A stretch of DNA of 64,000 nucleotides, taken from NCBI GenBank assembly GCA_025354565.1, contig JANXMQ010000022.1:20836-84835 (forward strand), given 5' to 3'. The stretch's first letter is position 1, and each line of letters begins with the position of its first letter. A model generated the notes under the pieces. The model made no database searches and had not been told where the DNA came from. It was given only the letters and a program-made list of their open reading frames with translations. This document shows positions 1 through 64,000 of this stretch, piece by piece. The stretch is from Akkermansiaceae bacterium (GTDB lineage Bacteria; Verrucomicrobiota; Verrucomicrobiia; Verrucomicrobiales; Akkermansiaceae). A program made the position numbers and the translations under genes.

Positions 1-1
1 A

Positions 2-538
2 AAAGAGGCCGACCTCCGCGCTTTCGCTGCCGAAAACCGCGATCTCCGACTGTTTGATGAAATCCTAACAGAAGAGGAAATCGCAGCCCATAACGGCCCA
101 TCCCGCCGCGCGAATCTTCACGAACTCCACGAATCCCACGCGATCAACCGCATCTTCTCCCGCCTCACCGAGTGTGGAATCGACACCACCGTTTTCTTCA
201 ACGATGATACGCCGATTTTTGAAGTCATCGAAGGGGATGGCGAAAAGCAAAAGATCACCCCGGTCTTCGCTGTCCCAGAAATCCTCGCAAAAGTCCTCGA
301 AATCGCCAGCCGGGGCATACAAATCAAGCGCTTCAAGGGCCTTGGCGAAATGAACGCCAAGCAGCTCTTCGAAACCACCATGGACCCGGAAGTCCGCCAG
401 TTCCTCCGCGTCCGCCTCGACGATGACAACGCTGTCGAAGCTGACAAGATGTTCGACGTCCTCATGGGCGACATCGTCGAACCCCGCAAACGCTTCATCG
501 AAGACAACGCCCTGAACGTGCGCAATCTCGACGTGTGA
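2..538 (+). CDS. gyrB: DNA gyrase subunit B, C-terminal part (5' truncated by window edge)
   Basis: Open frame from the window edge; ...[36 protein letters not shown]...[32 protein letters not shown] is the typical GyrB C-terminus; gyrA follows directly. Confidence 0.95.
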
Positions 539-572
539 TTATTCCCAACGATTCCTGACCCTTTTTGATACA

Positions 573-3191
573 ATGTCTGAAGCTAACATTAAACCTATCA
601 ACGTCGCCGAGGAGCTCTCCAAGTCCTTCTTGGAATACTCGATGTCGGTGATTATTTCCCGCGCCTTGCCCGATGTCCGTGACGGTCTCAAGCCTTCCCA
701 ACGCCGCATTCTTTATGCTATGCGCCAGCTCGGTGTCGGCCCCGGAAAACCCCACGTCAAGTGCGCCAAGATCGTCGGTGAAACGATGGGTAATTTCCAC
801 CCGCACGGTGACATGGCCATCTACGGCACGCTCGTCAATATGGGGCAACCGTGGTCGATGCGGGAAATGCTCATTGATGGCCAGGGTAACTTCGGTTCCG
901 TGGAAGGCGACTCCGCAGCTTCCATGCGTTACACCGAGGCCCGCTTGCATCCGTTAGGTCTTGCGATGATGGATGACCTCGACAAGGACACCGTTGATCT
1001 CGTCCCGAACTATGACGGCTCTCAGACTGAGCCATCGGTCATGCCATCAGCGTTTCCTAACTTTTTGGTCAATGGCAGCACCGGCATCGCGGTCGGCATG
1101 GCCACCAATCTCGCGTCGCACAACCTCGGCGAAGTCGTCGATGCGATCTGCGCACAGATCGACCACCCCGAGATCACGCTGCCCCAACTGATGGAGCACA
1201 TGAAAGGCCCGGATTTCCCCGTCGCCTGCGAAATTCGTGGCATCCGTGGCATTGAGGAATATTTCCGCACCGGTCGCGGCTCCATGCGGATGCGCGGGAA
1301 AATGGAGATTGAGGAACATGCCAACGGTCGCACTTATATCATCATCCGTGGTGTTCCCTACGGCGTGAACCGTGCAACGCTCCAAGAACGCATCGCTGAG
1401 TTGGTGAACGAAAAAACCCTCACGGGCATTTCCGGAATGCGGGATCTATCCGCCGAAGACACCTGCATCGAGATCGAGCTGAAACGTGATGCCCGCCCGC
1501 AGGTGGTCATGGCCCAGCTCTTCAAACTCACTTCCATGGAGACATCCTTCTCCGTGAACATGCTGGCGATTCATAAAAATCGCCCAAAGCAGCTCTCACT
1601 CAAGGAGTCCATCGACGCCTACATCGAGCATCGTCGTGAGGTCGTCACCCGGCGGACCCGTTATTTGTTAGGAAAAGCGGAGGAACGCGCAGAGTTGTTA
1701 GAAGCCTTCTTGCTCGCGCTCGGCCATCTCGATGATTTCATAAAAATCATTCGTTCTTCCAAGAACCGCGAGGAAGCCCGGGAACGTCTCACCGCTCATA
1801 GTTTTCCGGTCGCCACCGCTGAATCGCTGGGCATCCTCATTCGCTCGCAAGCCTCCATTTCCGGTGGGACTTACTATTTCAGCGAGCGTCAGGTCAACGC
1901 CATCCTAGAACTTCGTCTCTATCAGCTAACCGGCATGGAGCAAGACAAGGTAAAGGCCGAATACGATGGCGTGCTGACCGACATCAAGGACTTCCTCGAC
2001 ATTCTCGCCCGCGAGGAGCGCGTGCTCATCATCATCAAGGACGAGCTCCGCCTAATCAAAGACAAGTTCGCCACGCCACGTCGCTGCACCATAGTCGCAG
2101 AAGCCGGTGAAGTCGCGATGGAAGACCTCATCGCCAACGACGCGATGATCGTCACGCTCTCGCATCGGGGTTATATCAAGCGCACGCCATCAAGCGAATA
2201 CCGCGTCCAAGGCCGTGGCGGGAAAGGGCTCAAAGGCATGGAAACTCGCGCCACCAAGAAAGACGAGGCCGATGATTTCGTCGAGCATCTCTTCAGCGTC
2301 CAGGCTCACGACTATCTGTTATTTTTCACCAACACCGGTCGCATGTATGTAGAGCGGGTGTATGAACTCCCCGAAGGCTCTCGCACCGCGATGGGCCGCA
2401 GCATTCAAAACGTGCTCAACCTAAAGCCTGAGGAAAAAATCGCCGCGCTCCTCCGCCTCGAACGCACGGTGGATGAAAATGGCAACGACATCACCTTCCG
2501 CGAGGAAGCTGGTTTCGTCTTCTTCGCCACCCGCAGCGGCAAAGTGAAAAAAACCGCCGTAAATGAATTCAGAAATTATCGCAAAGACGGCATCATTGCA
2601 ATCAACCTCGAGGAGAATAATGAGCTGATTGGTGTCCGTCTAACATCTGGCAGCGATGAAATCATCCTGGTCACTCACGAAGGCATGAGCCTCCGTTTCC
2701 ATGAAGATGACACCCGTCCGTTAGGCCGTGGCACCGCCGGGGTCATGGGCATCCGTCCGAGTGAGACGGATTTCGTCATCGGCCTGGCCCTCGTCACCGA
2801 AGGATCGACTTTGTTAGTCGCCTCCGAAAATGGCATCGGCAAGCGGACCACCTTCGAGGACTACCGCAAGCAGTCGCGAGGTGGCAAAGGCATCATCACC
2901 ATGAAAGTCACCGACAAGACCGGACCGGTCGTCGGTGCCGTGACTGTCACTGAAGATGACGAACTCATGCTCATGACCTCCAGTGGCCAAAGCATCCGCA
3001 TCCGCGTCGCGGAAGTCCGGGCAGCGGGACGGAATACCATGGGCGTGAAACTTCTCACTCTCAAGAGCGGGGAAAAACTCCAGGACATTTCCATCGTCAT
3101 CCCGGATGGCGAGGATGCACAAAGCGATGAAACATCCAGCGACGGCGAAGACGGCGAAATAGAATCCGGTTCAGAAGATGCCACCGAATAA
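573..3191 (+). CDS. gyrA: DNA gyrase subunit A
   Basis: SFLEYSMSVIISRALPDVRDGLKPSQRRILYAM, QGNFGSVEGDSAASMRYTEARL (catalytic Tyr), C-terminal beta-pinwheel repeats. Confidence 0.98.
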   Translation: MSEANIKPINVAEELSKSFLEYSMSVIISRALPDVRDGLKPSQRRILYAMRQLGVGPGKPHVKCAKIVGETMGNFHPHGDMAIYGTLVNMGQPWSMREMLIDGQGNFGSVEGDSAASMRYTEARLHPLGLAMMDDLDKDTVDLVPNYDGSQTEPSVMPSAFPNFLVNGSTGIAVGMATNLASHNLGEVVDAICAQIDHPEITLPQLMEHMKGPDFPVACEIRGIRGIEEYFRTGRGSMRMRGKMEIEEHANGRTYIIIRGVPYGVNRATLQERIAELVNEKTLTGISGMRDLSAEDTCIEIELKRDARPQVVMAQLFKLTSMETSFSVNMLAIHKNRPKQLSLKESIDAYIEHRREVVTRRTRYLLGKAEERAELLEAFLLALGHLDDFIKIIRSSKNREEARERLTAHSFPVATAESLGILIRSQASISGGTYYFSERQVNAILELRLYQLTGMEQDKVKAEYDGVLTDIKDFLDILAREERVLIIIKDELRLIKDKFATPRRCTIVAEAGEVAMEDLIANDAMIVTLSHRGYIKRTPSSEYRVQGRGGKGLKGMETRATKKDEADDFVEHLFSVQAHDYLLFFTNTGRMYVERVYELPEGSRTAMGRSIQNVLNLKPEEKIAALLRLERTVDENGNDITFREEAGFVFFATRSGKVKKTAVNEFRNYRKDGIIAINLEENNELIGVRLTSGSDEIILVTHEGMSLRFHEDDTRPLGRGTAGVMGIRPSETDFVIGLALVTEGSTLLVASENGIGKRTTFEDYRKQSRGGKGIITMKVTDKTGPVVGAVTVTEDDELMLMTSSGQSIRIRVAEVRAAGRNTMGVKLLTLKSGEKLQDISIVIPDGEDAQSDETSSDGEDGEIESGSEDATE

Positions 3192-3353
3192 TACCGAAGA
3201 TGTTTCAGGCGTGCGGTATTGAGCGAACCAGCCTCCATCGCAGACTTTTAGTTGATACCGGTGAAATACGGTGGCAGATTCAGTTTGAGAAAGATCGAAT
3301 GATTCTAATATCATTCACGTCTTTATGACGAAACCTTAATCAAGGAGAAACAA

Positions 3354-5255
3354 ATGAATCTTAAAAAACATACTATTTTAGGAGGGTTCGCGCTATTTGC
3401 ACTAGTGGGAACCATCCCTGTCACCTGCCTCACCGCAGCCGAGGAGCCTAACGATCAGGGGGCGGAAGTCCAAACGCGAGGGCCGGTGCATGAAGCGTTT
3501 GCAGGGACGGTTTCTTTTGATCCCCAGGTCGGGATGATCGTGGACAAGGCCCCGCCTGCCTTGATCGAGGAAGTCCCGCCGGAGCAACGGCTGGAGGGGG
3601 AAAACGTCACTTGGATTCCGGGCTATTGGGCTTGGGATGAGGAACAGAACGACTTCTTGTGGATCAGCGGGATTTGGCGGAATTTGCCGCCGGGACGCCA
3701 ATGGGTGCCCGGCTATTGGGCGGATGCGAACGGCCGCTATCAATGGACCTCGGGTTACTGGGAGGATGCGGCGGCCAAGGAAGTTGCCTATTTGCCCGAG
3801 CCGCCGCATAGTGTCGAGACCGGACCTAACATTGAGGCATCGTCCAATGATCAAAATTGGATTCCAGGCAACTGGATCTGGCGTAACGAGCGTTATGCAT
3901 GGCGTGCAGGATACTGGACACCGGCGCGGGAAAACTGGTGTTGGGTTCCCGCGTATTATCGTTGGACTCATCGTGGATATATTTACGTAGATGGATTTTG
4001 GGATTACCCGGTGGCACGTCGTGGCGTGGTGTTTGCACCAGTGCGTTTCCAACCGGGCTATATTGCACGTCCGGGGTTTTTCTATTCACCCATAACGGTC
4101 ATTAGCCTGAACGTGTTTGCCAATCACCTGTTTCTGAGGCCGAATTACGGTCATTATTATTTCGGCGACTATTATGAACCGAGATACCGCAATCAGGGCT
4201 TCTTTGCTTCGTATTCCTATAACTCCGGCCACCGCGGTTATGATCCGATCTTTGCGCATTACCGTTGGGAGAACCGGAACGACCGGAATTGGGAAAACGG
4301 CCGCCGGGAGTATTTCGAGTATCGCCGGGATCATGTGGACGCCCGTCCACCTCGCACTTGGGCTGCCTTGAACGCCCGTCCACAGGGTGAACGGGAGCAC
4401 GGGGACTTCGCGGTGGCCCAGCGGTTTGATCGGGTCGTGGGCAACCACGCGGAGGGCGGCCAACGCTTCCAACCGGTGAATCAACAGGAACGCGAACGCT
4501 ATGTTTCTCAAAGTCATGAGATCCGTAAATTCGGTGATGACCGGGTGAAAATGGAAGCCCATGGGGCCAAGCCGGAAGGCAAAAACCAAGCGGTATCACG
4601 CGAAAAAATCAAGCGCTCCCCAGTCATGGCGAGCCATACCGCTCACGCTGACAAAGGTGGCGGGCCACCTGATAGATTGCAGCCGCGTGCTGCGGAGAAT
4701 GACCAAAATACCGATAAAGTTGGAAAAACCGATAAGGATAAGCATCCTAAGAACGACCCCACGCCGACTCCCGAACCCCGGGTGAAGCCTAGTCAGAAAC
4801 GTGACAAGCAGACCACCCCCGATCACGTCGCCGAGCCTGAGAAAAAGAAACATCAGACCGAACCAACACCGAAAGAGGCAGTTGTTCCCGAACATAAGGT
4901 CAAACCCAAGCACGATGCCGAAGCGAATCCAGTCCCTAGCGTGAAGCCCGAGGCAAAGTCCGATCCCGTCCCAGCCCACAAGGCCGAGCGGCATGTCGAG
5001 AAAAAAGCGGTGACCCCAGACCCTGTCCCGCAACGTCCCAAGCAACCCGCAAACGGAGAAGTCCAACAAGCGCACCCGAAAAAGAATCCGAACCAAGCGG
5101 TGACGCCAGCCCCCGTCCCGCAGCGTCCTAAGCAACCCGCAAACGGAGAGCAACAAGTTCGCCCGAAAAAGAACCCGAACCAAGCGGTGGTGCCGGAAGA
5201 AGGGCTGACCGATGAGCAGAAAAAGCGCCGTGCGAAAAAGCAGGCCGCAGAATAA
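3354..5255 (+). CDS. YXWGXW/WxPGYW-repeat secreted protein with Lys/Pro-rich C-terminal tail
   Basis: N-terminal signal-like segment; repeated W-I/V-P-G-Y/N-W motifs (WIPGYWAW, WVPGYWAD, WTSGYWED, WIPGNWIW, WRAGYWTP); low-complexity charged tail. Confidence 0.75.
   Translation: MNLKKHTILGGFALFALVGTIPVTCLTAAEEPNDQGAEVQTRGPVHEAFAGTVSFDPQVGMIVDKAPPALIEEVPPEQRLEGENVTWIPGYWAWDEEQNDFLWISGIWRNLPPGRQWVPGYWADANGRYQWTSGYWEDAAAKEVAYLPEPPHSVETGPNIEASSNDQNWIPGNWIWRNERYAWRAGYWTPARENWCWVPAYYRWTHRGYIYVDGFWDYPVARRGVVFAPVRFQPGYIARPGFFYSPITVISLNVFANHLFLRPNYGHYYFGDYYEPRYRNQGFFASYSYNSGHRGYDPIFAHYRWENRNDRNWENGRREYFEYRRDHVDARPPRTWAALNARPQGEREHGDFAVAQRFDRVVGNHAEGGQRFQPVNQQERERYVSQSHEIRKFGDDRVKMEAHGAKPEGKNQAVSREKIKRSPVMASHTAHADKGGGPPDRLQPRAAENDQNTDKVGKTDKDKHPKNDPTPTPEPRVKPSQKRDKQTTPDHVAEPEKKKHQTEPTPKEAVVPEHKVKPKHDAEANPVPSVKPEAKSDPVPAHKAERHVEKKAVTPDPVPQRPKQPANGEVQQAHPKKNPNQAVTPAPVPQRPKQPANGEQQVRPKKNPNQAVVPEEGLTDEQKKRRAKKQAAE
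5007..5183 (+). repeat. Two tandem ~90/87-bp coding repeats (AVTPxPVPQRPKQPANGE..PKKNPNQ)
   Basis: 5007-5096 and 5097-5183 encode near-identical 30/29-aa units. Confidence 0.85.
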
Positions 5256-5268
5256 AGACTGGCGAAAT

Positions 5269-5320
5269 CGGTGCTTGTTTGGGTGGACTTTTCCAACCGG
5301 ACAAGCGCCGTTTCATTTTT
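5269..5320 (+). terminator. Possible intrinsic terminator after the YXWGXW gene
   Basis: cggtgcttgt ... acaagcgccg imperfect stem followed by tttcattttt. Confidence 0.4.
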
Positions 5321-5353
5321 ATCTAATGTGGGATTTCACCGTCCCAATTTTCC

Positions 5354-8158
5354 TCACTTCAAGCGGATATAGCGCTTTGATTTGGGGGTGACGGGGGTGT
5401 TGTCACGGACCTTATAAAGCGTTCCATCGTCGATCATCACAGTGGTGTGTTGATTGCCACTGTACCAATCGAGAAGGTTCGAAGAGACCACAACATTACC
5501 CAAGCCCAGACTGTGCTTGGTACCCGTAAGCGCAAGGTATTTGCGCCCGGCAATCACTTCGATGGAAGTCAGGAGTTGTGGTAACAAGACCGTTTTATTC
5601 GGAGCGCTGGCAGAGTTAATTCCCTGATTTGCAGCGTAGAGATTCGTGAGGTTTGCCTTGGCGATATTTTGGATTGTGAGGACTTGTGGCGTGCCGGATG
5701 AGCTAATTCCGATATCAGGGAAGGCGGTGTTCATAAGCCCGGTAATGACATCCACTCCCGCTTGATTTTGGCTCGCTAATACTGGGGAAGTTGGCGGGAG
5801 GATAACACCATCGAGCCAAGCGCGGTCACTACTATCTGCGTAGCTATCATCCTTTTCATAGGTCCATTTGAACATGTGATACCCCGCAGTGACGGGAAAG
5901 GATGCATAAGTCCAATCCACTAGTCCTGATAGACCATCATATTTGTTGTTCGGCACGATGACTTGCGGCACGCCGTCGATGTAGAATCGGGCGAAATCGA
6001 AGCCCTCCTCGGAAGATACCTTGAGGCGGAAACCCACCCTGCCGGCTTGGAATTTCGCCCGGTATGCGATCGCCGCAGTTTTGCCATCCCCGATTGGAGT
6101 GGACATCAGGCAACGCGGTCCTTCGTAGGCGATGCTGCTAGTCACCTTCCAGCTACTCGCAGCGCCTGCAGGTTGGAACCAACCCGGTGGGAGCACGCCA
6201 CCTGCTGGGAATGTCGCGCTGATTGAGAACGGGCCATCACTGGCGTCCGAGACAGGGACGGGATTGGTGAGACTGCTGATGAGGATGCTATAGTCGTTGC
6301 CGATGGGTAGTGCGCGACTCACGAGCCAGGCGAAATGCCCGGTATCTGGCGCGTCCGCAGCCAAGACGGATCGTAAATGTCCGCCCATATAAAGAGCAAT
6401 TTTCACATTGCCTTTAATGGTTGATTGCCATGTGATATCGTATGTAGAATTAGGAAATGCCACGTCACCGCCATTCGGGCTTGTCACGATAAGCGTATCA
6501 GGGGGGTAGAGACCGAATTGGACGTTGGTTTTCGCGCCGAGCGCGGTGAGCACTTGGATATTGATCGAAGAGGCCGCGCCATTCCACCATTTCGCGTTGG
6601 GGGTGGTGGTATCCGTAAATAAAGCGGTCTGGAGGTCGAACAAGTCTGTTGAGTCGCCACGGTTGTTACCTTTTTCGAGATCTCTTCTCCCGTCCGCCTG
6701 CATCAAGGCGACTTCATAGTGGGAGCCTGTATTGGTGTTACCATCGATCGTTTCATCAATGTGCCAGATGGCGATGCCCTTATCGTCGGAGTATTGTGCC
6801 CATTTATCGCCAGTGCCCCGGTTTTCCGCGATGTAGAACTCCGTGCTCGTGCCGGGCTTACGAATCCGATAAGCGACGTTGCCAGTAGTGGGTAAGGTTG
6901 CCGTGATGTAGCTGGAAGAATTGATATCGGTGACATTACCCCAGCCGACGATGTCCTTGAAATAGGCATTGATAGGCGACGGGGTCTTGCCGCCGTTGAG
7001 ATAGTTACCGGAGCCCATGAGGCAGTGTTCGCCGACGCCTTCGCCAGTGAGCGCGTAAATATCCGGATAACCTAGCAGTAAGTGGCCGTTCTCATGGCAG
7101 AAGGTGCCGATGACGGGAGCCGCGTCGGCGATGTTAGTGATTTGGAACTTGTAGATATTGATCGGATTTGCCGTGGTTCCTACATTGATATCTTGGGCTA
7201 GGTTCCATTGTTGCGGCCAGAGGCCTTGGGCATAGACTCCGGAATCCTGGCCGGCAAACATGACATTGGTCGCGATGGCGCGGTTTTGTCCATCCAGGGT
7301 AAGGCTGGAAAAGTCGAAGCCTTGTGACTTGAGCAGGTTGACGGCATCCGTGATGAGCACGCGGCTGGCATCGCCCCGCAGACTTGCGTTCGTGGGATAA
7401 TCCGAAAAGTTATAATAATTCCGGGGGTGGGGGAGAGTGATAATTTCCGTGACAGTCTGCGTGTAGGTGACCTTGCCAAGCGACTGATCATAATAGTAAT
7501 CCCGGATCGAGCCGGTATTGCCGTTCTCCGTGTAGCCGATACCGTTGCAATAGCGGACGATCTTGTTGCGGTCTGTCGGAAAGTTGACGGGATCGTTGGC
7601 ACCGGTTTTGGGGTCGTTCGGGAATTGGGCGAGAATGGTGAGTCCCACTTTGTTGCCAAGCACCGGCGCGGCTAGGGCACTGGCTTGTGCGGCCTCGGCG
7701 GCGCTGAGCTTCGCGCCGTTTGCTGCGGCCCGGAGTTTTTCGACCGCTTGAACCCGGGCGTGCCACCGTTGATCGCGATCTCCGTCGTAGATGGCGCGGT
7801 TCGCATGGCTGATCTCGCCGATTTTCGTGGCGGGAAGTTCGAGATGTTTCGTCAAGCCGGCCGGGGCCTTGAGTCCGACTATGGCTCCCGTGGGCAGCCA
7901 TCCACTGCCATCCGGGGCGATTTCGGCATAGTGATAAGCGTTGTCCTTTGGGTTATAAACCACGGTGTAGCCATCCGTCGTTTCCGTGCGGGCGTAGTAT
8001 TCATCGCCGAAAACACGCAATGCCAACTCTGCGCCGCCTGGTTGAGTCCAACTCGTCTCTCTTCCGTCCGGGCCATAAGGTGCGGCGGTTGCGTAGCCGA
8101 GGCAACCTGCCAATAGAACGAGGAAACGATATGGCTTGAGGATTGTGGATTTGATCAT
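5354..8158 (-). CDS. M6-family secreted metalloprotease
   Basis: Signal peptide (MIKSTILKPYRFLVLLAGCLGYATA), zinc motif HENGHLLLGYPD, ELCLMGSGNY-like region (EHCLMGSGNY); start chosen at internal Met of ORF 5354..8200. Confidence 0.85.
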   Translation of the reverse strand: MIKSTILKPYRFLVLLAGCLGYATAAPYGPDGRETSWTQPGGAELALRVFGDEYYARTETTDGYTVVYNPKDNAYHYAEIAPDGSGWLPTGAIVGLKAPAGLTKHLELPATKIGEISHANRAIYDGDRDQRWHARVQAVEKLRAAANGAKLSAAEAAQASALAAPVLGNKVGLTILAQFPNDPKTGANDPVNFPTDRNKIVRYCNGIGYTENGNTGSIRDYYYDQSLGKVTYTQTVTEIITLPHPRNYYNFSDYPTNASLRGDASRVLITDAVNLLKSQGFDFSSLTLDGQNRAIATNVMFAGQDSGVYAQGLWPQQWNLAQDINVGTTANPINIYKFQITNIADAAPVIGTFCHENGHLLLGYPDIYALTGEGVGEHCLMGSGNYLNGGKTPSPINAYFKDIVGWGNVTDINSSSYITATLPTTGNVAYRIRKPGTSTEFYIAENRGTGDKWAQYSDDKGIAIWHIDETIDGNTNTGSHYEVALMQADGRRDLEKGNNRGDSTDLFDLQTALFTDTTTPNAKWWNGAASSINIQVLTALGAKTNVQFGLYPPDTLIVTSPNGGDVAFPNSTYDITWQSTIKGNVKIALYMGGHLRSVLAADAPDTGHFAWLVSRALPIGNDYSILISSLTNPVPVSDASDGPFSISATFPAGGVLPPGWFQPAGAASSWKVTSSIAYEGPRCLMSTPIGDGKTAAIAYRAKFQAGRVGFRLKVSSEEGFDFARFYIDGVPQVIVPNNKYDGLSGLVDWTYASFPVTAGYHMFKWTYEKDDSYADSSDRAWLDGVILPPTSPVLASQNQAGVDVITGLMNTAFPDIGISSSGTPQVLTIQNIAKANLTNLYAANQGINSASAPNKTVLLPQLLTSIEVIAGRKYLALTGTKHSLGLGNVVVSSNLLDWYSGNQHTTVMIDDGTLYKVRDNTPVTPKSKRYIRLK

Positions 8159-8276
8159 AGCAATCTTGTAAGCATGAAATAAGCGGGTTAGGTCGGTCAA
8201 GTCCTACTCGCGGACGGAGCAGCATTTTATCAAAAACTCAATTTGCCTGATTACCATTCCTCAACATCTTGCCGGT

Positions 8277-9287
8277 ATGACCGATACATTCCACGGCTGG
8301 GCGGCGACATCGCCAAAACAAGCGCTTGTTCCATTTGACTTCGATCCCGGTGAAATGCACCCGGAACAAGTTCAGGTGAAAGTTGAATCCTGCGGCATCT
8401 GCCACTCGGATCTCTCGATGTTGGATAATGACTGGGGGAATGCGCGCTATCCGTTAGTCGCTGGCCATGAGGTGATTGGCATCGTGGAAAAAGCGGGCGA
8501 TCAGGTAAAGGGGCTGGTCGTGGGTGACCGGGTGGGACTGGGGTGGTTCGCGGGCAGTTGCCTGGCCTGCCAACCTTGTCTATCAGGTAGGCACCAGCTC
8601 TGCTCCAACGCCGAGCAGATGATCGTCGGACGCCACGGCGGATTCGCCGACCGCGTGCGGGCAGATTGGGAGTGGGCGATCAAGCTGCCAACCGCCCTCG
8701 ACCCGGCCAGTGCGGGGCCGCTGTTTTGTGGTGGGATCACGGTGTTTGCGCCGATCAACGACTTTGGCGTGAAGCCGACGGACCGGGTGGGCGTGGTTGG
8801 CATTGGTGGGCTGGGGCATTTGGCGCTCCAGTTTTTGAACAAATGGGGTTGCGAGGTGACGGCCTTCACCTCCAGCGAAGCTAAGGCGGATGAGGCGCGC
8901 AAACTCGGTGCCCATCACGTCGTCGGCACGCGGGATAAGGCGGCTCTGGCGAAACTGGCTGGCACGTTTGATTTCATCCTCGTGACGGCCAACGTCACGC
9001 TGGACTGGAGTTCCTACATCGCCGCCCTCGCGCCGGACGGGCGGTTGCACTTTGTCGGGGCGGTCTTGGAACCCGTTCCGGTCGCGGCATTTTCCCTGAT
9101 CGGCGGGCGGAAATCCGTCTCAGGCTCGCCCCTCGGCTCACCGGCCACTGTTGCAAAAATGCTGGATTTCTGCGCCCGGCATCAGATCGCCCCGGTCACT
9201 GAGACCTTTGCGATGAATGACGTGAACGCCGCCCTCGACCACCTGCGGGCGGGCAAGGCAAACTACCGGATCGTGCTGAAGAATTGA
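8277..9287 (+). CDS. Zinc-dependent NAD(P)-dependent alcohol dehydrogenase (cinnamyl-ADH/YahK-like)
   Basis: CGICHSDLSMLDNDWG, GHEVIGIVEKAG, C-x2-C-x2-C zinc site region, GVVGIGGLGHLALQ Rossmann motif. Confidence 0.9.
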   Translation: MTDTFHGWAATSPKQALVPFDFDPGEMHPEQVQVKVESCGICHSDLSMLDNDWGNARYPLVAGHEVIGIVEKAGDQVKGLVVGDRVGLGWFAGSCLACQPCLSGRHQLCSNAEQMIVGRHGGFADRVRADWEWAIKLPTALDPASAGPLFCGGITVFAPINDFGVKPTDRVGVVGIGGLGHLALQFLNKWGCEVTAFTSSEAKADEARKLGAHHVVGTRDKAALAKLAGTFDFILVTANVTLDWSSYIAALAPDGRLHFVGAVLEPVPVAAFSLIGGRKSVSGSPLGSPATVAKMLDFCARHQIAPVTETFAMNDVNAALDHLRAGKANYRIVLKN

Positions 9288-9317
9288 CGAAAATATACTC
9301 TGCAATTTGCCAGGCTC

Positions 9318-10445
9318 TCAAGCCCGGTGCGTCCACTCTGGCAGGTGGACGATCTCGCCACCCTTGAGCGCAGATTCATGGGCGAGGATGCCGGTGCAGG
9401 TGATGTTCGCGCTCTCGACGGCGTTCGGATAGGCGTCGATGCCGGTTTTCAGCATTTGTATGAATTGATGGGTGAGATGCGGATGTGAGCCGCCGTGACC
9501 ACCGCCTTGGGTGAAGGAAAGGTGATCTTCTTTGCCATCGCCACCATAGACGCCGCCGGTGGTGAAATGCTGGATTTCCTGCGGCAGGTAATGGGCGAAG
9601 TCCGGGCACTTCACCTCGGCGGGAATTTCCGGTTCTGGCAGTTTCGCAGTATGGATGACTAACGGATCATGCTCGATGAGCGGCCACTCGACGGATTTTT
9701 TGGTGCCATAGACCTCGAATGATTCACGATACTGGCGGGCGACATCGAACAACGAGCGATGGAGCTGGGCGGATAGATCGCTGTCCTTGAATTTAATGTG
9801 GCAGCTCTCGATGGCGAAGGTGGAGCCATAGCATTCGTGCATTTCCTCAGCGATGGTGCCTGAGCCGAAACAAGAAACATATTCTGCCTCGCCGCGCGTC
9901 AGGCCGAGGATCGGACCGACGCAGTGGGTGGCGTAGAACATCGGTGGCAGCCCGGGCCAGTAGCCCGGCCAGCCTTCCATATCCTGCTGATGGGAAGCCT
10001 TGAGGAACTGGACTTTTCCGAGTTCCCCCTTGTCGTACATTTCCTTCATGAAAAGGAATTCGCGGGCATAGACGACGGTTTCCATCATCATGTATTTCAG
10101 GCCGGTCTTCTTCACGAGTTCGACGATCTGGCGGCACTCCTCGACGGTGGTCGCCATTGGCACGGTGCAGGCCACATGTTTTCCTGCCTTCAGCGCTTGA
10201 ATTGCCTGGCGGCCGTGGTCGGGGATGGGCGAGTTGATGTGGACGGCGTGCACGTCCGGGTCGGCCAGCAGATCTTCGTAGGAGGTGTAGCGTTTTTGGA
10301 TGCCGTATTTGTCGCCGATTTCATCAAGCTTCGACTGGGTACGCTGGCAGATCGCCGCCATATTCGCGTCTGGATGGCACTGATAGATCGGGATGAACTC
10401 GGCTCCGAATCCGAGGCCGACGATGGCGATGTTGATTTGTGACAT
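9318..10445 (-). CDS. Gfo/Idh/MocA family oxidoreductase
   Basis: N-terminal INIAIVGLGFGAEFIPIY dinucleotide-binding motif; HVACTVPMATTVEECRQIVELVKKTGLKYMM. Confidence 0.9.
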   Translation of the reverse strand: MSQINIAIVGLGFGAEFIPIYQCHPDANMAAICQRTQSKLDEIGDKYGIQKRYTSYEDLLADPDVHAVHINSPIPDHGRQAIQALKAGKHVACTVPMATTVEECRQIVELVKKTGLKYMMMETVVYAREFLFMKEMYDKGELGKVQFLKASHQQDMEGWPGYWPGLPPMFYATHCVGPILGLTRGEAEYVSCFGSGTIAEEMHECYGSTFAIESCHIKFKDSDLSAQLHRSLFDVARQYRESFEVYGTKKSVEWPLIEHDPLVIHTAKLPEPEIPAEVKCPDFAHYLPQEIQHFTTGGVYGGDGKEDHLSFTQGGGHGGSHPHLTHQFIQMLKTGIDAYPNAVESANITCTGILAHESALKGGEIVHLPEWTHRA

Positions 10446-10567
10446 AATGAGTTAGAGCTTGGTTTTTTGAGTGAAAATCGGGTGATGGCGCGATGAGGAG
10501 ACTAGCGGATTTGGTTGCCCCGGCTTGTAGATTCGCGGCGGGTTTGTGTAGGATCCCGACGACGGGA

Positions 10568-11368
10568 TCACGGCAGGGCGAGCGGCTGGACCGTGATTTC
10601 CCGGCGTCGATCGAGCCGGTATTCACTGGCGGTCTGGCCCATGTGGCGGCGGAACTGGCGGGCGAAATCGCTGTGATCGTAGAAACCGGAGTCCAGCGCC
10701 ACCGCGGTCACCGGTTGGTTGCTGCGGACAAGCAGATCGCAGGCCTCGATGACCCGCATCCGAATCATATATTCTTGTGGCGTCATCTGAAAGGTGGCGC
10801 GGAATTTTCTCTCGAACTGGCGCACCGACATGTGGGCCATCTTCGCGAGCAGGGGAACGTCGAGCTTTTCGCGGAAATGAAGTTTCAGGTGATCCGCAAC
10901 GGTCGCAAGTTCGAGGTAGGGCTGCATGGCCGCTCGTTGCGCTTCGTAGCTACGGACGGTGCCGCAAAGCCCGCAGACTTTTCCGGTTGTGGTGAACAAC
11001 GGAAGTTTGTCGGTGACGAACCACTCGGGTTTGCCGTCCTGATTGGGAAATAACTCGATGATGCCGAGCAGCGGCTTGCCCGTCGTGAAGACCTGCTCGT
11101 CGTCTTTGCGGTATTTTTCCGCGAGGCGGGGTGGAAATACGGCGCTGTCGGTGATCCCGATGATCTCGGACTCCATCTGAAATCCGCAACGTTTCACGAA
11201 TGCCGGATTTCCCGCCATGAGTCGCCCGCCGAGGTCCTTGGCGAAGAAGAGGGTGCCTGGGAGATAGTCGAACAAGTGCCTGAATTGCCCGGGTTGGAGC
11301 ACTTCGTCCCAATTTTTTCGCACCACTTTGGGATTCATGTGGCGGGATCTTACACAAAAAATCCGCAA
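10568..11368 (-). CDS. AraC-family transcriptional regulator with N-terminal PAS-like domain
   Basis: C-terminal HTH: MAHMSVRQFERKFRATFQMTPQEYMIRMRVIEACDLL...YDHSDFARQFRRHMGQTASEYR; PAS-like N-terminus. Confidence 0.88.
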   Translation of the reverse strand: MRIFCVRSRHMNPKVVRKNWDEVLQPGQFRHLFDYLPGTLFFAKDLGGRLMAGNPAFVKRCGFQMESEIIGITDSAVFPPRLAEKYRKDDEQVFTTGKPLLGIIELFPNQDGKPEWFVTDKLPLFTTTGKVCGLCGTVRSYEAQRAAMQPYLELATVADHLKLHFREKLDVPLLAKMAHMSVRQFERKFRATFQMTPQEYMIRMRVIEACDLLVRSNQPVTAVALDSGFYDHSDFARQFRRHMGQTASEYRLDRRREITVQPLALP

Positions 11369-11455
11369 TCCTACAAGCGGACTCTGCCTGAAATAAGTCA
11401 GATTGAGGTCAAGTTCAAAATTGCTCCCAACCGTCCGGTTTCACCTCCACTTCGC

Positions 11456-14400
11456 ATGAAAAAAATCTTCATTCTCCCGCTTGTAATCCTAGCTGCTACT
11501 ATTGGCTTTTCTCAAACTACGAAGCAAGCCGCTACTGCGCCTCGCCATGTGGAAATCCTTTTTCTAGGAGCCCCCACCGCGAACCATCCCGGCCATGACC
11601 CAATAGAGCGCTACCGCGTTTTGAAAAAAGCCCTTGGCGTGGACGGCATCAATTTCACCTATACTGAGGACCTTGCAGACCTTCGACGCGATGTGCTAGA
11701 CCGCTACGATGGCTTGATGTTTTACGGGAACTGGCAACAAAACGAGGCCATGGACCCGGCGCAGGAAAAGGCCCTGCTCGGCTACGTTGAGGACGGTGGC
11801 GCATTCCTTCCCATCCACTGTGCTTCCGCCTGTTTTGGTGGATCGGACGCATTTGTGAAACTCGTCGGCGGGCGTTTCAAATCCCACCAGACTGGTGTCT
11901 TCACCACCACCATCACTGCCCCGGAGCATCCGGTCATGCGTGGCTATAGTGGCTTTGAGACATGGGATGAAACGTATGTCCACGACCGGCAGACCGATGA
12001 TCGCACCATCCTCCAAGTCCGCGATAAAGAGCCATGGACCTGGGTCCGGAGCCAAGGCAAAGGCAAGGTTTTCTACACCGCGTACGGTCACGACATGCGC
12101 TGCTGGGAACAACCTGCCTTCCACGATTTGCTGCGCCGCGGCATTCTTTGGAGCGTCGGCGAAAATGTCCGAGCCAAGCTCACGGCCATGAATCTCCCGA
12201 AGCTGGAATCCGAGGACGTGATCCTGCCCGGCTACCGCGATCACAAGACCATCACCCGCGCCCAGAAGCCGCTCTCGCCAACGGAATCTCTCAAGCTCGC
12301 CCAAGTTCCTAACGGTTATGAAATATCCCTTTTCGCCAGCGAGCCGGACATCGTGAACCCCATCCACATTACTTGGGACGACCAAGGCCGTGCTTACGTT
12401 ATCGAGACCGTGGACTATCCGAACAACCTCCAGGCTGGAGATCTCGGCCACGACCGCATCCATATTTGCGAGGACACCAATGGCGATGGTAAGGCGGACA
12501 AATTCACCCTTTTCGCGGACAAGCTTTCCATCCCCACCTCTGCGGTCTTTGTCAACGGCGGTCTCATCTGCACCAATGGTCCGGACATGATATTTCTCAA
12601 GGATACGAACGGCGACAACAAGGCTGACGTCCGCCAGATCCTGTTCAGTGGCTTCAAAAATCACGATACCCACGCCGGGGTTTCCAACCTCCGCTACGGC
12701 TTCGACAATTGGATTTACGCAACCATCGGCTATGCGGGATTCGAAGGCATTGTTGGCGGCGAATCCCTCAAATTCTCTAGCGGCGTCTTCCGCTTCAAGC
12801 CAGACGGCAGCAAACTCGAATTCCTACAGAATACAACGAACAACACTTGGGGTCTAGGCTTCACCTCAGACTTCGACATCCTTGGCTCCACCGCCAACGG
12901 CAACCCGTCCTGGTATTTTACGTTCGCCAAGGGACTCTACGAAAAGGCTGGGATGCCCCAGCCACGCACCCCGGCTGGTGATAATAATCCAAAATTTTTC
13001 CCAGCCTCCATGGACATACGCCAGGTCGATCAGCTCGACCGCTACACCGCCGGTGCCGGTCACGCCTTCTACACGTCCACCCGGTTTCCGGAAAACTACC
13101 GCGACCGCATCGCCTTCGTCTGCGAGCCCACGGGAAAACTCGTCGGGCAGTTCGACATTACCCCCAAAGGCGCTGGCTACGACTCCCGCCAACTTCCTAA
13201 CGACCTATTTTGCAGTGCCGACGCCTGGACCTCCCCGGTGATGGCCGAAACCGGTCCCGATGGCGCGGTCTGGATCTCGGATTGGTATAACCTCATCATT
13301 CAACATAACCCCACGCCTACCAAAAGCTCCGCCGGTTACGACGCCAAGACCGGCCGGGGAAATGCCTACGAAACCCCACTCCGCGACGTCTCGCTTGGCC
13401 GGGTCTTCCGCGTCTATCCGAGCGGCTCCAAGGACGATATCAATCCGAAACTCATCGCCACCGACCTCAATTCACTCCTCGCCGGCCTCGCCCACCCGAA
13501 CCTTTTTTGGCGCCTCCAAGCCCAGCGCCTCATCGTGGAATCCCACTCCACCAGCGCCGTCACGAAATTGAAGGAAATCGTGAAATCCACCCCTGTCACC
13601 GCCGCCAACCACGCCGCCATTCATGCGTTCTACGCCCTCCAGGGCCTCAACGCCTTGGATGCGGAGGTCATTAAAGCCGCCCTCGCTTCCAACAGCCGCG
13701 GCCTCCGCCGTGCTGCCCTCAACAACCCCACGCCCGACGACACCCTCGCCGAGAGCGTAATTCAAAATGACCTCATCACCTCGTCCAACCCCCGCGAACT
13801 CGCGGAAACTTTCATCGCTCTCGGCCGCATCGCCCCGACCGAGCGCGTTGGAAAAGCGCTCTACGCCACGCTCCAAGCCGATAAGCAAACCATCACCACC
13901 GACGCCGCGCTCAACGACGCTTGGCAAATCGCCGCCCGCCACCATGCCCCCGGCGTCATCCTTGCCTCGCTTGCGACCGCGACCGATTCCCCCGTCGTCG
14001 GCCCCGCTCCAACCAATCTCATCCCCGATCCTGGTTTCTCTGGACCCGCACTCGGCCCATGGAGCCTCCGCATCTATGGTGCAAAAACCCCTGACTCGGT
14101 AGAAATCACCATCGGCCCCGGTGGTAGAAACGGCGGCACCGCTCTTAAAATCACCTCCGCCACCAGCGCCGACGCCGGAGCGGGTGCCGAGATCGCAGTC
14201 AAACCACACACCCGCTATCGTCTCGGCGGCTGGGTCCGCACCGAAAATCTCGTCAACCACGGCGGCATGGGAGCCATGTTCAATGTCCATGGCCTCGAGG
14301 CCACCGCAGGCATCAGCGGCACTCAGGATTGGAAAGAATTGAGCATGGAATTCGACAGCGGAAATGAATCCCAGATTCTCGTCCACTGTCTCTTCGGCGG

Positions 14401-15022
14401 CTACGGTGGAGCCACCGGCACCGCCTATTATGACGACGTTTTTCTCACAGAAATCGGCACCGGCAAGAGTGACCACAATGGCGTTGATGCCGTGGTCAAA
14501 TACTTCGTCGCCAGCGGCGATCCCGCAGCCCGCACCGCGCTGGCCACCGTCCTCTCGACCCGCACCGACGCCTTCTCGAAAAAACTTGCCGCCACCCTCG
14601 GTGTCGCCCCAGTCGAGGTAAAGGCCGTCGTCCACAAATTCCCGCCGAACCCCGCCGTCATCGGCCGTGGCCTCGCTATTTACAGCCGCACCTGCATCGC
14701 CTGCCACGGTCCTGAAGGCAAAGGCGTGCCCGGTGCATTTCCGCCCCTCGACGGCTCACCATGGGCGCTTGGCGACCCCACGGTTCCCGCCCGCATCGCC
14801 CTCCACGGCCTTCAAGGTCCGATCGAGGTTTCAGGCCAGAAATTCGAAAACATGATGCCCCCGCTCATCGACCTCAAAGACGCGGAAATCGCCGATGTCA
14901 TCACCTACGTTCGCCAGTCCTGGAGCAACGACGCCTCACCCGTCACCGAAGACACAGTGAAGCAAACCCGTGCCAAATTCTCCAGTCGCGGCAAGCCTTG
15001 GACCGCCCCGGAACTCAAGTAA
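11456..15022 (+). CDS. Large secreted PVC-type haem-domain protein with N-terminal ThuA domain and C-terminal cytochrome c domain
   Basis: Signal peptide; ThuA-like VEILFLGAPTANHPGHDPIERYRVLKKAL and FLPIHCASACF; GYEISLFASEPDIVNPIHITWDDQGRAYVIETVDYPN; CIACHGPEGKGVPGAFPPL haem-binding motif. Start chosen at ATG 11456. Confidence 0.88.
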   Translation: MKKIFILPLVILAATIGFSQTTKQAATAPRHVEILFLGAPTANHPGHDPIERYRVLKKALGVDGINFTYTEDLADLRRDVLDRYDGLMFYGNWQQNEAMDPAQEKALLGYVEDGGAFLPIHCASACFGGSDAFVKLVGGRFKSHQTGVFTTTITAPEHPVMRGYSGFETWDETYVHDRQTDDRTILQVRDKEPWTWVRSQGKGKVFYTAYGHDMRCWEQPAFHDLLRRGILWSVGENVRAKLTAMNLPKLESEDVILPGYRDHKTITRAQKPLSPTESLKLAQVPNGYEISLFASEPDIVNPIHITWDDQGRAYVIETVDYPNNLQAGDLGHDRIHICEDTNGDGKADKFTLFADKLSIPTSAVFVNGGLICTNGPDMIFLKDTNGDNKADVRQILFSGFKNHDTHAGVSNLRYGFDNWIYATIGYAGFEGIVGGESLKFSSGVFRFKPDGSKLEFLQNTTNNTWGLGFTSDFDILGSTANGNPSWYFTFAKGLYEKAGMPQPRTPAGDNNPKFFPASMDIRQVDQLDRYTAGAGHAFYTSTRFPENYRDRIAFVCEPTGKLVGQFDITPKGAGYDSRQLPNDLFCSADAWTSPVMAETGPDGAVWISDWYNLIIQHNPTPTKSSAGYDAKTGRGNAYETPLRDVSLGRVFRVYPSGSKDDINPKLIATDLNSLLAGLAHPNLFWRLQAQRLIVESHSTSAVTKLKEIVKSTPVTAANHAAIHAFYALQGLNALDAEVIKAALASNSRGLRRAALNNPTPDDTLAESVIQNDLITSSNPRELAETFIALGRIAPTERVGKALYATLQADKQTITTDAALNDAWQIAARHHAPGVILASLATATDSPVVGPAPTNLIPDPGFSGPALGPWSLRIYGAKTPDSVEITIGPGGRNGGTALKITSATSADAGAGAEIAVKPHTRYRLGGWVRTENLVNHGGMGAMFNVHGLEATAGISGTQDWKELSMEFDSGNESQILVHCLFGGYGGATGTAYYDDVFLTEIGTGKSDHNGVDAVVKYFVASGDPAARTALATVLSTRTDAFSKKLAATLGVAPVEVKAVVHKFPPNPAVIGRGLAIYSRTCIACHGPEGKGVPGAFPPLDGSPWALGDPTVPARIALHGLQGPIEVSGQKFENMMPPLIDLKDAEIADVITYVRQSWSNDASPVTEDTVKQTRAKFSSRGKPWTAPELK

Positions 15023-15044
15023 GTCGCTTGCCAAAATCACCCGC

Positions 15045-15698
15045 CTAAGATTCGTCCAATGCCCTGCGGATCGCCCGCAGCATCTCAAGTGCCCGCGCTC
15101 CATCGCCATGGATGCAGAGCGTTTTGATCACCCCGCCCCGCGCCAGTGCCACGGCCTGCGCCACCGCCTCGCCACGCGGTACCAACGAACCATCCTCGCG
15201 ATACTGCCGATCCGCGAAACCTTCCGTCCTAACAACTAACCCCGCCGCCCGTCCGGCCTTCGCCAGCGCCCCGGTTGGCGGCGCGTAGAGAATGAGCTTG
15301 GGTGAAATTTCCACCACTCCCGCGACCACCGCAGCCGCTAACAGATCATCGCGGTTCGCTTGATTGTAGAGTGCGCCGTGGGGTTTCACATGATGGAGAT
15401 GCCGCCCCGCGTATCCTGCGAGTTTCCCCACCTGCCGCGCCACCTGCGCCGTCACCTGTTCTAACGGAAAATCCAGCTCCCGCCTGCCGAAATTTTCCCG
15501 GTCCTCATACCCCGGATGCGCCCCGATCCGCACCCCACGAGCGATCGCCATGGCGATGGTCCGCCGCATGATCTCATCACTCCCGGCATGGCCACCGCAG
15601 GCGATGTTGCAGGACGTCACCAGCGCGAGCAGCTCCGCATCATCAGTCCCGCCTTCACCAAGGTCCGCGTTGATGTCGATCCTGTGCACGGGTTTCAT
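15045..15698 (-). CDS. pxpA: 5-oxoprolinase subunit A (LamB/YcsF family)
   Basis: RIDINADLGEGGTDDAELLALVTSCNIACGGHAGSDEIM; ends overlap with pxpBC. Confidence 0.92.
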   Translation of the reverse strand: MKPVHRIDINADLGEGGTDDAELLALVTSCNIACGGHAGSDEIMRRTIAMAIARGVRIGAHPGYEDRENFGRRELDFPLEQVTAQVARQVGKLAGYAGRHLHHVKPHGALYNQANRDDLLAAAVVAGVVEISPKLILYAPPTGALAKAGRAAGLVVRTEGFADRQYREDGSLVPRGEAVAQAVALARGGVIKTLCIHGDGARALEMLRAIRRALDES

Positions 15699-17272
15699 GT
15701 GAGTAGATTAAGCCCTGTCCGCAACCATGCGAAATCCCGCTCCTCCCGTCGTCTGAGTTCCCGCGCGTGCTCCAAGGTGACCTCACGAAATCTCACCTTG
15801 GTCCCCGGCCATGCCCTTGCCAGTTTCGGCAGATCCACCGAGATCACCTGCCCGATCTGTGGATAGCCGCCGATGGTCTGCCGTTCGGCTAACAGCACGA
15901 TCGGCTGTCCTTCCGGTGGCACCTGCACCGAGCCGCACGCGACCGGCTGTGAGACCATTTCCTGCGGTGTTTCCAAGTCCAGCGCCGCGCCGGACAGGCG
16001 CACACCCATGCGATCTGACTGCGGGGTTAGTTGATAGATTTCCGAGCCGAACCGCTGCCGTGCTTCAGCGGAAAACCAATCCCTCTGCACGCCCGGCAGA
16101 TACCTCAGCTCGATCAAGGAAACCCGGTCCCGCCGCCCGACGTGCCATGTCCCGCCGCGCGGCCCGCTTCTCGCTTCGCCAAAATCCAGCCGGTCACCCG
16201 CTTGCAAGGCCCGTCCGTGATGTCCTCCGAAGCCCGCGCGCATATCCGTCGCCGCGCTACCTAACAGCATTGGCACCTGCAGGCCGCCAGCCACCGCGAG
16301 ATATGCGCGGACCCCGGTTGTGGGCTTTGAGAAATCGACCGTATCGCCCGCCGCGATGTGTTGTGGTTTCGCGGTTCCATCCATGAACGCCACCGCTGCC
16401 GTCGCGTGAAATTTCAAGACCGGGCCGCGCAGGCAAATTTCTAACGCCGCCGCTCCATCCTCATTGCCGACTGCTAGATTCGCAACTCGCAACGAATGCC
16501 GGTCCACCGCGCCACCCGGAGAAACGCCAGAGCTTTCATAACCGGGCCGCCCGAGATCTTGCACGGTCGTCAATCCGCCCGGATGAATCACCTCGATCCA
16601 ACGATCGGTCAGAGCGCCTATTTCCTCCACCCGCTGCGCCGCAAATTCAAGCCGCTCCACCGGCATGAACCGCACCAGCTCGCCCGGCCGCAGCAAGGCC
16701 GGTTGCTCTGCGTGAGGATCGAACAGGACCACCGCCGTATGCCCTAACACATGCCAGCCACCCGGCGAAATATTCGGATAGATCCCCGCCTGCCCGCCGG
16801 CCATTGCCACCGCTCCCGCAGGCACCACCAGCCGTGGCGTCCGCCGTCTCGGTAGATTCAAGCGCTCCGGCAATCCTGCTAGGTAGGGAAATCCCGGCGA
16901 AAATCCCACTGCGGCCACCGTATAATCCGCCCCGCTGTGCAGCGTTATCACCTCCTCAACGGTCAGATCCAGGCACCGCGCGACTTCTTCCAAATCCGGC
17001 CCGTCATATCTAACTGGAACCACCCGTTCGCCGCCGTTGGGAACCTGCCCTAACACTTCCGCCGCACCGATCCACTCGCGGATTTCCGTGCCGTCCACTC
17101 CGGCGAAATGCACCGCCACCGTGTCGAACGACGGCACCACATCCAGCACCCCGGCTGGTCGATTGTTAGACAGTGCGGCCACCAGACCCATGACCCTCTC
17201 CAGCGCCGCCCCGCCGGAACTTCCGGGAAACGCCACCAACCATGCGGAATCGCCGAGCGGCCTTAGAATCAT
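15695..17272 (-). CDS. Fused 5-oxoprolinase subunits B and C (KipI-KipA-like)
   Basis: Allophanate hydrolase subunit 1-like region (AVGFSPGFPYLAGLPERLNLPRRRTPRLVVPAGAVAMAGGQAGIYPNISPGGWHVLG) continuous with subunit 2-like region (VIHPGGLTTVQDLGRPGYESSGVSPGGAVDRHSLRVANLAVGN). Confidence 0.9.
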   Translation of the reverse strand: MILRPLGDSAWLVAFPGSSGGAALERVMGLVAALSNNRPAGVLDVVPSFDTVAVHFAGVDGTEIREWIGAAEVLGQVPNGGERVVPVRYDGPDLEEVARCLDLTVEEVITLHSGADYTVAAVGFSPGFPYLAGLPERLNLPRRRTPRLVVPAGAVAMAGGQAGIYPNISPGGWHVLGHTAVVLFDPHAEQPALLRPGELVRFMPVERLEFAAQRVEEIGALTDRWIEVIHPGGLTTVQDLGRPGYESSGVSPGGAVDRHSLRVANLAVGNEDGAAALEICLRGPVLKFHATAAVAFMDGTAKPQHIAAGDTVDFSKPTTGVRAYLAVAGGLQVPMLLGSAATDMRAGFGGHHGRALQAGDRLDFGEARSGPRGGTWHVGRRDRVSLIELRYLPGVQRDWFSAEARQRFGSEIYQLTPQSDRMGVRLSGAALDLETPQEMVSQPVACGSVQVPPEGQPIVLLAERQTIGGYPQIGQVISVDLPKLARAWPGTKVRFREVTLEHARELRRREERDFAWLRTGLNLLT

Positions 17273-17357
17273 GCCCGGAGCCTCGCACGTTCCGCCGGGC
17301 TTGCCAATCTCCGCGAATCCATGAAGATAGCACGGCACTGTTAAGCCAGTTCTTCAA

Positions 17358-18281
17358 ATGAAACCAAGCGCCCTCATCTGCTGCCTCGGCTTGCCATTGT
17401 TCGCGGTGGGTGAGGAAACGGAAAAACCCGCCCCCGTCATGATCGACCGAACCATCCCACCCGGCGAGCTGCGTGCGGCAGCAGCAGCCGCCAACGTAAG
17501 CCCGGCCCTGACCCGCGATCTAACGGCTGTCGGCCTGTCATTCGGCGATCCGGTTTTCATCCGCGCCTTCAAGGAGGAAAACCAGCTTGAGCTTTTCGTC
17601 CGCAATCGCAGCACCGGGAAATTTGTGTTATTCCGCACCTATCCGATCGCCGCCGCATCCGGCGCGCTCGGCCCGAAACTCGCGGAAGGCGATGGCCAGG
17701 TGCCGGAAGGATTTTATGTCGTCCCGCCATCTGCCATGAAACCGGATAGCCAATTTTACCTCGCCTTCAACATCGGCTTTCCTAACGAATTCGACCGCGC
17801 CCACCAACGCACTGGCAGCTTTATCATGGTCCACGGCAACAGTGTTTCCATCGGCTGCCTCGCCATGACCGATGAAAAAATCGAAGAAATCTATACCTTA
17901 TGCGCCGCCGCGCAAAGCGGTGGGCAGCCCTATTTCCACATCCACATTTTCCCCTTCCGCATGACCGAAGAGCGCATGACAAAAGCCGCCGGAAATCCCA
18001 ATGAAGACTTCTGGAAAAACATCAGGGAAGGTGATGAGCTGTTTGAGAAAAACCAAACCCCGCCCAAGGTGAACGTGGCAAACGGCAGATATGTGTTTGA
18101 GGAAAATGAACCACAAAAGGATGCAGTGTTTCCCTGTGCCAGCCCACGGGCAAATGAAGATCCGCTTCGGCGTGAGCGCCCCGCTGGAAGGTGGGCGCTG
18201 GGAGCTGCCGTACGTGGTGGAGCGAAATTTCGGCTTGGCCGGAAATTTGGAAAACGCGGTTTGGCTTCAGGGGAATTGTGA
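17358..18281 (+). CDS. Murein L,D-transpeptidase family (YafK-like); last ~55 codons appear to be out-of-frame readthrough of a different gene remnant
   Basis: FIRAFKEENQLELFVRN, VPEGFYVVPPSAMKPDSQFYLAFNIGFPNEFD, IMVHGNSVSIGCLAMTDEKIEEIY (HGxxxSxGC active site); C-terminus overlaps the VIT remnant. Confidence 0.85.
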   Translation: MKPSALICCLGLPLFAVGEETEKPAPVMIDRTIPPGELRAAAAAANVSPALTRDLTAVGLSFGDPVFIRAFKEENQLELFVRNRSTGKFVLFRTYPIAAASGALGPKLAEGDGQVPEGFYVVPPSAMKPDSQFYLAFNIGFPNEFDRAHQRTGSFIMVHGNSVSIGCLAMTDEKIEEIYTLCAAAQSGGQPYFHIHIFPFRMTEERMTKAAGNPNEDFWKNIREGDELFEKNQTPPKVNVANGRYVFEENEPQKDAVFPCASPRANEDPLRRERPAGRWALGAAVRGGAKFRLGRKFGKRGLASGEL

Positions 18282-19314
18282 ATTCAATCTATCGGGATCT
18301 GTGAAATCGCAAAGCGCGATCCCCGATGGCACGGGCCGATCCCTTTCCACCACGCTCGCGAGCGCGGATCTCACGTCGCCAGGCACCGCCCTTTGCACCA
18401 AAGCTCTGCCAGAAAAACCGCCGGTCGTGTGGTGCGAGGATCGTTTCGCCAAGCCTGAGGAACGATTCTTGATGCGCGAACCGGCGACCTCGCCATCCCC
18501 GGCTGCGAGCCAGATCGTGGTGATCATCGATGGCTCCGCCGCTGTGGCTCAGGCCAAGGACTGGCTCGTCCGCGCCATCGAGAATCAAGCCGGGGATGGC
18601 TTGACGCTGGTGCTTGCCGACGACCACGCACGCCGAGTGACGTTGAAGGAATTGGAAAACTACCGGTTCACCGGTGGTCGGGACAACGAGCCCGCCCTGC
18701 GCGAAGGCATTCGTTTGGCGCGGGAATCCGGCGCACCGATCGTCTGGGTCCACGGGCCACAGGCGGTCGGGTTGGCGCAAGCGGAAGCGCTGCTCCAACA
18801 GATCGAGCGGGGGACGAAGCACCCACTGATTCATGAAATCCAAGCGGTCGCAGAGCCTAACCGACTGGCAGAAGCGATTTACCGGACCGGATGTATCAAG
18901 CGCGGTCCGCTGTTGCTCGCACCGGAGCAGGACTTTTCACAGTTTCTCAAAAACCTACAAACCGCACACCAAGAATCCGGCTGAACGTGGAAACGCGCCG
19001 CCACCGTGGAAAACGTTCCCGGCACCAAGGTCTGGGATCACCTTGCCCGACTCTGGGCGGCATCCGCCGCAGAAACTTCGAATAGCCCGCTGACCGATGC
19101 TGACCGCTCGGAGCTCGCAGCCCGCTATCAGTTAGTCACACTTGTTTCCGGAGCCGTTGTGCTGGAAACCCAGCAGCAATACGCCGAACACGGCCTCACT
19201 CCGGTCGATGGCAGCGCGACACCCAACATACCAAACGTGCCAGAGCCTTCGACAAGCTTGTTAGTGATGCTAGCCACCGCCGCCGCACTGATGCGGAGAA
19301 AGCGGGAAGTTTGA
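18121..19314 (+). pseudogene. Remnant of a VIT-domain PEP-CTERM protein (N-terminus missing, internal TGA at 18982-18984, C-terminal PEP-CTERM tail intact)
   Basis: Frame 1: MQCFPVPAHGQMKIRFGVSAPLEGGRWELPYVVERNFGLAGNLENAVWLQG ... HQESG* TWKRAATVENVPGTKVWDHLARLWAA...LVTLVSGAVVLETQQQYAEHGLTPVDG...VPEPSTSLLVMLATAAALMRRKREV. Confidence 0.7.
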
Positions 19315-19716
19315 CGGGTTTGTCCGATCCCCGCAAAACACATTGTCATTTTTGGCTGCCGCTTTAGCCTGCTGTGGCATGATTCAAACCTCCCGTGAAA
19401 TGGGTTGACCCATACGGAGCAGCGCTTTCTCGGACAACTCGAAGCGATACTTTTTCCAAAAGCCTGATTTTCAAAGTCTTGAATTGGAGCGTAGAATTTA
19501 TTCCGCGCCCCAGTTCGTCGTTCCGCAAGCGTCATTTTATTTGTGGAAAATGGCATCACCCGCCCTTACCCGCTATCCCCGCGCCCGCGCCCGGTAAAAT
19601 TTCCGCACTTAGGGCGTTTTGAGGATTGCTTGATAATTTGGATTTGCTTAATTTCCGCCGACGAGGTGTAGGAATTGCCATTCTAACACCCTCGCGGGCT
19701 GTTCACCCATCCATCC

Positions 19717-20814
19717 GTGTCACGTTCCCTGAATATCTTGATCGCCTGTGGCGGCACTGGCGGCCACCTGTTTCCCGGCATCGCCGTGGCGGAGGCTCTG
19801 CGCGCCCGTGGCCATGCGGTCTTGCTGCTGATTTCAGAAAAAAAAGTCGATTCTGAGGCCTCCGCGAAATACGCCCATCTTCAATTTCAGACCGTGCCCG
19901 CCGTTGCGAAGCCGCCCACGCTCTCGCCCCGGATGTTGCCGTTTTTGTGGAAACTCTGGGGCTCGATCCGCCACTGCAAGCGAGTCATCCAGGAATTCCA
20001 AGCCGACGCCGTGCTCGGCATGGGCGGATTTACCTCGCTGCCACCCGTGTATGCCGGCCACAAGCTGGGCCTCAAAACTTTCATCCACGATTCCAACGCC
20101 CGCCCCGGCCGCGCAAACGTCATGACCAGCCGTTTCTGCACCCGCGTTTTCCTCGGCATGACCACGGCACAGGCATTTTTTCCGAAGCGCGAAACTGTCA
20201 CCACCGGCACTCCCGTCCGCCCGGAAATCACCACTCTCCCGAACCGCGAAGCCGCAGCGGCAAGCTTCGGGCTCGACCCTACGCGCCCGACCATCGTCGT
20301 CACCGGTGGCAGCCAAGGGGCGCATCGCTTGAATGAATTGAGCGCCCAAGCCGCCGCGAATCTCCCACCGGATACGCAAGTCCTGCACATCGCCGGGGCG
20401 TCGGATTTCCAACGGGTTTCAGAAATCGCCCAAGGCCGCCCGGGTTACAAGGTGCTCGGTTTTTGCGATCAAATGCCTTCCGCCTACGCCATCGCCGATC
20501 TCATCATCGCGCGTTCCGGGGCCTCCAGCATGACGGAAATCGCCAGCGCCGGGCTGCCTTCGATCCTAGTCCCTTATCCTTACGCCGCTGACGATCACCA
20601 GACGCGAAATGCCGAAGTTTTCGCCCGTGCCGGTGCTGCCACGCTCGTTCAGGAAAGCGACCTGGATGCGGAAAAACTCGCCGCTCTCGCCGCTTCGATC
20701 CTGCAAGACTTGCCAACTCACCAGAGCATGGCAAAAGCCGCCCGCGCTCTCGCCGTCCCCGACGCCGCGGACCGGGTGTGCGCCGCCATCGAAGCCACTC
20801 TCACGCCATCATGA
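19717..20814 (+). CDS. murG: UDP-N-acetylglucosamine--N-acetylmuramyl-(pentapeptide) pyrophosphoryl-undecaprenol N-acetylglucosamine transferase (GTG start)
   Basis: NILIACGGTGGHLFPGIAVAEALRARGH, VLGMGGFTSLPPVYAGHKLGLKTFIHDSNARPGRAN, GGSQGAHRLNEL, ARSGASSMTEIASAGLPSILVPYPYAADDHQTRNAE. Confidence 0.97.
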   Translation: MSRSLNILIACGGTGGHLFPGIAVAEALRARGHAVLLLISEKKVDSEASAKYAHLQFQTVPAVAKPPTLSPRMLPFLWKLWGSIRHCKRVIQEFQADAVLGMGGFTSLPPVYAGHKLGLKTFIHDSNARPGRANVMTSRFCTRVFLGMTTAQAFFPKRETVTTGTPVRPEITTLPNREAAAASFGLDPTRPTIVVTGGSQGAHRLNELSAQAAANLPPDTQVLHIAGASDFQRVSEIAQGRPGYKVLGFCDQMPSAYAIADLIIARSGASSMTEIASAGLPSILVPYPYAADDHQTRNAEVFARAGAATLVQESDLDAEKLAALAASILQDLPTHQSMAKAARALAVPDAADRVCAAIEATLTPS

Positions 20815-23111
20815 CCGATCTCAACCAACGCCTAACCGACCGGAGCAAGCCACTCCAGATCCACCTCATCGGGGTGGCTGGCTCGGGCATGAGCGGGCTG
20901 GCCTTGTTGCTGTTAGGCATGGGCCACCAGGTCAGCGGCTCGGATCGTGTCACCACCGCCGAGACCGAGCGGATGCAGGGCGTGGGGCTAAATTTTTCCT
21001 CACCCCACACCGCCGCCGCCGTGAGGGGCGCGGACATCGTGGTTTATTCCTCCGCCATCAAGCCGGACAACGCCGCCTACGCCGCTGCGAAAAAAGCAAA
21101 AATCCCGCTCCTCCGCCGCGCCGAGTGCCTGGCTGCGATCCTGCACACGAAGAAAGGCATCATCATTTCCGGCACCCACGGGAAAACGACGACCTCCGCG
21201 ATGACCGCCCACGTCCTGCGCGAGGCCGGGCAAAAACCCAGTCACTACGTCGGCGCGGAAATTCCCATCCTCGGCGCGAACGCGAAATGGTCCGAGGACG
21301 GCGAGTTCATGGTCGCGGAAGGCGACGAAAGCGATGGCACGCTCGCTCTCTATCAGCCAGAACACGCGGTCATTCTCAACATCGAGGCTGAGCATCTGGA
21401 TTTCTATCGGGACCTCGATCACATCCGCGAGGTTTTCACCAAACTCGCCGATCAGACGAAAGGAAAACTTGTCTATTGCGCCGAAGACCCGGTGGCCCAC
21501 GAACTTTGCCAAGACCGCGAAAACGCAATTTCCTACGGCTGGGACGATGCGGACTACACCGCCACCGACCTCCGCGATCTCAAGGGTTCTTCGGCTTTCA
21601 CGGTGAAAAAAGCGGGCGTAGTGTTAGGCGATGTCGAACTCGGAATTCCTGGTAATCACAACATCCTCAACGCCCTCGCCGCCATCGCGCTGGCCGACAG
21701 TTGCGGTGCGGAATTCGCCCTCGTTGCCCGTGCCCTCGCCACCTTCGCCGGAGCGAAACGCCGCTTCGAGACGAAATATCTATCAACAAACTATCGGATC
21801 ATCGACGACTACGGCCACCATCCATCCGAGTTGGCGGCCACGCTCCAGACCGCGCGTTCATTGAAATCGAAACGCCTGATCGTTCTGTTTCAACCGCACC
21901 GCTACACCCGCACGCATGCGCTCGCGGACGACTTCGGCAAGGTTCTCCAAGCCGCCGACATGGTCTTCATCACCGACGTTTACGCCGCCTCAGAAAAGCC
22001 CATCAAAGGCATTTCCGGCCAAACTTTGGTGGATGCCATGCAAGCCCATGGTGACATTCCCGCCACCTATGTCCCCGACCTAACAACCGCCCACCACGCG
22101 ATCGGTCACGTCCTCCAGTCGGGCGATTTGCTCATCACCCTCGGCGCGGGAAATGTCCACGAAGCCGGCACCCGCCTCGCCGCCGATTTGAAAATCCTCG
22201 AGGAAATGCGCGGCCTCATGCCACCCGGCGAAATCGACGGCAAAATCTACGAACCGATGAACCGCCATACGACGTTGTTAGTCGGTGGCCCGGCGCAATA
22301 CTGGTTAGAGCCACACAGTTTTTACGGCTTCGCATTTCTGGTAGATTACTGTCGCGAGCGCGGCATCCCAGTCCGCGTGGTGGGTCGTGGATCAAATCTG
22401 TTAGTTCGCGATGGCGGCATCCGCGGCGCGGTCATTCACCCGACTGGCGGGGTTTTCTCGGAAGTCAGCGTGGATGGCCGGGGCCATGTCACGGCGGGCG
22501 CGGGCGTGCGTTTGAAAAAACTAGCCAGCATCGCCGGTGGCAGCAACATCGGCGGCTTCGAGTGGATGGAAGGCATCCCCGGCAACGTCGGCGGCGCACT
22601 TCGCATGAACGCTGGCGCAATGGGCATCGAAACTTTCGATCAAGTGGTGCGCGTGACTTTCCTCGACGAGGACGGCGTGATCCGCACTCGCGAGCGCGAG
22701 GAAATCGTCACCCGCTATCGCAACGTCCCCGAGCTGCGACGGAACTTCGCCCTCCAAGCGGTTTTCAAAGGCAAGACCGACACCACTGCCAACATCAAGG
22801 AGCGATGGGACGCCTCGCGGGAAAAGCGCAAGGCCACCCAACCGATCGCCGCATCCGCTGGCTGCACGTTCAAGAACCCGGAGGAAGTTCCCGCTGGCCG
22901 CGTGATCGATTCGCTGGGCCTGAAAGGCAGCACTTGCGGCCATGCTGCGGTTTCGGAAGTCCACGGAAATTTCGTCGTCAACCAAGGCGGGGCCTCCGCT
23001 TTGGAAATTCTAACACTCATTGAGTTCATCCAAGACAAGGCGCGTGACGAGCGTTCCGTCGAGCTGGAAACCGAAATCAAAATCCTCGGCGAGGACGAAG
23101 CGACATTTTAA
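20811..23111 (+). CDS. murC-murB: Fused UDP-N-acetylmuramate--L-alanine ligase / UDP-N-acetylenolpyruvoylglucosamine reductase
   Basis: MurC: IHLIGVAGSGMSGLALLLLGMGHQVSGSD, GIIISGTHGKTTTSAM; MurB: VVGRGSNLLVRDGGIRGAVIHPTGG, IPGNVGGALRMNAGAMG, AGCTFKNPEEVPAGRVIDSLGLKG in one frame; ATGA overlap with murG. Confidence 0.96.
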   Translation: MTDLNQRLTDRSKPLQIHLIGVAGSGMSGLALLLLGMGHQVSGSDRVTTAETERMQGVGLNFSSPHTAAAVRGADIVVYSSAIKPDNAAYAAAKKAKIPLLRRAECLAAILHTKKGIIISGTHGKTTTSAMTAHVLREAGQKPSHYVGAEIPILGANAKWSEDGEFMVAEGDESDGTLALYQPEHAVILNIEAEHLDFYRDLDHIREVFTKLADQTKGKLVYCAEDPVAHELCQDRENAISYGWDDADYTATDLRDLKGSSAFTVKKAGVVLGDVELGIPGNHNILNALAAIALADSCGAEFALVARALATFAGAKRRFETKYLSTNYRIIDDYGHHPSELAATLQTARSLKSKRLIVLFQPHRYTRTHALADDFGKVLQAADMVFITDVYAASEKPIKGISGQTLVDAMQAHGDIPATYVPDLTTAHHAIGHVLQSGDLLITLGAGNVHEAGTRLAADLKILEEMRGLMPPGEIDGKIYEPMNRHTTLLVGGPAQYWLEPHSFYGFAFLVDYCRERGIPVRVVGRGSNLLVRDGGIRGAVIHPTGGVFSEVSVDGRGHVTAGAGVRLKKLASIAGGSNIGGFEWMEGIPGNVGGALRMNAGAMGIETFDQVVRVTFLDEDGVIRTREREEIVTRYRNVPELRRNFALQAVFKGKTDTTANIKERWDASREKRKATQPIAASAGCTFKNPEEVPAGRVIDSLGLKGSTCGHAAVSEVHGNFVVNQGGASALEILTLIEFIQDKARDERSVELETEIKILGEDEATF

Positions 23112-23121
23112 ATTCTAAAAA

Positions 23122-24045
23122 ATGATGTTAAGCGGCAAAAAAATCGCAGTGCTAATGGGCGGTCCCGGCTCGGAACGCGAGGTCTCACTCGCGTCCGGCA
23201 AAGCCGTGCTCAAGGCGCTGTTAGGACTTGGCCTGGATGCGGTGGCCGTCGATGTCACTACGACGGACATCGTACTGCCGGAAGGCACGGATCTCGCCTT
23301 CAATGTGATCCACGGCACCTTCGGCGAGGACGGCCAGCTTCAGGACGCGATGGAAAATCTCGGTGTTCCTTACACCGGAGCCGGTTCCGCCAGCAGCAAG
23401 CTCGCGATTGATAAATCCCTCGCGAAGGGAAAATTTCTAGCAGACAATGTTCCCACCGCACGCTCAGAGACGGTTTCTCTAACTCCCGGTCAGATCCCAA
23501 GTCTCACCATCAAGGCCCCGCTCGTCATCAAGCCACCACTCGAAGGCTCCAGCGTGGGCGTCCAGATCGTCAAAACGCAGGACGAAGTTCCCGCCGCACT
23601 TCTGAAAGCTGCGGAAAAATATGGTGTAGTCCTCATCGAGGAATTCATCGATGGGAAGGAACTAACAGTCGCCATTCTCAATGACGTGCCGCTGCCCATC
23701 GTCCAGATCACACCGCCCGAAGGTGTCTATGACATGGCCAGCAAATACCCATGGCTCAGCGGTGCGAAAGGCAGCGAATACCAATGCCCCGCTGATCTGG
23801 ACTTGGAAACCACCATGGCCGTGCAAGCCGCCGCACTGGCCGCGCACCGTTCGCTCGGGGTGGAAATTTATTCCCGCGTGGATGTCCTGCTGGATTCGCA
23901 GAACCGCCCGTTCGTGTTAGAGGCTAACACCATTCCCGGCATGACAGAAACCAGCCTGCTGCCCAAGGCTGCGGCCGCCGTTGGCATATCCTTTCCTGAG
24001 TTATGTAAAACCATCGCCGAACTCTCCCTCAAACTCCGCTCCTGA
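23122..24045 (+). CDS. ddl: D-alanine--D-alanine ligase
   Basis: IAVLMGGPGSEREVSLASGKAVLKAL, NVIHGTFGEDGQLQDAMENLGVPYTGAGSASSKLAIDKSLAK, VLEANTIPGMTETSLLPKAAAAVGISFPELC. Confidence 0.97.
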   Translation: MMLSGKKIAVLMGGPGSEREVSLASGKAVLKALLGLGLDAVAVDVTTTDIVLPEGTDLAFNVIHGTFGEDGQLQDAMENLGVPYTGAGSASSKLAIDKSLAKGKFLADNVPTARSETVSLTPGQIPSLTIKAPLVIKPPLEGSSVGVQIVKTQDEVPAALLKAAEKYGVVLIEEFIDGKELTVAILNDVPLPIVQITPPEGVYDMASKYPWLSGAKGSEYQCPADLDLETTMAVQAAALAAHRSLGVEIYSRVDVLLDSQNRPFVLEANTIPGMTETSLLPKAAAAVGISFPELCKTIAELSLKLRS

Positions 24046-24046
24046 T

Positions 24047-25033
24047 ATGTCAAAAAAACGGACCACCAAACCCCGCCGCAACTCGCGCTCCAGCGTGCTT
24101 GAAGTCCGTGTCATGTCGCCGCGCATCGCCTGGTTCAGCTTTCTCAAGATCGCCCGCAGGCTGACCAAATACGCCTGTATCCTCGCGCTGTTAGCAGCCC
24201 TCGGGTGGGGTGTTTGGCAGGGAATCCAGCATGCGTTTTACAAAAATCCGGATTTTCGACTGCAAGTTATCGACCTGAATCCCAACCCGGTCATCGATGA
24301 GGTCGGACTCGCCGAGGCCACCGGTCTGGATCTCACCGCCAGCGTATTTGACATCGACCTCGATAAGGTCACTGCGAAATTAAAAGCGCTGCCCGGCATC
24401 GCGGAAGCCCGTGCCGAGCGTCACCTACCCGGCAAACTCGTGGTGCGTGTGGTGCCACGGACCCCTCGGGCGTGGATTCGCTGCCCGGAGGCCGGGCTTG
24501 CCCAAGTGCGCCGCACCGGGGATATGTTGGTCGATCTTAAGGGCATTGCCTATCCTTGTCCCGAACTGCAATTGGAGACCGCCATCAATCTACCAGCCAT
24601 CCAACTCCCGCAATCGGAAAAATTTCCCATCGTCGCCGGCTCCCCGATCAAGCAACCGGAACTCGCCCACTGCTTGCGACTGTTAGGTTCAGCCTGCGCT
24701 GCTGATCCAGAAGCCAGCCATTGGATCGAGTCGGTGAAACAAGTAAACGACTGGTCGCTGTTGTTGCTCACCCGCCAGGGCATCGCCGCGACTTTCGGCC
24801 TCGGCGATCACGAACGGCAGATCCGCAACCTCCGCGCAGCCATGGATCACTCGGAACATCAAGGCTACGCCATCACCACCATCAATCTCATCCCCAAACG
24901 CAACGTTCCCATCACCCTGCGCGATGAAACGGCTGCCGCCCCCCGCGCAACCCCCGTTTCCGAACCGAGTCCGGTTGAACTCCGCAAAGACCGGCAGGCC
25001 CACGATCTCCACACCCTTCTCAATCGCAACTGA
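24047..25033 (+). CDS. ftsQ: Cell division protein FtsQ/DivIB (POTRA domain)
   Basis: Single N-terminal TM, POTRA-like LKALPGIAEARAERHLPGKLVVRVVPRTPRAWIR; position between ddl and ftsA. Confidence 0.85.
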   Translation: MSKKRTTKPRRNSRSSVLEVRVMSPRIAWFSFLKIARRLTKYACILALLAALGWGVWQGIQHAFYKNPDFRLQVIDLNPNPVIDEVGLAEATGLDLTASVFDIDLDKVTAKLKALPGIAEARAERHLPGKLVVRVVPRTPRAWIRCPEAGLAQVRRTGDMLVDLKGIAYPCPELQLETAINLPAIQLPQSEKFPIVAGSPIKQPELAHCLRLLGSACAADPEASHWIESVKQVNDWSLLLLTRQGIAATFGLGDHERQIRNLRAAMDHSEHQGYAITTINLIPKRNVPITLRDETAAAPRATPVSEPSPVELRKDRQAHDLHTLLNRN

Positions 25034-25058
25034 GTCCGTCTCTAACACCTAACACGCC

Positions 25059-26273
25059 ATGGCACGTCGCACCAAAATTCACGTCGGACTCGAAATCGGC
25101 ACCAGCAAAACCTGCGTGGTCGTCGGTGAGGTGAAGGCGGACAGCGCCGTCAAAATCCTCGGCATCGGCGTCACGAAAACCGTCGGTGTTAGAAAAGGCG
25201 AGATCTATGATTTCGCACAAGTCCGAGCCTGTCTCAAGGACGCCTTGGCCAAGGCCGAGAATGCGAGCGACGTGGAAATCGGCAGCGTGTTTCTCGCCAT
25301 CACTGGTGCCCATATCCAAGGGACGAACCACCGTGGCACTTTCCGCCTGCCAGACGGCGATCCGACGGTAGCTCCCGAGCATGTCGAGGAAGCCCGCTCC
25401 ATCGCACGCGAGGTGGAAATCCCCCAGGACCATGTCTATCTACACCCGATTATCCGCAACTATCTGTTGGACGGACTGGAGCACGCGACCAGCCCGGTCG
25501 GCCTGTTTGGAAAAACCGTGGAGGCGGATTTCCACGTCGTCCACGGCATCGGCAACCGCATTCAAAACAGCATAAAATTGGTCCGAGAAATGCCGTTAGA
25601 GATTGATGACATTGTGTTCTCGCCCATCGCCACGGCTCAGATGGCGCTCGACCGCGAGCAACGTGAGCGCGGCGCACTGGTCATCGACATTGGTGGCGGC
25701 ACCACCGACTACGCGCTTTATCTGAACGGTGCCATCGCGGCTTCCGGCTGTGTCCCAGTTGGCGGTGACCATGTTACCAATGACATCCATCTCGTCACCG
25801 GCCTGCCGTTTTCCAAGGCAGAGCGGCTGAAAATCACGGAGGGCGACGCCTCGGGAGATCCGGTTCACTCCGTCGGCACGGCCAAACTAACAGACGAGCG
25901 TGGTTTCGCCGAAGTCGAGGTAAGCCGCAGCGTGCTCAATGAAATCATTCACCAGCGCTTGGAGGAAACCCTCAAGTTGGTCCGTGCCCGCCTGCCTGTC
26001 GGCTCGGTGGAGCAGATTGGTGCTGGGATTTTTCTAACCGGTGGCACCAGCCTAATGCGCGGGTTCGACAAGCTCGCCTTCGATGTCTTCGGTCGCGACA
26101 TTCACCGCCTCGAGCCACCGGGCATCAGCGGCGTCCAAACGAGTTTCAAGGACCCCCACTTCGCCACTGCCATCGGCCTGATTCGATACGCCCAGATCCT
26201 CGAAACCGAACGTGCCAAACCGCCGGGCTTCTTCCGCCGCCTCTTCCGCCTGTTCTGGCCGTTTGGAAAGTAA
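25059..26273 (+). CDS. ftsA: Cell division protein FtsA
   Basis: IHVGLEIGTSKTCVVVGEV, ERGALVIDIGGGTTDYALYLNGAIAASGCVPVGGDHVTNDI, IFLTGGTSLMRGFDKLA. Confidence 0.95.
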   Translation: MARRTKIHVGLEIGTSKTCVVVGEVKADSAVKILGIGVTKTVGVRKGEIYDFAQVRACLKDALAKAENASDVEIGSVFLAITGAHIQGTNHRGTFRLPDGDPTVAPEHVEEARSIAREVEIPQDHVYLHPIIRNYLLDGLEHATSPVGLFGKTVEADFHVVHGIGNRIQNSIKLVREMPLEIDDIVFSPIATAQMALDREQRERGALVIDIGGGTTDYALYLNGAIAASGCVPVGGDHVTNDIHLVTGLPFSKAERLKITEGDASGDPVHSVGTAKLTDERGFAEVEVSRSVLNEIIHQRLEETLKLVRARLPVGSVEQIGAGIFLTGGTSLMRGFDKLAFDVFGRDIHRLEPPGISGVQTSFKDPHFATAIGLIRYAQILETERAKPPGFFRRLFRLFWPFGK

Positions 26274-26301
26274 AAATTTCAAATCTCAAATCTCAAATTC
26301 C
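26274..26301 (+). repeat. Four heptamers of the AAATCTS family between ftsA stop and ftsZ start
   Basis: AAATTTC-AAATCTC-AAATCTC-AAATTCC immediately after ftsA TAA (26271-26273), ending 9 nt before ftsZ ATG at 26311. Confidence 0.85.
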
Positions 26302-26310
26302 ATCTCCACC

Positions 26311-28152
26311 ATGATCACTTACACCCGCGATCCCCAACAAACGATTCCCACCTCCGCCGTTAAAATCATCGGCCTTGGCGGGGCCGGTGCCAACATGCTC
26401 GAACGCATCGCGCTCGATGGCATGGAAGGCGCGGAGATGTTGGCGCTCAACACGGATCTTCGCACGCTTGCCTCCTGCTTGGCGCAGGAAAAAATCCAGC
26501 TCGGCGTCAATCTTACCAAAGGCCTCGGTGCGGGTGGCGATCCCGAACTCGGCCACCAAGCGATGTTAGAATCCGAGGAACAAATCCGCGCCTCAATCAA
26601 GGGGCGGCGCATCGTTTTCCTCTGCACCGGCCTCGGCGGCGGCACGGGCTCCGGTGCCGCCCCCATCGTCACCCGGATCGCCCGGGAGGAAGGTGCCTTC
26701 GTCGTGGTATTCGCCACCATGCCCTTCGCCTTCGAGGGTAAACGCCGCCGCGAACAGGCGGAGACCGCGCTCAACGAATTGGCGGTGCTCTCCAACGCGC
26801 TGGTCACCTTCGATAACAACCGCATGGGCGAACTGGTCCTCGCGAAGCAAGGCATCCACGAAGCCTTCGCTGCCGCCGAGCACATGATCTGCGAGTCGAT
26901 CAAGGCGGTCATCCGCCTCGTCATCAGCCCCGGTCTGATCAATGTCGGACTCGACGATCTGATGAGCGCCCTGCGCACGAACCGCTCGCGCTGTCTCTTC
27001 GGCTCCGGGCTCGCGTCCGGCACAGACCGCGCCACCAAGGCCCTGAAAAACGCGCTCAACAGCCCGCTGTTAGATCAAGGTGCCCTACTCAAGGATGCTC
27101 AAACCGTGCTGGTCCACCTCTCTGGCGGCGAGGATCTAACGCTTTTCGAGATCGAGCTCCTGATGCAGCGCTTGCAGAAATTTGTCCCAGAAACTGCCCA
27201 CGTCCTCTTCGGCGCAGCGGTCGATCCCGCCATGGGCGACGCGCTTTCGATCACGCTGATCAGCGCCCTCCCCGAGGACTATCTGGCCTCTGCCCCACGC
27301 AGCACGCTCAGCCATCGCACGCAGGAAAATCCCATTCTCGATTCCCCCCATGCTCCCAGCCGACAGTCGGCAAAAGTCGCCGCCCTCGTGGCCGAAATCC
27401 CACCCGAGCCCGAGCCAGAGATCCCGCCTGCGCCAGAACCAGAACCTGAGCCCACCCCGGAGCCAGAAGCGGAACCAGAACCGGAGCCAACACCCAAGCC
27501 TGCGCCAATTTCCCCGCTCTCGAAATTCCGCTCAGTCGAAAATCAGGCTGCGCCCAGCGTCCCTGCGCTCTTCGACCATGAGCGTCCGTTTGCCGAACCA
27601 GAAATCGCCGTCGCGCCGGTCGTGGAAGCTGGGCACAAACTTGGTCTCGATGCTTTCACGTTTGCCGATGACATCCCAGCCGCACCGGAACCTAAACCCA
27701 CGCCCGCTGACGAACCCGCCACCGAGATTTATTCGGCCGCGGATGAGCCAGATCCCGAGCCGATTGAAGCCACGGTAGCACCCGACCCCGCTCCCTCGAT
27801 CCGGACTTTCATCCCAGTGCCAAAACGTCGACCTTCTCTAACTACGATTTGGGGCAAGCCGAAGACGCCGATTCTACCAGACGTGATGCCCCAGGAATTT
27901 CCCGATGACATTCCCCCTGACGAGCTGGAGGAGGCCCACGTCAGCGCGGCTCCGGCCATTTCCCAACCACCAGCTCCTGAGTCACCCGCTGACCTGGATC
28001 CGCCGAAGCTCAAACTTGGCCTCAAGACTGCCGGCCAGCAAAGCGAACTCTCGCTGGACTCCTCCCCACGTGGTCGCTTCGAGGGTGAGAGTCCCAATGT
28101 TTTCGAGGGCGAGGATCTTGATCTCCCGCCCTTCCTGAGAAAGAAAAAATAA
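26311..28152 (+). CDS. ftsZ: Cell division protein FtsZ with long acidic/Pro-rich C-terminal linker
   Basis: IIGLGGAGANMLERI, LCTGLGGGTGSGAAPIVTRIARE (tubulin signature), NRMGELVLAKQGIHEAF; C-terminal DLDLPPFLRKKK resembles the conserved FtsZ tail peptide. Confidence 0.94.
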   Translation: MITYTRDPQQTIPTSAVKIIGLGGAGANMLERIALDGMEGAEMLALNTDLRTLASCLAQEKIQLGVNLTKGLGAGGDPELGHQAMLESEEQIRASIKGRRIVFLCTGLGGGTGSGAAPIVTRIAREEGAFVVVFATMPFAFEGKRRREQAETALNELAVLSNALVTFDNNRMGELVLAKQGIHEAFAAAEHMICESIKAVIRLVISPGLINVGLDDLMSALRTNRSRCLFGSGLASGTDRATKALKNALNSPLLDQGALLKDAQTVLVHLSGGEDLTLFEIELLMQRLQKFVPETAHVLFGAAVDPAMGDALSITLISALPEDYLASAPRSTLSHRTQENPILDSPHAPSRQSAKVAALVAEIPPEPEPEIPPAPEPEPEPTPEPEAEPEPEPTPKPAPISPLSKFRSVENQAAPSVPALFDHERPFAEPEIAVAPVVEAGHKLGLDAFTFADDIPAAPEPKPTPADEPATEIYSAADEPDPEPIEATVAPDPAPSIRTFIPVPKRRPSLTTIWGKPKTPILPDVMPQEFPDDIPPDELEEAHVSAAPAISQPPAPESPADLDPPKLKLGLKTAGQQSELSLDSSPRGRFEGESPNVFEGEDLDLPPFLRKKK

Positions 28153-28159
28153 CCGTCCC

Positions 28160-29023
28160 ATGAGCGATTCCAGCAATTTGGAAATCCCCGGCCATGTTAC
28201 CCTAACAACCGGTAGCGGCGGCTTGGGAAAAATTCTGGTAGAGACCCCATGGAGCACTGCGGAAATCTATCAGCACGGTGCCCACGTCACCCATTTCCAA
28301 AAAAATAGTGAGTCGCCCCTGTTCTTCATGAGCGCCCAGAGCGAATTCGCCGCGGACAAACCGATCCGTGGCGGGGTACCGATCATTTTCCCGTGGTTTG
28401 GCCCGCGCGAGGGCGCACCCGCGCATGGCATTGCCCGCACGGCGCGATGGGATCTGATCACCACTACTGCATTATCAGATGGTGCGGTTAGCTTGCGCTT
28501 CCGCCTGCCGAATGCCGGTTCATTCGAGGTTGAATACCTCGTCACCGTGGCGGCGAATCTGACTTTGGAACTGGCCGTCACAAACACCGGGACCGAGGCC
28601 GCTACTTTTGAAACCTGCCTTCATACGTATTTTGAAATCAGCGCTATTGCCGACGTATCAATCACCGGTCTAGCAGATGTCGCCTATCTGGATAAAGTCG
28701 CGGGTTGCATGGTCACCGAAGCCGCTGCACCCATCCGTATCGCGGGCGAGGTGGACCGGGTCTATCAGGACACCGCCGCCGTCGTCGTCATCGATGATCC
28801 TGGAAATCAGCGCAAAATCAGCATCGCAAAATCCGGCTCCGACTCCACCGTCGTGTGGAACCCTTGGATCGAAAAATCCAAGCGCATGGCCGACTTCGGC
28901 GATGACGAATATCTGCGAATGCTCTGCGTGGAATCCGGCAATGTGGCAAAAAACCAAATCTCCCTCCTGCCCGGTGAATGTACGGTTTTGCGCGTGGAAT
29001 TGAGCAGCGGTCAATCCGTGTGA
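28160..29023 (+). CDS. D-hexose-6-phosphate mutarotase (aldose 1-epimerase superfamily)
   Basis: AEIYQHGAHVTHFQ, PIRGGVPIIFPWFGPREGAPAHGIARTARWDL, CLHTYFEISAI, VVWNPWIEKSKRMADFGDDEYLRMLCVESGNV. Confidence 0.92.
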   Translation: MSDSSNLEIPGHVTLTTGSGGLGKILVETPWSTAEIYQHGAHVTHFQKNSESPLFFMSAQSEFAADKPIRGGVPIIFPWFGPREGAPAHGIARTARWDLITTTALSDGAVSLRFRLPNAGSFEVEYLVTVAANLTLELAVTNTGTEAATFETCLHTYFEISAIADVSITGLADVAYLDKVAGCMVTEAAAPIRIAGEVDRVYQDTAAVVVIDDPGNQRKISIAKSGSDSTVVWNPWIEKSKRMADFGDDEYLRMLCVESGNVAKNQISLLPGECTVLRVELSSGQSV

Positions 29024-29131
29024 ATTGCGGTGCCCCGAAACTTCATTTCAGTTCATGCCATGTAAGATTTCTGTTTTGGCCCCGCTCGCTCGATTCCCCA
29101 AACCCTGATGTGTGGCAATTCGTAGGAACAC

Positions 29132-29165
29132 AAAAAAACCGCACTCGGTGAGGAGTGCGGTTTTT
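29132..29165. terminator. Bidirectional intrinsic terminator between convergent genes
   Basis: aaaaaaaccgcactcggtgaggagtgcggttttt: 12-13 bp stem with A tract on one side and T tract on the other. Confidence 0.9.
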
Positions 29166-29192
29166 GAAATGGGGAAGTCTCTCGTAGGCGAA

Positions 29193-29588
29193 TTAACGCT
29201 TGGAGAACTGGAAGCGGGCGCGGGCACCTGGCTGACCTGGCTTTTTCCGTTCCTTCATCCGTGGATCACGGGTGAGGTAGCCAAGTGGCTTGATGACTTT
29301 GCGATGCTCGGGGTCCAGAACGGTGAGCGAGCGGGAAATCGCATGGCGAATCGCGATGGCTTGGGCTTGCTTACCGCCGCCTTTGACGATGACGTTCAGG
29401 TTAAATTTGTTGGAAAGCGAGAGGGCGAGGAAGGGGGCGAGCACGGCATTCTGCAGCTCGATCGTCGGAAGATATTCCTCGAACGTGCGGGCATTGATGG
29501 TGATTTGGCCGGTGCCTTCGGTCATCCAGACGCGTGCGACAGCGGTTTTGCGACGGCCGGTGGCGCTTTGGGTAGTAGTAGCGGTCAT
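29193..29588 (-). CDS. rpsI: 30S ribosomal protein S9
   Basis: TGRRKTAVARVWMTEGTGQITINARTFEEYLP...AIRHAISRSLTVLDPEHRKVIKPLGYLTRDPRMKERKKPGQPGARARFQFSKR. Confidence 0.98.
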   Translation of the reverse strand: MTATTTQSATGRRKTAVARVWMTEGTGQITINARTFEEYLPTIELQNAVLAPFLALSLSNKFNLNVIVKGGGKQAQAIAIRHAISRSLTVLDPEHRKVIKPLGYLTRDPRMKERKKPGQPGARARFQFSKR

Positions 29589-29614
29589 TTGGGAAAATCG
29601 TGTTAGGGAGAAGA

Positions 29615-30046
29615 TTAACGGACTGCGTGGGCGACCGGGGCTTGGGCTTCGTGCGGGTGGGTTTCGCCAGCATAGACCTTGAGCTTGCCGAACTGGGTGC
29701 GACCGAGGCGGGTCTTCGGGATCATGCCCCAGACGGCGCGCTCGACGAGCAAGATTGGGCGGCGCTCGCGGACAATGCGCGGGGTTTCCACCTTTTGGCC
29801 ACCGACATAGCCGGAGAAGCGGGTGTAGATTTTGGAAGTTTCCTTGGTGCCGGTCAGGATAACCTGGTCCGCATTGATGACGACGACGAAGTCACCGGTA
29901 TCAACGTGGGAGGTGAAAATGGGCTTGTGCTTGCCGCGGAGGAGGCGCGCGGCCTCAACAGCGACTTGGCCGAGGATCTTGCCCTTGGCGTCGATCACAT
30001 ACCACTTGCGCTCGACTTCATGCGGCTTGGCGGAAAACGTCTTCAT
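29615..30046 (-). CDS. rplM: 50S ribosomal protein L13
   Basis: [62 protein letters not shown]. Confidence 0.98.
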
Positions 30047-30319
30047 GTGCTTGTAATAAAAAATGGCTCCGAAACACATGGCGTGTGCGAAGGGGGTGGC
30101 AAACTAGGGAGCCGGTTTGCGGGTGTCAACCGGGAAATCAGCGGAATTTTCAATGCGGCGTCTTGCCCTTGCGGAAATCACCACCTGCGGCGAGCCAACG
30201 GGATTGGGCGCGCTCCCGGGAATTTTCGCGACCCGCGTGGTTTCCTGCTGCCTGGCGAGCGGCCAATTTCGCTGAAATTCAAGATTTCCCGCGCTAGATT
30301 TTCCGTGCTAACATCCGTC

Positions 30320-30721
30320 ATGGCGAAGGGATATGAGACGCATCAGGCGCGGACGCTGGCTTTGCAGGGACTTGGCAAGGATCTGGCGCGGCGGGCGAAG
30401 TCGAAATGCGAGTTGACCGGGGCCGCCGGGGTGCCGCTGCGGGCGTATGAAATCCCGCCGGTGGCGGCTGAACCGGAAATCGACCGGACCTTGCTGGTCA
30501 GCGAGACCTGTCTGGAAATGTTGGAGCGACCGGAACGCCTGAAGGGCCGGGAGTGGCAGTGCTTGGCGGAGGTAGTTTGGAGCGAGCTGCCGGCGGTACA
30601 GGTGGTGGCGTGGCGGATGCTCAACGAGTTGGCGAAACGCGAGGATTGGGCACGGGAGGTGATCGCGGAAGTTTTTCTGGATGAGGAGGTGGAGACGTGG
30701 GCGAGGTCCGAAGAACTTTGA
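30320..30721 (+). CDS. PhnA-like domain protein
   Basis: LARRAKSKCELTGAAGVPLRAYEIPP resembles the PhnA N-terminal zinc-ribbon-like region; start ATG 30320. Confidence 0.6.
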   Translation: MAKGYETHQARTLALQGLGKDLARRAKSKCELTGAAGVPLRAYEIPPVAAEPEIDRTLLVSETCLEMLERPERLKGREWQCLAEVVWSELPAVQVVAWRMLNELAKREDWAREVIAEVFLDEEVETWARSEEL

Positions 30722-30842
30722 GCGAAACTGACGCGCGGGATAAATTTCAGGCACCCGTTTTCGGACGCAACTTCAGGCGGGATCCAAGGTTGGATCGCCC
30801 ATGTTCAGCGCCGATCTCGCCGCTACACCTTATTTCCTGAAA

Positions 30843-31448
30843 ATGGAGGCTGATCCTGTTCCCAATCCGGCTGAGGCAAGCGACTATGATTTCGCCTTGA
30901 TGGAGGAAATCGGCGCGGGGGATCACGCTGCATTCCGACGGCTGGTCGAGCGCCACCAGCACGCAGTCATCGGCACGGTGGCGAAGATGTTAGGCAATGC
31001 GGCCGAGGCGGAAGACATTGCGCAACAGGTGTTCCTGCGGATTTGGAAGAACGCGAAACGCTACCGACCGGAAGCGAAGTTCACGACCTATCTGTTCACC
31101 ATCACCCGGAATCTGGTCTTCAATGAAACCCGCCGCCGCAGCCGGAAAAAAGAGGTTTCCGCAGACGAGCGCGAGGAGACTTCCCACCAGTTGATCGAGG
31201 CGAATCCTGACCGCCAACCGGACGCCGAACTGCTCCAGGCGGAACTCCAGCAAGCGGTGGATGACGCCATCGCCGCACTGCCGGAAGCCCAGCGGATGGC
31301 GGTCGTGCTGCGGCGCTATGAGCAGCTCTCTTATGAGGAAATCGCCGTGGTGCTCAAGCTCTCGGTGTCCGCCGTCAAGAGCCTGCTATTCCGGGCACGG
31401 ACCACGCTGCGGGAATCGTTGAGTGGGTATTTGAAGGACTCGGACTGA
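30843..31448 (+). CDS. ECF-type RNA polymerase sigma factor
   Basis: HAAFRRLVERHQHAVIGTVAKMLGNAAEAEDIAQQVFLRIWKNAKRYRPEAKFTTYLFTITRNLVFNETRRR; region 4 AQRMAVVLRRYEQLSYEEIAVVLKLSVSAVKSLLFRARTTLRE. Confidence 0.95.
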   Translation: MEADPVPNPAEASDYDFALMEEIGAGDHAAFRRLVERHQHAVIGTVAKMLGNAAEAEDIAQQVFLRIWKNAKRYRPEAKFTTYLFTITRNLVFNETRRRSRKKEVSADEREETSHQLIEANPDRQPDAELLQAELQQAVDDAIAALPEAQRMAVVLRRYEQLSYEEIAVVLKLSVSAVKSLLFRARTTLRESLSGYLKDSD

Positions 31449-31464
31449 GCGTGCGCTCTCCGTT

Positions 31465-33141
31465 TCACCGCGAGTGCTGGATCGCCTCACAAACGGCGGG
31501 GAAAATCTGGCGCTTGCGGCTGACCACGCCGGGCGCGTGGAACAGCGATTGGTCGATGCGCTCGAAGGGCAGTTTCGCCAGCGCGGATTCTTGGCCGACG
31601 GCGAGGATCATGCTGTGATGCAGTGCCACATCGGTCACGGCGAGCACGGCGAGATCGTACTTCTGGTGACTGAATAAGTCCCGCAGTGCGACTTCCAAAT
31701 CCTCCCGCCGCGCGGCGAAACCATGGAGGTCGCGCTCCTCCACTTGGGAAATGCTGACCGTCAGCCCCTGCTCCGTGAACTCCTTGCGGTCGGCATTGAG
31801 AATTTCATCCGGCGTGCCGTTGGCAATCAACGAGCCGACGCCGAAGAACTCGTCAGTGAATTTCTTGGGGTCCACCCCTGCCACGCCGCTGAGCCAAGTG
31901 AGCATCTCGCGGTCGAGCAAGGTGGTGGTCGGCGAGGTCAAGCACAGCGTGTCCGAGACGATCCCGGCGCACAGGCACATGGCCACGCTCGGCGAGGGCA
32001 TCAGGCCACGGTGGAAAAATTTCCGGCCCACGAGCGTGCAGGTCGAGCCGACGGGTTCGTTCAAATAACGGATTGGCTCGCGGGAAACGAGGTCACCCGC
32101 GAGGCGGTGGTGGTCGATGACTTCGGTGATTTCCGCCTCCTCGATGCCATTGACGGCTTGGGCGTATTCGTTGTGATCGACCAGGGCGAGGCGGATCCGT
32201 GGGGGATCGACGAGGTCGGATTTTGCGATCACACCGACCATTTTCGCGCCGCTGTTTTCGACCACGGGAAACAAGTCCTGATCCACGGCGGCCAGGCGTT
32301 TGCGCAGGCGGGAAATCGGCTCGACGGCACCCACCGTGATGAAATTTTTCTCCATGACATGCTGCACCGTGCGGGAGCAGCGGATCAGGGTCGAGGCACT
32401 GGCGGTGTCCTGATGGCAGATCAGAACGACCACGCCTCTGCGGGCGGCGTAGGCGGAAAGCTCGTCGGAGACGGGATTGTCGCCAGTCACAAGTAGGGCG
32501 CGGGCCCCGTGGTCGATGGCGTAGCGCTGGACGATCGGGCGGTCGCCGCAGATCACGAGAAATCTTCCGACATTTCCATCCTTGATGGCCTCCTTCAATC
32601 GGCGGTCCACGGTGCTCTGGGAGGACGCGCCGACGAGTAGGATCAGGTCTTCCTCCAGCTCCGGCGGCGGCAGTTCGGCACCGAGGCTGCGGGCTTCAAG
32701 CGTGTCCGCGAGTTTGGCCAAGGAGACATGGATGGTCCGCACGCTGAGGCCCTCGGTGTCTGCAGGTAGTAGCAGTTTGAGCAGATCAAAATAACGCAGG
32801 ATGCCGCAGAGATTGCCCTCGTCATCCTCGACCGGCACACAGCGAATCTCGGCGGTGAGCATCCGCCGATAGGCTGTTAGGAAGGTGTCGGCCACGTTCA
32901 CCTTGATGACTTTGCGGTGGCAGATCATGCCGGTATTCACCCGCACATCGGTGAGCATCATCGGTGCTTCCAGGCCTGCACGTTCCAGCACCCACTTCGT
33001 CCGTTGGGAAATCTCTCCGCAGCGCGCGGCGACGGAATTCGGTTCCTCGCCCACGGCCCGGAGCAAGGCAGCGTAGCCGATGGCCGAGCAGATCGCGTCG
33101 GTATCCGGGTTCTTGTGGCCAATGACGTAGAAGGGAGACAT
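31465..33141 (-). CDS. Manganese-dependent inorganic pyrophosphatase (DHH/DHHA2) with internal CBS + DRTGG-like regulatory domains
   Basis: YVIGHKNPDTDAICSAIGYAAL, ALVDHNEYAQA, EVIDHHRL; long insertion with CBS motifs; start chosen at MSPFYV. Confidence 0.9.
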   Translation of the reverse strand: MSPFYVIGHKNPDTDAICSAIGYAALLRAVGEEPNSVAARCGEISQRTKWVLERAGLEAPMMLTDVRVNTGMICHRKVIKVNVADTFLTAYRRMLTAEIRCVPVEDDEGNLCGILRYFDLLKLLLPADTEGLSVRTIHVSLAKLADTLEARSLGAELPPPELEEDLILLVGASSQSTVDRRLKEAIKDGNVGRFLVICGDRPIVQRYAIDHGARALLVTGDNPVSDELSAYAARRGVVVLICHQDTASASTLIRCSRTVQHVMEKNFITVGAVEPISRLRKRLAAVDQDLFPVVENSGAKMVGVIAKSDLVDPPRIRLALVDHNEYAQAVNGIEEAEITEVIDHHRLAGDLVSREPIRYLNEPVGSTCTLVGRKFFHRGLMPSPSVAMCLCAGIVSDTLCLTSPTTTLLDREMLTWLSGVAGVDPKKFTDEFFGVGSLIANGTPDEILNADRKEFTEQGLTVSISQVEERDLHGFAARREDLEVALRDLFSHQKYDLAVLAVTDVALHHSMILAVGQESALAKLPFERIDQSLFHAPGVVSRKRQIFPAVCEAIQHSR

Positions 33142-33297
33142 GGGTGGGGTGGACGGTCTATTTCCTAAACTGTCTGACGAAGATAGAGGGAAGCGGACGG
33201 ACATCAAGCGACTTCCGAAAAGGAGTTGCGGAGCCTCACTCAACGATACGCCATCAACTCCCCGTTCTTGCTGGGAACGCGGATTATCAGTCCCGGA

Positions 33298-34677
33298 CTA
33301 CGGTTTCGGCTCTGGCACGTATTTCAAACGCGAGGCCACATCGGGCGAGAGATTCGCGGTGGCCAGCCAGCCTTGCAGGGCGGATGAATCGTATTGGCCC
33401 CAGCGGTTCAGCACGCGGACGAGAGCGGCTTGGCTGCGCGCCGGATCAGCGATCTGGCGGGTCATGGAAATGGCATCGAGCGGCTGGGATTCCACCAGCA
33501 CGGTGGAGGCCACGCCGCGCAAGTGATCGGCATCGGCCCCGGCGGGCTGGCTATTCACCCAAGACGTGAGATCGGTTGGGGAAACTGCGGCCCAGGTGAG
33601 AACGGCGTCATTGTAGGCGGTTTTCTTTTCTGGGGAATCAGGCAGAGCCCGCGTCCAGGCGATGGCGTTTTGCGGATCGATGCCGGCCCAGGTGGTGGCG
33701 GTCGATTGGATCGCTTGGGCCCGGGCGAGGCCAGGAGCCATGCCAACTGCCCAATCTGCGGCAGTTTTAGGATCATGTGCGGCCCACAGCGCGGTGAGAG
33801 TGCCAGCGGAAAGGGCCTGGGTGTCACCGGTCAATTTTCCGACCCATTGGGATGCGGCCTGCGGGTCCTGATTTCCCCAAGCACCGATGAGGGCCTGCGC
33901 CACGTCACCGCCGCCGGGTTTGTCGAGCTGTTGGTTGACCCATTTCACCGCGTCGTCCACGGATTGTGCGTACCATGCGGCGGCGAGCGTTTCCATCGCG
34001 CCGGTTTTGTTATCCCCGGATGCCAGGGAATCGATCCACTTGGAGGCCCCGCTGGGATCCTTGTCCGCCCAGATGCCGACGAGCGCTTCGGTGGCACCGG
34101 ATGAGAGAGCCCCATTCGGCAATGACGAAACCCATGCGGCCGCGGCGGCCGGGTTGCTATCCGCCCATTCGCGGGTGATGGCGGTGAAGGCGTCTGCGGC
34201 GAGCGGGCCGTGCAGGTTGGTGGTGGCCCATTTCGAGGCTCCCTCGGGATCGACGGCGGCCCAACCGGCGCAAGCTGCGGCATAGGCATCCCGCTGCAAA
34301 CTTCCGGCAGGCAGCGAGGATGCCAATTCCATGGCCTTGAGTGGCTCCGTTCGGGCCAATTCCCGCAGCAGTCCGTCGATGAAAGCGGTGCGTTCCTCCA
34401 GATTCGTCATGGCCATAGCATCCAGCCATGCGGCCTGAGGATCCTTGTGAGCGGCCTTGCTGCCTTGTTCCTGGAACGAGTCCTTGCCATGAAGATTCGC
34501 CGTGGCCGAGTGACCCGCTCCGGCAGCGGGATGCAAGGGATGCTGACCCGTTGTTTGTCCGGCGAGTCCGGGCTGTCTGCTAGATCCAAACGACAGCCAT
34601 GCGATTTGTGCGAGTCCGGCTCCGAGAAGCAAACCGGACAAGATCGATGCAGCGGGGTGAAGCGGGAAAAATTTCAT
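33298..34677 (-). CDS. Membrane-anchored WAxxDPxxA(xx)W-repeat protein (paralogue 1)
   Basis: N-terminal TM; repeated GWAAVDPEGASKWA, EWADSNPAAAAAWV, IWADKDPSGASKWI, AWGNQDPQAASQWV, LWAAHDPKTAADWA, TWAGIDPQNAIAWT. Confidence 0.75.
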   Translation of the reverse strand: MKFFPLHPAASILSGLLLGAGLAQIAWLSFGSSRQPGLAGQTTGQHPLHPAAGAGHSATANLHGKDSFQEQGSKAAHKDPQAAWLDAMAMTNLEERTAFIDGLLRELARTEPLKAMELASSLPAGSLQRDAYAAACAGWAAVDPEGASKWATTNLHGPLAADAFTAITREWADSNPAAAAAWVSSLPNGALSSGATEALVGIWADKDPSGASKWIDSLASGDNKTGAMETLAAAWYAQSVDDAVKWVNQQLDKPGGGDVAQALIGAWGNQDPQAASQWVGKLTGDTQALSAGTLTALWAAHDPKTAADWAVGMAPGLARAQAIQSTATTWAGIDPQNAIAWTRALPDSPEKKTAYNDAVLTWAAVSPTDLTSWVNSQPAGADADHLRGVASTVLVESQPLDAISMTRQIADPARSQAALVRVLNRWGQYDSSALQGWLATANLSPDVASRLKYVPEPKP

Positions 34678-34703
34678 GGGAGTTCAAGCTAAGTGAGGCT
34701 GCT

Positions 34704-36074
34704 TCAGGGCCGGGGTGGGATAATTTTTACATGGGCGAGCACTTCTGGCGGTGGGTGGTTCGCGGTGATCCAGCTCTGAGCGGCGGCGGGATCAGAATTG
34801 CCCCAGCGGTTCAGCACATGGGCAAGGGCTGTCTGCCGGGCTGCCGGATCGCCGATCAGACCGGTCATGGCGATGGCATCGAGCGGCTTGGATTCCACCA
34901 GTACGCCGGACGCGAGGCCGCGCAGGTAGTCGGCATCCGCACCGGCCGGCTGGGTGTTGATCCATGCGGTGAGGTCGCTTGGGGAAACGCTTGTCCAAGT
35001 TCGCACGGCATTGTCAAAGGCCTCTTGTTTCGTAGTGGAATCGGCCATAGACCTAGCCCATTCCACGGCGGCCCGTGGCTCGGTGGCGGCCCAGGTTTGG
35101 GCGATGTAGGGGACTGATTGCGTGCGGATGACGCCATCTGGGAATGATGCCGCCCAATCGGCTGCCATCTTGGGATCGCTGGCGACCCAGAGGTTGAGCA
35201 ACATGTTGACGGAGGAAGCCTGCAAGTCGCCTGATAGAGACATCACCCACTTGGCGGCGGTAGCGGGGTCTTGGGTGCCGAGGACGTTAATCAACGCCTC
35301 TGCCACGTCCTTGCCGCCGGGTTTGTCGATCTGCCGGTCTGCCCATTCCATCGCTGCGCTGGGAGATTGGGCGCCCCAGGCGGCGGCGAGGATTTCCATG
35401 GCACCGGTCTTGCGGTCACCGGCGGCCATCGACTCGATCCATTTCGCGGCGGCGGTGGGATCTTTTGCCGCCCATGAGGAAACGAGCGCGGATTGGGGAC
35501 CCTCGGAGAGCAGTCCGGTGGGCAAGGTGGAGATCCAGGCAGCGGCGGCGGCCGGATCCGCGTCCGCCCATTCCCGGACGATCATGCCGAAGGCCTCGGT
35601 GGCTTGCGGTCCCTTGAGGTTCGTGGTGGCCCACTGGGATGCGGCGGCAGGATCGACGGACGCCCAGCCTGCGCAGGCGGCGTCATAACTTTCCTTCCTG
35701 AGCCGCCCAGCGGGCAGAGAGTCGGCCATGGTCATCGCGGCCATCGGGTCCGTTTTTGCCAATTCGCGCAACAGGCCGCTGACGAATGCAAGGCGCTCGG
35801 CAAAGCTTGTCATGCCCATGGATTTTTTCCAAGCCGCCTGAGGATCCTTGTCCGCAGCCAGGCGGCCTTTTGTCTCAAACAACTCACTGCCGTGCAGGTT
35901 CGTGCGGGGCGTATGCGGGGACTTCACGGTGGCGTAATGGCCAAGGTGGCCGCTGTCGGATTCCGCAGCGTCCTGTTTTACGGGCTGGAGAAACCAGATG
36001 GAACTCACGATCCCGGCACCGATCAGCGTTCCCACACCAAGCCATGCGATTTGGGGTCGGGAATGGGCTTTCAT
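34704..36074 (-). CDS. Membrane-anchored WAxxDPxxA-repeat protein (paralogue 2)
   Basis: GWASVDPAAASQWA, EWADADPAAAAAWI, SWAAKDPTAAAKWI, LWVASDPKMAADWA, TWAATEPRAAVEWA; strongly similar to 33298..34677. Confidence 0.75.
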   Translation of the reverse strand: MKAHSRPQIAWLGVGTLIGAGIVSSIWFLQPVKQDAAESDSGHLGHYATVKSPHTPRTNLHGSELFETKGRLAADKDPQAAWKKSMGMTSFAERLAFVSGLLRELAKTDPMAAMTMADSLPAGRLRKESYDAACAGWASVDPAAASQWATTNLKGPQATEAFGMIVREWADADPAAAAAWISTLPTGLLSEGPQSALVSSWAAKDPTAAAKWIESMAAGDRKTGAMEILAAAWGAQSPSAAMEWADRQIDKPGGKDVAEALINVLGTQDPATAAKWVMSLSGDLQASSVNMLLNLWVASDPKMAADWAASFPDGVIRTQSVPYIAQTWAATEPRAAVEWARSMADSTTKQEAFDNAVRTWTSVSPSDLTAWINTQPAGADADYLRGLASGVLVESKPLDAIAMTGLIGDPAARQTALAHVLNRWGNSDPAAAQSWITANHPPPEVLAHVKIIPPRP

Positions 36075-36161
36075 GATAAATGCAGTGATGAGTTAAGAAA
36101 AAACCGAGGTTCCCGCAACTGCAAGAACCCCGGCAATTAAGATTTTCAGGATGCTCGAGGC

Positions 36162-36869
36162 TTAGTTTTCACCGCCGCCGCCACCGCCGTTGTCGCCGTT
36201 GTCGTCGAGGCCGTCGCCGTTGGCATCGGAATCGTCAACATTGACAACGCCGTCGCCGTCTTCGTCCGTGTCGTCGGCATTGACCAAGCCGTCGCCATCA
36301 ATGTCATCATCGGTAGCATTGTCTTGGCCATCGCCGTCCACGTCCGTGTCTGTCGCGTTGGTTACGCCATCGCCATCCACATCGGTGTCGGTGCTGTTGT
36401 CCACGCTATCGCCGTCCACGTCGCTGTCGGTGGTATCGGAAACGGCATCGCCGTCGATGTCGGTTTCCAAATCTGAAACGTCCTTCAAGCCATCGCCGTC
36501 GATGTCCTGCTCCAGCGCGGAGTCGTCCGCGACGCCGTCACCGTCGATGTCCAACTCGGCATCCGAGGTATCGGGCAAGCCATCGGCATCGATGTCAAGT
36601 TCGGCGGGAGCGCCGTTAGCGAGAGCATCGCCGATGTGCTTGCCCTTGAAGGGGCCGGAAACGGCGACGCCGCCGTCCACGTTGCGATCTTGGCCGTTGA
36701 GTTTGCCATCGCCGTCCACGTCCGCATCGGAGATGTTCGGGATGCCGTCGCCATCGAGGTCGCGCAGGGCGCTGGCCTGGACACGGCCGAAGCCGAGACC
36801 CGCCACCATGGTGGTTGCGATTGCCATGCCTCTCAGGGCATGGAACTTATTGAGTTGATTGATTTTCAT
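36162..36869 (-). CDS. Thrombospondin type-3-like Ca2+-binding repeat protein
   Basis: Signal-like N-terminus and tandem DxDGDGxxDxxD units (DLDGDGIPNISDADVDGDGKLNGQD...DVDGDGVTNATDTDVDGDGQDNATDDDIDGDG). Confidence 0.85.
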   Translation of the reverse strand: MKINQLNKFHALRGMAIATTMVAGLGFGRVQASALRDLDGDGIPNISDADVDGDGKLNGQDRNVDGGVAVSGPFKGKHIGDALANGAPAELDIDADGLPDTSDAELDIDGDGVADDSALEQDIDGDGLKDVSDLETDIDGDAVSDTTDSDVDGDSVDNSTDTDVDGDGVTNATDTDVDGDGQDNATDDDIDGDGLVNADDTDEDGDGVVNVDDSDANGDGLDDNGDNGGGGGGEN

Positions 36870-37038
36870 AACTTAGTGGTGTGGTGTGTTTTTGGTTTGG
36901 TTTGCGCACAAGGGAACTTGCGCTTGAAACTCATTTCGCACAAATTATCGTGCTGCACAATAAACAAATCGTAACAACCTTGAAATAATCGCCACGCGAT
37001 CACGTAAGGCCGATGACACCGTCATTTTAGCACGGGCA

Positions 37039-38277
37039 TCACTCTTCCAGCATCTTTCCGGCAGTGGCGGCGTCGATGGGGTGGAAGTCTGGGTTCATGC
37101 TCAGGGCTTGGTTGAAACAGCGGCGGGCAGCTTCGGGGTGCTTGAGAGCGACCTCGATCATGCCGGCGTGGAATTGCATTTCCGAGTCCGGGGTTTTCCA
37201 TTTCATGGCTTGCCGGATCATGCGTCGGGCTTCTTCGGGTTGGCCGGATTTTAGCAGACACCAGGCGAGGGTATCGGCGACGTTGACGTTTTTGTAAACC
37301 TCGTAGGCGGTGCGGGCTTCCTTGAGGGCGGTCTCGAGTTCGCGGTCGTGGTCGGCATAAAAGCGGGCGAGAAGGGCGCTGTTCGGGTGGGGATACTGGC
37401 GGTGGAATGAGATTAGGCGGTCGGATTGATCCTGGGATTTCTGTTCCTGACCGGTGAGGTGATAGAGATCGACGAGCGCGGCCATGGCCTCGTGGTTGGG
37501 GGTGATGCTGGCGGATTTTTCGTAGAGTTCGATGGCCTTGGGGTAGTCCTTTTTAGCGGCATGGATGCGGGCAAGCGTGGCGAGGATGCGGGGGTTTTCC
37601 GGGGCGGCGGCGAGGGCTTGGGTGGCGAGGGCTTCTGCCGGGGGGATGGCCCCGGATTGGAAATTCATGATCGCGAGCTCGGCCTGGCACCAGGCGGCGT
37701 TCTCGGGGTGGGGGCCACCGGCTTTGATGGCCTGTTGCATGAGGGCGCGACCGCGAGTGATGTCGCCGGTGAGCCAGAGCAAATGCCCAGCGCGGCTCAG
37801 AGTTGAGAGGTCTGAGCGGGATTGGAGGGCGACTTGGTATTGGTCGAAGGCCTCGTCGTAGTTGCCGAGTTCTACCGCGCCATCGCCGATGAGCGAGTGG
37901 GCATCGACTTGATGCGGGTCCATGGCGAGGGCTTTTTCCGACCATTGTCTGCCAGCGGTGAAATTGTGTTCGGAATTTTTCACCCAGGCCATACCGACGA
38001 TGGCATCAAGATTGTCCGGCTGGATCGAGAGGGCTTTACTAAAGGCGGCGGAGGCCGGGGCGAAGTCTTGCCCGACAGTGTTGCGGGCCTGCTGCATGAG
38101 GGAGTTGCCGAGATTTACCCAGGTCTGCGGGCTGGCCGCTTTGGGCTTCGCAGGACTTGGCGCTGCGGCGATGACTGGGGTGAGGGCGGAGGCGGATTTC
38201 CCGATTTCCGGGGTCTGGGCGGTGGCGGCTGAGGCACAGGCCGAGGCGATGAATAGGGCAAAGGTGGATGATTTCAT
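37039..38277 (-). CDS. Tetratricopeptide-repeat secreted protein
   Basis: Signal peptide; TPR-like helices (AFSKALSIQPDNLDAIVGMAWVKN, ARRCFNQALSMNPDFHPID). Confidence 0.8.
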   Translation of the reverse strand: MKSSTFALFIASACASAATAQTPEIGKSASALTPVIAAAPSPAKPKAASPQTWVNLGNSLMQQARNTVGQDFAPASAAFSKALSIQPDNLDAIVGMAWVKNSEHNFTAGRQWSEKALAMDPHQVDAHSLIGDGAVELGNYDEAFDQYQVALQSRSDLSTLSRAGHLLWLTGDITRGRALMQQAIKAGGPHPENAAWCQAELAIMNFQSGAIPPAEALATQALAAAPENPRILATLARIHAAKKDYPKAIELYEKSASITPNHEAMAALVDLYHLTGQEQKSQDQSDRLISFHRQYPHPNSALLARFYADHDRELETALKEARTAYEVYKNVNVADTLAWCLLKSGQPEEARRMIRQAMKWKTPDSEMQFHAGMIEVALKHPEAARRCFNQALSMNPDFHPIDAATAGKMLEE

Positions 38278-38341
38278 GTTAGGAAAGGGAAGGCAGGCGG
38301 CATCGGGGGGAGAGATGCCGCCTGCGGGGAGTAGTTAGTTG

Positions 38342-39838
38342 TTACGGAGCTTGGCGTTGGTTCACGGAGGCTCCGGAGTGGGGGGTGCCGAGGTAGGGGA
38401 AGACCTGGTTGTAGAGTTCGTCGTTGGAGTCAACATTGTCGCCGACGACGGTGATCGTGGAGTATGCCGGGCCACTTGCGATGGCGGACAGCGCGATGTC
38501 CACCACGTCGTCGCCGATGCGGCGACCGTTCGGCCAGCCGCCAGTATCGCCCCCCACGACGCTGAGACGGTTGAAACCAGACTGGCCGGGAAGCTTGACC
38601 GGGGCGGTGGTGGTATCGATACGCAAGACGTCGGGAATGAAGATCGCGACGAGGTCCGAGCGATTATCGATCTGGGTCGGCGAGGTGCCATCGGTGCCGA
38701 AGAGGACCTTGTTGATGAGGAAGGCGATTTCGGGGGTCTGGGCGTATTGCTTGAAGGAAGCGGCGTCATTTTCCGGCAGGGTTCTGTTATAGTTGTCCTT
38801 GCCGCGGAGGGCGACGAGCACCTCGTTGAACAGAGGATTGCCCAAACGGTTCACTTGAATCCAGCCACCGCCACTGACGGGACCGGCCTTCGTGCTGCGC
38901 AGGGTCACGGCCTTGCGACTCACCGAGGCATAGATGCCGACGCCGGTTTGCGCCCCGAGTAAGGGACTGGTGTAGGCGACGGGGGTCAATTTCGAGAGCG
39001 GGATTTGCATGGCGTAGGTGAGCACGTTGAAGCCCTTGAAGCCGTCCACGCCGCCGCCATCTTGGCCGAGGCCGTCGTTGGCATTGCCGTTGTTGTCAAT
39101 GATACGGGGATTGAGGAAATCGAATATCCCCGGCGTGTCCGCATAGAATCCGTCATCACGAGGGCCGGCCCAGACGGTGATGCCCGTGCTGAGTTCGGTG
39201 ATCGCTTGCTTGGTCAGGCTGTCGAGATTTGACAACTTGGTGGCACCGGAGATGGCCAGACCGTCTGTCCCGTTGTAGGCCGGGGTGGTGCGGGCACCGA
39301 CGTTCGGTGGAGCGGTGGGCAGGCCACGAGCCTCGAAGATGGGATCTACCTTGTCGGGAACGTGGGTGCTGAAACGGAATGTCTGGGTGAAATTCTGTTT
39401 CCCGTCGCCAATCGTGGTGATCGGCCCGACTTCCGTGCCACGGCCGTAGGAAAGAATGGTGTCGGGATTTTTCACGTCCGTGATGGACGAGAAATTGAAA
39501 TCAAACCGCTTCGTTTCCTTGCCCGTCACCGGATCGGTTATGTGGATGCTATAACGCGCATCGTCGGCGAAACGCTCGTAGATCCCGCCATCGCCGGGTT
39601 CCGAAAACGGTCGGACGGAGACCAAGACGTTGAGGACTTTCACGGTCGGGTCATTGTACTTCGTGCCGATGAAGGCGTAGAGGTCTGTTAGGTTGGCCTG
39701 CGGGTCCTGCTTAATGAGCGGGGCGTCGCTGTGGCTGGATGCCTGCGCCGTGATGGGGCAGACGAAAGCCCCGCAAACGAGCGGGGCGAGCCGGCAAATG
39801 ATTGCGCGGCGGCGTGTTGATGTTGTGTTGTTTTTCAT
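38342..39838 (-). CDS. DUF4331-type secreted protein
   Basis: ASSHSDAPLIKQDPQANLTDLYAFIGTKYNDPTVKVLNVLVSVRPFSEPGDGG...YSIHITDPVTGKETKRFDF...GRRIGDDVVDIALSAIA. Confidence 0.85.
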   Translation of the reverse strand: MKNNTTSTRRRAIICRLAPLVCGAFVCPITAQASSHSDAPLIKQDPQANLTDLYAFIGTKYNDPTVKVLNVLVSVRPFSEPGDGGIYERFADDARYSIHITDPVTGKETKRFDFNFSSITDVKNPDTILSYGRGTEVGPITTIGDGKQNFTQTFRFSTHVPDKVDPIFEARGLPTAPPNVGARTTPAYNGTDGLAISGATKLSNLDSLTKQAITELSTGITVWAGPRDDGFYADTPGIFDFLNPRIIDNNGNANDGLGQDGGGVDGFKGFNVLTYAMQIPLSKLTPVAYTSPLLGAQTGVGIYASVSRKAVTLRSTKAGPVSGGGWIQVNRLGNPLFNEVLVALRGKDNYNRTLPENDAASFKQYAQTPEIAFLINKVLFGTDGTSPTQIDNRSDLVAIFIPDVLRIDTTTAPVKLPGQSGFNRLSVVGGDTGGWPNGRRIGDDVVDIALSAIASGPAYSTITVVGDNVDSNDELYNQVFPYLGTPHSGASVNQRQAP

Positions 39839-40025
39839 GGGATAAGTGGGCTTGGGTTTACATAACAGCGATGTGCGTCATGCACCAAACTTTCAACCGC
39901 ACCATGTCTTGGCCTCTTCTTGCGGTCAAAATCCTGACGGATTCAATTTTGAATAGGGGTATTGCAAATGGGATCAAATTCCCGTTTGTGTCGGCGGTCC
40001 TGCTCGCCAAGGTGCGGGGCGCTGC

Positions 40026-40382
40026 ATGAAATTCTCGATTTACATAATTGCCATGGTAATTCTCGGCCTAGCCATCCACTTGACTAACAGTCATGATGCT
40101 GCCGTGCTAGTACCCTTACCGGCGCAGGCCACCAAGACCCGGCACGCCACCACACCGCCACCGCCCACCCCAAAGGAAGTAATGACGATGGGTCCTGCAG
40201 AATGGGGAAAACGCTTCGACCAAGCACCCACAGCCATCGCTCCGCAAACCCGCAAGTCCATCATCCGAACGGCCGCGGAACTTCAGGAAATTCTCGCCGC
40301 CGGAGCGGATCCGCATGGCGATGATGTACGCGTTTATGTCGATGCGATCCTCGCGCTGGTAGCCAGCCACGGCGACGAGTGA
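40026..40382 (+). CDS. Small hypothetical membrane-anchored protein
   Basis: MKFSIYIIAMVILGLAIHLTNS TM-like N-terminus, Pro-rich linker, helical C-terminal part. Confidence 0.5.
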   Translation: MKFSIYIIAMVILGLAIHLTNSHDAAVLVPLPAQATKTRHATTPPPPTPKEVMTMGPAEWGKRFDQAPTAIAPQTRKSIIRTAAELQEILAAGADPHGDDVRVYVDAILALVASHGDE

Positions 40383-40559
40383 GCGCGCAGATTTTAGAGC
40401 CTGTTTAACGAACTGCTGGGTTGCCGGAGGGAACGATATTTCCTGTCACCGTCAGCACCTGAGCCTGATTCCCCCCCCAAATGGGACGGGTCTTTTGCCA
40501 TGAGCGTGAAAAAAAGTTGATGGATGCCAATACTAATGAAGATTGGATACCTCCTGCCT

Positions 40560-41444
40560 ATGAATGAGGTGACCAAGAAGATACATCCAGATATCCAACA
40601 ACTGCCAAGCCTTACTTTGCGGCAGATGGAGGTGTTTTTCGCGGTTTGCCGGGAGGGATCGTATGCGAACGCCGCTTTGGAACTGAGAAGCACCCGTCCT
40701 AACATAAAGCGCGTCTGTGAGGATTTCCAGAAGGCGGTGGGACGCCCATTGTTCGAGGAGCGACCGGACAGGACCTTGCAGCCCACGACTTTCGCGAATG
40801 AATTGCTCACGCAGACTGGAACACTTTCGAGAAGCCTGCGCCATCTGACGGAGAGTGTCAGGTCGCTACACGAAAAAGGGCGGATCCTGCGCTTCGCGGC
40901 TGCGGGGGAGTTGTTCAAAGGCGGGCTTTTCACGGATTTCCTAGCCCGGCTTAGAATTTCGGATGCTTTCCGCCCGTGCTTCCTGCGGATCGAGGCGAAT
41001 CGCTACCGCATCGCCTTGCTTAATGCGGAGTGCGATGTCTATTTTGGCGCGGGTATCGTCGCTTCGAATCGTCTGGAACTGGTGGACTTGGGCGGTATCC
41101 CTTGGACCTTCAAACAAGGCGGCAGCGTCCTGACGAAAATTCCCTCCAAACCCGCAGACATGGCATCCGGCAAGTGGTGGATAGCGGAAACAGGTGATCC
41201 ACCGGCCAGCGAGAGTATCCTGCAAGCCCTCCATCTAGCGGGAGCATCTGGCGGACGAATTCTCAAGGAAAACTCTGCGGATCAGCCTGCGAACGACGAA
41301 ATAGTTCTGCATCACGACATTACCTCTCCGCCGCAGCCCGGTCGGCGCGACGGGTGGCCGAGCTTCCGCTTTTCTGCGGTTCTTAAAAAACAACACCCAT
41401 ACTCCGAGTTGATGGCCCGCCTCACAGGAGTCGCCCTCGCTTGA
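40560..41444 (+). CDS. LysR-family-like transcriptional regulator (divergent)
   Basis: LPSLTLRQMEVFFAVCREGSYANAALELRSTRPNIKRVCEDFQKAVGRPLFEERPDRTLQPTTFANELL wHTH; alternative start 40524. Confidence 0.75.
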   Translation: MNEVTKKIHPDIQQLPSLTLRQMEVFFAVCREGSYANAALELRSTRPNIKRVCEDFQKAVGRPLFEERPDRTLQPTTFANELLTQTGTLSRSLRHLTESVRSLHEKGRILRFAAAGELFKGGLFTDFLARLRISDAFRPCFLRIEANRYRIALLNAECDVYFGAGIVASNRLELVDLGGIPWTFKQGGSVLTKIPSKPADMASGKWWIAETGDPPASESILQALHLAGASGGRILKENSADQPANDEIVLHHDITSPPQPGRRDGWPSFRFSAVLKKQHPYSELMARLTGVALA

Positions 41445-41447
41445 CCC

Positions 41448-42377
41448 ATGGACATCGACCTCAACTGTCTGCTGGTCTTTCGCCATCTGGCGCAAAGCGG
41501 AAGTTTCACCGAAACCGGCAAACGTTGGAACGTCTCGCAACCCGCAGTGAGCGTGATGATCGGAAGACTGGAGTCGGCCGCGGGGCTAATTCTACTCGAA
41601 CGATCCAATGCTGGAACGAAACTCGCTGCGGATGGGGTCCTTTTTCTTGAGCACGCGAACGAGGTCTGTGAAGCCTATCTCGCGTTCATCGACGGCATGC
41701 ACACCATCGGGCGTCGCCTGGACCGGCAAGTGTTAGTAGGTATCGACAGTTCTTGGTTTGGCTCCGTTCTCAAACAGAAATTTCCCACGCTCATCTCACC
41801 AAGTGGCGTCACGCCGATCATTCGGGAGATCAGCGGCATCTGGCGGGAAATGTTGCAGACCACCCAACTCGATGTCATACTCGCCAGTCGCTTTCTGCAT
41901 GCGGGACTGTCCAGCGACATCCAGGAAGCGGTGATTCGAAAAGAACGTGGCATCACGGTGGCCTGGAACCCGGCTTTCCATTCGTTCGATGAGGCAAACT
42001 TCAGTTTTCCAGAAATCCTCCGCAACAGCGTGCTCATGCCAGACCCAGGAGTGGTGTCGAACTTCGCCACCTCGCTAAAAGTCTGGTGCGAGCAAGCCTA
42101 CGGCATCCAGCCAACAAACACCGTGGAATTCAGTTCGGAAGCCGATGCGGCAGCGGCGGCGAACGCTGGCCTCGGCGTGCTGATCGCCCCAGGCGACGCC
42201 ATGCCACGACTCGGTAAGTGCGGGGAAAGCCTGACCCATGTGCGAACCTTCGAGTTTCTACTACCCGAATCGTTCACCCTCGGCGTCTATTGCAGGAGCG
42301 ACGAAACATCCCGGGACGTTCTCGCTGTCGCAGCCAGCATCGTGAAACTTGGCAGGAAATTATTTCCGCAAGTCTGA
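41448..42377 (+). CDS. LysR-family transcriptional regulator
   Basis: MDIDLNCLLVFRHLAQSGSFTETGKRWNVSQPAVSVMIGRLESAAGLILLERSNAGTKLAADGVLFLEHA. Confidence 0.88.
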   Translation: MDIDLNCLLVFRHLAQSGSFTETGKRWNVSQPAVSVMIGRLESAAGLILLERSNAGTKLAADGVLFLEHANEVCEAYLAFIDGMHTIGRRLDRQVLVGIDSSWFGSVLKQKFPTLISPSGVTPIIREISGIWREMLQTTQLDVILASRFLHAGLSSDIQEAVIRKERGITVAWNPAFHSFDEANFSFPEILRNSVLMPDPGVVSNFATSLKVWCEQAYGIQPTNTVEFSSEADAAAAANAGLGVLIAPGDAMPRLGKCGESLTHVRTFEFLLPESFTLGVYCRSDETSRDVLAVAASIVKLGRKLFPQV

Positions 42378-42517
42378 GTAACGGCCGGATTTGGAATACC
42401 CATTGAATAGTCATCCAGTCGGAAGGCGTGAATTGGGCTGTTCTGTTTCATGCCGTTTCCATTACGGAACGCGCCACAAAATGTGCGGACATCATGGGTT
42501 GAAGGTTCCGATTTTCC

Positions 42518-43921
42518 TCACCGCGCCGCTACCAGATCATAGCCGCGCCAGTCGCCGATGGTGACTTGGGCGAACTCGCCGACTGGGATTTCCTCATCGA
42601 CCATCACCGAGCCGTCGATTTCCGGGGCGTCCCACTCGGTGCGGGCGACGCCGGGTTGCTCGACTAACACTCTGACAGATTTGCCGACCTGGGCTTGGTT
42701 GGTTTCCGAGGCGATGCGCTGGAGCGCGGCCATGGCGCGGGACCAGCGGCTGCTGCGGGTCTTGTGGTGGAGCTGACCATCCATTTTGTAGGCGCGGGTT
42801 CCTTCTTCTTTCGAGTATTGGAAAACTCCGGCGCGTTCGAAACGGAACTCTTCGATGAAATCCAACAACTCTTGGAAATCTTGCTCGGTCTCGCCGGGGA
42901 AACCGACGATGAACGTCGTCCGAATGCCAAGGCCGGGGATGCCGGCTCTCATGCGGCGGAGCAGGTCGCGGATGTAATCGCCGCTGGTCACGCGCTTCAT
43001 CGCGGTGAGCATTCGATCCGAAATATGTTGGAGCGGGATGTCCACGTATTTGGCGACCTTGTCGCACTCGGCGATGGTGGTGATGAGTTCGTCCGACCAA
43101 TGCGCGGGGTGGGTGTAGAGCAGGCGGACCCAGAAATCGCCTTCGATCTTGTTGATCTCGCGGAGCAGGGTGGAGAGCGACTCGCCTCTGCTGGAATCGA
43201 CGGGCGAACTCGGCGTCGGCCGTTTGCCTTCCCACTGGTCCATGCCGAAGTAAGTGGTGTCCTGCGAGATCAGGTTGATTTCCTTCACCCCGGATGCGAC
43301 GAGTGCCTGGACTTCTCTAACGACGGAGTCCTGCGTGCGCGAGCGGTGTTTGCCACGGATGGTGGGGATGATGCAGAAGGTGCAGGTGTGGTTGCAGCCC
43401 TCGGCGATTTTTACATAGGCGAAATGATCCGGTGTTAGACGGATGCGTGGTGTCGAGTAGTCCGGGACGTATTGCGGCTTGAGGGTGACGAAGTCGCGTG
43501 GATCTTCGGTGGCGGAGGGGCCTTCAGTTTTCTGAACCTCGTCAGCGTTTTGCTTGCCTAGCAGATTTTCAATGATCGGTGCGACCTTGGTGATCTGGTC
43601 GAGTCCGATGAAGGCATCCACCTCGGGCATGATACCGGGCAGGTCCTTGGCGAAGCGTTGGGATAAACAACCGGCGACGATGATTTTCTGGCGGGCGCGG
43701 TCCGGATCATCGGTGCGGTCCTTCACTGCGCCGAAGATGGCGTCGATGGATTCCTGTTTCGCCATGTCAATGAACGAACAGGTATTGATGATGAGGACAT
43801 CGGCCAGCTCGGGATCAGGCGTCAAAGACATGCCAGCCTGGGCGAGATGACCGATCATGACTTCCGAGTCGATCAGGTTTTTCGCGCAGCCGAGTGAGAT
43901 GAGGCCTACTGTGGTGGACAT
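42518..43921 (-). CDS. rimO: Ribosomal protein S12 methylthiotransferase RimO
   Basis: VGLISLGCAKNLIDSEVMIGHL, IAEGCNHTCTFCIIPTIRGKHRSR (radical SAM CxxxCxxC), TRAM-like C-terminus. Confidence 0.96.
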   Translation of the reverse strand: MSTTVGLISLGCAKNLIDSEVMIGHLAQAGMSLTPDPELADVLIINTCSFIDMAKQESIDAIFGAVKDRTDDPDRARQKIIVAGCLSQRFAKDLPGIMPEVDAFIGLDQITKVAPIIENLLGKQNADEVQKTEGPSATEDPRDFVTLKPQYVPDYSTPRIRLTPDHFAYVKIAEGCNHTCTFCIIPTIRGKHRSRTQDSVVREVQALVASGVKEINLISQDTTYFGMDQWEGKRPTPSSPVDSSRGESLSTLLREINKIEGDFWVRLLYTHPAHWSDELITTIAECDKVAKYVDIPLQHISDRMLTAMKRVTSGDYIRDLLRRMRAGIPGLGIRTTFIVGFPGETEQDFQELLDFIEEFRFERAGVFQYSKEEGTRAYKMDGQLHHKTRSSRWSRAMAALQRIASETNQAQVGKSVRVLVEQPGVARTEWDAPEIDGSVMVDEEIPVGEFAQVTIGDWRGYDLVAAR

Positions 43922-43929
43922 GCAGTTGA

Positions 43930-43992
43930 TTTGAAATTTGAGATTTCAGATTTCAGATTTGAGATTTGAGATTTCAGATTTCAGATTTGAAA
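43930..43992 (-). repeat. Nine exact-length tandem 7-bp repeats (TTTSARA; minus-strand reading AAATCTS)
   Basis: TTTGAAA TTTGAGA TTTCAGA TTTCAGA TTTGAGA TTTGAGA TTTCAGA TTTCAGA TTTGAAA, filling the gap between stop of 43993..44658 and rimO start at 43921. Confidence 0.95.
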
Positions 43993-44658
43993 TCAATATT
44001 GCGGTGGCAGGATAAGTTCGTCGCCGACCTGAGGTTTGACCGGGCCGAAGCCAGCCATGGGGTTGGCGATGGCACCCTCGGGCGTGACATCGGAAACCTT
44101 GAGCTGACCGAGGATGCCGGTCTTGCGGCGGATGGCGAGGATGGTCCCGGTTTGGACCTGTTCGGGCATCAGGACTTCGAAGGTGATGAAACCGCCGGAT
44201 TGCGCGTCCTCGACGATTTCCTTCACGCGGCCGATGAGCAGGGCGGTGCTGATTCTCCGGGCGCGTTTGAGTTCCCCGTCCTTGTCTTCAATATCGTTTA
44301 CGGCGATTACGCCTTCCTCGTCGCGGTCGGCTTTTTTCCCGGCGGCCTTGGCCTTGGCGGCTTCGAGTTCCTCCAGAGCGCGTTTGTTTTGCTCGACCTG
44401 GAGTTTCATGGCGGCGAGCTCGGCGGCGTTGCCGATGGGCGTCGGTGTTTTGTCCAGCTCGGTGCGAAGTTGCTGGCGCTGGCGTTCCAGCTTGAGCTTA
44501 TCCTGATCATCCTGCAGTTCCTTGATCTGCTTTTTCATGCGCGCCAGCTCCTCCTGCGGCGCGTTTTTGACGCCGGTATGCATGTTTTGCCAAGAAACCG
44601 CGAGTGCGCCGAGAAGCAGCGCGATGGTGGCGCCGAGCAGAAGTTTCATCGTGTCCAT
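43993..44658 (-). CDS. Membrane-anchored coiled-coil protein
   Basis: MKLLLGATIALLLGALAVSW TM then EELARMKKQIKELQDDQDKLKLERQRQQLRTELDK coiled coil; C-terminal small domain GTILAIRRKTGILGQLKVSDVTPEGAIANPM. Confidence 0.6.
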   Translation of the reverse strand: MDTMKLLLGATIALLLGALAVSWQNMHTGVKNAPQEELARMKKQIKELQDDQDKLKLERQRQQLRTELDKTPTPIGNAAELAAMKLQVEQNKRALEELEAAKAKAAGKKADRDEEGVIAVNDIEDKDGELKRARRISTALLIGRVKEIVEDAQSGGFITFEVLMPEQVQTGTILAIRRKTGILGQLKVSDVTPEGAIANPMAGFGPVKPQVGDELILPPQY

Positions 44659-44744
44659 GGGCGGGACGTTGGACGGGCGGGCTGCGGATGTCAACGCGGG
44701 GCGACGCTTGCGGGAAATTCAGATTTCCGGCCAGTCACCGCCGT

Positions 44745-46007
44745 TCACTTGCGCGGGTTCAGGCGGGCGTCCAGATGCTTCTGGACTGTCGGGGACATGG
44801 GATTGTTCTGGAGCCATGCCGTCGCGGCGGTGGGGTCGCGTTCCAGCCAGTTATACAAGGTGCGGCGGTAAGTTTGATCGCGCTGCTCTTGATCGGCGAT
44901 GCGGGCGATTTGGGTAGCGGCGAGGGCGGGATCGCTTTCCATCGAGTGCCAGACGAAGTTTTGGACCACTCTGTCGGTCACGTCGTTCGGGTAGCTGTTC
45001 ATCAGGGCGACGGCAGCTTTGGGGTCCTGGGTAGCGGTGGTGTTGACCATGCCGCGCAGGGCATTGGTGCGGTTTTCACCTGGGGGCATGGCGGTGAATG
45101 AGGCTATGGCGGCTTGTTTGTCGCTATTTGCCCAGATGCCGTAAACATCATCGACATTGTGGAGTTGTGCTTCGCCGGGATTGGCGATCAGCCATGCCGC
45201 CGTGCCGGCCGGATCGGTGGCGGCGAGTTGATTCACCGAGCGCGACATGGCTCCGTTTTTCAAAACATCATCGCTGAGTGAGGAAATCCAATTCCGGGTG
45301 GCGTCGGCACCTTGTTGGAGAAGATGAGGGAGCATGTAATCAAGGCTATTTCCACGTTCCACGCTGCGCGGCATACTGGCGAGCAGTTCGGTGGCGCGGG
45401 CGGGATCGGTGGTGGAGAGGCTGCGGATGATGCCAGGCAGGTAGGGATTCGCGCCTTCGCCTGAGAAATTGGCTTTGGCCCAACGGATGGCACTTTCAGG
45501 ATCCACGCTGGCCCATGAGGTCATGACCGTGTTAATGCCGTGCCCGCCATTTTCCTTGGCGAAGGCCAGGGCGGCGGTGGGATCGGCCTGCGCCCATGCG
45601 GAAAACAGCAGAGAATACTCTCCCCGGCGGCTGTCCGTGAGTTCCAATTTATTGAAAAGGGCGGCTGCCGCTGCGAAATCGCCGGGACCGAGTTGGTCGA
45701 GGTAAGCGAGAAATGCGCGGTTCCGGTCGAGCGTGTTCTCACCCCGCATGATCGCCTCCAGTTTCGCCATGCGCTCATGAGGGCTGCCCTTTTCTCCCCG
45801 CTCTGTTCTGGCGGTCCGGGTGGATTTTGATGTGCCATTGGATTCCCGGCTCACCTCGTGCGAGGTGGAATGCGCGGCGTAGGATTCCGCCGTGCCTTCG
45901 GGCGAGCCGCTGGGTGAAGCCGTTGATGAAGAAATGCGGCCAGCCATGAATCCTCCGGCCCCGATGAGGATCAATGCGGCCAATGCGGTGGTGGGAGTGA
46001 GTTTCAT
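44745..46007 (-). CDS. Membrane-anchored WAxxDPxxA-repeat protein (paralogue 3)
   Basis: AWAQADPTAALAFA, SWASVDPESAIRWA, IWANSDKQAAIASF, TTATQDPKAAVALM, NWLERDPTAATAWL. Confidence 0.7.
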   Translation of the reverse strand: MKLTPTTALAALILIGAGGFMAGRISSSTASPSGSPEGTAESYAAHSTSHEVSRESNGTSKSTRTARTERGEKGSPHERMAKLEAIMRGENTLDRNRAFLAYLDQLGPGDFAAAAALFNKLELTDSRRGEYSLLFSAWAQADPTAALAFAKENGGHGINTVMTSWASVDPESAIRWAKANFSGEGANPYLPGIIRSLSTTDPARATELLASMPRSVERGNSLDYMLPHLLQQGADATRNWISSLSDDVLKNGAMSRSVNQLAATDPAGTAAWLIANPGEAQLHNVDDVYGIWANSDKQAAIASFTAMPPGENRTNALRGMVNTTATQDPKAAVALMNSYPNDVTDRVVQNFVWHSMESDPALAATQIARIADQEQRDQTYRRTLYNWLERDPTAATAWLQNNPMSPTVQKHLDARLNPRK

Positions 46008-46095
46008 AATTTCGAGCGGTGATTGCTTTCAACCCCCATAACGTGCCGCCGACGCGAAATTTCCCAAAAATTTAGCGCCCACAACTTCTTGACCT

Positions 46096-46950
46096 TCATC
46101 CAGCGAAGGCATTGCCCGGCAGGCCCTTGGTTCCCAGCCCGCGAATCACGAACAGTCGCCCGGCGTTTTCCTCCACCACCGACTTGTGGACGCCGGTGGT
46201 GACGTAGAGATCCGCAAGCTCCGGTCCACCGAAGGCGCAGGCGGTGGTTTCCAAGCAGGGCAGTGGAATCCGGTGCAGCTCGATGCCATACTCGGGATCA
46301 AAACACGCCACGCAACCCCCATGACAGAACGCGATCCACAGATTTCCCGTCGCATCGAGGGTCATCCCGTCCGGCGAGGACTTGAGGTGCGCGGTGGAAA
46401 TGACACTGCGCATATTCCGCAAATGCCCGTCGGCCTCATAATCAAACGCCAGCACCTCCTGGCGCGGCGTGTCGATGTAGTAAACCGTCTTGCCATCCAC
46501 CGACCACACGATGCCGTTCGAGTTGGTGACCGGCCCGAAGGCTTCATGCAGCGTGAGATCCGGATCGAGCCGATAGAGTTTCGCGCTGCCGGTTCTTTTC
46601 ACCAAGCTAATGGTTCCTGCGAAAAAGCGCCCGTCCGGCGAGCACTTGCCGTCGTTGAAACGGTTGTCCGGTTGCTCGGCTTCGGGATCGGCGATGGCCG
46701 TGAGGTGGCCAGTTTCCTCGTCGAGAAAAGCCAGCCCGTGATCGCCCGCAATGACCAGGCCGCCGCTCTCGCGCGGGACCACGGTGCCCACGCGTTGGCC
46801 GACGTCCCAAGAACGTTCGCTGCCATCCGCGGGATCGTAGCGGTGGACGCGGTGGCCTTCGATATCCACGAAATAGAGCGCGTCCCGCCACCAGATCGGA
46901 CCCTCGCCCCATTGGCAGCGGATGTTCGAGACGGGTTCGATGCTGAGCAT
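46096..46950 (-). CDS. SMP-30/gluconolactonase/LRE family protein
   Basis: CQWGEGPIWWRDALYFVDIEGHRVHRYDPADG, RFNDGKCSPDGRFFAGTIS, SNGIVWSVDGKTVYYIDTPRQEVLAFDYEADGHL. Confidence 0.92.
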   Translation of the reverse strand: MLSIEPVSNIRCQWGEGPIWWRDALYFVDIEGHRVHRYDPADGSERSWDVGQRVGTVVPRESGGLVIAGDHGLAFLDEETGHLTAIADPEAEQPDNRFNDGKCSPDGRFFAGTISLVKRTGSAKLYRLDPDLTLHEAFGPVTNSNGIVWSVDGKTVYYIDTPRQEVLAFDYEADGHLRNMRSVISTAHLKSSPDGMTLDATGNLWIAFCHGGCVACFDPEYGIELHRIPLPCLETTACAFGGPELADLYVTTGVHKSVVEENAGRLFVIRGLGTKGLPGNAFAG

Positions 46951-47012
46951 GGCGGCAGCGTATCAGCGTCCGGGAAGCCTGACCAAGGCAAATTCACATG
47001 ACGCCACCGGGT

Positions 47013-48377
47013 TCATGTTAGGCCCTGTCGCGCCGCGTCGAGGATGGCCAGATGCACGTCCTCCGCCGTGTTCACCGGGAAATCCGAGCCCAGCAACATT
47101 GGCCGCTCGGCCAGTGGCACCTGGTCGCTCCCGTGCGAACCCTTGACCAGCGAGGCATCCAGCGGAATCACCTCCAGCAAGGCCCGCAATCCGAGTTTTT
47201 TCCGCAGCAGAAATCCGGCGATTTTCAACTTGGGCAAAGCGATGGCCGGATCGATGAAAAGCTCACACGGGTCGTAGCCCGGCTTGCGGTGGATGTCGAT
47301 GGTCTGGGCATAGTCGGGCGCGACGGCATCATTCTCCCAGAAATAGTAGGTGAACCACGCGTCCGCGGCGGAGATGGCGATGAAATCTCCGCCCCGTTCC
47401 GTTGCCACGCCTTCACCCCACATCGCGGCTGGGTCGCGCACCTCGTCGATGCCGGGAGTGTTTTCCAACAGCGCGCGGACCTCGTTTTTGATAGAGGGAT
47501 CATTCACATACACATGCGCCACCTGATGATCCGCCACGGCGAAAACGCGGGACGCCCCGCAGTCCAGCGTCTCGCGGCCAAGCTCGTCCTTGAGCTGGAG
47601 CCAGCCTTTTTTTCGGAAGAGCCGGTTCAGGTGGATCGGCCGCGTCACTGGGGAAATTCCGTATTCCGAGAGCACCAGCACGCGGATATTACGGGACTCG
47701 TAGTAGTCGATCAGGTCGGTGGCGACTTTGTCGATTTTCCGCAGCTCGTCAGGGATGTTAGGTGCCGACGGCCCGTCCTTTTGTAGCGGGTAATCGAGAT
47801 GCGGCAGATAGACCAGGCTGAGCGTGGGCGAGTGTTTTTCCTCCACCCATTTCGCGGATGCAGCGATCCATTCCGACGACGCGATCCCCGCCGCCGGCCC
47901 CCAGAAGGCGGGGAAGGGAAACGCGCCGAGCGCCGCTTTTAATTCCTCCCGCATCCCCATCGGCTGGGTGTGGACATCGAATACCTTGCGCCCATCTGCC
48001 GGATAGAGCGGGCGCGGAGTGATGGCGAAATCCGCTGTGGAATACATATTATACCACCAGAACAACTTCGCGCAGGTGAAGCCGGGAATTTCGCGCCGCA
48101 GCTTGTCCCAGAGTTTTTCCCCATGGACGAGGTGGTTGCTTTGTTTCCAGAATCGAACCTCGGCATTTTCCCGGTCATACCAACCGTTCGCCACGATGCC
48201 GTGCCGCGCGGGTGAGGTGCCGGTGAGGATCGACGACTGCGCCGTGCAAGTCACCGCCGGAAAAGCAGGCGCGTAAGACTGCTGCCCGTGCTTCTCCGCA
48301 AAGCGCGTCAGCCCCGGCAAATGCTCACCTAACAGCGATTGGGAAAGTCCGACGAGATTGATGACGGCAAGGCGCAT
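47013..48377 (-). CDS. Alkaline phosphatase/type I phosphodiesterase family protein
   Basis: MRLAVINLVGLSQSLLG...FPAVTCTAQSSILTGTSPARHGIVANGWYDRE; metal/nucleophile motif TCTAQSSILTG. Confidence 0.88.
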   Translation of the reverse strand: MRLAVINLVGLSQSLLGEHLPGLTRFAEKHGQQSYAPAFPAVTCTAQSSILTGTSPARHGIVANGWYDRENAEVRFWKQSNHLVHGEKLWDKLRREIPGFTCAKLFWWYNMYSTADFAITPRPLYPADGRKVFDVHTQPMGMREELKAALGAFPFPAFWGPAAGIASSEWIAASAKWVEEKHSPTLSLVYLPHLDYPLQKDGPSAPNIPDELRKIDKVATDLIDYYESRNIRVLVLSEYGISPVTRPIHLNRLFRKKGWLQLKDELGRETLDCGASRVFAVADHQVAHVYVNDPSIKNEVRALLENTPGIDEVRDPAAMWGEGVATERGGDFIAISAADAWFTYYFWENDAVAPDYAQTIDIHRKPGYDPCELFIDPAIALPKLKIAGFLLRKKLGLRALLEVIPLDASLVKGSHGSDQVPLAERPMLLGSDFPVNTAEDVHLAILDAARQGLT

Positions 48378-48487
48378 GGCCTGCATGATGCGCGGCCTGA
48401 GCACGAAAGGAAAGCCCCGGAATGCGGGTGCTCACCGGCGAGGCTCTCCGCGTGTTGTCTGCAAAGGCTGTACTCGACTCGCCGGGA

Positions 48488-49696
48488 ATGCGCTCTAGGC
48501 TGGCCCTCGTAAAATCCTACTCCGACGTGCGAATTCTTTCCCTGACAGCCTTTCTCCTTGGTCTAGCTCATGCCGCTGAAATCCGCTCGTGGACCGATGT
48601 CCAAGACCGGAAAACCGAGGCGGCGCTGGTGCGGGTGGACGGCCCGAACGTCATTCTCAAACTCAAGGATGGCCGCGAGGTGCCCTTCCCACTCGCCAAG
48701 CTTTCTGCGGCGGATGTCAGCTACGTGGAGAAGTCCCGCGCCCCAGCCACCAGCGACAAGCCAGCGGACGATAGGGATAAGACGCTCAATTTCGCCGCCC
48801 CATGGCCGGATCTTATCAAGTTCAGCGAGGACCCGGAGATCAAGACCGTGGAGGAAAACGCCGGAACCAAGCACTTCACTTATGAGAGCGCGAATTACCG
48901 CTACGTCTCGGATGTGCGGCTCTCGAAGTCGGTCGTCAAAGGCTTCGCCGTCCTGTTTGAGGCCACGCATTTGTATTGCCGGACGTTGCCGCTGGCGATC
49001 GATGGCGGAATCAAGACGGAGGGGAAATTGCAGATCCAACTGTTTGAAAAAATCGAGGATTACACGGCCGCTGGTGGGCCGAAGGGCAGTGCCGGAGTCT
49101 TCATCGGCGGACGCAATGTGGTGCTGGTCCCGCTGACCAGCCTCGGCGTGAGGCCGGTCGGCAGCGGCTACATGTTTGACCATGAAAAAAGCAGCAACAC
49201 CATTCCCCACGAACTCACCCACCAACTCTCGCCGGAAGGTTATTTCTCCAAAGGCGCGATGGGCTGGTTCTCGGAGGGCATCGCGGAATATGTCGGCAAT
49301 ACCCGCTATCGCTCCGGGATTTTCAACGTCCGGGGCAATCAAAAAGACCTGATCGAATACGTTACCGGCTACGGCGCGAAGGAGAAGGGCGGGCGGGCGC
49401 TCGGCAAGAAAATCAAAATGCCCGCCTTGAAGACCTTCATGCTGGAGGACTACGCGACATTCCAAGAGCAACCCCAACTCAGCTACGGCTGCGGGCTGTT
49501 GATGGTGATTTATTTCCTGCACATGGATGGCGATGGTGATGGCAAACGAATCAAGGCCTATCTCAAGGCCTTGCATGAGGGCCAGGACGGCGTGAAGGCG
49601 CTGGACCTGCTGCTGGATGGCCGCGATTTCGCGAAACTCGAAGCAGATTTCGTCAAAGCCTGGAGCCACAAGGGCGTCGATTTTACCTTTCTGTAA
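48488..49696 (+). CDS. Secreted protein with SHD1-like N-terminal domain and HExxH peptidase-like (DUF1570-like) domain
   Basis: IRSWTDVQDRKTEAALVRVDGPNVILKLKDGREVPFPLAKLSAADVSYV (SHD1-like); NTIPHELTHQLSPEGYFSKGAMGWFSEGIAEYVGN. Confidence 0.7.
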   Translation: MRSRLALVKSYSDVRILSLTAFLLGLAHAAEIRSWTDVQDRKTEAALVRVDGPNVILKLKDGREVPFPLAKLSAADVSYVEKSRAPATSDKPADDRDKTLNFAAPWPDLIKFSEDPEIKTVEENAGTKHFTYESANYRYVSDVRLSKSVVKGFAVLFEATHLYCRTLPLAIDGGIKTEGKLQIQLFEKIEDYTAAGGPKGSAGVFIGGRNVVLVPLTSLGVRPVGSGYMFDHEKSSNTIPHELTHQLSPEGYFSKGAMGWFSEGIAEYVGNTRYRSGIFNVRGNQKDLIEYVTGYGAKEKGGRALGKKIKMPALKTFMLEDYATFQEQPQLSYGCGLLMVIYFLHMDGDGDGKRIKAYLKALHEGQDGVKALDLLLDGRDFAKLEADFVKAWSHKGVDFTFL

Positions 49697-49716
49697 ACAT
49701 CGTGTTAGAAGCCGGT

Positions 49717-50178
49717 ATGGATACGAATCGCCCTCGCCCTTCTGGTCATTTGCTGGTGCCCGCCGCTGCCATCGGCTCGCTCTCGATCCTGCTCGCGGCG
49801 GGTCTGAGTTTACTGGGAATGCTCGACCGGTTGGACGGGATGGCCGCCAGCCTAGTGACGCGGGAAAAGGCGGCGGATTTTCCGCAATCCCTGCCCGAGT
49901 GGTCGTTGTGGCTTGCGGCGCTGGGCTTCGCCTTCGGCTTGTCATTTTCCATCCTCAGCGTGCCGGGAACGTGGCGGCGCTTGATCTTGTGGCTCACCTC
50001 GCTCGCCCTGATTGCCGCCTGGGCCCCGGTGCTGAGCCTCGCGGCTTACGCTCCGGACATCGCCACGCCCTTCATCGCCGCGCTGTGGTCCGGCGTCTGC
50101 GCCTTGGTTTACGCCGGGAAACACCGGATGCCCTGCGAAGAAATCACCGACCCCCGGCCACCGCAGAAAACCCCATGA
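49717..50178 (+). CDS. Hypothetical membrane protein
   Basis: Multiple hydrophobic segments; overlaps recR start by ATGA. Confidence 0.6.
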   Translation: MDTNRPRPSGHLLVPAAAIGSLSILLAAGLSLLGMLDRLDGMAASLVTREKAADFPQSLPEWSLWLAALGFAFGLSFSILSVPGTWRRLILWLTSLALIAAWAPVLSLAAYAPDIATPFIAALWSGVCALVYAGKHRMPCEEITDPRPPQKTP

Positions 50179-50783
50179 AACGCGCTGATTTTCCCGAACC
50201 GGTCAAAGCCCTGATCGGCGAGCTCAAGCGCCTGCCCGGCGTCGGCCCGCGCAGTGCGGAGCGGATCGCGGTGTGGCTGCTGCAAAGCGCCAAAGCCAAT
50301 CCCGCGCCGCTCGCCGCTGCGTTGTTAGCTGCCGAGGCAACGATCCGGCCCTGCCCGGTCTGCGGCTTTTTCGCCACGGCGGAGGGTTGCGAGATTTGCG
50401 ATGATCCGGCGCGCGATGACACCATCCTCTGCGTCGTCGAGCAGGCGACCGACGTGCTGCCGTTAGAGCGCTCGGGGGCTTTTCGCGGGCGCTATCACTG
50501 CCTCGGCGGCAAGCTCTCGCCGCTCGACCGGGTTTCCCCGGAAGACCTGCGCATCCCGCCGCTGATCCGGCGCATCGAAGCGGCTCCGGCGGATATCGAG
50601 GTCATCCTCGCCCTTGGCTCGGACGTGGAAGGCGAGGCGACCGCAAACTATCTAGCGGAACTGCTGCGGAGCCGGAATTGCCGGCTCACACGCATCGCCC
50701 AGGGTCTGCCCGCCGGTGGCGGCCTCGAACACGCGGATGAACTCACGTTGCTCCGCGCCATGCAGGGCCGCCGCAGCTTGTAA
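50175..50783 (+). CDS. recR: Recombination protein RecR
   Basis: PEPVKALIGELKRLPGVGPRSAERIAVWLLQ, CPVCGFFATAEGCEICDDPARDDTILCVVEQATDVLPLERSGAFRGRYHCLGG. Confidence 0.97.
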   Translation: MKRADFPEPVKALIGELKRLPGVGPRSAERIAVWLLQSAKANPAPLAAALLAAEATIRPCPVCGFFATAEGCEICDDPARDDTILCVVEQATDVLPLERSGAFRGRYHCLGGKLSPLDRVSPEDLRIPPLIRRIEAAPADIEVILALGSDVEGEATANYLAELLRSRNCRLTRIAQGLPAGGGLEHADELTLLRAMQGRRSL

Positions 50784-50867
50784 GAAATTTCCGCGCCGAC
50801 AAATCGGGTTGTCATCCGTTTTTTCGATGGTACAACCCTGTTAAAGACTGTGCAGCCTAGCCCCACC

Positions 50868-51905
50868 ATGGAACTTCCCTCACAACTCACCACGCGGCTC
50901 CAGTCCGTGTTCGTGCTCCTGGCGGTCCTCGGTTTGAGTCTCGGCCAAGCCCGTGCCGCCGCGCCCGCACCCACTTGGGAAATCACGAAAATCGACGGTC
51001 GCGAGTATGTCTCCGTCGAGAGCATCAAGCGCTTTTACGACTTCACGAAAATGTCCCGCTCCGGCGGCTCGCTCATTTTGGAAAATTCCAAGGTCGAGAT
51101 GAATCTCAAGGTCGGCGGCACTGATTGCCTGATGAACAATGTGAAATTCGTCTTCAGCCAGGAGATCGCCACCGTCGGTGAAAAAGTTTATGTCTCGCGC
51201 ATCGACCTCGCAAAATTGATCGACCCCGTGCTGCGACCCAATTTCATCCAAAACGCTGGCGACTTCCGCACGGTCATCCTCGATCCCGGCCACGGTGGCA
51301 AAGATCCGGGTGCCACGAATTCCTACGGCACCGAGGCGAAATACAACGTCAAGGTCGCCGAAAAAGTAAAAAATCAACTCGAAGCGAAGGGCTTCAAGGT
51401 CGTCATGACTCGCAATACCGATGTCTATCAGTCACTCCAAGAACGCGTGGACTTCGCCAACGCCGTGCAGGAAAACGCGGTTTATGTCAGCATTCATTTC
51501 AATTCCGGCAACAGCGCTGCCCGCGGCATTGAGACCTTCACCCTCTCGCCGCCCGGCGTCTCCCACTACGGTCGGGACTTCAAAGCGGCGGACAATCAGA
51601 CCGTCGCCGGTAACGAGCATGACTCGGCCAACATCGCCCTCGCCACCTCCGTCCACGGATCGATCCTCCGGCGGCTCGGCAAGAACACGCTCGACCGCGG
51701 CATCAAGCGCGCCCGCTTCAGCGTTCTATCAGGCGTCCGCCATCCCGCGATCCTGCTGGAGGGCGGCTTCATGAGCCATCCCTACGAGGCTCGCTTGATC
51801 GAAAACGAGGCCTATCAGGACGCCATCGTCGGTGGCGTCGTGGATGCCATCGGTAAATACCGCTTCGCCGTCGGCCAGAAGCCCGCGACTCTGCCGCAGA
51901 ACTAG
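50868..51905 (+). CDS. N-acetylmuramoyl-L-alanine amidase (Amidase_3)
   Basis: TVILDPGHGGKDPGATNSYGTEAKYNVKVAEKVKNQLEAKGFKVVMTRNTD, YVSIHFNSGNSAARGIETF, ILLEGGFMSHPYEARLI; alternative start 50850. Confidence 0.92.
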   Translation: MELPSQLTTRLQSVFVLLAVLGLSLGQARAAAPAPTWEITKIDGREYVSVESIKRFYDFTKMSRSGGSLILENSKVEMNLKVGGTDCLMNNVKFVFSQEIATVGEKVYVSRIDLAKLIDPVLRPNFIQNAGDFRTVILDPGHGGKDPGATNSYGTEAKYNVKVAEKVKNQLEAKGFKVVMTRNTDVYQSLQERVDFANAVQENAVYVSIHFNSGNSAARGIETFTLSPPGVSHYGRDFKAADNQTVAGNEHDSANIALATSVHGSILRRLGKNTLDRGIKRARFSVLSGVRHPAILLEGGFMSHPYEARLIENEAYQDAIVGGVVDAIGKYRFAVGQKPATLPQN

Positions 51906-52750
51906 GCTCGGGTGTCAGGCCCGAGGATCGCCTCCACCATCCGCAGCGCCTCGCAATTTGCTCTAACGGAATGCACCCGGTGCAGCATCACCCCCTGCTC
52001 GCGGGCATGCGCGGTGAGCGCGACGGTCGGCCACTCGCGGGCTGCTAGATCATCGGTCCCGAGTATTTTCCCGATGAAGGATTTGCGCGACACTCCTAAC
52101 AGGATCGGCCTCCCGCCGGTGGAAATTTCTCCTACCGCGCGGAGCAGCGCGAGGTGGTGAGCTAGGGATTTCCCGAAGCCGATGCCCGGATCGAAACACA
52201 GCGCGGCTGGATTGATCCCCGCTGCCGTTAGAGTCGCCAGCCTTTCCGCGAAAAACGCGCTCACCTCGGCCACCACGTCCCGGTAATGCGGAGCCTCCTG
52301 CATCGTGCGCGGGGTGCCTTGCATGTGCATCACCACCACCCCGCATGCGCTGCGGGCGCATAACTCCGGCATTTCCGCATCACCAAACAGACCTGTCACG
52401 TCGTTCACGATGTCCGCCCCGGCGGCTAGCGCGGCCTCAGCGACGGCGGCCTTGGAGGTGTCGATGGAAATCAGCCCGTCCCACTCCACCCGCAGTGCTG
52501 CGATCACTGGTGCCGTCCGGGCGATTTCCTCACTCGCCGACACTGGCGCGGCCCCTGGTCGGGTGGATTCCCCGCCGATGTCGATCAGCTCCGCCCCCTC
52601 CGCGATCATCCTGCGGGCATGGACCAGTGCGGCTTCCACCCCGGAATACGCACCGCCGTCCGAGAACGAATCCGGTGTGACATTCAAAATCCCCATCACC
52701 CGCGCCCGCTGCGTGAGATCCAAAGTGGTGCGGCGGGTTATCCAAATCAT
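51902..52750 (-). CDS. folP: Dihydropteroate synthase
   Basis: RVMGILNVTPDSFSDGG, ELIDIGGESTRPGAAPVSASEEIAR, CFDPGIGFGKSLAHHLALLRAV, GVSRKSFIG. Confidence 0.97.
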   Translation of the reverse strand: MIWITRRTTLDLTQRARVMGILNVTPDSFSDGGAYSGVEAALVHARRMIAEGAELIDIGGESTRPGAAPVSASEEIARTAPVIAALRVEWDGLISIDTSKAAVAEAALAAGADIVNDVTGLFGDAEMPELCARSACGVVVMHMQGTPRTMQEAPHYRDVVAEVSAFFAERLATLTAAGINPAALCFDPGIGFGKSLAHHLALLRAVGEISTGGRPILLGVSRKSFIGKILGTDDLAAREWPTVALTAHAREQGVMLHRVHSVRANCEALRMVEAILGPDTRA

Positions 52751-52801
52751 TGGTCGATTGGCGGCTTGCAGCGTCCGCCTTGGGGCGCTACCTTGCGCCC
52801 T

Positions 52802-53359
52802 ATGAACACCTTGGCAACTTGGAAAAAACTCTCTCTCGCCGCATTGGTGCTGCTCTCACCGCTGTGCCATGCGGCTGAGTTCGATGGCGTGGATGGCCCG
52901 AACGTGCGCTACATGCGGCTCGAAGATGGCTCGCGCTCGGTCTTCATCCGTAGCCCTGATAACCTTACGCTCACTAAGAAAACCTACTCTCCCAACGGTG
53001 TTCTAACCATGGTCACCACTTACAAGATGAATGCCAACGGAGATCCGTTAGGCTGCAAGATCCGCGACGGCCAGAACCAGGAAATGTTCAAGGTCAGCTA
53101 CGGTTATCACCGGGTCACCGGATTGCTCGTCGAGGAACTCATGTTCGACTCGCGGGTCAAGCGCATTAACCCGGCAAACGACAAGGAAATGCCCGTACAG
53201 CGGATCATCTATCTCTACGATGCCGAGGGCAAACGCAGCGCGCCCATCGTCATCAATTTGTTGCCCGGCAAGACCTTCGAGCAGGTGTTCGGCATCAAAT
53301 CCTCCGAGCTGAAAGCCAATCCCTTCAAGGAAAACGCGCCGCCGGCACGCGGCCATTGA
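52802..53359 (+). CDS. Hypothetical secreted protein
   Basis: Signal-like N-terminus; start ATG 52802. Confidence 0.55.
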   Translation: MNTLATWKKLSLAALVLLSPLCHAAEFDGVDGPNVRYMRLEDGSRSVFIRSPDNLTLTKKTYSPNGVLTMVTTYKMNANGDPLGCKIRDGQNQEMFKVSYGYHRVTGLLVEELMFDSRVKRINPANDKEMPVQRIIYLYDAEGKRSAPIVINLLPGKTFEQVFGIKSSELKANPFKENAPPARGH

Positions 53360-53363
53360 GCGG

Positions 53364-53639
53364 ATGTTAGCCAAGCGCGTCATCTTTGAGGGCCGGGTCC
53401 AGGGCGTCGGTTTCCGCTACACCGTCAAGGATCTCGCGCGTGGTTTCGAGCTCTGCGGTTGGGTGAAGAATCTGGCGGATGGCAGCGTCGAATTGCAGGT
53501 GATGGGCGAGCCGGATGAAGTGGAATCCTTCATCAAGGAAATCGCGGAGGAATCCAGCGTCGCCCATCACATCAAGAATCTAACCGCCATGAAAATTCCA
53601 CTCATGGAAAACCTCAGCGGCTTCCGGATCGAGCGGTGA
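53364..53639 (+). CDS. Acylphosphatase
   Basis: KRVIFEGRVQGVGFRYTVKDLARGFELCGWVKNLADGSVELQVMGEPDEVESFIKEI. Confidence 0.95.
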   Translation: MLAKRVIFEGRVQGVGFRYTVKDLARGFELCGWVKNLADGSVELQVMGEPDEVESFIKEIAEESSVAHHIKNLTAMKIPLMENLSGFRIER

Positions 53640-53732
53640 GGCTGAGGGTCGTGTAAAATTCAATGTGACGGACAGCGGGTGCGGACGTGGTTGCGGCGTG
53701 ACGCCACAACCACCTCCCAGCGCTTTCCCCAC

Positions 53733-54254
53733 TCAAGGAGCGATGATCACCACGGCGTGCTCGTCATAGCGGGCCTTGGCTCCCGTTTGTTCGAGCACGT
53801 ATTTCAAGGCCGCTTGGGCGGGCACGTTCTTGAGATTGAGCGAAATCTTGTGGGTGCTCAGGAGATTTTTGGGGTCCTGGATGACGAAATTCGGCGTCAC
53901 TTCCGAGTTGGATTGCTTCTCGATGATCTGGCTCAAAGCGTCCAGAGATTCCTGTAAAGTGGCTTGATCCAACTGGAAGACGGGGATCGGCACTGCATTG
54001 AATTTCGCCTCACGGCCCTTCGCAGTAATGTTGTCCGCAGTGAGTTTCAACTGGCCCAGGCTGAATCGGGCGTCGGCATAGTTGGGGTCCAGTTTCAGGG
54101 CGCTGGTGTAGAACTTTTTTGCGGTCGCGGGATCCCCGGCTTTTTCCGCAGCGAGGCCGCGCTGATAGAGCGCAGCGGCGCTTTGCGGTGGCGACTGGGC
54201 GAACGTCGGGACGATCAAGCTGCCGACGACAAGGAGACTGATGATTTTCGACAT
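53733..54254 (-). CDS. TPR plus STN/secretin-like domain protein
   Basis: AALYQRGLAAEKAGDPATAKKFYTSALKLDPNYADARFSLG; C-terminal ISLNLKNVPAQAALKYVLEQTGAKARYDEHAVVIIAP. Confidence 0.75.
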   Translation of the reverse strand: MSKIISLLVVGSLIVPTFAQSPPQSAAALYQRGLAAEKAGDPATAKKFYTSALKLDPNYADARFSLGQLKLTADNITAKGREAKFNAVPIPVFQLDQATLQESLDALSQIIEKQSNSEVTPNFVIQDPKNLLSTHKISLNLKNVPAQAALKYVLEQTGAKARYDEHAVVIIAP

Positions 54255-54350
54255 GATATTGAGGGTTTGATTCAGTCGTTAGGCTAACGCATCCCCAGCC
54301 CGGTGCAACCTGAAAATAGCATCATGCAGCACCCGTCAAGCAATCATAGA

Positions 54351-55328
54351 TCACGGTGCCTTTTCTTCCGCAGGTTTCGGCGGAACGGGCGGGGCTGCGG
54401 GTTTGAGCAGGTCCTTGAACTGCTCGCCCCACTCGCGGGCGGAGGGGTGGGTGAGGTGTTTTTCAAGGTGGGCCAACATGCGGACGGCCGCGCCACTTTC
54501 GTCGCCGTTGCGGTAGAGATCCACTTCCATCTCCCACTGGAGTTTCGGTTGGGCAATTTCAAGGAATTTTTGGTATTCCACGGGCTCGGGACTAACAGCG
54601 ATTGCCCCCTTTTTTTCCTCGCGGCGATTACCCACCCAATATTCGACTTTCGCCCCTTCCTGCTGGATGCGCTTGATCCACAGCGCCCGCAATTCCGCGA
54701 CGCGGGCGGGTTTCTGGCAGGGCGGCATCAGGATTCCACTGTAAATGGCATCGAGCTGGATGGGTGAGAGCGGCCAATTATCTGTTTTCGGGTTGCTGAT
54801 GTCATAGGCCTTGGCGAATACCGTGGAGGTCACCGGTTGAGCTAACAGACCTTCCTGACCGTTAAGCCTTTGGGCATCGCGGAAAATGGAATCGACGATT
54901 TCCTGGGCCTCCGCAGCGAGTTTCACACGGTCGGCTTTGGGCGAGGCGGCCTCGAGCGTGAGGATCAGCCAGCGGAGTTGCTGGCGGAGTGCCTCGCGCA
55001 GGCCGGGAACCTGTAGTTTCTCCGCCTCCTTGCGCTTCCACTCACGGAACTCCTGCTGCTTCTTTTGCATTTCCTCGAATTTCACCCGGTCGGTGCAGTT
55101 GAGGAAAAGCTCGATGGCAGCTTCATCGCTAGCCGCTGCCGTGCGGTAGGCGGCGATCGCGACGCGGTATTTGGAATCCATTTTGGACTCTGCGGAATCC
55201 CGGAGCTTGTCCAGATTCGCCAGCAATGCTTCGCGATCCGCATCGGCCAAGTGTTCACCACGAACGACACTTGTGAGAATGAAGGTGGCGCAAATCAGGA
55301 GAATGGGAACTCGCATGTCGGGTTTCAT
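54351..55328 (-). CDS. Hypothetical secreted protein
   Basis: MKPDMRVPILLICATFILTSVVRG signal-like; helical body; start chosen at internal Met. Confidence 0.55.
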   Translation of the reverse strand: MKPDMRVPILLICATFILTSVVRGEHLADADREALLANLDKLRDSAESKMDSKYRVAIAAYRTAAASDEAAIELFLNCTDRVKFEEMQKKQQEFREWKRKEAEKLQVPGLREALRQQLRWLILTLEAASPKADRVKLAAEAQEIVDSIFRDAQRLNGQEGLLAQPVTSTVFAKAYDISNPKTDNWPLSPIQLDAIYSGILMPPCQKPARVAELRALWIKRIQQEGAKVEYWVGNRREEKKGAIAVSPEPVEYQKFLEIAQPKLQWEMEVDLYRNGDESGAAVRMLAHLEKHLTHPSAREWGEQFKDLLKPAAPPVPPKPAEEKAP

Positions 55329-55540
55329 CTCAGATCCTGCGGACGAGGCCAAGCGGGAAGAATGAAAATCGTCCGTGGCGCTGCTACCATGGTGGCTGGC
55401 GCGTCTCGCGCCGAACCGGCGGCGATAAGGCAAAAATAGCCCTTCACCTGATTTCCCAATTCCTTACGCGAACCACTCGGTTTCCGCACTTGGAACTTTG
55501 GAATTCTGGAGCATGATACCGGGCGTCACCCACCCACCCC

Positions 55541-57058
55541 ATGAAATCTTCCTTCGGTCGTTTGATCGTGCTGGTCGCCACTTTTGCCATCATGTTCGCC
55601 ATCGTCACGGTCCTGCGGACCTGGCACAGCGGAGGCGATCTGCGTAGCCTGATCCCCGGGTTTGCGAAAAAATCCGGCCAATTTCACCCGGAAGCCTTCA
55701 CCCTGCCCGACAAGGCTCCGCTCGATGTGGGAGATGTCGAACTGCTCTCCAGGCTCAACAACGAATACGCACGGCTCACCGAAGCGGTCGTGCCATCTGT
55801 CGTCAGCATCGACACCGCCGGGATGCGCAGCGAGCAACTGCTCGACATCTGGGGCGGCACCCGCGTTCGCAATTACCCGACGCAGGGGCAGGGTTCCGGC
55901 GTGATCGTTACGAAGGAGGGCCATATCATGACCAACCATCACGTGATCGTCGGGCAGCAAAAAATCCGGGTCACGCTCCACGGGGGAAAAACCTACACCG
56001 CGCATCTGATCGGCGAGGATGAATTGTTAGATATTGCGGTTTTGAAAATTGACTCGGATGAGACGTTCGCGCCGTTGAAGCTGGGCGACTCGTCACAAGT
56101 GAAGGTCGGGCAAATCGTGCTTGCCGTGGGCAATCCCTTCGGGCTCGGCGAGACGGTGACGCAGGGCATCATTTCCGCGAAGGAGCGCTCGCTCTCGGAC
56201 AACCAGCGCGACCTTTTCCAAACGGATGCCGCGATCAATCCGGGAAACTCTGGCGGCCCGCTTGTCAACCTGCGCGGCGAGATCATCGGCATCAACGTCG
56301 CGATTTTTTCTCAGGACAAACAGAACCCCGGCTTCCAAGGTGTCGGCTTTTCGATTCCTGCGAACGACGTGAAGGACTCGCTGTTTCAAATCCTCGATCG
56401 CGGTCGTCCGGTGCGGGGCTTCCTCGGCGTCCAGATGCACGATCTGGATGCGGCAGTTAGAAATGCCCTCGGCTATCAGGACGAAGAGGGCGCGGCGGTG
56501 ATGGGAGTTTCCCCCGGCTCCCCGGCCCAAGCGGCGGGCTTGCAGCCGTGGGATGTCGTCCGCTCGGTGAACGACGAGAAAATCCACACCTCCACTCAGT
56601 TGTTCTCGCTCGTCCAGCGGACGAAAGTCGGCGAGACACTCATCCTTGATGTCTGGCGCAAAGGCCAGCCACTGCAGCTCAAGGCGCTCATCACCGAGGG
56701 CGGCGCGGCGGGTGCCACGGCCAAGCTGCCAGCCGATCCCGGCGGGCAGGGTCGCACGCATGATCCGGAAGATGTGTTGCAAGCGCTCGGCATCCAAGTC
56801 CGCGATCTGGCAGTGCCCGAGCGACTGCGCGGGTTTCGTGGCGTGGTGGTGACCGGTCTAACGGAAAACTCGCTGGCGGTAAATTTGCTGCAAGCCGGGG
56901 ACCTCATCGTCGCGGTGAATAACACCCGGATCAGCGGTGCGAGTGAGTTTTTCCTGAATCTCGCCGCGTCCGCCGCCGTCCAAAGCACCACGCTCCACCT
57001 GATCCGCGATGGGCAGGTGGTGATGGTGAATGTGCCCGCCGTCCCGCGTCAACAATGA
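55541..57058 (+). CDS. Do-like periplasmic serine protease (HtrA/DegP family) with two PDZ domains
   Basis: GSGVIVTKEGHIMTNHHVIVGQQKIRVTL, INPGNSGGPLVNLRGEIIGINVAIFS catalytic motif; two PDZ-like regions. Confidence 0.94.
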   Translation: MKSSFGRLIVLVATFAIMFAIVTVLRTWHSGGDLRSLIPGFAKKSGQFHPEAFTLPDKAPLDVGDVELLSRLNNEYARLTEAVVPSVVSIDTAGMRSEQLLDIWGGTRVRNYPTQGQGSGVIVTKEGHIMTNHHVIVGQQKIRVTLHGGKTYTAHLIGEDELLDIAVLKIDSDETFAPLKLGDSSQVKVGQIVLAVGNPFGLGETVTQGIISAKERSLSDNQRDLFQTDAAINPGNSGGPLVNLRGEIIGINVAIFSQDKQNPGFQGVGFSIPANDVKDSLFQILDRGRPVRGFLGVQMHDLDAAVRNALGYQDEEGAAVMGVSPGSPAQAAGLQPWDVVRSVNDEKIHTSTQLFSLVQRTKVGETLILDVWRKGQPLQLKALITEGGAAGATAKLPADPGGQGRTHDPEDVLQALGIQVRDLAVPERLRGFRGVVVTGLTENSLAVNLLQAGDLIVAVNNTRISGASEFFLNLAASAAVQSTTLHLIRDGQVVMVNVPAVPRQQ

Positions 57059-57111
57059 GCGGGAATGGGTGTAATTTACTCCAGCCAGCCCGCGTTTTTT
57101 TATCCAGTCTC

Positions 57112-58419
57112 ATGCAACGATCCAAGCTTCCCTATTTTTTCCTCGGCCTCGCTGCCGTGCTTGCCGCAGTGGCCTTGGTTCTGTTGATCCTCCGGCCGGG
57201 CGTGAAGCCGCCAGTGCGGTCGGGCACGCCGCCGCCTAGTGCCGCCCTGCCGCCGAAAATCCCCGCTCTAACCGAGCCAGCCCCACCGGAAGATCCCGCC
57301 ACGGTACTTGCGGACTTGGGCCTCGGCCTCGGTGCGGTGGACCCCGCCGTGCTCGTCGCCCAAATCGCCAAAGCCCTGGAAGCAGGCGATCTCGCGAAGG
57401 TTGGCCGCCTCATCGGCAAGGATGCGTTAGACGCTGCCACCATCGCGCGGCTCAAGCAACTTTCCTCAAACCAAATCCACCTGCGCCAGCCGGACGGCGT
57501 GCGCGAGGTGGGCGAGTTGGAATTGAACACGCGTGCGCGTTGGGCGCTCGAGCTGGACGGCCAACCCGCCGGGCGCGACCGGATTTTTCTCGATCTGCAC
57601 AAGCTCGACGGCAAGTGGATTGTGGAGAAATTGACCCTGCCCCCGGCTGCGGGTGAGCCGATTCCCAAGGCCGTCTTCGCGGATTCGCTCGGCGTGGCGG
57701 ACGCGTTTTTGCAGGCGGTATTGAAGCAGGATTTCGAATTCGCGCGCGCCTTCGTCGATCCAGCCACGGTCTCGGACGCGAAGATCGCCGGGCTCTGCAT
57801 TCTGTTTGAAGATGGCGGCTACCGACTCCGCAAGTCCAAGCCGCTACGCTCGATGTTTCAGCGCGATGACACCGTCGGCTACCTTGCCAACGTCGAGACC
57901 GTCGATGGCACCCAAAGCGCCCAATTCGCGATGACGCTCAAACAACCACCCCAGCCCGCGAACTGGCGGGTTTCGGAAATCAACCTCAACCAACTGTTAG
58001 CCGATTACGCCCGCCGGGTCGCGGGCGGTGACATCTACTATTCGCCGCTCGTCAAGAACCCCGCCGGTGGTGACACGCTCGCGCTGTATTTTGAGTTCAA
58101 TGAAGACATGATGAACCCGCGCACCCGACGTCAGTTAGAGATTGTTTCACTAATTCTCAAAGCGGACCCTGGTAAAAAAATCACCCTCAGCGGTCACACC
58201 GACGCACTTGGGACTAAGGACTACAACAATCAACTATCATCCCGCCGCGCCGAAGTGGTTAGGGATTTTCTCACCAAGGCCGGAGTCTCCGCGAGCCAGA
58301 TCGTGACGGTCGGTAAGGGCGACAGCCAACCGCGCCGCCCGAATGTCACGGAAACCGGCGCGGACAATCCCGAGGGCCGCCGGGCAAACCGCCGGACGGA
58401 GATCTATCTGGATTTCTAA
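57112..58419 (+). CDS. OmpA-family peptidoglycan-binding protein
   Basis: C-terminal ILKADPGKKITLSGHTDALGTKDYNNQLSSRRAEVVRDFLTKAGVSASQIVTVGKGDSQPR...EGRRANRRTEIYLDF; N-terminal TM; alternative start 57055. Confidence 0.85.
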   Translation: MQRSKLPYFFLGLAAVLAAVALVLLILRPGVKPPVRSGTPPPSAALPPKIPALTEPAPPEDPATVLADLGLGLGAVDPAVLVAQIAKALEAGDLAKVGRLIGKDALDAATIARLKQLSSNQIHLRQPDGVREVGELELNTRARWALELDGQPAGRDRIFLDLHKLDGKWIVEKLTLPPAAGEPIPKAVFADSLGVADAFLQAVLKQDFEFARAFVDPATVSDAKIAGLCILFEDGGYRLRKSKPLRSMFQRDDTVGYLANVETVDGTQSAQFAMTLKQPPQPANWRVSEINLNQLLADYARRVAGGDIYYSPLVKNPAGGDTLALYFEFNEDMMNPRTRRQLEIVSLILKADPGKKITLSGHTDALGTKDYNNQLSSRRAEVVRDFLTKAGVSASQIVTVGKGDSQPRRPNVTETGADNPEGRRANRRTEIYLDF

Positions 58420-58647
58420 CTCCATTTTTTCTTCCTCGGGTCATCATGACAGAGTCCGCTTAAATGGGGGGCTTTGACCCCCTCATGACCCACTCACGAG
58501 AAATGGTAAAACCATGCGGCGGACGGGGCCAAAGCAAAGTGTCGCGCGAAGCTCTCTCCAATCGAGTGACTCATTTCCAGCGCTCCGGTTCCTTGTAGGT
58601 TCCCATCGATTTCCCTCGCCGCCGCTTCCTCCCACCGATTAGTTTTC

Positions 58648-60111
58648 ATGCAATTCATGACGCCTCTCCAGAAAATCCTCGCCGCCTACCGCGCCACCTC
58701 CCAGACCGAGCGCGAAAAAGGCACCTACTTCGAGGAACTCATCCGCACCTACTTCCGCTTCGAGGCATCGTATGCCGATCTCTACTCCGATGTCTGGCTC
58801 TTCGCGGACTGGGCCAAGGCCCACGGTTTTTCCGCCAAGGACACCGGCATCGACCTCGTCGCCAAGACCCACGGCACCGAGGAATTCCACGCCATCCAGT
58901 GCAAGTGCTATGCCGAAGACTACCGCGTCCGCAAAGCCGACATCGACAGCTTCTTTACCGCCTCCGGCCAAGCGCCGTTCACCCAGCGCATCATCATCGT
59001 CATCACCACCAACGACTGGTCCGAGAACGCCGAAAACTCCCTCATCGGCCAGACCCCGCCCGTTTACAAGATCGACCTTCAAGCCCTCGAAAACTCGCAG
59101 ATCGACTGGGCGAAATACCAACCCTCCGCCGCCCCGGCGCTCAAGCAGAAGAAGGAACTCCGCAAGCACCAGACCAGCGCCAAGACCAATGTCCTGCTCG
59201 GTTTCAAGTCCGCGGACTGCGGCAAGCTGATCATGGCCTGTGGCACCGGGAAAACCTTCACCAGTCTCAAGATCGCCGAGGATGTGGCCGGGCCGGGAAA
59301 AATCACCCTCTTCCTCGTCCCCAGCCTGAACCTGCTTTCCCAGACCCTCACCGAGTGGACGCAGGAAAGCGCCGTGCCGCTCCATTCCTTCGCCGTCTGC
59401 TCGGATGCGGAGATCGGCAAGAAGCGCGCCAAGGACGAGGACATCGTGGAAACCTTCGCCCACGAGCTGCGCTACCCCGCCACCACCGATGCCAAGCGCC
59501 TCGCCCACGAGTTGAAGAAACGCCACGACGCTCAGCACATGAGCGTCATCTTCTCCACCTATCACTCGCTCGATGTCATCAGCCGCGCCCAGCATCTTTA
59601 CGGCCTGCCGGAGATCGGCCTCGTGATCTGCGACGAGGCCCACCGCACCACCGGAGCCACCTTCGAGGGCGATCAGGAAAGTAACTTCGTCAAAATCCAC
59701 GACAACCAGTTCATCCGCGCCGCCAAGCGCCTCTACATGACCGCCACCCCGCGGATCTATGGCTACATGGCCAAGGCCACTGCCGCACAGGACAACACCG
59801 TCCTCTACGACATGAACGACGAGAAGCAGTTCGGCAAGCAGCTCCACGTCATCACCTTCTCCGAGGCCGTCCAGATCAAGCTCCTCACCGATTACAAGGT
59901 TATCGTCCTCACCATCGACGAAGCCCACGTCTCCGCCCGCATCATTGGCTGTTGGAAAGCACTCGCCAAACGACCTCCAAGGATTTTTCGTGGTCCGAGA
60001 AATCTTACCCTTGTCGACCGGGGCCTAAAGCCCCAAACCCTCAGTGTCCGCCGAAGTCCTCGTGGAACTTGCTCTCATTTCCGTAAAATTCTCAGCCCGC
60101 AATTGTCATGA
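58648..60111 (+). pseudogene. N-terminal part of a type ISP-like restriction enzyme (Mrr-like nuclease + first helicase RecA-like domain), truncated after ~59943
   Basis: Nuclease-like DTGIDLVAKTHGTEEFHAIQCKCY; helicase motifs MACGTGKTFTSLKIAE, ICDEAHRTTGATF, MTATPRIYG; recognisable homology ends at TIDEAHVSARI, then an unrelated tail to the stop. Confidence 0.8.
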
Positions 60112-60566
60112 CCCGGATTTCTTTTTTTATAGCTGCGCGGCGCTTGCATTCGGATGCCACTTACTTGGCAAACGATGGAAGCGAAGATCGCAACCTTAAT
60201 GCCGGACATTTTTTTGGGCTTTCGGCAGAATGCGGGCTGAAGTATTTGCTGTTGCTATGCAACGGCCTACAGCGGGATCCTGTCACAGGAGACCTGCGTG
60301 GCTCACGGGCTCACGTTAATCAGATAATTGATGCCTCGGGCCTAGCGACGAGCTACCAGACTTTGGTTGCAGGTCATACTAATTCCCAATACTTCGCGCA
60401 TACTCCAACGCTTGCTGGTCTCCATTCTTGGAAGGCTGAGTTCCGCTACTACGATGCTGGCCATCCCGACTACCCGCAAGCTTCCGAACCCGACTGGCAA
60501 ACTGCTTCGCTGGAAATTCAGTCTGCCCTTGACTCAGCAATGCTCGATGGGCACCCCATTTATTGA
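60108..60566 (+). CDS. HEPN-like domain protein
   Basis: AARRLHSDATYLANDGSEDRNLNAGHFFGLSAECGLKYLLLL resembles HEPN-type helical proteins; RGSRAH (Rx4H) candidate motif. Confidence 0.55.
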   Translation: MTRISFFIAARRLHSDATYLANDGSEDRNLNAGHFFGLSAECGLKYLLLLCNGLQRDPVTGDLRGSRAHVNQIIDASGLATSYQTLVAGHTNSQYFAHTPTLAGLHSWKAEFRYYDAGHPDYPQASEPDWQTASLEIQSALDSAMLDGHPIY

Positions 60567-60569
60567 TCC

Positions 60570-61916
60570 ATGAAAATCATCCGCTTCAATCAAGGCCTTG
60601 AAATCGCCCGCAGCCTACTCGCCGAAAGTGAGTTGGTCCGCACCAAGGGGGCGGAGAATTTCGTATTGCTCCGTGACCTCTACGGCCGCCTGCGTCTTCT
60701 GTGCCCGCCGCTAACTAGCCAAGAATGTGAAGTGATGAAAAATGCGTGGATAGAAGCACTTGGGTCGAGCACGGACGTCGACCGGCCGATTCTTATCGAC
60801 TCCGACTTTTTCAATTCCACCGAAGTCCGCGCCAACCCGCTCTTGCAGTATCTGATGCTGGATGACGGGCCTCGCGAAATCTCCTTCGTCGATCGCGGCG
60901 TGATCGGAGCAGATTGGCTACAGGGTGCATTTCCTGAATTGGCAAGCACAGAGGGAAATCAGCACCCAAAACGAATTGTGTTTTTTGGTCTCAAGGGTGG
61001 AGTAGGGCGGACTACAGCACTGTGCCTAACCGCTCGGCATTTCGCTAAGCAGGGCTTGAAGGTTTTGGTGCTTGATATGGACCTCGAGTCGCCGGGCTTG
61101 AGCAGTCTGCTATTGCCTCTTACTGAACGGCCCCCACTTGGTATCATTGATTGGTTTATGGAGGATGGCTTGGGCCAAGCATCCCTCGACTTGCTCGATA
61201 AAATGGTTTCGTTCAGCCCCCTTGCATCAAATTGGCCCGGAATAATACGGGTGGCTCCTGCCTTCGGACGAGAGGAGACAGGTTACATTCCCAAACTCTC
61301 TCGTGTCTATGCCGACCTCGCACGTCAGGGGGAAAGCAAACAACAGAGCTTCCCTGAGCGCTTCTTCCGGATGCTTAGACATTTGGAGGAGGCAGAAAAA
61401 CCTGATGTGGTACTTTTGGATAGCCGTGCAGGAATGCATGACATCGCCGCCACACTTCTGGTTCGCTTGCCGGATGCGTTGAGGCTACTTTTTGCCAGCC
61501 ATTCCCCGCAGACATGGGAGGGTTACCGGTGCATGTTTGAGCACTGGCGCTCGTTCCCGCGTCATCTAGCGACCTTCCGTGACGGACTTCAACTCGTAGA
61601 CGCCATGATGCCGGAGACCGGTCGGCAGGAACATCGCGAGACATTTTCCGCTGCCGCTTACTCGCTCTTCAATGAAACACTTTATGAGGATATCCCGCCA
61701 GGGTCTGAATCCGGAGATATCTTCAACTTCCAAGAAGCAGATAGCGATGCGCCGCATTCTGCTCCCTCAATCATGTGGGACCGGAAATTTATGGAGTTTG
61801 ATCCGAATGAGGCCAATTCATCATTTCATGACGAGGACCTCATTCGCCTTTGCTACAGCGATTTTCTATCCTGTATCGAAGAGCGTCTTCAAATTGAACC
61901 ACGTTCAGAACTATGA
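60570..61916 (+). CDS. MinD/ParA-like SIMIBI ATPase with KGGVGRT motif variant
   Basis: KRIVFFGLKGGVGRTTALCLTARHFAKQGLKVLVLDMDLESPGLSSLLLP deviant Walker A/switch I; DVVLLDSRAGMHDIAA Walker B-like. Confidence 0.85.
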   Translation: MKIIRFNQGLEIARSLLAESELVRTKGAENFVLLRDLYGRLRLLCPPLTSQECEVMKNAWIEALGSSTDVDRPILIDSDFFNSTEVRANPLLQYLMLDDGPREISFVDRGVIGADWLQGAFPELASTEGNQHPKRIVFFGLKGGVGRTTALCLTARHFAKQGLKVLVLDMDLESPGLSSLLLPLTERPPLGIIDWFMEDGLGQASLDLLDKMVSFSPLASNWPGIIRVAPAFGREETGYIPKLSRVYADLARQGESKQQSFPERFFRMLRHLEEAEKPDVVLLDSRAGMHDIAATLLVRLPDALRLLFASHSPQTWEGYRCMFEHWRSFPRHLATFRDGLQLVDAMMPETGRQEHRETFSAAAYSLFNETLYEDIPPGSESGDIFNFQEADSDAPHSAPSIMWDRKFMEFDPNEANSSFHDEDLIRLCYSDFLSCIEERLQIEPRSEL

Positions 61917-63445
61917 GCACCCCATTTTCTATCGATTCCGCCGATCTCCGAGGGGCTATCGCCAAGGCGTGCGAAGTCACCGCCACGATCGACGACCCAG
62001 GTAAAGTAGCCGACGCGTTGGTTACCTTTTCTCAGGCAAAAGCACTCGACTACAAGACTGCAATTGTTCGGGGAGGACGAGGGAGTGGGAAGAGTTTCTG
62101 GTGGGCGGCTTTACAAAGGGAGGAGCATCGACGGTGGATCACCAACACCCTTGGGGCAAAACTCTCTCCCGCCGACAATCTCGAAGTCATCCCCGGCTTT
62201 GGAATATCTGTGAGAACAGAAAGTTACCCTTCTCCGCGAGTTTTGGGAAATCTTACGAAGGATCACTCATCTCATTTGGAGGATATCTGGACAACGGTCC
62301 TCCTCAAGCAGGCCATTCCTCAAGAGACCTCACCTTACCATGGTATGAACACGTGGGCCGATAGGGTAAAATGGACCGCGGACAATGTCGAAATTGTGGA
62401 AGGTCTGATACTCGCTTTGGTGAAACGCTTGGAGGATCAAAATGCACATCTTTTGATCGCATTCGATGGGCTTGATCGACTAGGCTCCACGTGGGAAGAA
62501 ATCCGCCCACTAGCCCGCTCAATTCTTCGTTTCAGCCTTCAGCTTCAATCTTTTTCAAGGATCAGAGCAAAAGTGTTTCTCCGGCCAGACATGTTTGATG
62601 ATCCGCAAATCGTCGCATTTCCTGACGCTTCGAAATTGCTCGATGGTCATGCATGTTTGGATTGGAGTCCTGTGGAACTTTACGCGCTCTTTTTTCAGCG
62701 GATGGCGAATGCCGATCATGAAGAAGCGGCCAAAGCGTTTCGAGATGGTACCATTCAGATTCTGTCGAGCAATGGTTTCCTGCCGGCGAAGTGGGAGAAT
62801 AAGGAAAATGTTTGGGGACTTCCGGCTCCCATCAAAGCCGAAGCGAAAGCTCAACGGGAGATGTTTCACGCTCTTTCAGGTGGAGCGATGAGCCATAATC
62901 AGAAGAGTGTGAAACGTGGCTACCCTTATACCTGGTTGCCAAACCATCTTGCCGACAGCCACGGTGAAATCAGCCCTCGCAGTTTTCTCGCTGCGCTCCG
63001 CGAGGCTGCTGCGGTTGAGCCACCATCAAATACTTCCCTGCCACTCTACTTTACGGGCATCCAGCAAGGTGTCTCCGCAGCCTCTCAAACACGCGTGAAA
63101 GAAATTACAGAGGACTATCCTTGGGTTGGCGAAGTGATGGGTGCGTTAAACGCCCGGATCAATGTGCCTTGTGATCAGTCAGACATATTCTCAATTTGGG
63201 AGCATGAGGATGTATTTTCTACGATAAATCGCTCAAAAGGCAGTGATGCTGATGAGTTCTCGGCGAAGCTCGGTCCAACGTTTTCTCCACAGAATCAAAC
63301 AGAAGGACTTTTTGAGAACCTGATCCGACTCGGGATCTTTTCCCGGCAGAAAGCAAACCGTGTCCAGATGCCCGACGTGTATCGAGTCGCGTTCGGAATC
63401 GGTCGCAAAGGAGGAATTCCGCCGATTCGGCAGACACTTCACTAA
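61913..63445 (+). CDS. P-loop ATPase (AAA/STAND-like) paired with the KGGVGR ATPase
   Basis: AIVRGGRGSGKSFWWAAL Walker A; LLIAFDGLDRLG Walker B; FLRPDMFDDPQIVAFPDASKLLDGHACLDWSPVELYALFFQRM; ATGA overlap with preceding gene. Confidence 0.8.
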   Translation: MSTPFSIDSADLRGAIAKACEVTATIDDPGKVADALVTFSQAKALDYKTAIVRGGRGSGKSFWWAALQREEHRRWITNTLGAKLSPADNLEVIPGFGISVRTESYPSPRVLGNLTKDHSSHLEDIWTTVLLKQAIPQETSPYHGMNTWADRVKWTADNVEIVEGLILALVKRLEDQNAHLLIAFDGLDRLGSTWEEIRPLARSILRFSLQLQSFSRIRAKVFLRPDMFDDPQIVAFPDASKLLDGHACLDWSPVELYALFFQRMANADHEEAAKAFRDGTIQILSSNGFLPAKWENKENVWGLPAPIKAEAKAQREMFHALSGGAMSHNQKSVKRGYPYTWLPNHLADSHGEISPRSFLAALREAAAVEPPSNTSLPLYFTGIQQGVSAASQTRVKEITEDYPWVGEVMGALNARINVPCDQSDIFSIWEHEDVFSTINRSKGSDADEFSAKLGPTFSPQNQTEGLFENLIRLGIFSRQKANRVQMPDVYRVAFGIGRKGGIPPIRQTLH

Positions 63446-63453
63446 CACTGATT

Positions 63454-64000
63454 TATGAGCTTATATTTACTGCACTTTACGGGTTGCTGCATTCCCCGGA
63501 CTACCGCAGCCGCTATGCCGACAACCTCGGCAAGGAACTCCCGCGCATCCCCGCCGTGAAGACGTTTGCGGATTTCCGCGCCTTCTCCCAAGCTGGCCGC
63601 GAGCTGGCGCATTGGCATTTGAACTACGAGACCGTGGAATGTTTCCCGGGCGTGGTGGTGGCAGTCGGTAAGGAGGAGAGACCTTATTGTCCCTCTTCTT
63701 CGGCGGCGAATGCGGAAGAGGCGACAATAAGGTCGCCGCTCCTTAATTTCCGCGTCACCAAAATGAAGTTCGCCAAGAAAAAGGACCCGGAAACCAACAA
63801 GAGCGTCAACGACAAGACCACCGTCATCTACAACGAAACCATCACCCTCAGAAACATCCCGCTCGCCGCCTACGACTACATCGTCAACGGCAAGCCCGCC
63901 CTCGAATGGGTCATGGAGCGCCAGTCCGTCACCACCGACAAAGACAGCGGCATCACCAACGACGCCAACCTCTGGGCCACCGAAACCATGGGCAACCCCA
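63454..64000 (+). pseudogene. C-terminal (target-recognition-like) part of a type ISP-like restriction enzyme, no start codon, runs off window
   Basis: Frame 1: YELIFTALYGLLHSPDYRSRYADNLGKELPRIPAVKTFADFRAFSQAGRELAHWHLNYETVECFPG...NFRVTKMKFAKKKDPETNKSVNDKTTVIYNETITLRNIPLAAYDYIVNGKPALEWVMERQ. Confidence 0.75.
63669..63746. repeat. 78-bp palindromic (REP/MITE-like) element inserted in frame in the type ISP C-terminal fragment
   Basis: Left arm taaggaggagagaccttattgtccctcttc and right arm ggaagaggcgacaataaggtcgccgctccttaa are near-perfect reverse complements around a ~15-nt loop. Confidence 0.85.

Follow-up and report, generated by a model that had tools for sequence, protein, structure and literature searches.

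Close to the 3' end of the window (the whole 64,000-nt stretch of Akkermansiaceae DNA that was analysed), a long palindrome lies in frame within a restriction-enzyme-like coding sequence, which raises the question of what this element is and how it came to lie there. The original prediction described a long imperfect inverted repeat of 78 nt that is open in the host frame. The inverted repeat was borne out by two ungapped arms (63669-63691 and 63723-63745; 23 nt, 87% complementarity), and the stem extends inward to about 30 pairs on folding. The host ORF is also open across 63669-63745. The in-frame segment does measure 78 nt; however, the unit of the repeat family is 77 nt (TAAGG...CCTTA), and base 78 belongs to the junction or to the host. 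The unit (63669-63745) with this one extra base encodes KEERPYCPSSSAANAEEATIRSPLLN. The RNA fold has a minimum free energy of -48 kcal/mol (z = -5.1), which none of 200 shuffled sequences reached, and the DNA fold gave -27.8 kcal/mol (z = -5.7). Among the inverted repeats with a span up to 130 nt, the palindrome is unique in its score class within the 64 kb.

The palindrome is a REPIN (REP doublet) on the forward strand, composed of two inverted REP-like arms with a spacer. The 5' arm (63669-63693, forward strand) has the head TAAGGAG followed by the hairpin GAGAC-CTTATT-GTCCC, and the inverted 3' arm (63721-63745, reverse strand) has the same head with the hairpin GCGAC-CTTATT-GTCGC. A covariance model was built from 19 aligned copies, and its search of the 5.1 Mb host genome revealed 23 places at E ≤ 1e-6; the proposed REP-type nature of the element thus agrees with its copy number, and a single-copy element can be dismissed. 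The aligned copies share the TAAGGAG head (in nearly all of the 19), a hairpin on GACCTTATTGTC, a spacer, and then the inverse; the loop variants among relatives are ATTCCT or ACTCTT. The family is carried by 17 of the 37 genomes of the genus, namely the host genome and 16 others with related copies; none of the 22 other genomes of the order searched outside the genus was positive. The canonical REP is defined by a 5' tetranucleotide GTAG or GTGG (PMC3686654), whereas nearly all copies here begin with TAAGGAG instead. The element is therefore assigned to the REPINs by its anatomy and its RAYT linkage, and not to the canonical GTAG REPs.

A RAYT-like HUH transposase gene of 200 residues was found on contig C220 (4779-5378, reverse strand), flanked by the same REPINs (C220:4698-4778 and 5466-5545), so that the search for a RAYT/Y1 transposase suggested with the original prediction was successful. 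The protein matched the NCBIfam model of the REP-associated tyrosine transposase (REP_Tyr_transpos; E 6.7e-16) with 58.5 of 80 bits, which is below the curated cut-off, and the E. coli TnpA-REP structure 4er8 (E 4e-4). The HUH motif (NHxH) and the Tyr are retained by six homologues from the genus (62-79% identity). Four relatives have their RAYT homologue between two REPINs, and in three others a REPIN lies on one side of the gene. The host genome also includes three further RAYT-like genes. From these sequence comparisons we infer that the C220 RAYT probably catalysed both the dispersal and the insertion of the REPINs.

At least 12 copies of the family lie inside a longer palindrome, whose outer arms resemble TACTGCCGCGCATCAGGATTTGTG/CACAAATCATGACGCGTGGCAGTA; such nested copies may therefore represent a second, MITE-like unit of dispersal. 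The enclosing palindrome is about 145 bp long, with outer arms (TACTGCC..CAGGATTTGTG) and TA ends, and was observed around REPINs at L004, L007, L008, L009, L010, L011, L012, L013 and L015. It resembles a composite MITE, possibly an IS630-like one. The intragenic copies are not of the nested kind and have no outer arms, and the REPINs of the C220 RAYT gene lack them as well.

The window copy sits in a Type ISP gene that is truncated on its 5' side; the remaining tail (63468-64000, forward strand) encodes part of the C-terminal specificity domain. The ORF matched Pfam Type_ISP_C (PF18135; E 2.6e-48) at positions 197-334 of 342, and its similarity to full-length homologues begins only at 63468. 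The restriction-enzyme C-terminal domain was thus correctly recognised in the original prediction; however, it belongs to a fragment and not to an intact enzyme. The contig ends with the window, and the gene tail runs off it and continues on contig C200; the two contigs are joined by a 141-nt exact overlap, which is probably the k-mer length of the assembler. Upstream lies the cut-off N-terminal part of a Type ISP gene (58648-60111, forward strand) with a Mrr-type nuclease and the first helicase part (Pfam Mrr_cat_2 and ResIII), which matched the PADLOC model REase_MTase_IIG at positions 2-432 of 1646. Between the two parts is the three-gene cassette PDC-M28A/B/C (60108-63445, forward strand; PADLOC E-values 2.7e-21, 2e-127 and 8.1e-141), a candidate defence system. 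This complete candidate cassette takes the place of the middle part of the Type ISP gene. No complete nuclease-ATPase-coupler-MTase-TRD polypeptide was found at this locus; all that is left is the first 432 model positions at the N-terminus and a portion of the C-terminal domain, with PDC-M28 between them. The dN/dS of the tail fragment against intact homologues is 0.13-0.29, like that between intact genes, which suggests that the gene break is recent or that little decay has followed it.

Positions 58648-64000 together with positions 1-3805 of the C200 locus (L120) form an array of defence cassettes on a Type ISP gene. The order is the N-terminal part, PDC-M28, the REPIN-bearing tail, a HEC-01A/B-like cassette, a second tail (C200:2408-2556, 96.6% identical), and a further HEC-01A-like gene. 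A second copy of the Type ISP 3' tail, lying about 1-2.5 kb downstream of the first and separated from it by a cassette, was also observed at a second locus of the host genome (L291 on C82 with L177 on C231) and at four others: L042 (448-666 and 2338-2490), L049 (3352-3567 and 4825-4953), L053 (3358-3573 and 6087-6278), and L088 from Gallionella (3322-3537 and 5023-5145). The cassette of L049 encodes a ThsB-like TIR protein. The tail of the Type ISP gene looks like a recurrent junction for cassette insertion or recombination.

Alignment with uninterrupted homologues, as proposed with the original prediction, located the REPIN between the NYETV motif and YRVTKMKF, where the homologues have a hypervariable loop. 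Palindrome-free homologues exist and have 17-25 residues in this loop, and the inserted peptide is therefore not conserved in distant homologues. In the window gene most of the loop, about 10 codons, is replaced by the REPIN; since the closest homologues differ in the loop, neither the precise junction nor a possible loss of bases can be read. The match to LlaGI is interrupted between residues 1302 and 1307. This point follows closely on the jaw (1240-1296), where the second core segment begins, and falls outside the recognition loops IV-VI (PMC4872093). The AlphaFold model has moderate overall confidence (mean pLDDT 64) with pLDDT below 50 at residues 74-92, as might be expected for a floppy loop. 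The addition of a peptide to a working protein is not supported for the window copy, with its truncated ORF and replaced loop, and is better supported by two other copies in the same genome. One of them is found, again in frame, in a Type ISP paralogue of 1147 residues that appears to be intact (C231:254-335), at residues ~1036-1062 within Type_ISP_C (759-1138); this site was equated with the window loop by its position after the HSPxYR...LPR(I/V)P...LA segment, and not by structure. The other lies in frame in an HsdM gene (C45:29253-29324).

The locus is best explained as a RAYT-dispersed REPIN that replaced part of the hypervariable loop of a Type ISP gene in frame, and we assign this reading a probability of about 0.88. 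The RAYT-type HUH transposase of C220 probably spread the non-autonomous REPIN doublet through the genome. One copy would have landed in the Type ISP gene, or in what remained of it if truncation came before insertion (the order of the two events is a point of inference), where it would have replaced part of a hypervariable loop on the surface of the target-recognition domain, close to the boundary between jaw and core. The reading frame was kept since REPINs are open in several frames and the net length was permissive. Eight of 22 copies have a length that is a multiple of 3, and 46 of the 132 strand-frames of these copies (~35%) are free of stops; a random insertion would thus keep the frame about once in 8 times. 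Broken genes are also harder to recognise or are lost, and the in-frame survivors would need no special mechanism. That the insertion was tolerated is most likely due to the position of the loop outside the DNA-recognition loops, and the persistence of the element would reflect tolerance and not benefit.

All three intragenic in-frame copies in the host genome, including that in the window tail, sit in restriction-modification genes. An insertion preference for such genes was considered; it is weakened by a urea amidolyase case and by many unrelated hosts in Prosthecobacter-like genomes. In the former, a 59-nt REPIN lies in frame in the carboxyltransferase domain of a urea amidolyase-like gene (L221:1710-1768 and L270:1771-1829), and was apparently inherited by the two genus members that share it. 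In the latter (G001-G003), many GTGA-headed REP(IN)s lie in frame in long ORFs (L128, L131, L137, L138, L140, L148 and L153), with Mfd-like, DUF7133, PSD cytochrome, Copper-bind and sialidase-like hosts, which suggests protein-coding REPINs on a large scale. Other ORFs in relatives that apparently span a repeat were rejected. Most of them had no Pfam match, and in others the repeat is upstream of the domain (miaA, hisA-like, gatC, pfkB); they are probably upstream or intergenic insertions.

Other palindromes (GTGAGACAGACACTCCTGTCTG.. and GTGATGCGGGCACTCCTGCCCGC..) lie in frame in the same Type ISP loop at the Verrucomicrobiaceae/Prosthecobacter MAG loci L042, L043 and L054. These palindromes are multicopy in their own genomes and unrelated to the window family. 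A single event probably underlies the repeats of L043 and L054; L042 has a different one at this point, which either a second insertion or a replacement could explain. A seemingly repeat-derived peptide, LDSRLRGNDDDGRGNDERGG, in the same loop of a Nitrosovibrio MAG (L114) is a lead only, and the repeat search found no inverted repeat of the set length in that loop. Further long palindromes were observed in frame elsewhere in the Type ISP ORFs (~1200 residues) of L043 (1429-1526, 98 nt) and L114 (2754-2839, 86 nt). Recurrence at one Type ISP loop was not found in the main texts searched, which cover part of the literature. It might be speculated, as a rather unlikely possibility, that unrelated REPIN families across Verrucomicrobiota insert repeatedly and in frame into the jaw/core loop of Type ISP target-recognition domains, with restriction-modification genes as preferred intragenic hosts.

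It is quite improbable that the REPIN is kept for a function. Such a function might be the tuning of the Type ISP enzyme by the peptide or by the hairpin in the mRNA, or a role of REPINs in specificity genes as recombination points at which restriction-modification domains are exchanged. The restriction-modification hosts of the three intragenic copies, the unrelated palindromes at the same loop in relatives, and the intact-like dN/dS of the flanking fragment would be in accordance with such a role. Against it stand the broken state of the window gene and the position of the hypervariable loop outside the recognition loops; the intragenic copies of relatives also occur in many other types of proteins, and the low dN/dS may merely reflect a recent break.

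Two further explanations concern the origin of the palindrome. Spread within a DDE-type MITE with longer terminal repeats, and not by a RAYT, is suggested by the nested copies with their outer inverted arms and TA ends; however, these arms are absent from the window, intragenic and C220 copies, and RAYT genes are flanked by REPINs across the genus. Inspection by eye of the window copy also showed no target-site duplication, so that the MITE alternative of the original prediction did not hold at this copy, and we consider such an origin very improbable. A local single-copy structure (terminator, attenuator or chance hairpin) would account for the strength of the fold, whereas the palindrome is multicopy with defined ends, occurs beside RAYT genes, and has no T-run after the hairpin; moreover, Rfam returned only sub-threshold miRNA matches, which were judged to be chance. 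A local origin is already refuted by the copy number. The RAYT-dispersed REPIN therefore remains the preferred reading.

Comparable elements have been described in other bacteria. The REPINs of Pseudomonas fluorescens SBW25 (PMC3116915) also consist of two inverted REPs with a spacer, and are multicopy and RAYT-linked; whereas the SBW25 REPs are almost wholly extragenic, the family here has the TAAGGAG head and three copies in genes. In-frame REP singles and dimers, which add 20-30 residues, were reported in protein genes of the verrucomicrobium Opitutus terrae, where they are most abundant, and of others; different REPs also occur at about one recB site in two Xanthomonas species (PMC3733652). 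Those REPs have GTAG or CGTC tags in contrast to TAAGGAG, and the main text of that paper does not mention restriction enzymes, whereas the hosts here are restriction-modification genes. The RPEs of Rickettsia are the classic case of in-frame palindromes, and are likewise dispersed within protein genes; however, they are about 150 bp long and form ten families, whereas the present unit is 77 nt with a linked RAYT (PMC10969869).

In-frame REPs are thus already known, and the window case belongs to a REPIN/RAYT system whose TAAGGAG head is unusual. This system is documented here in one verrucomicrobial genus, where the repeats recode loops of defence enzymes. If the Type ISP loop were truly a recurrent landing site, REPINs would diversify or regulate defence enzymes and would not be merely tolerated. 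The recurrence at the same loop would also provide a natural set of alleles, in which neutral loop fillers may be distinguished from an effect on enzyme specificity.
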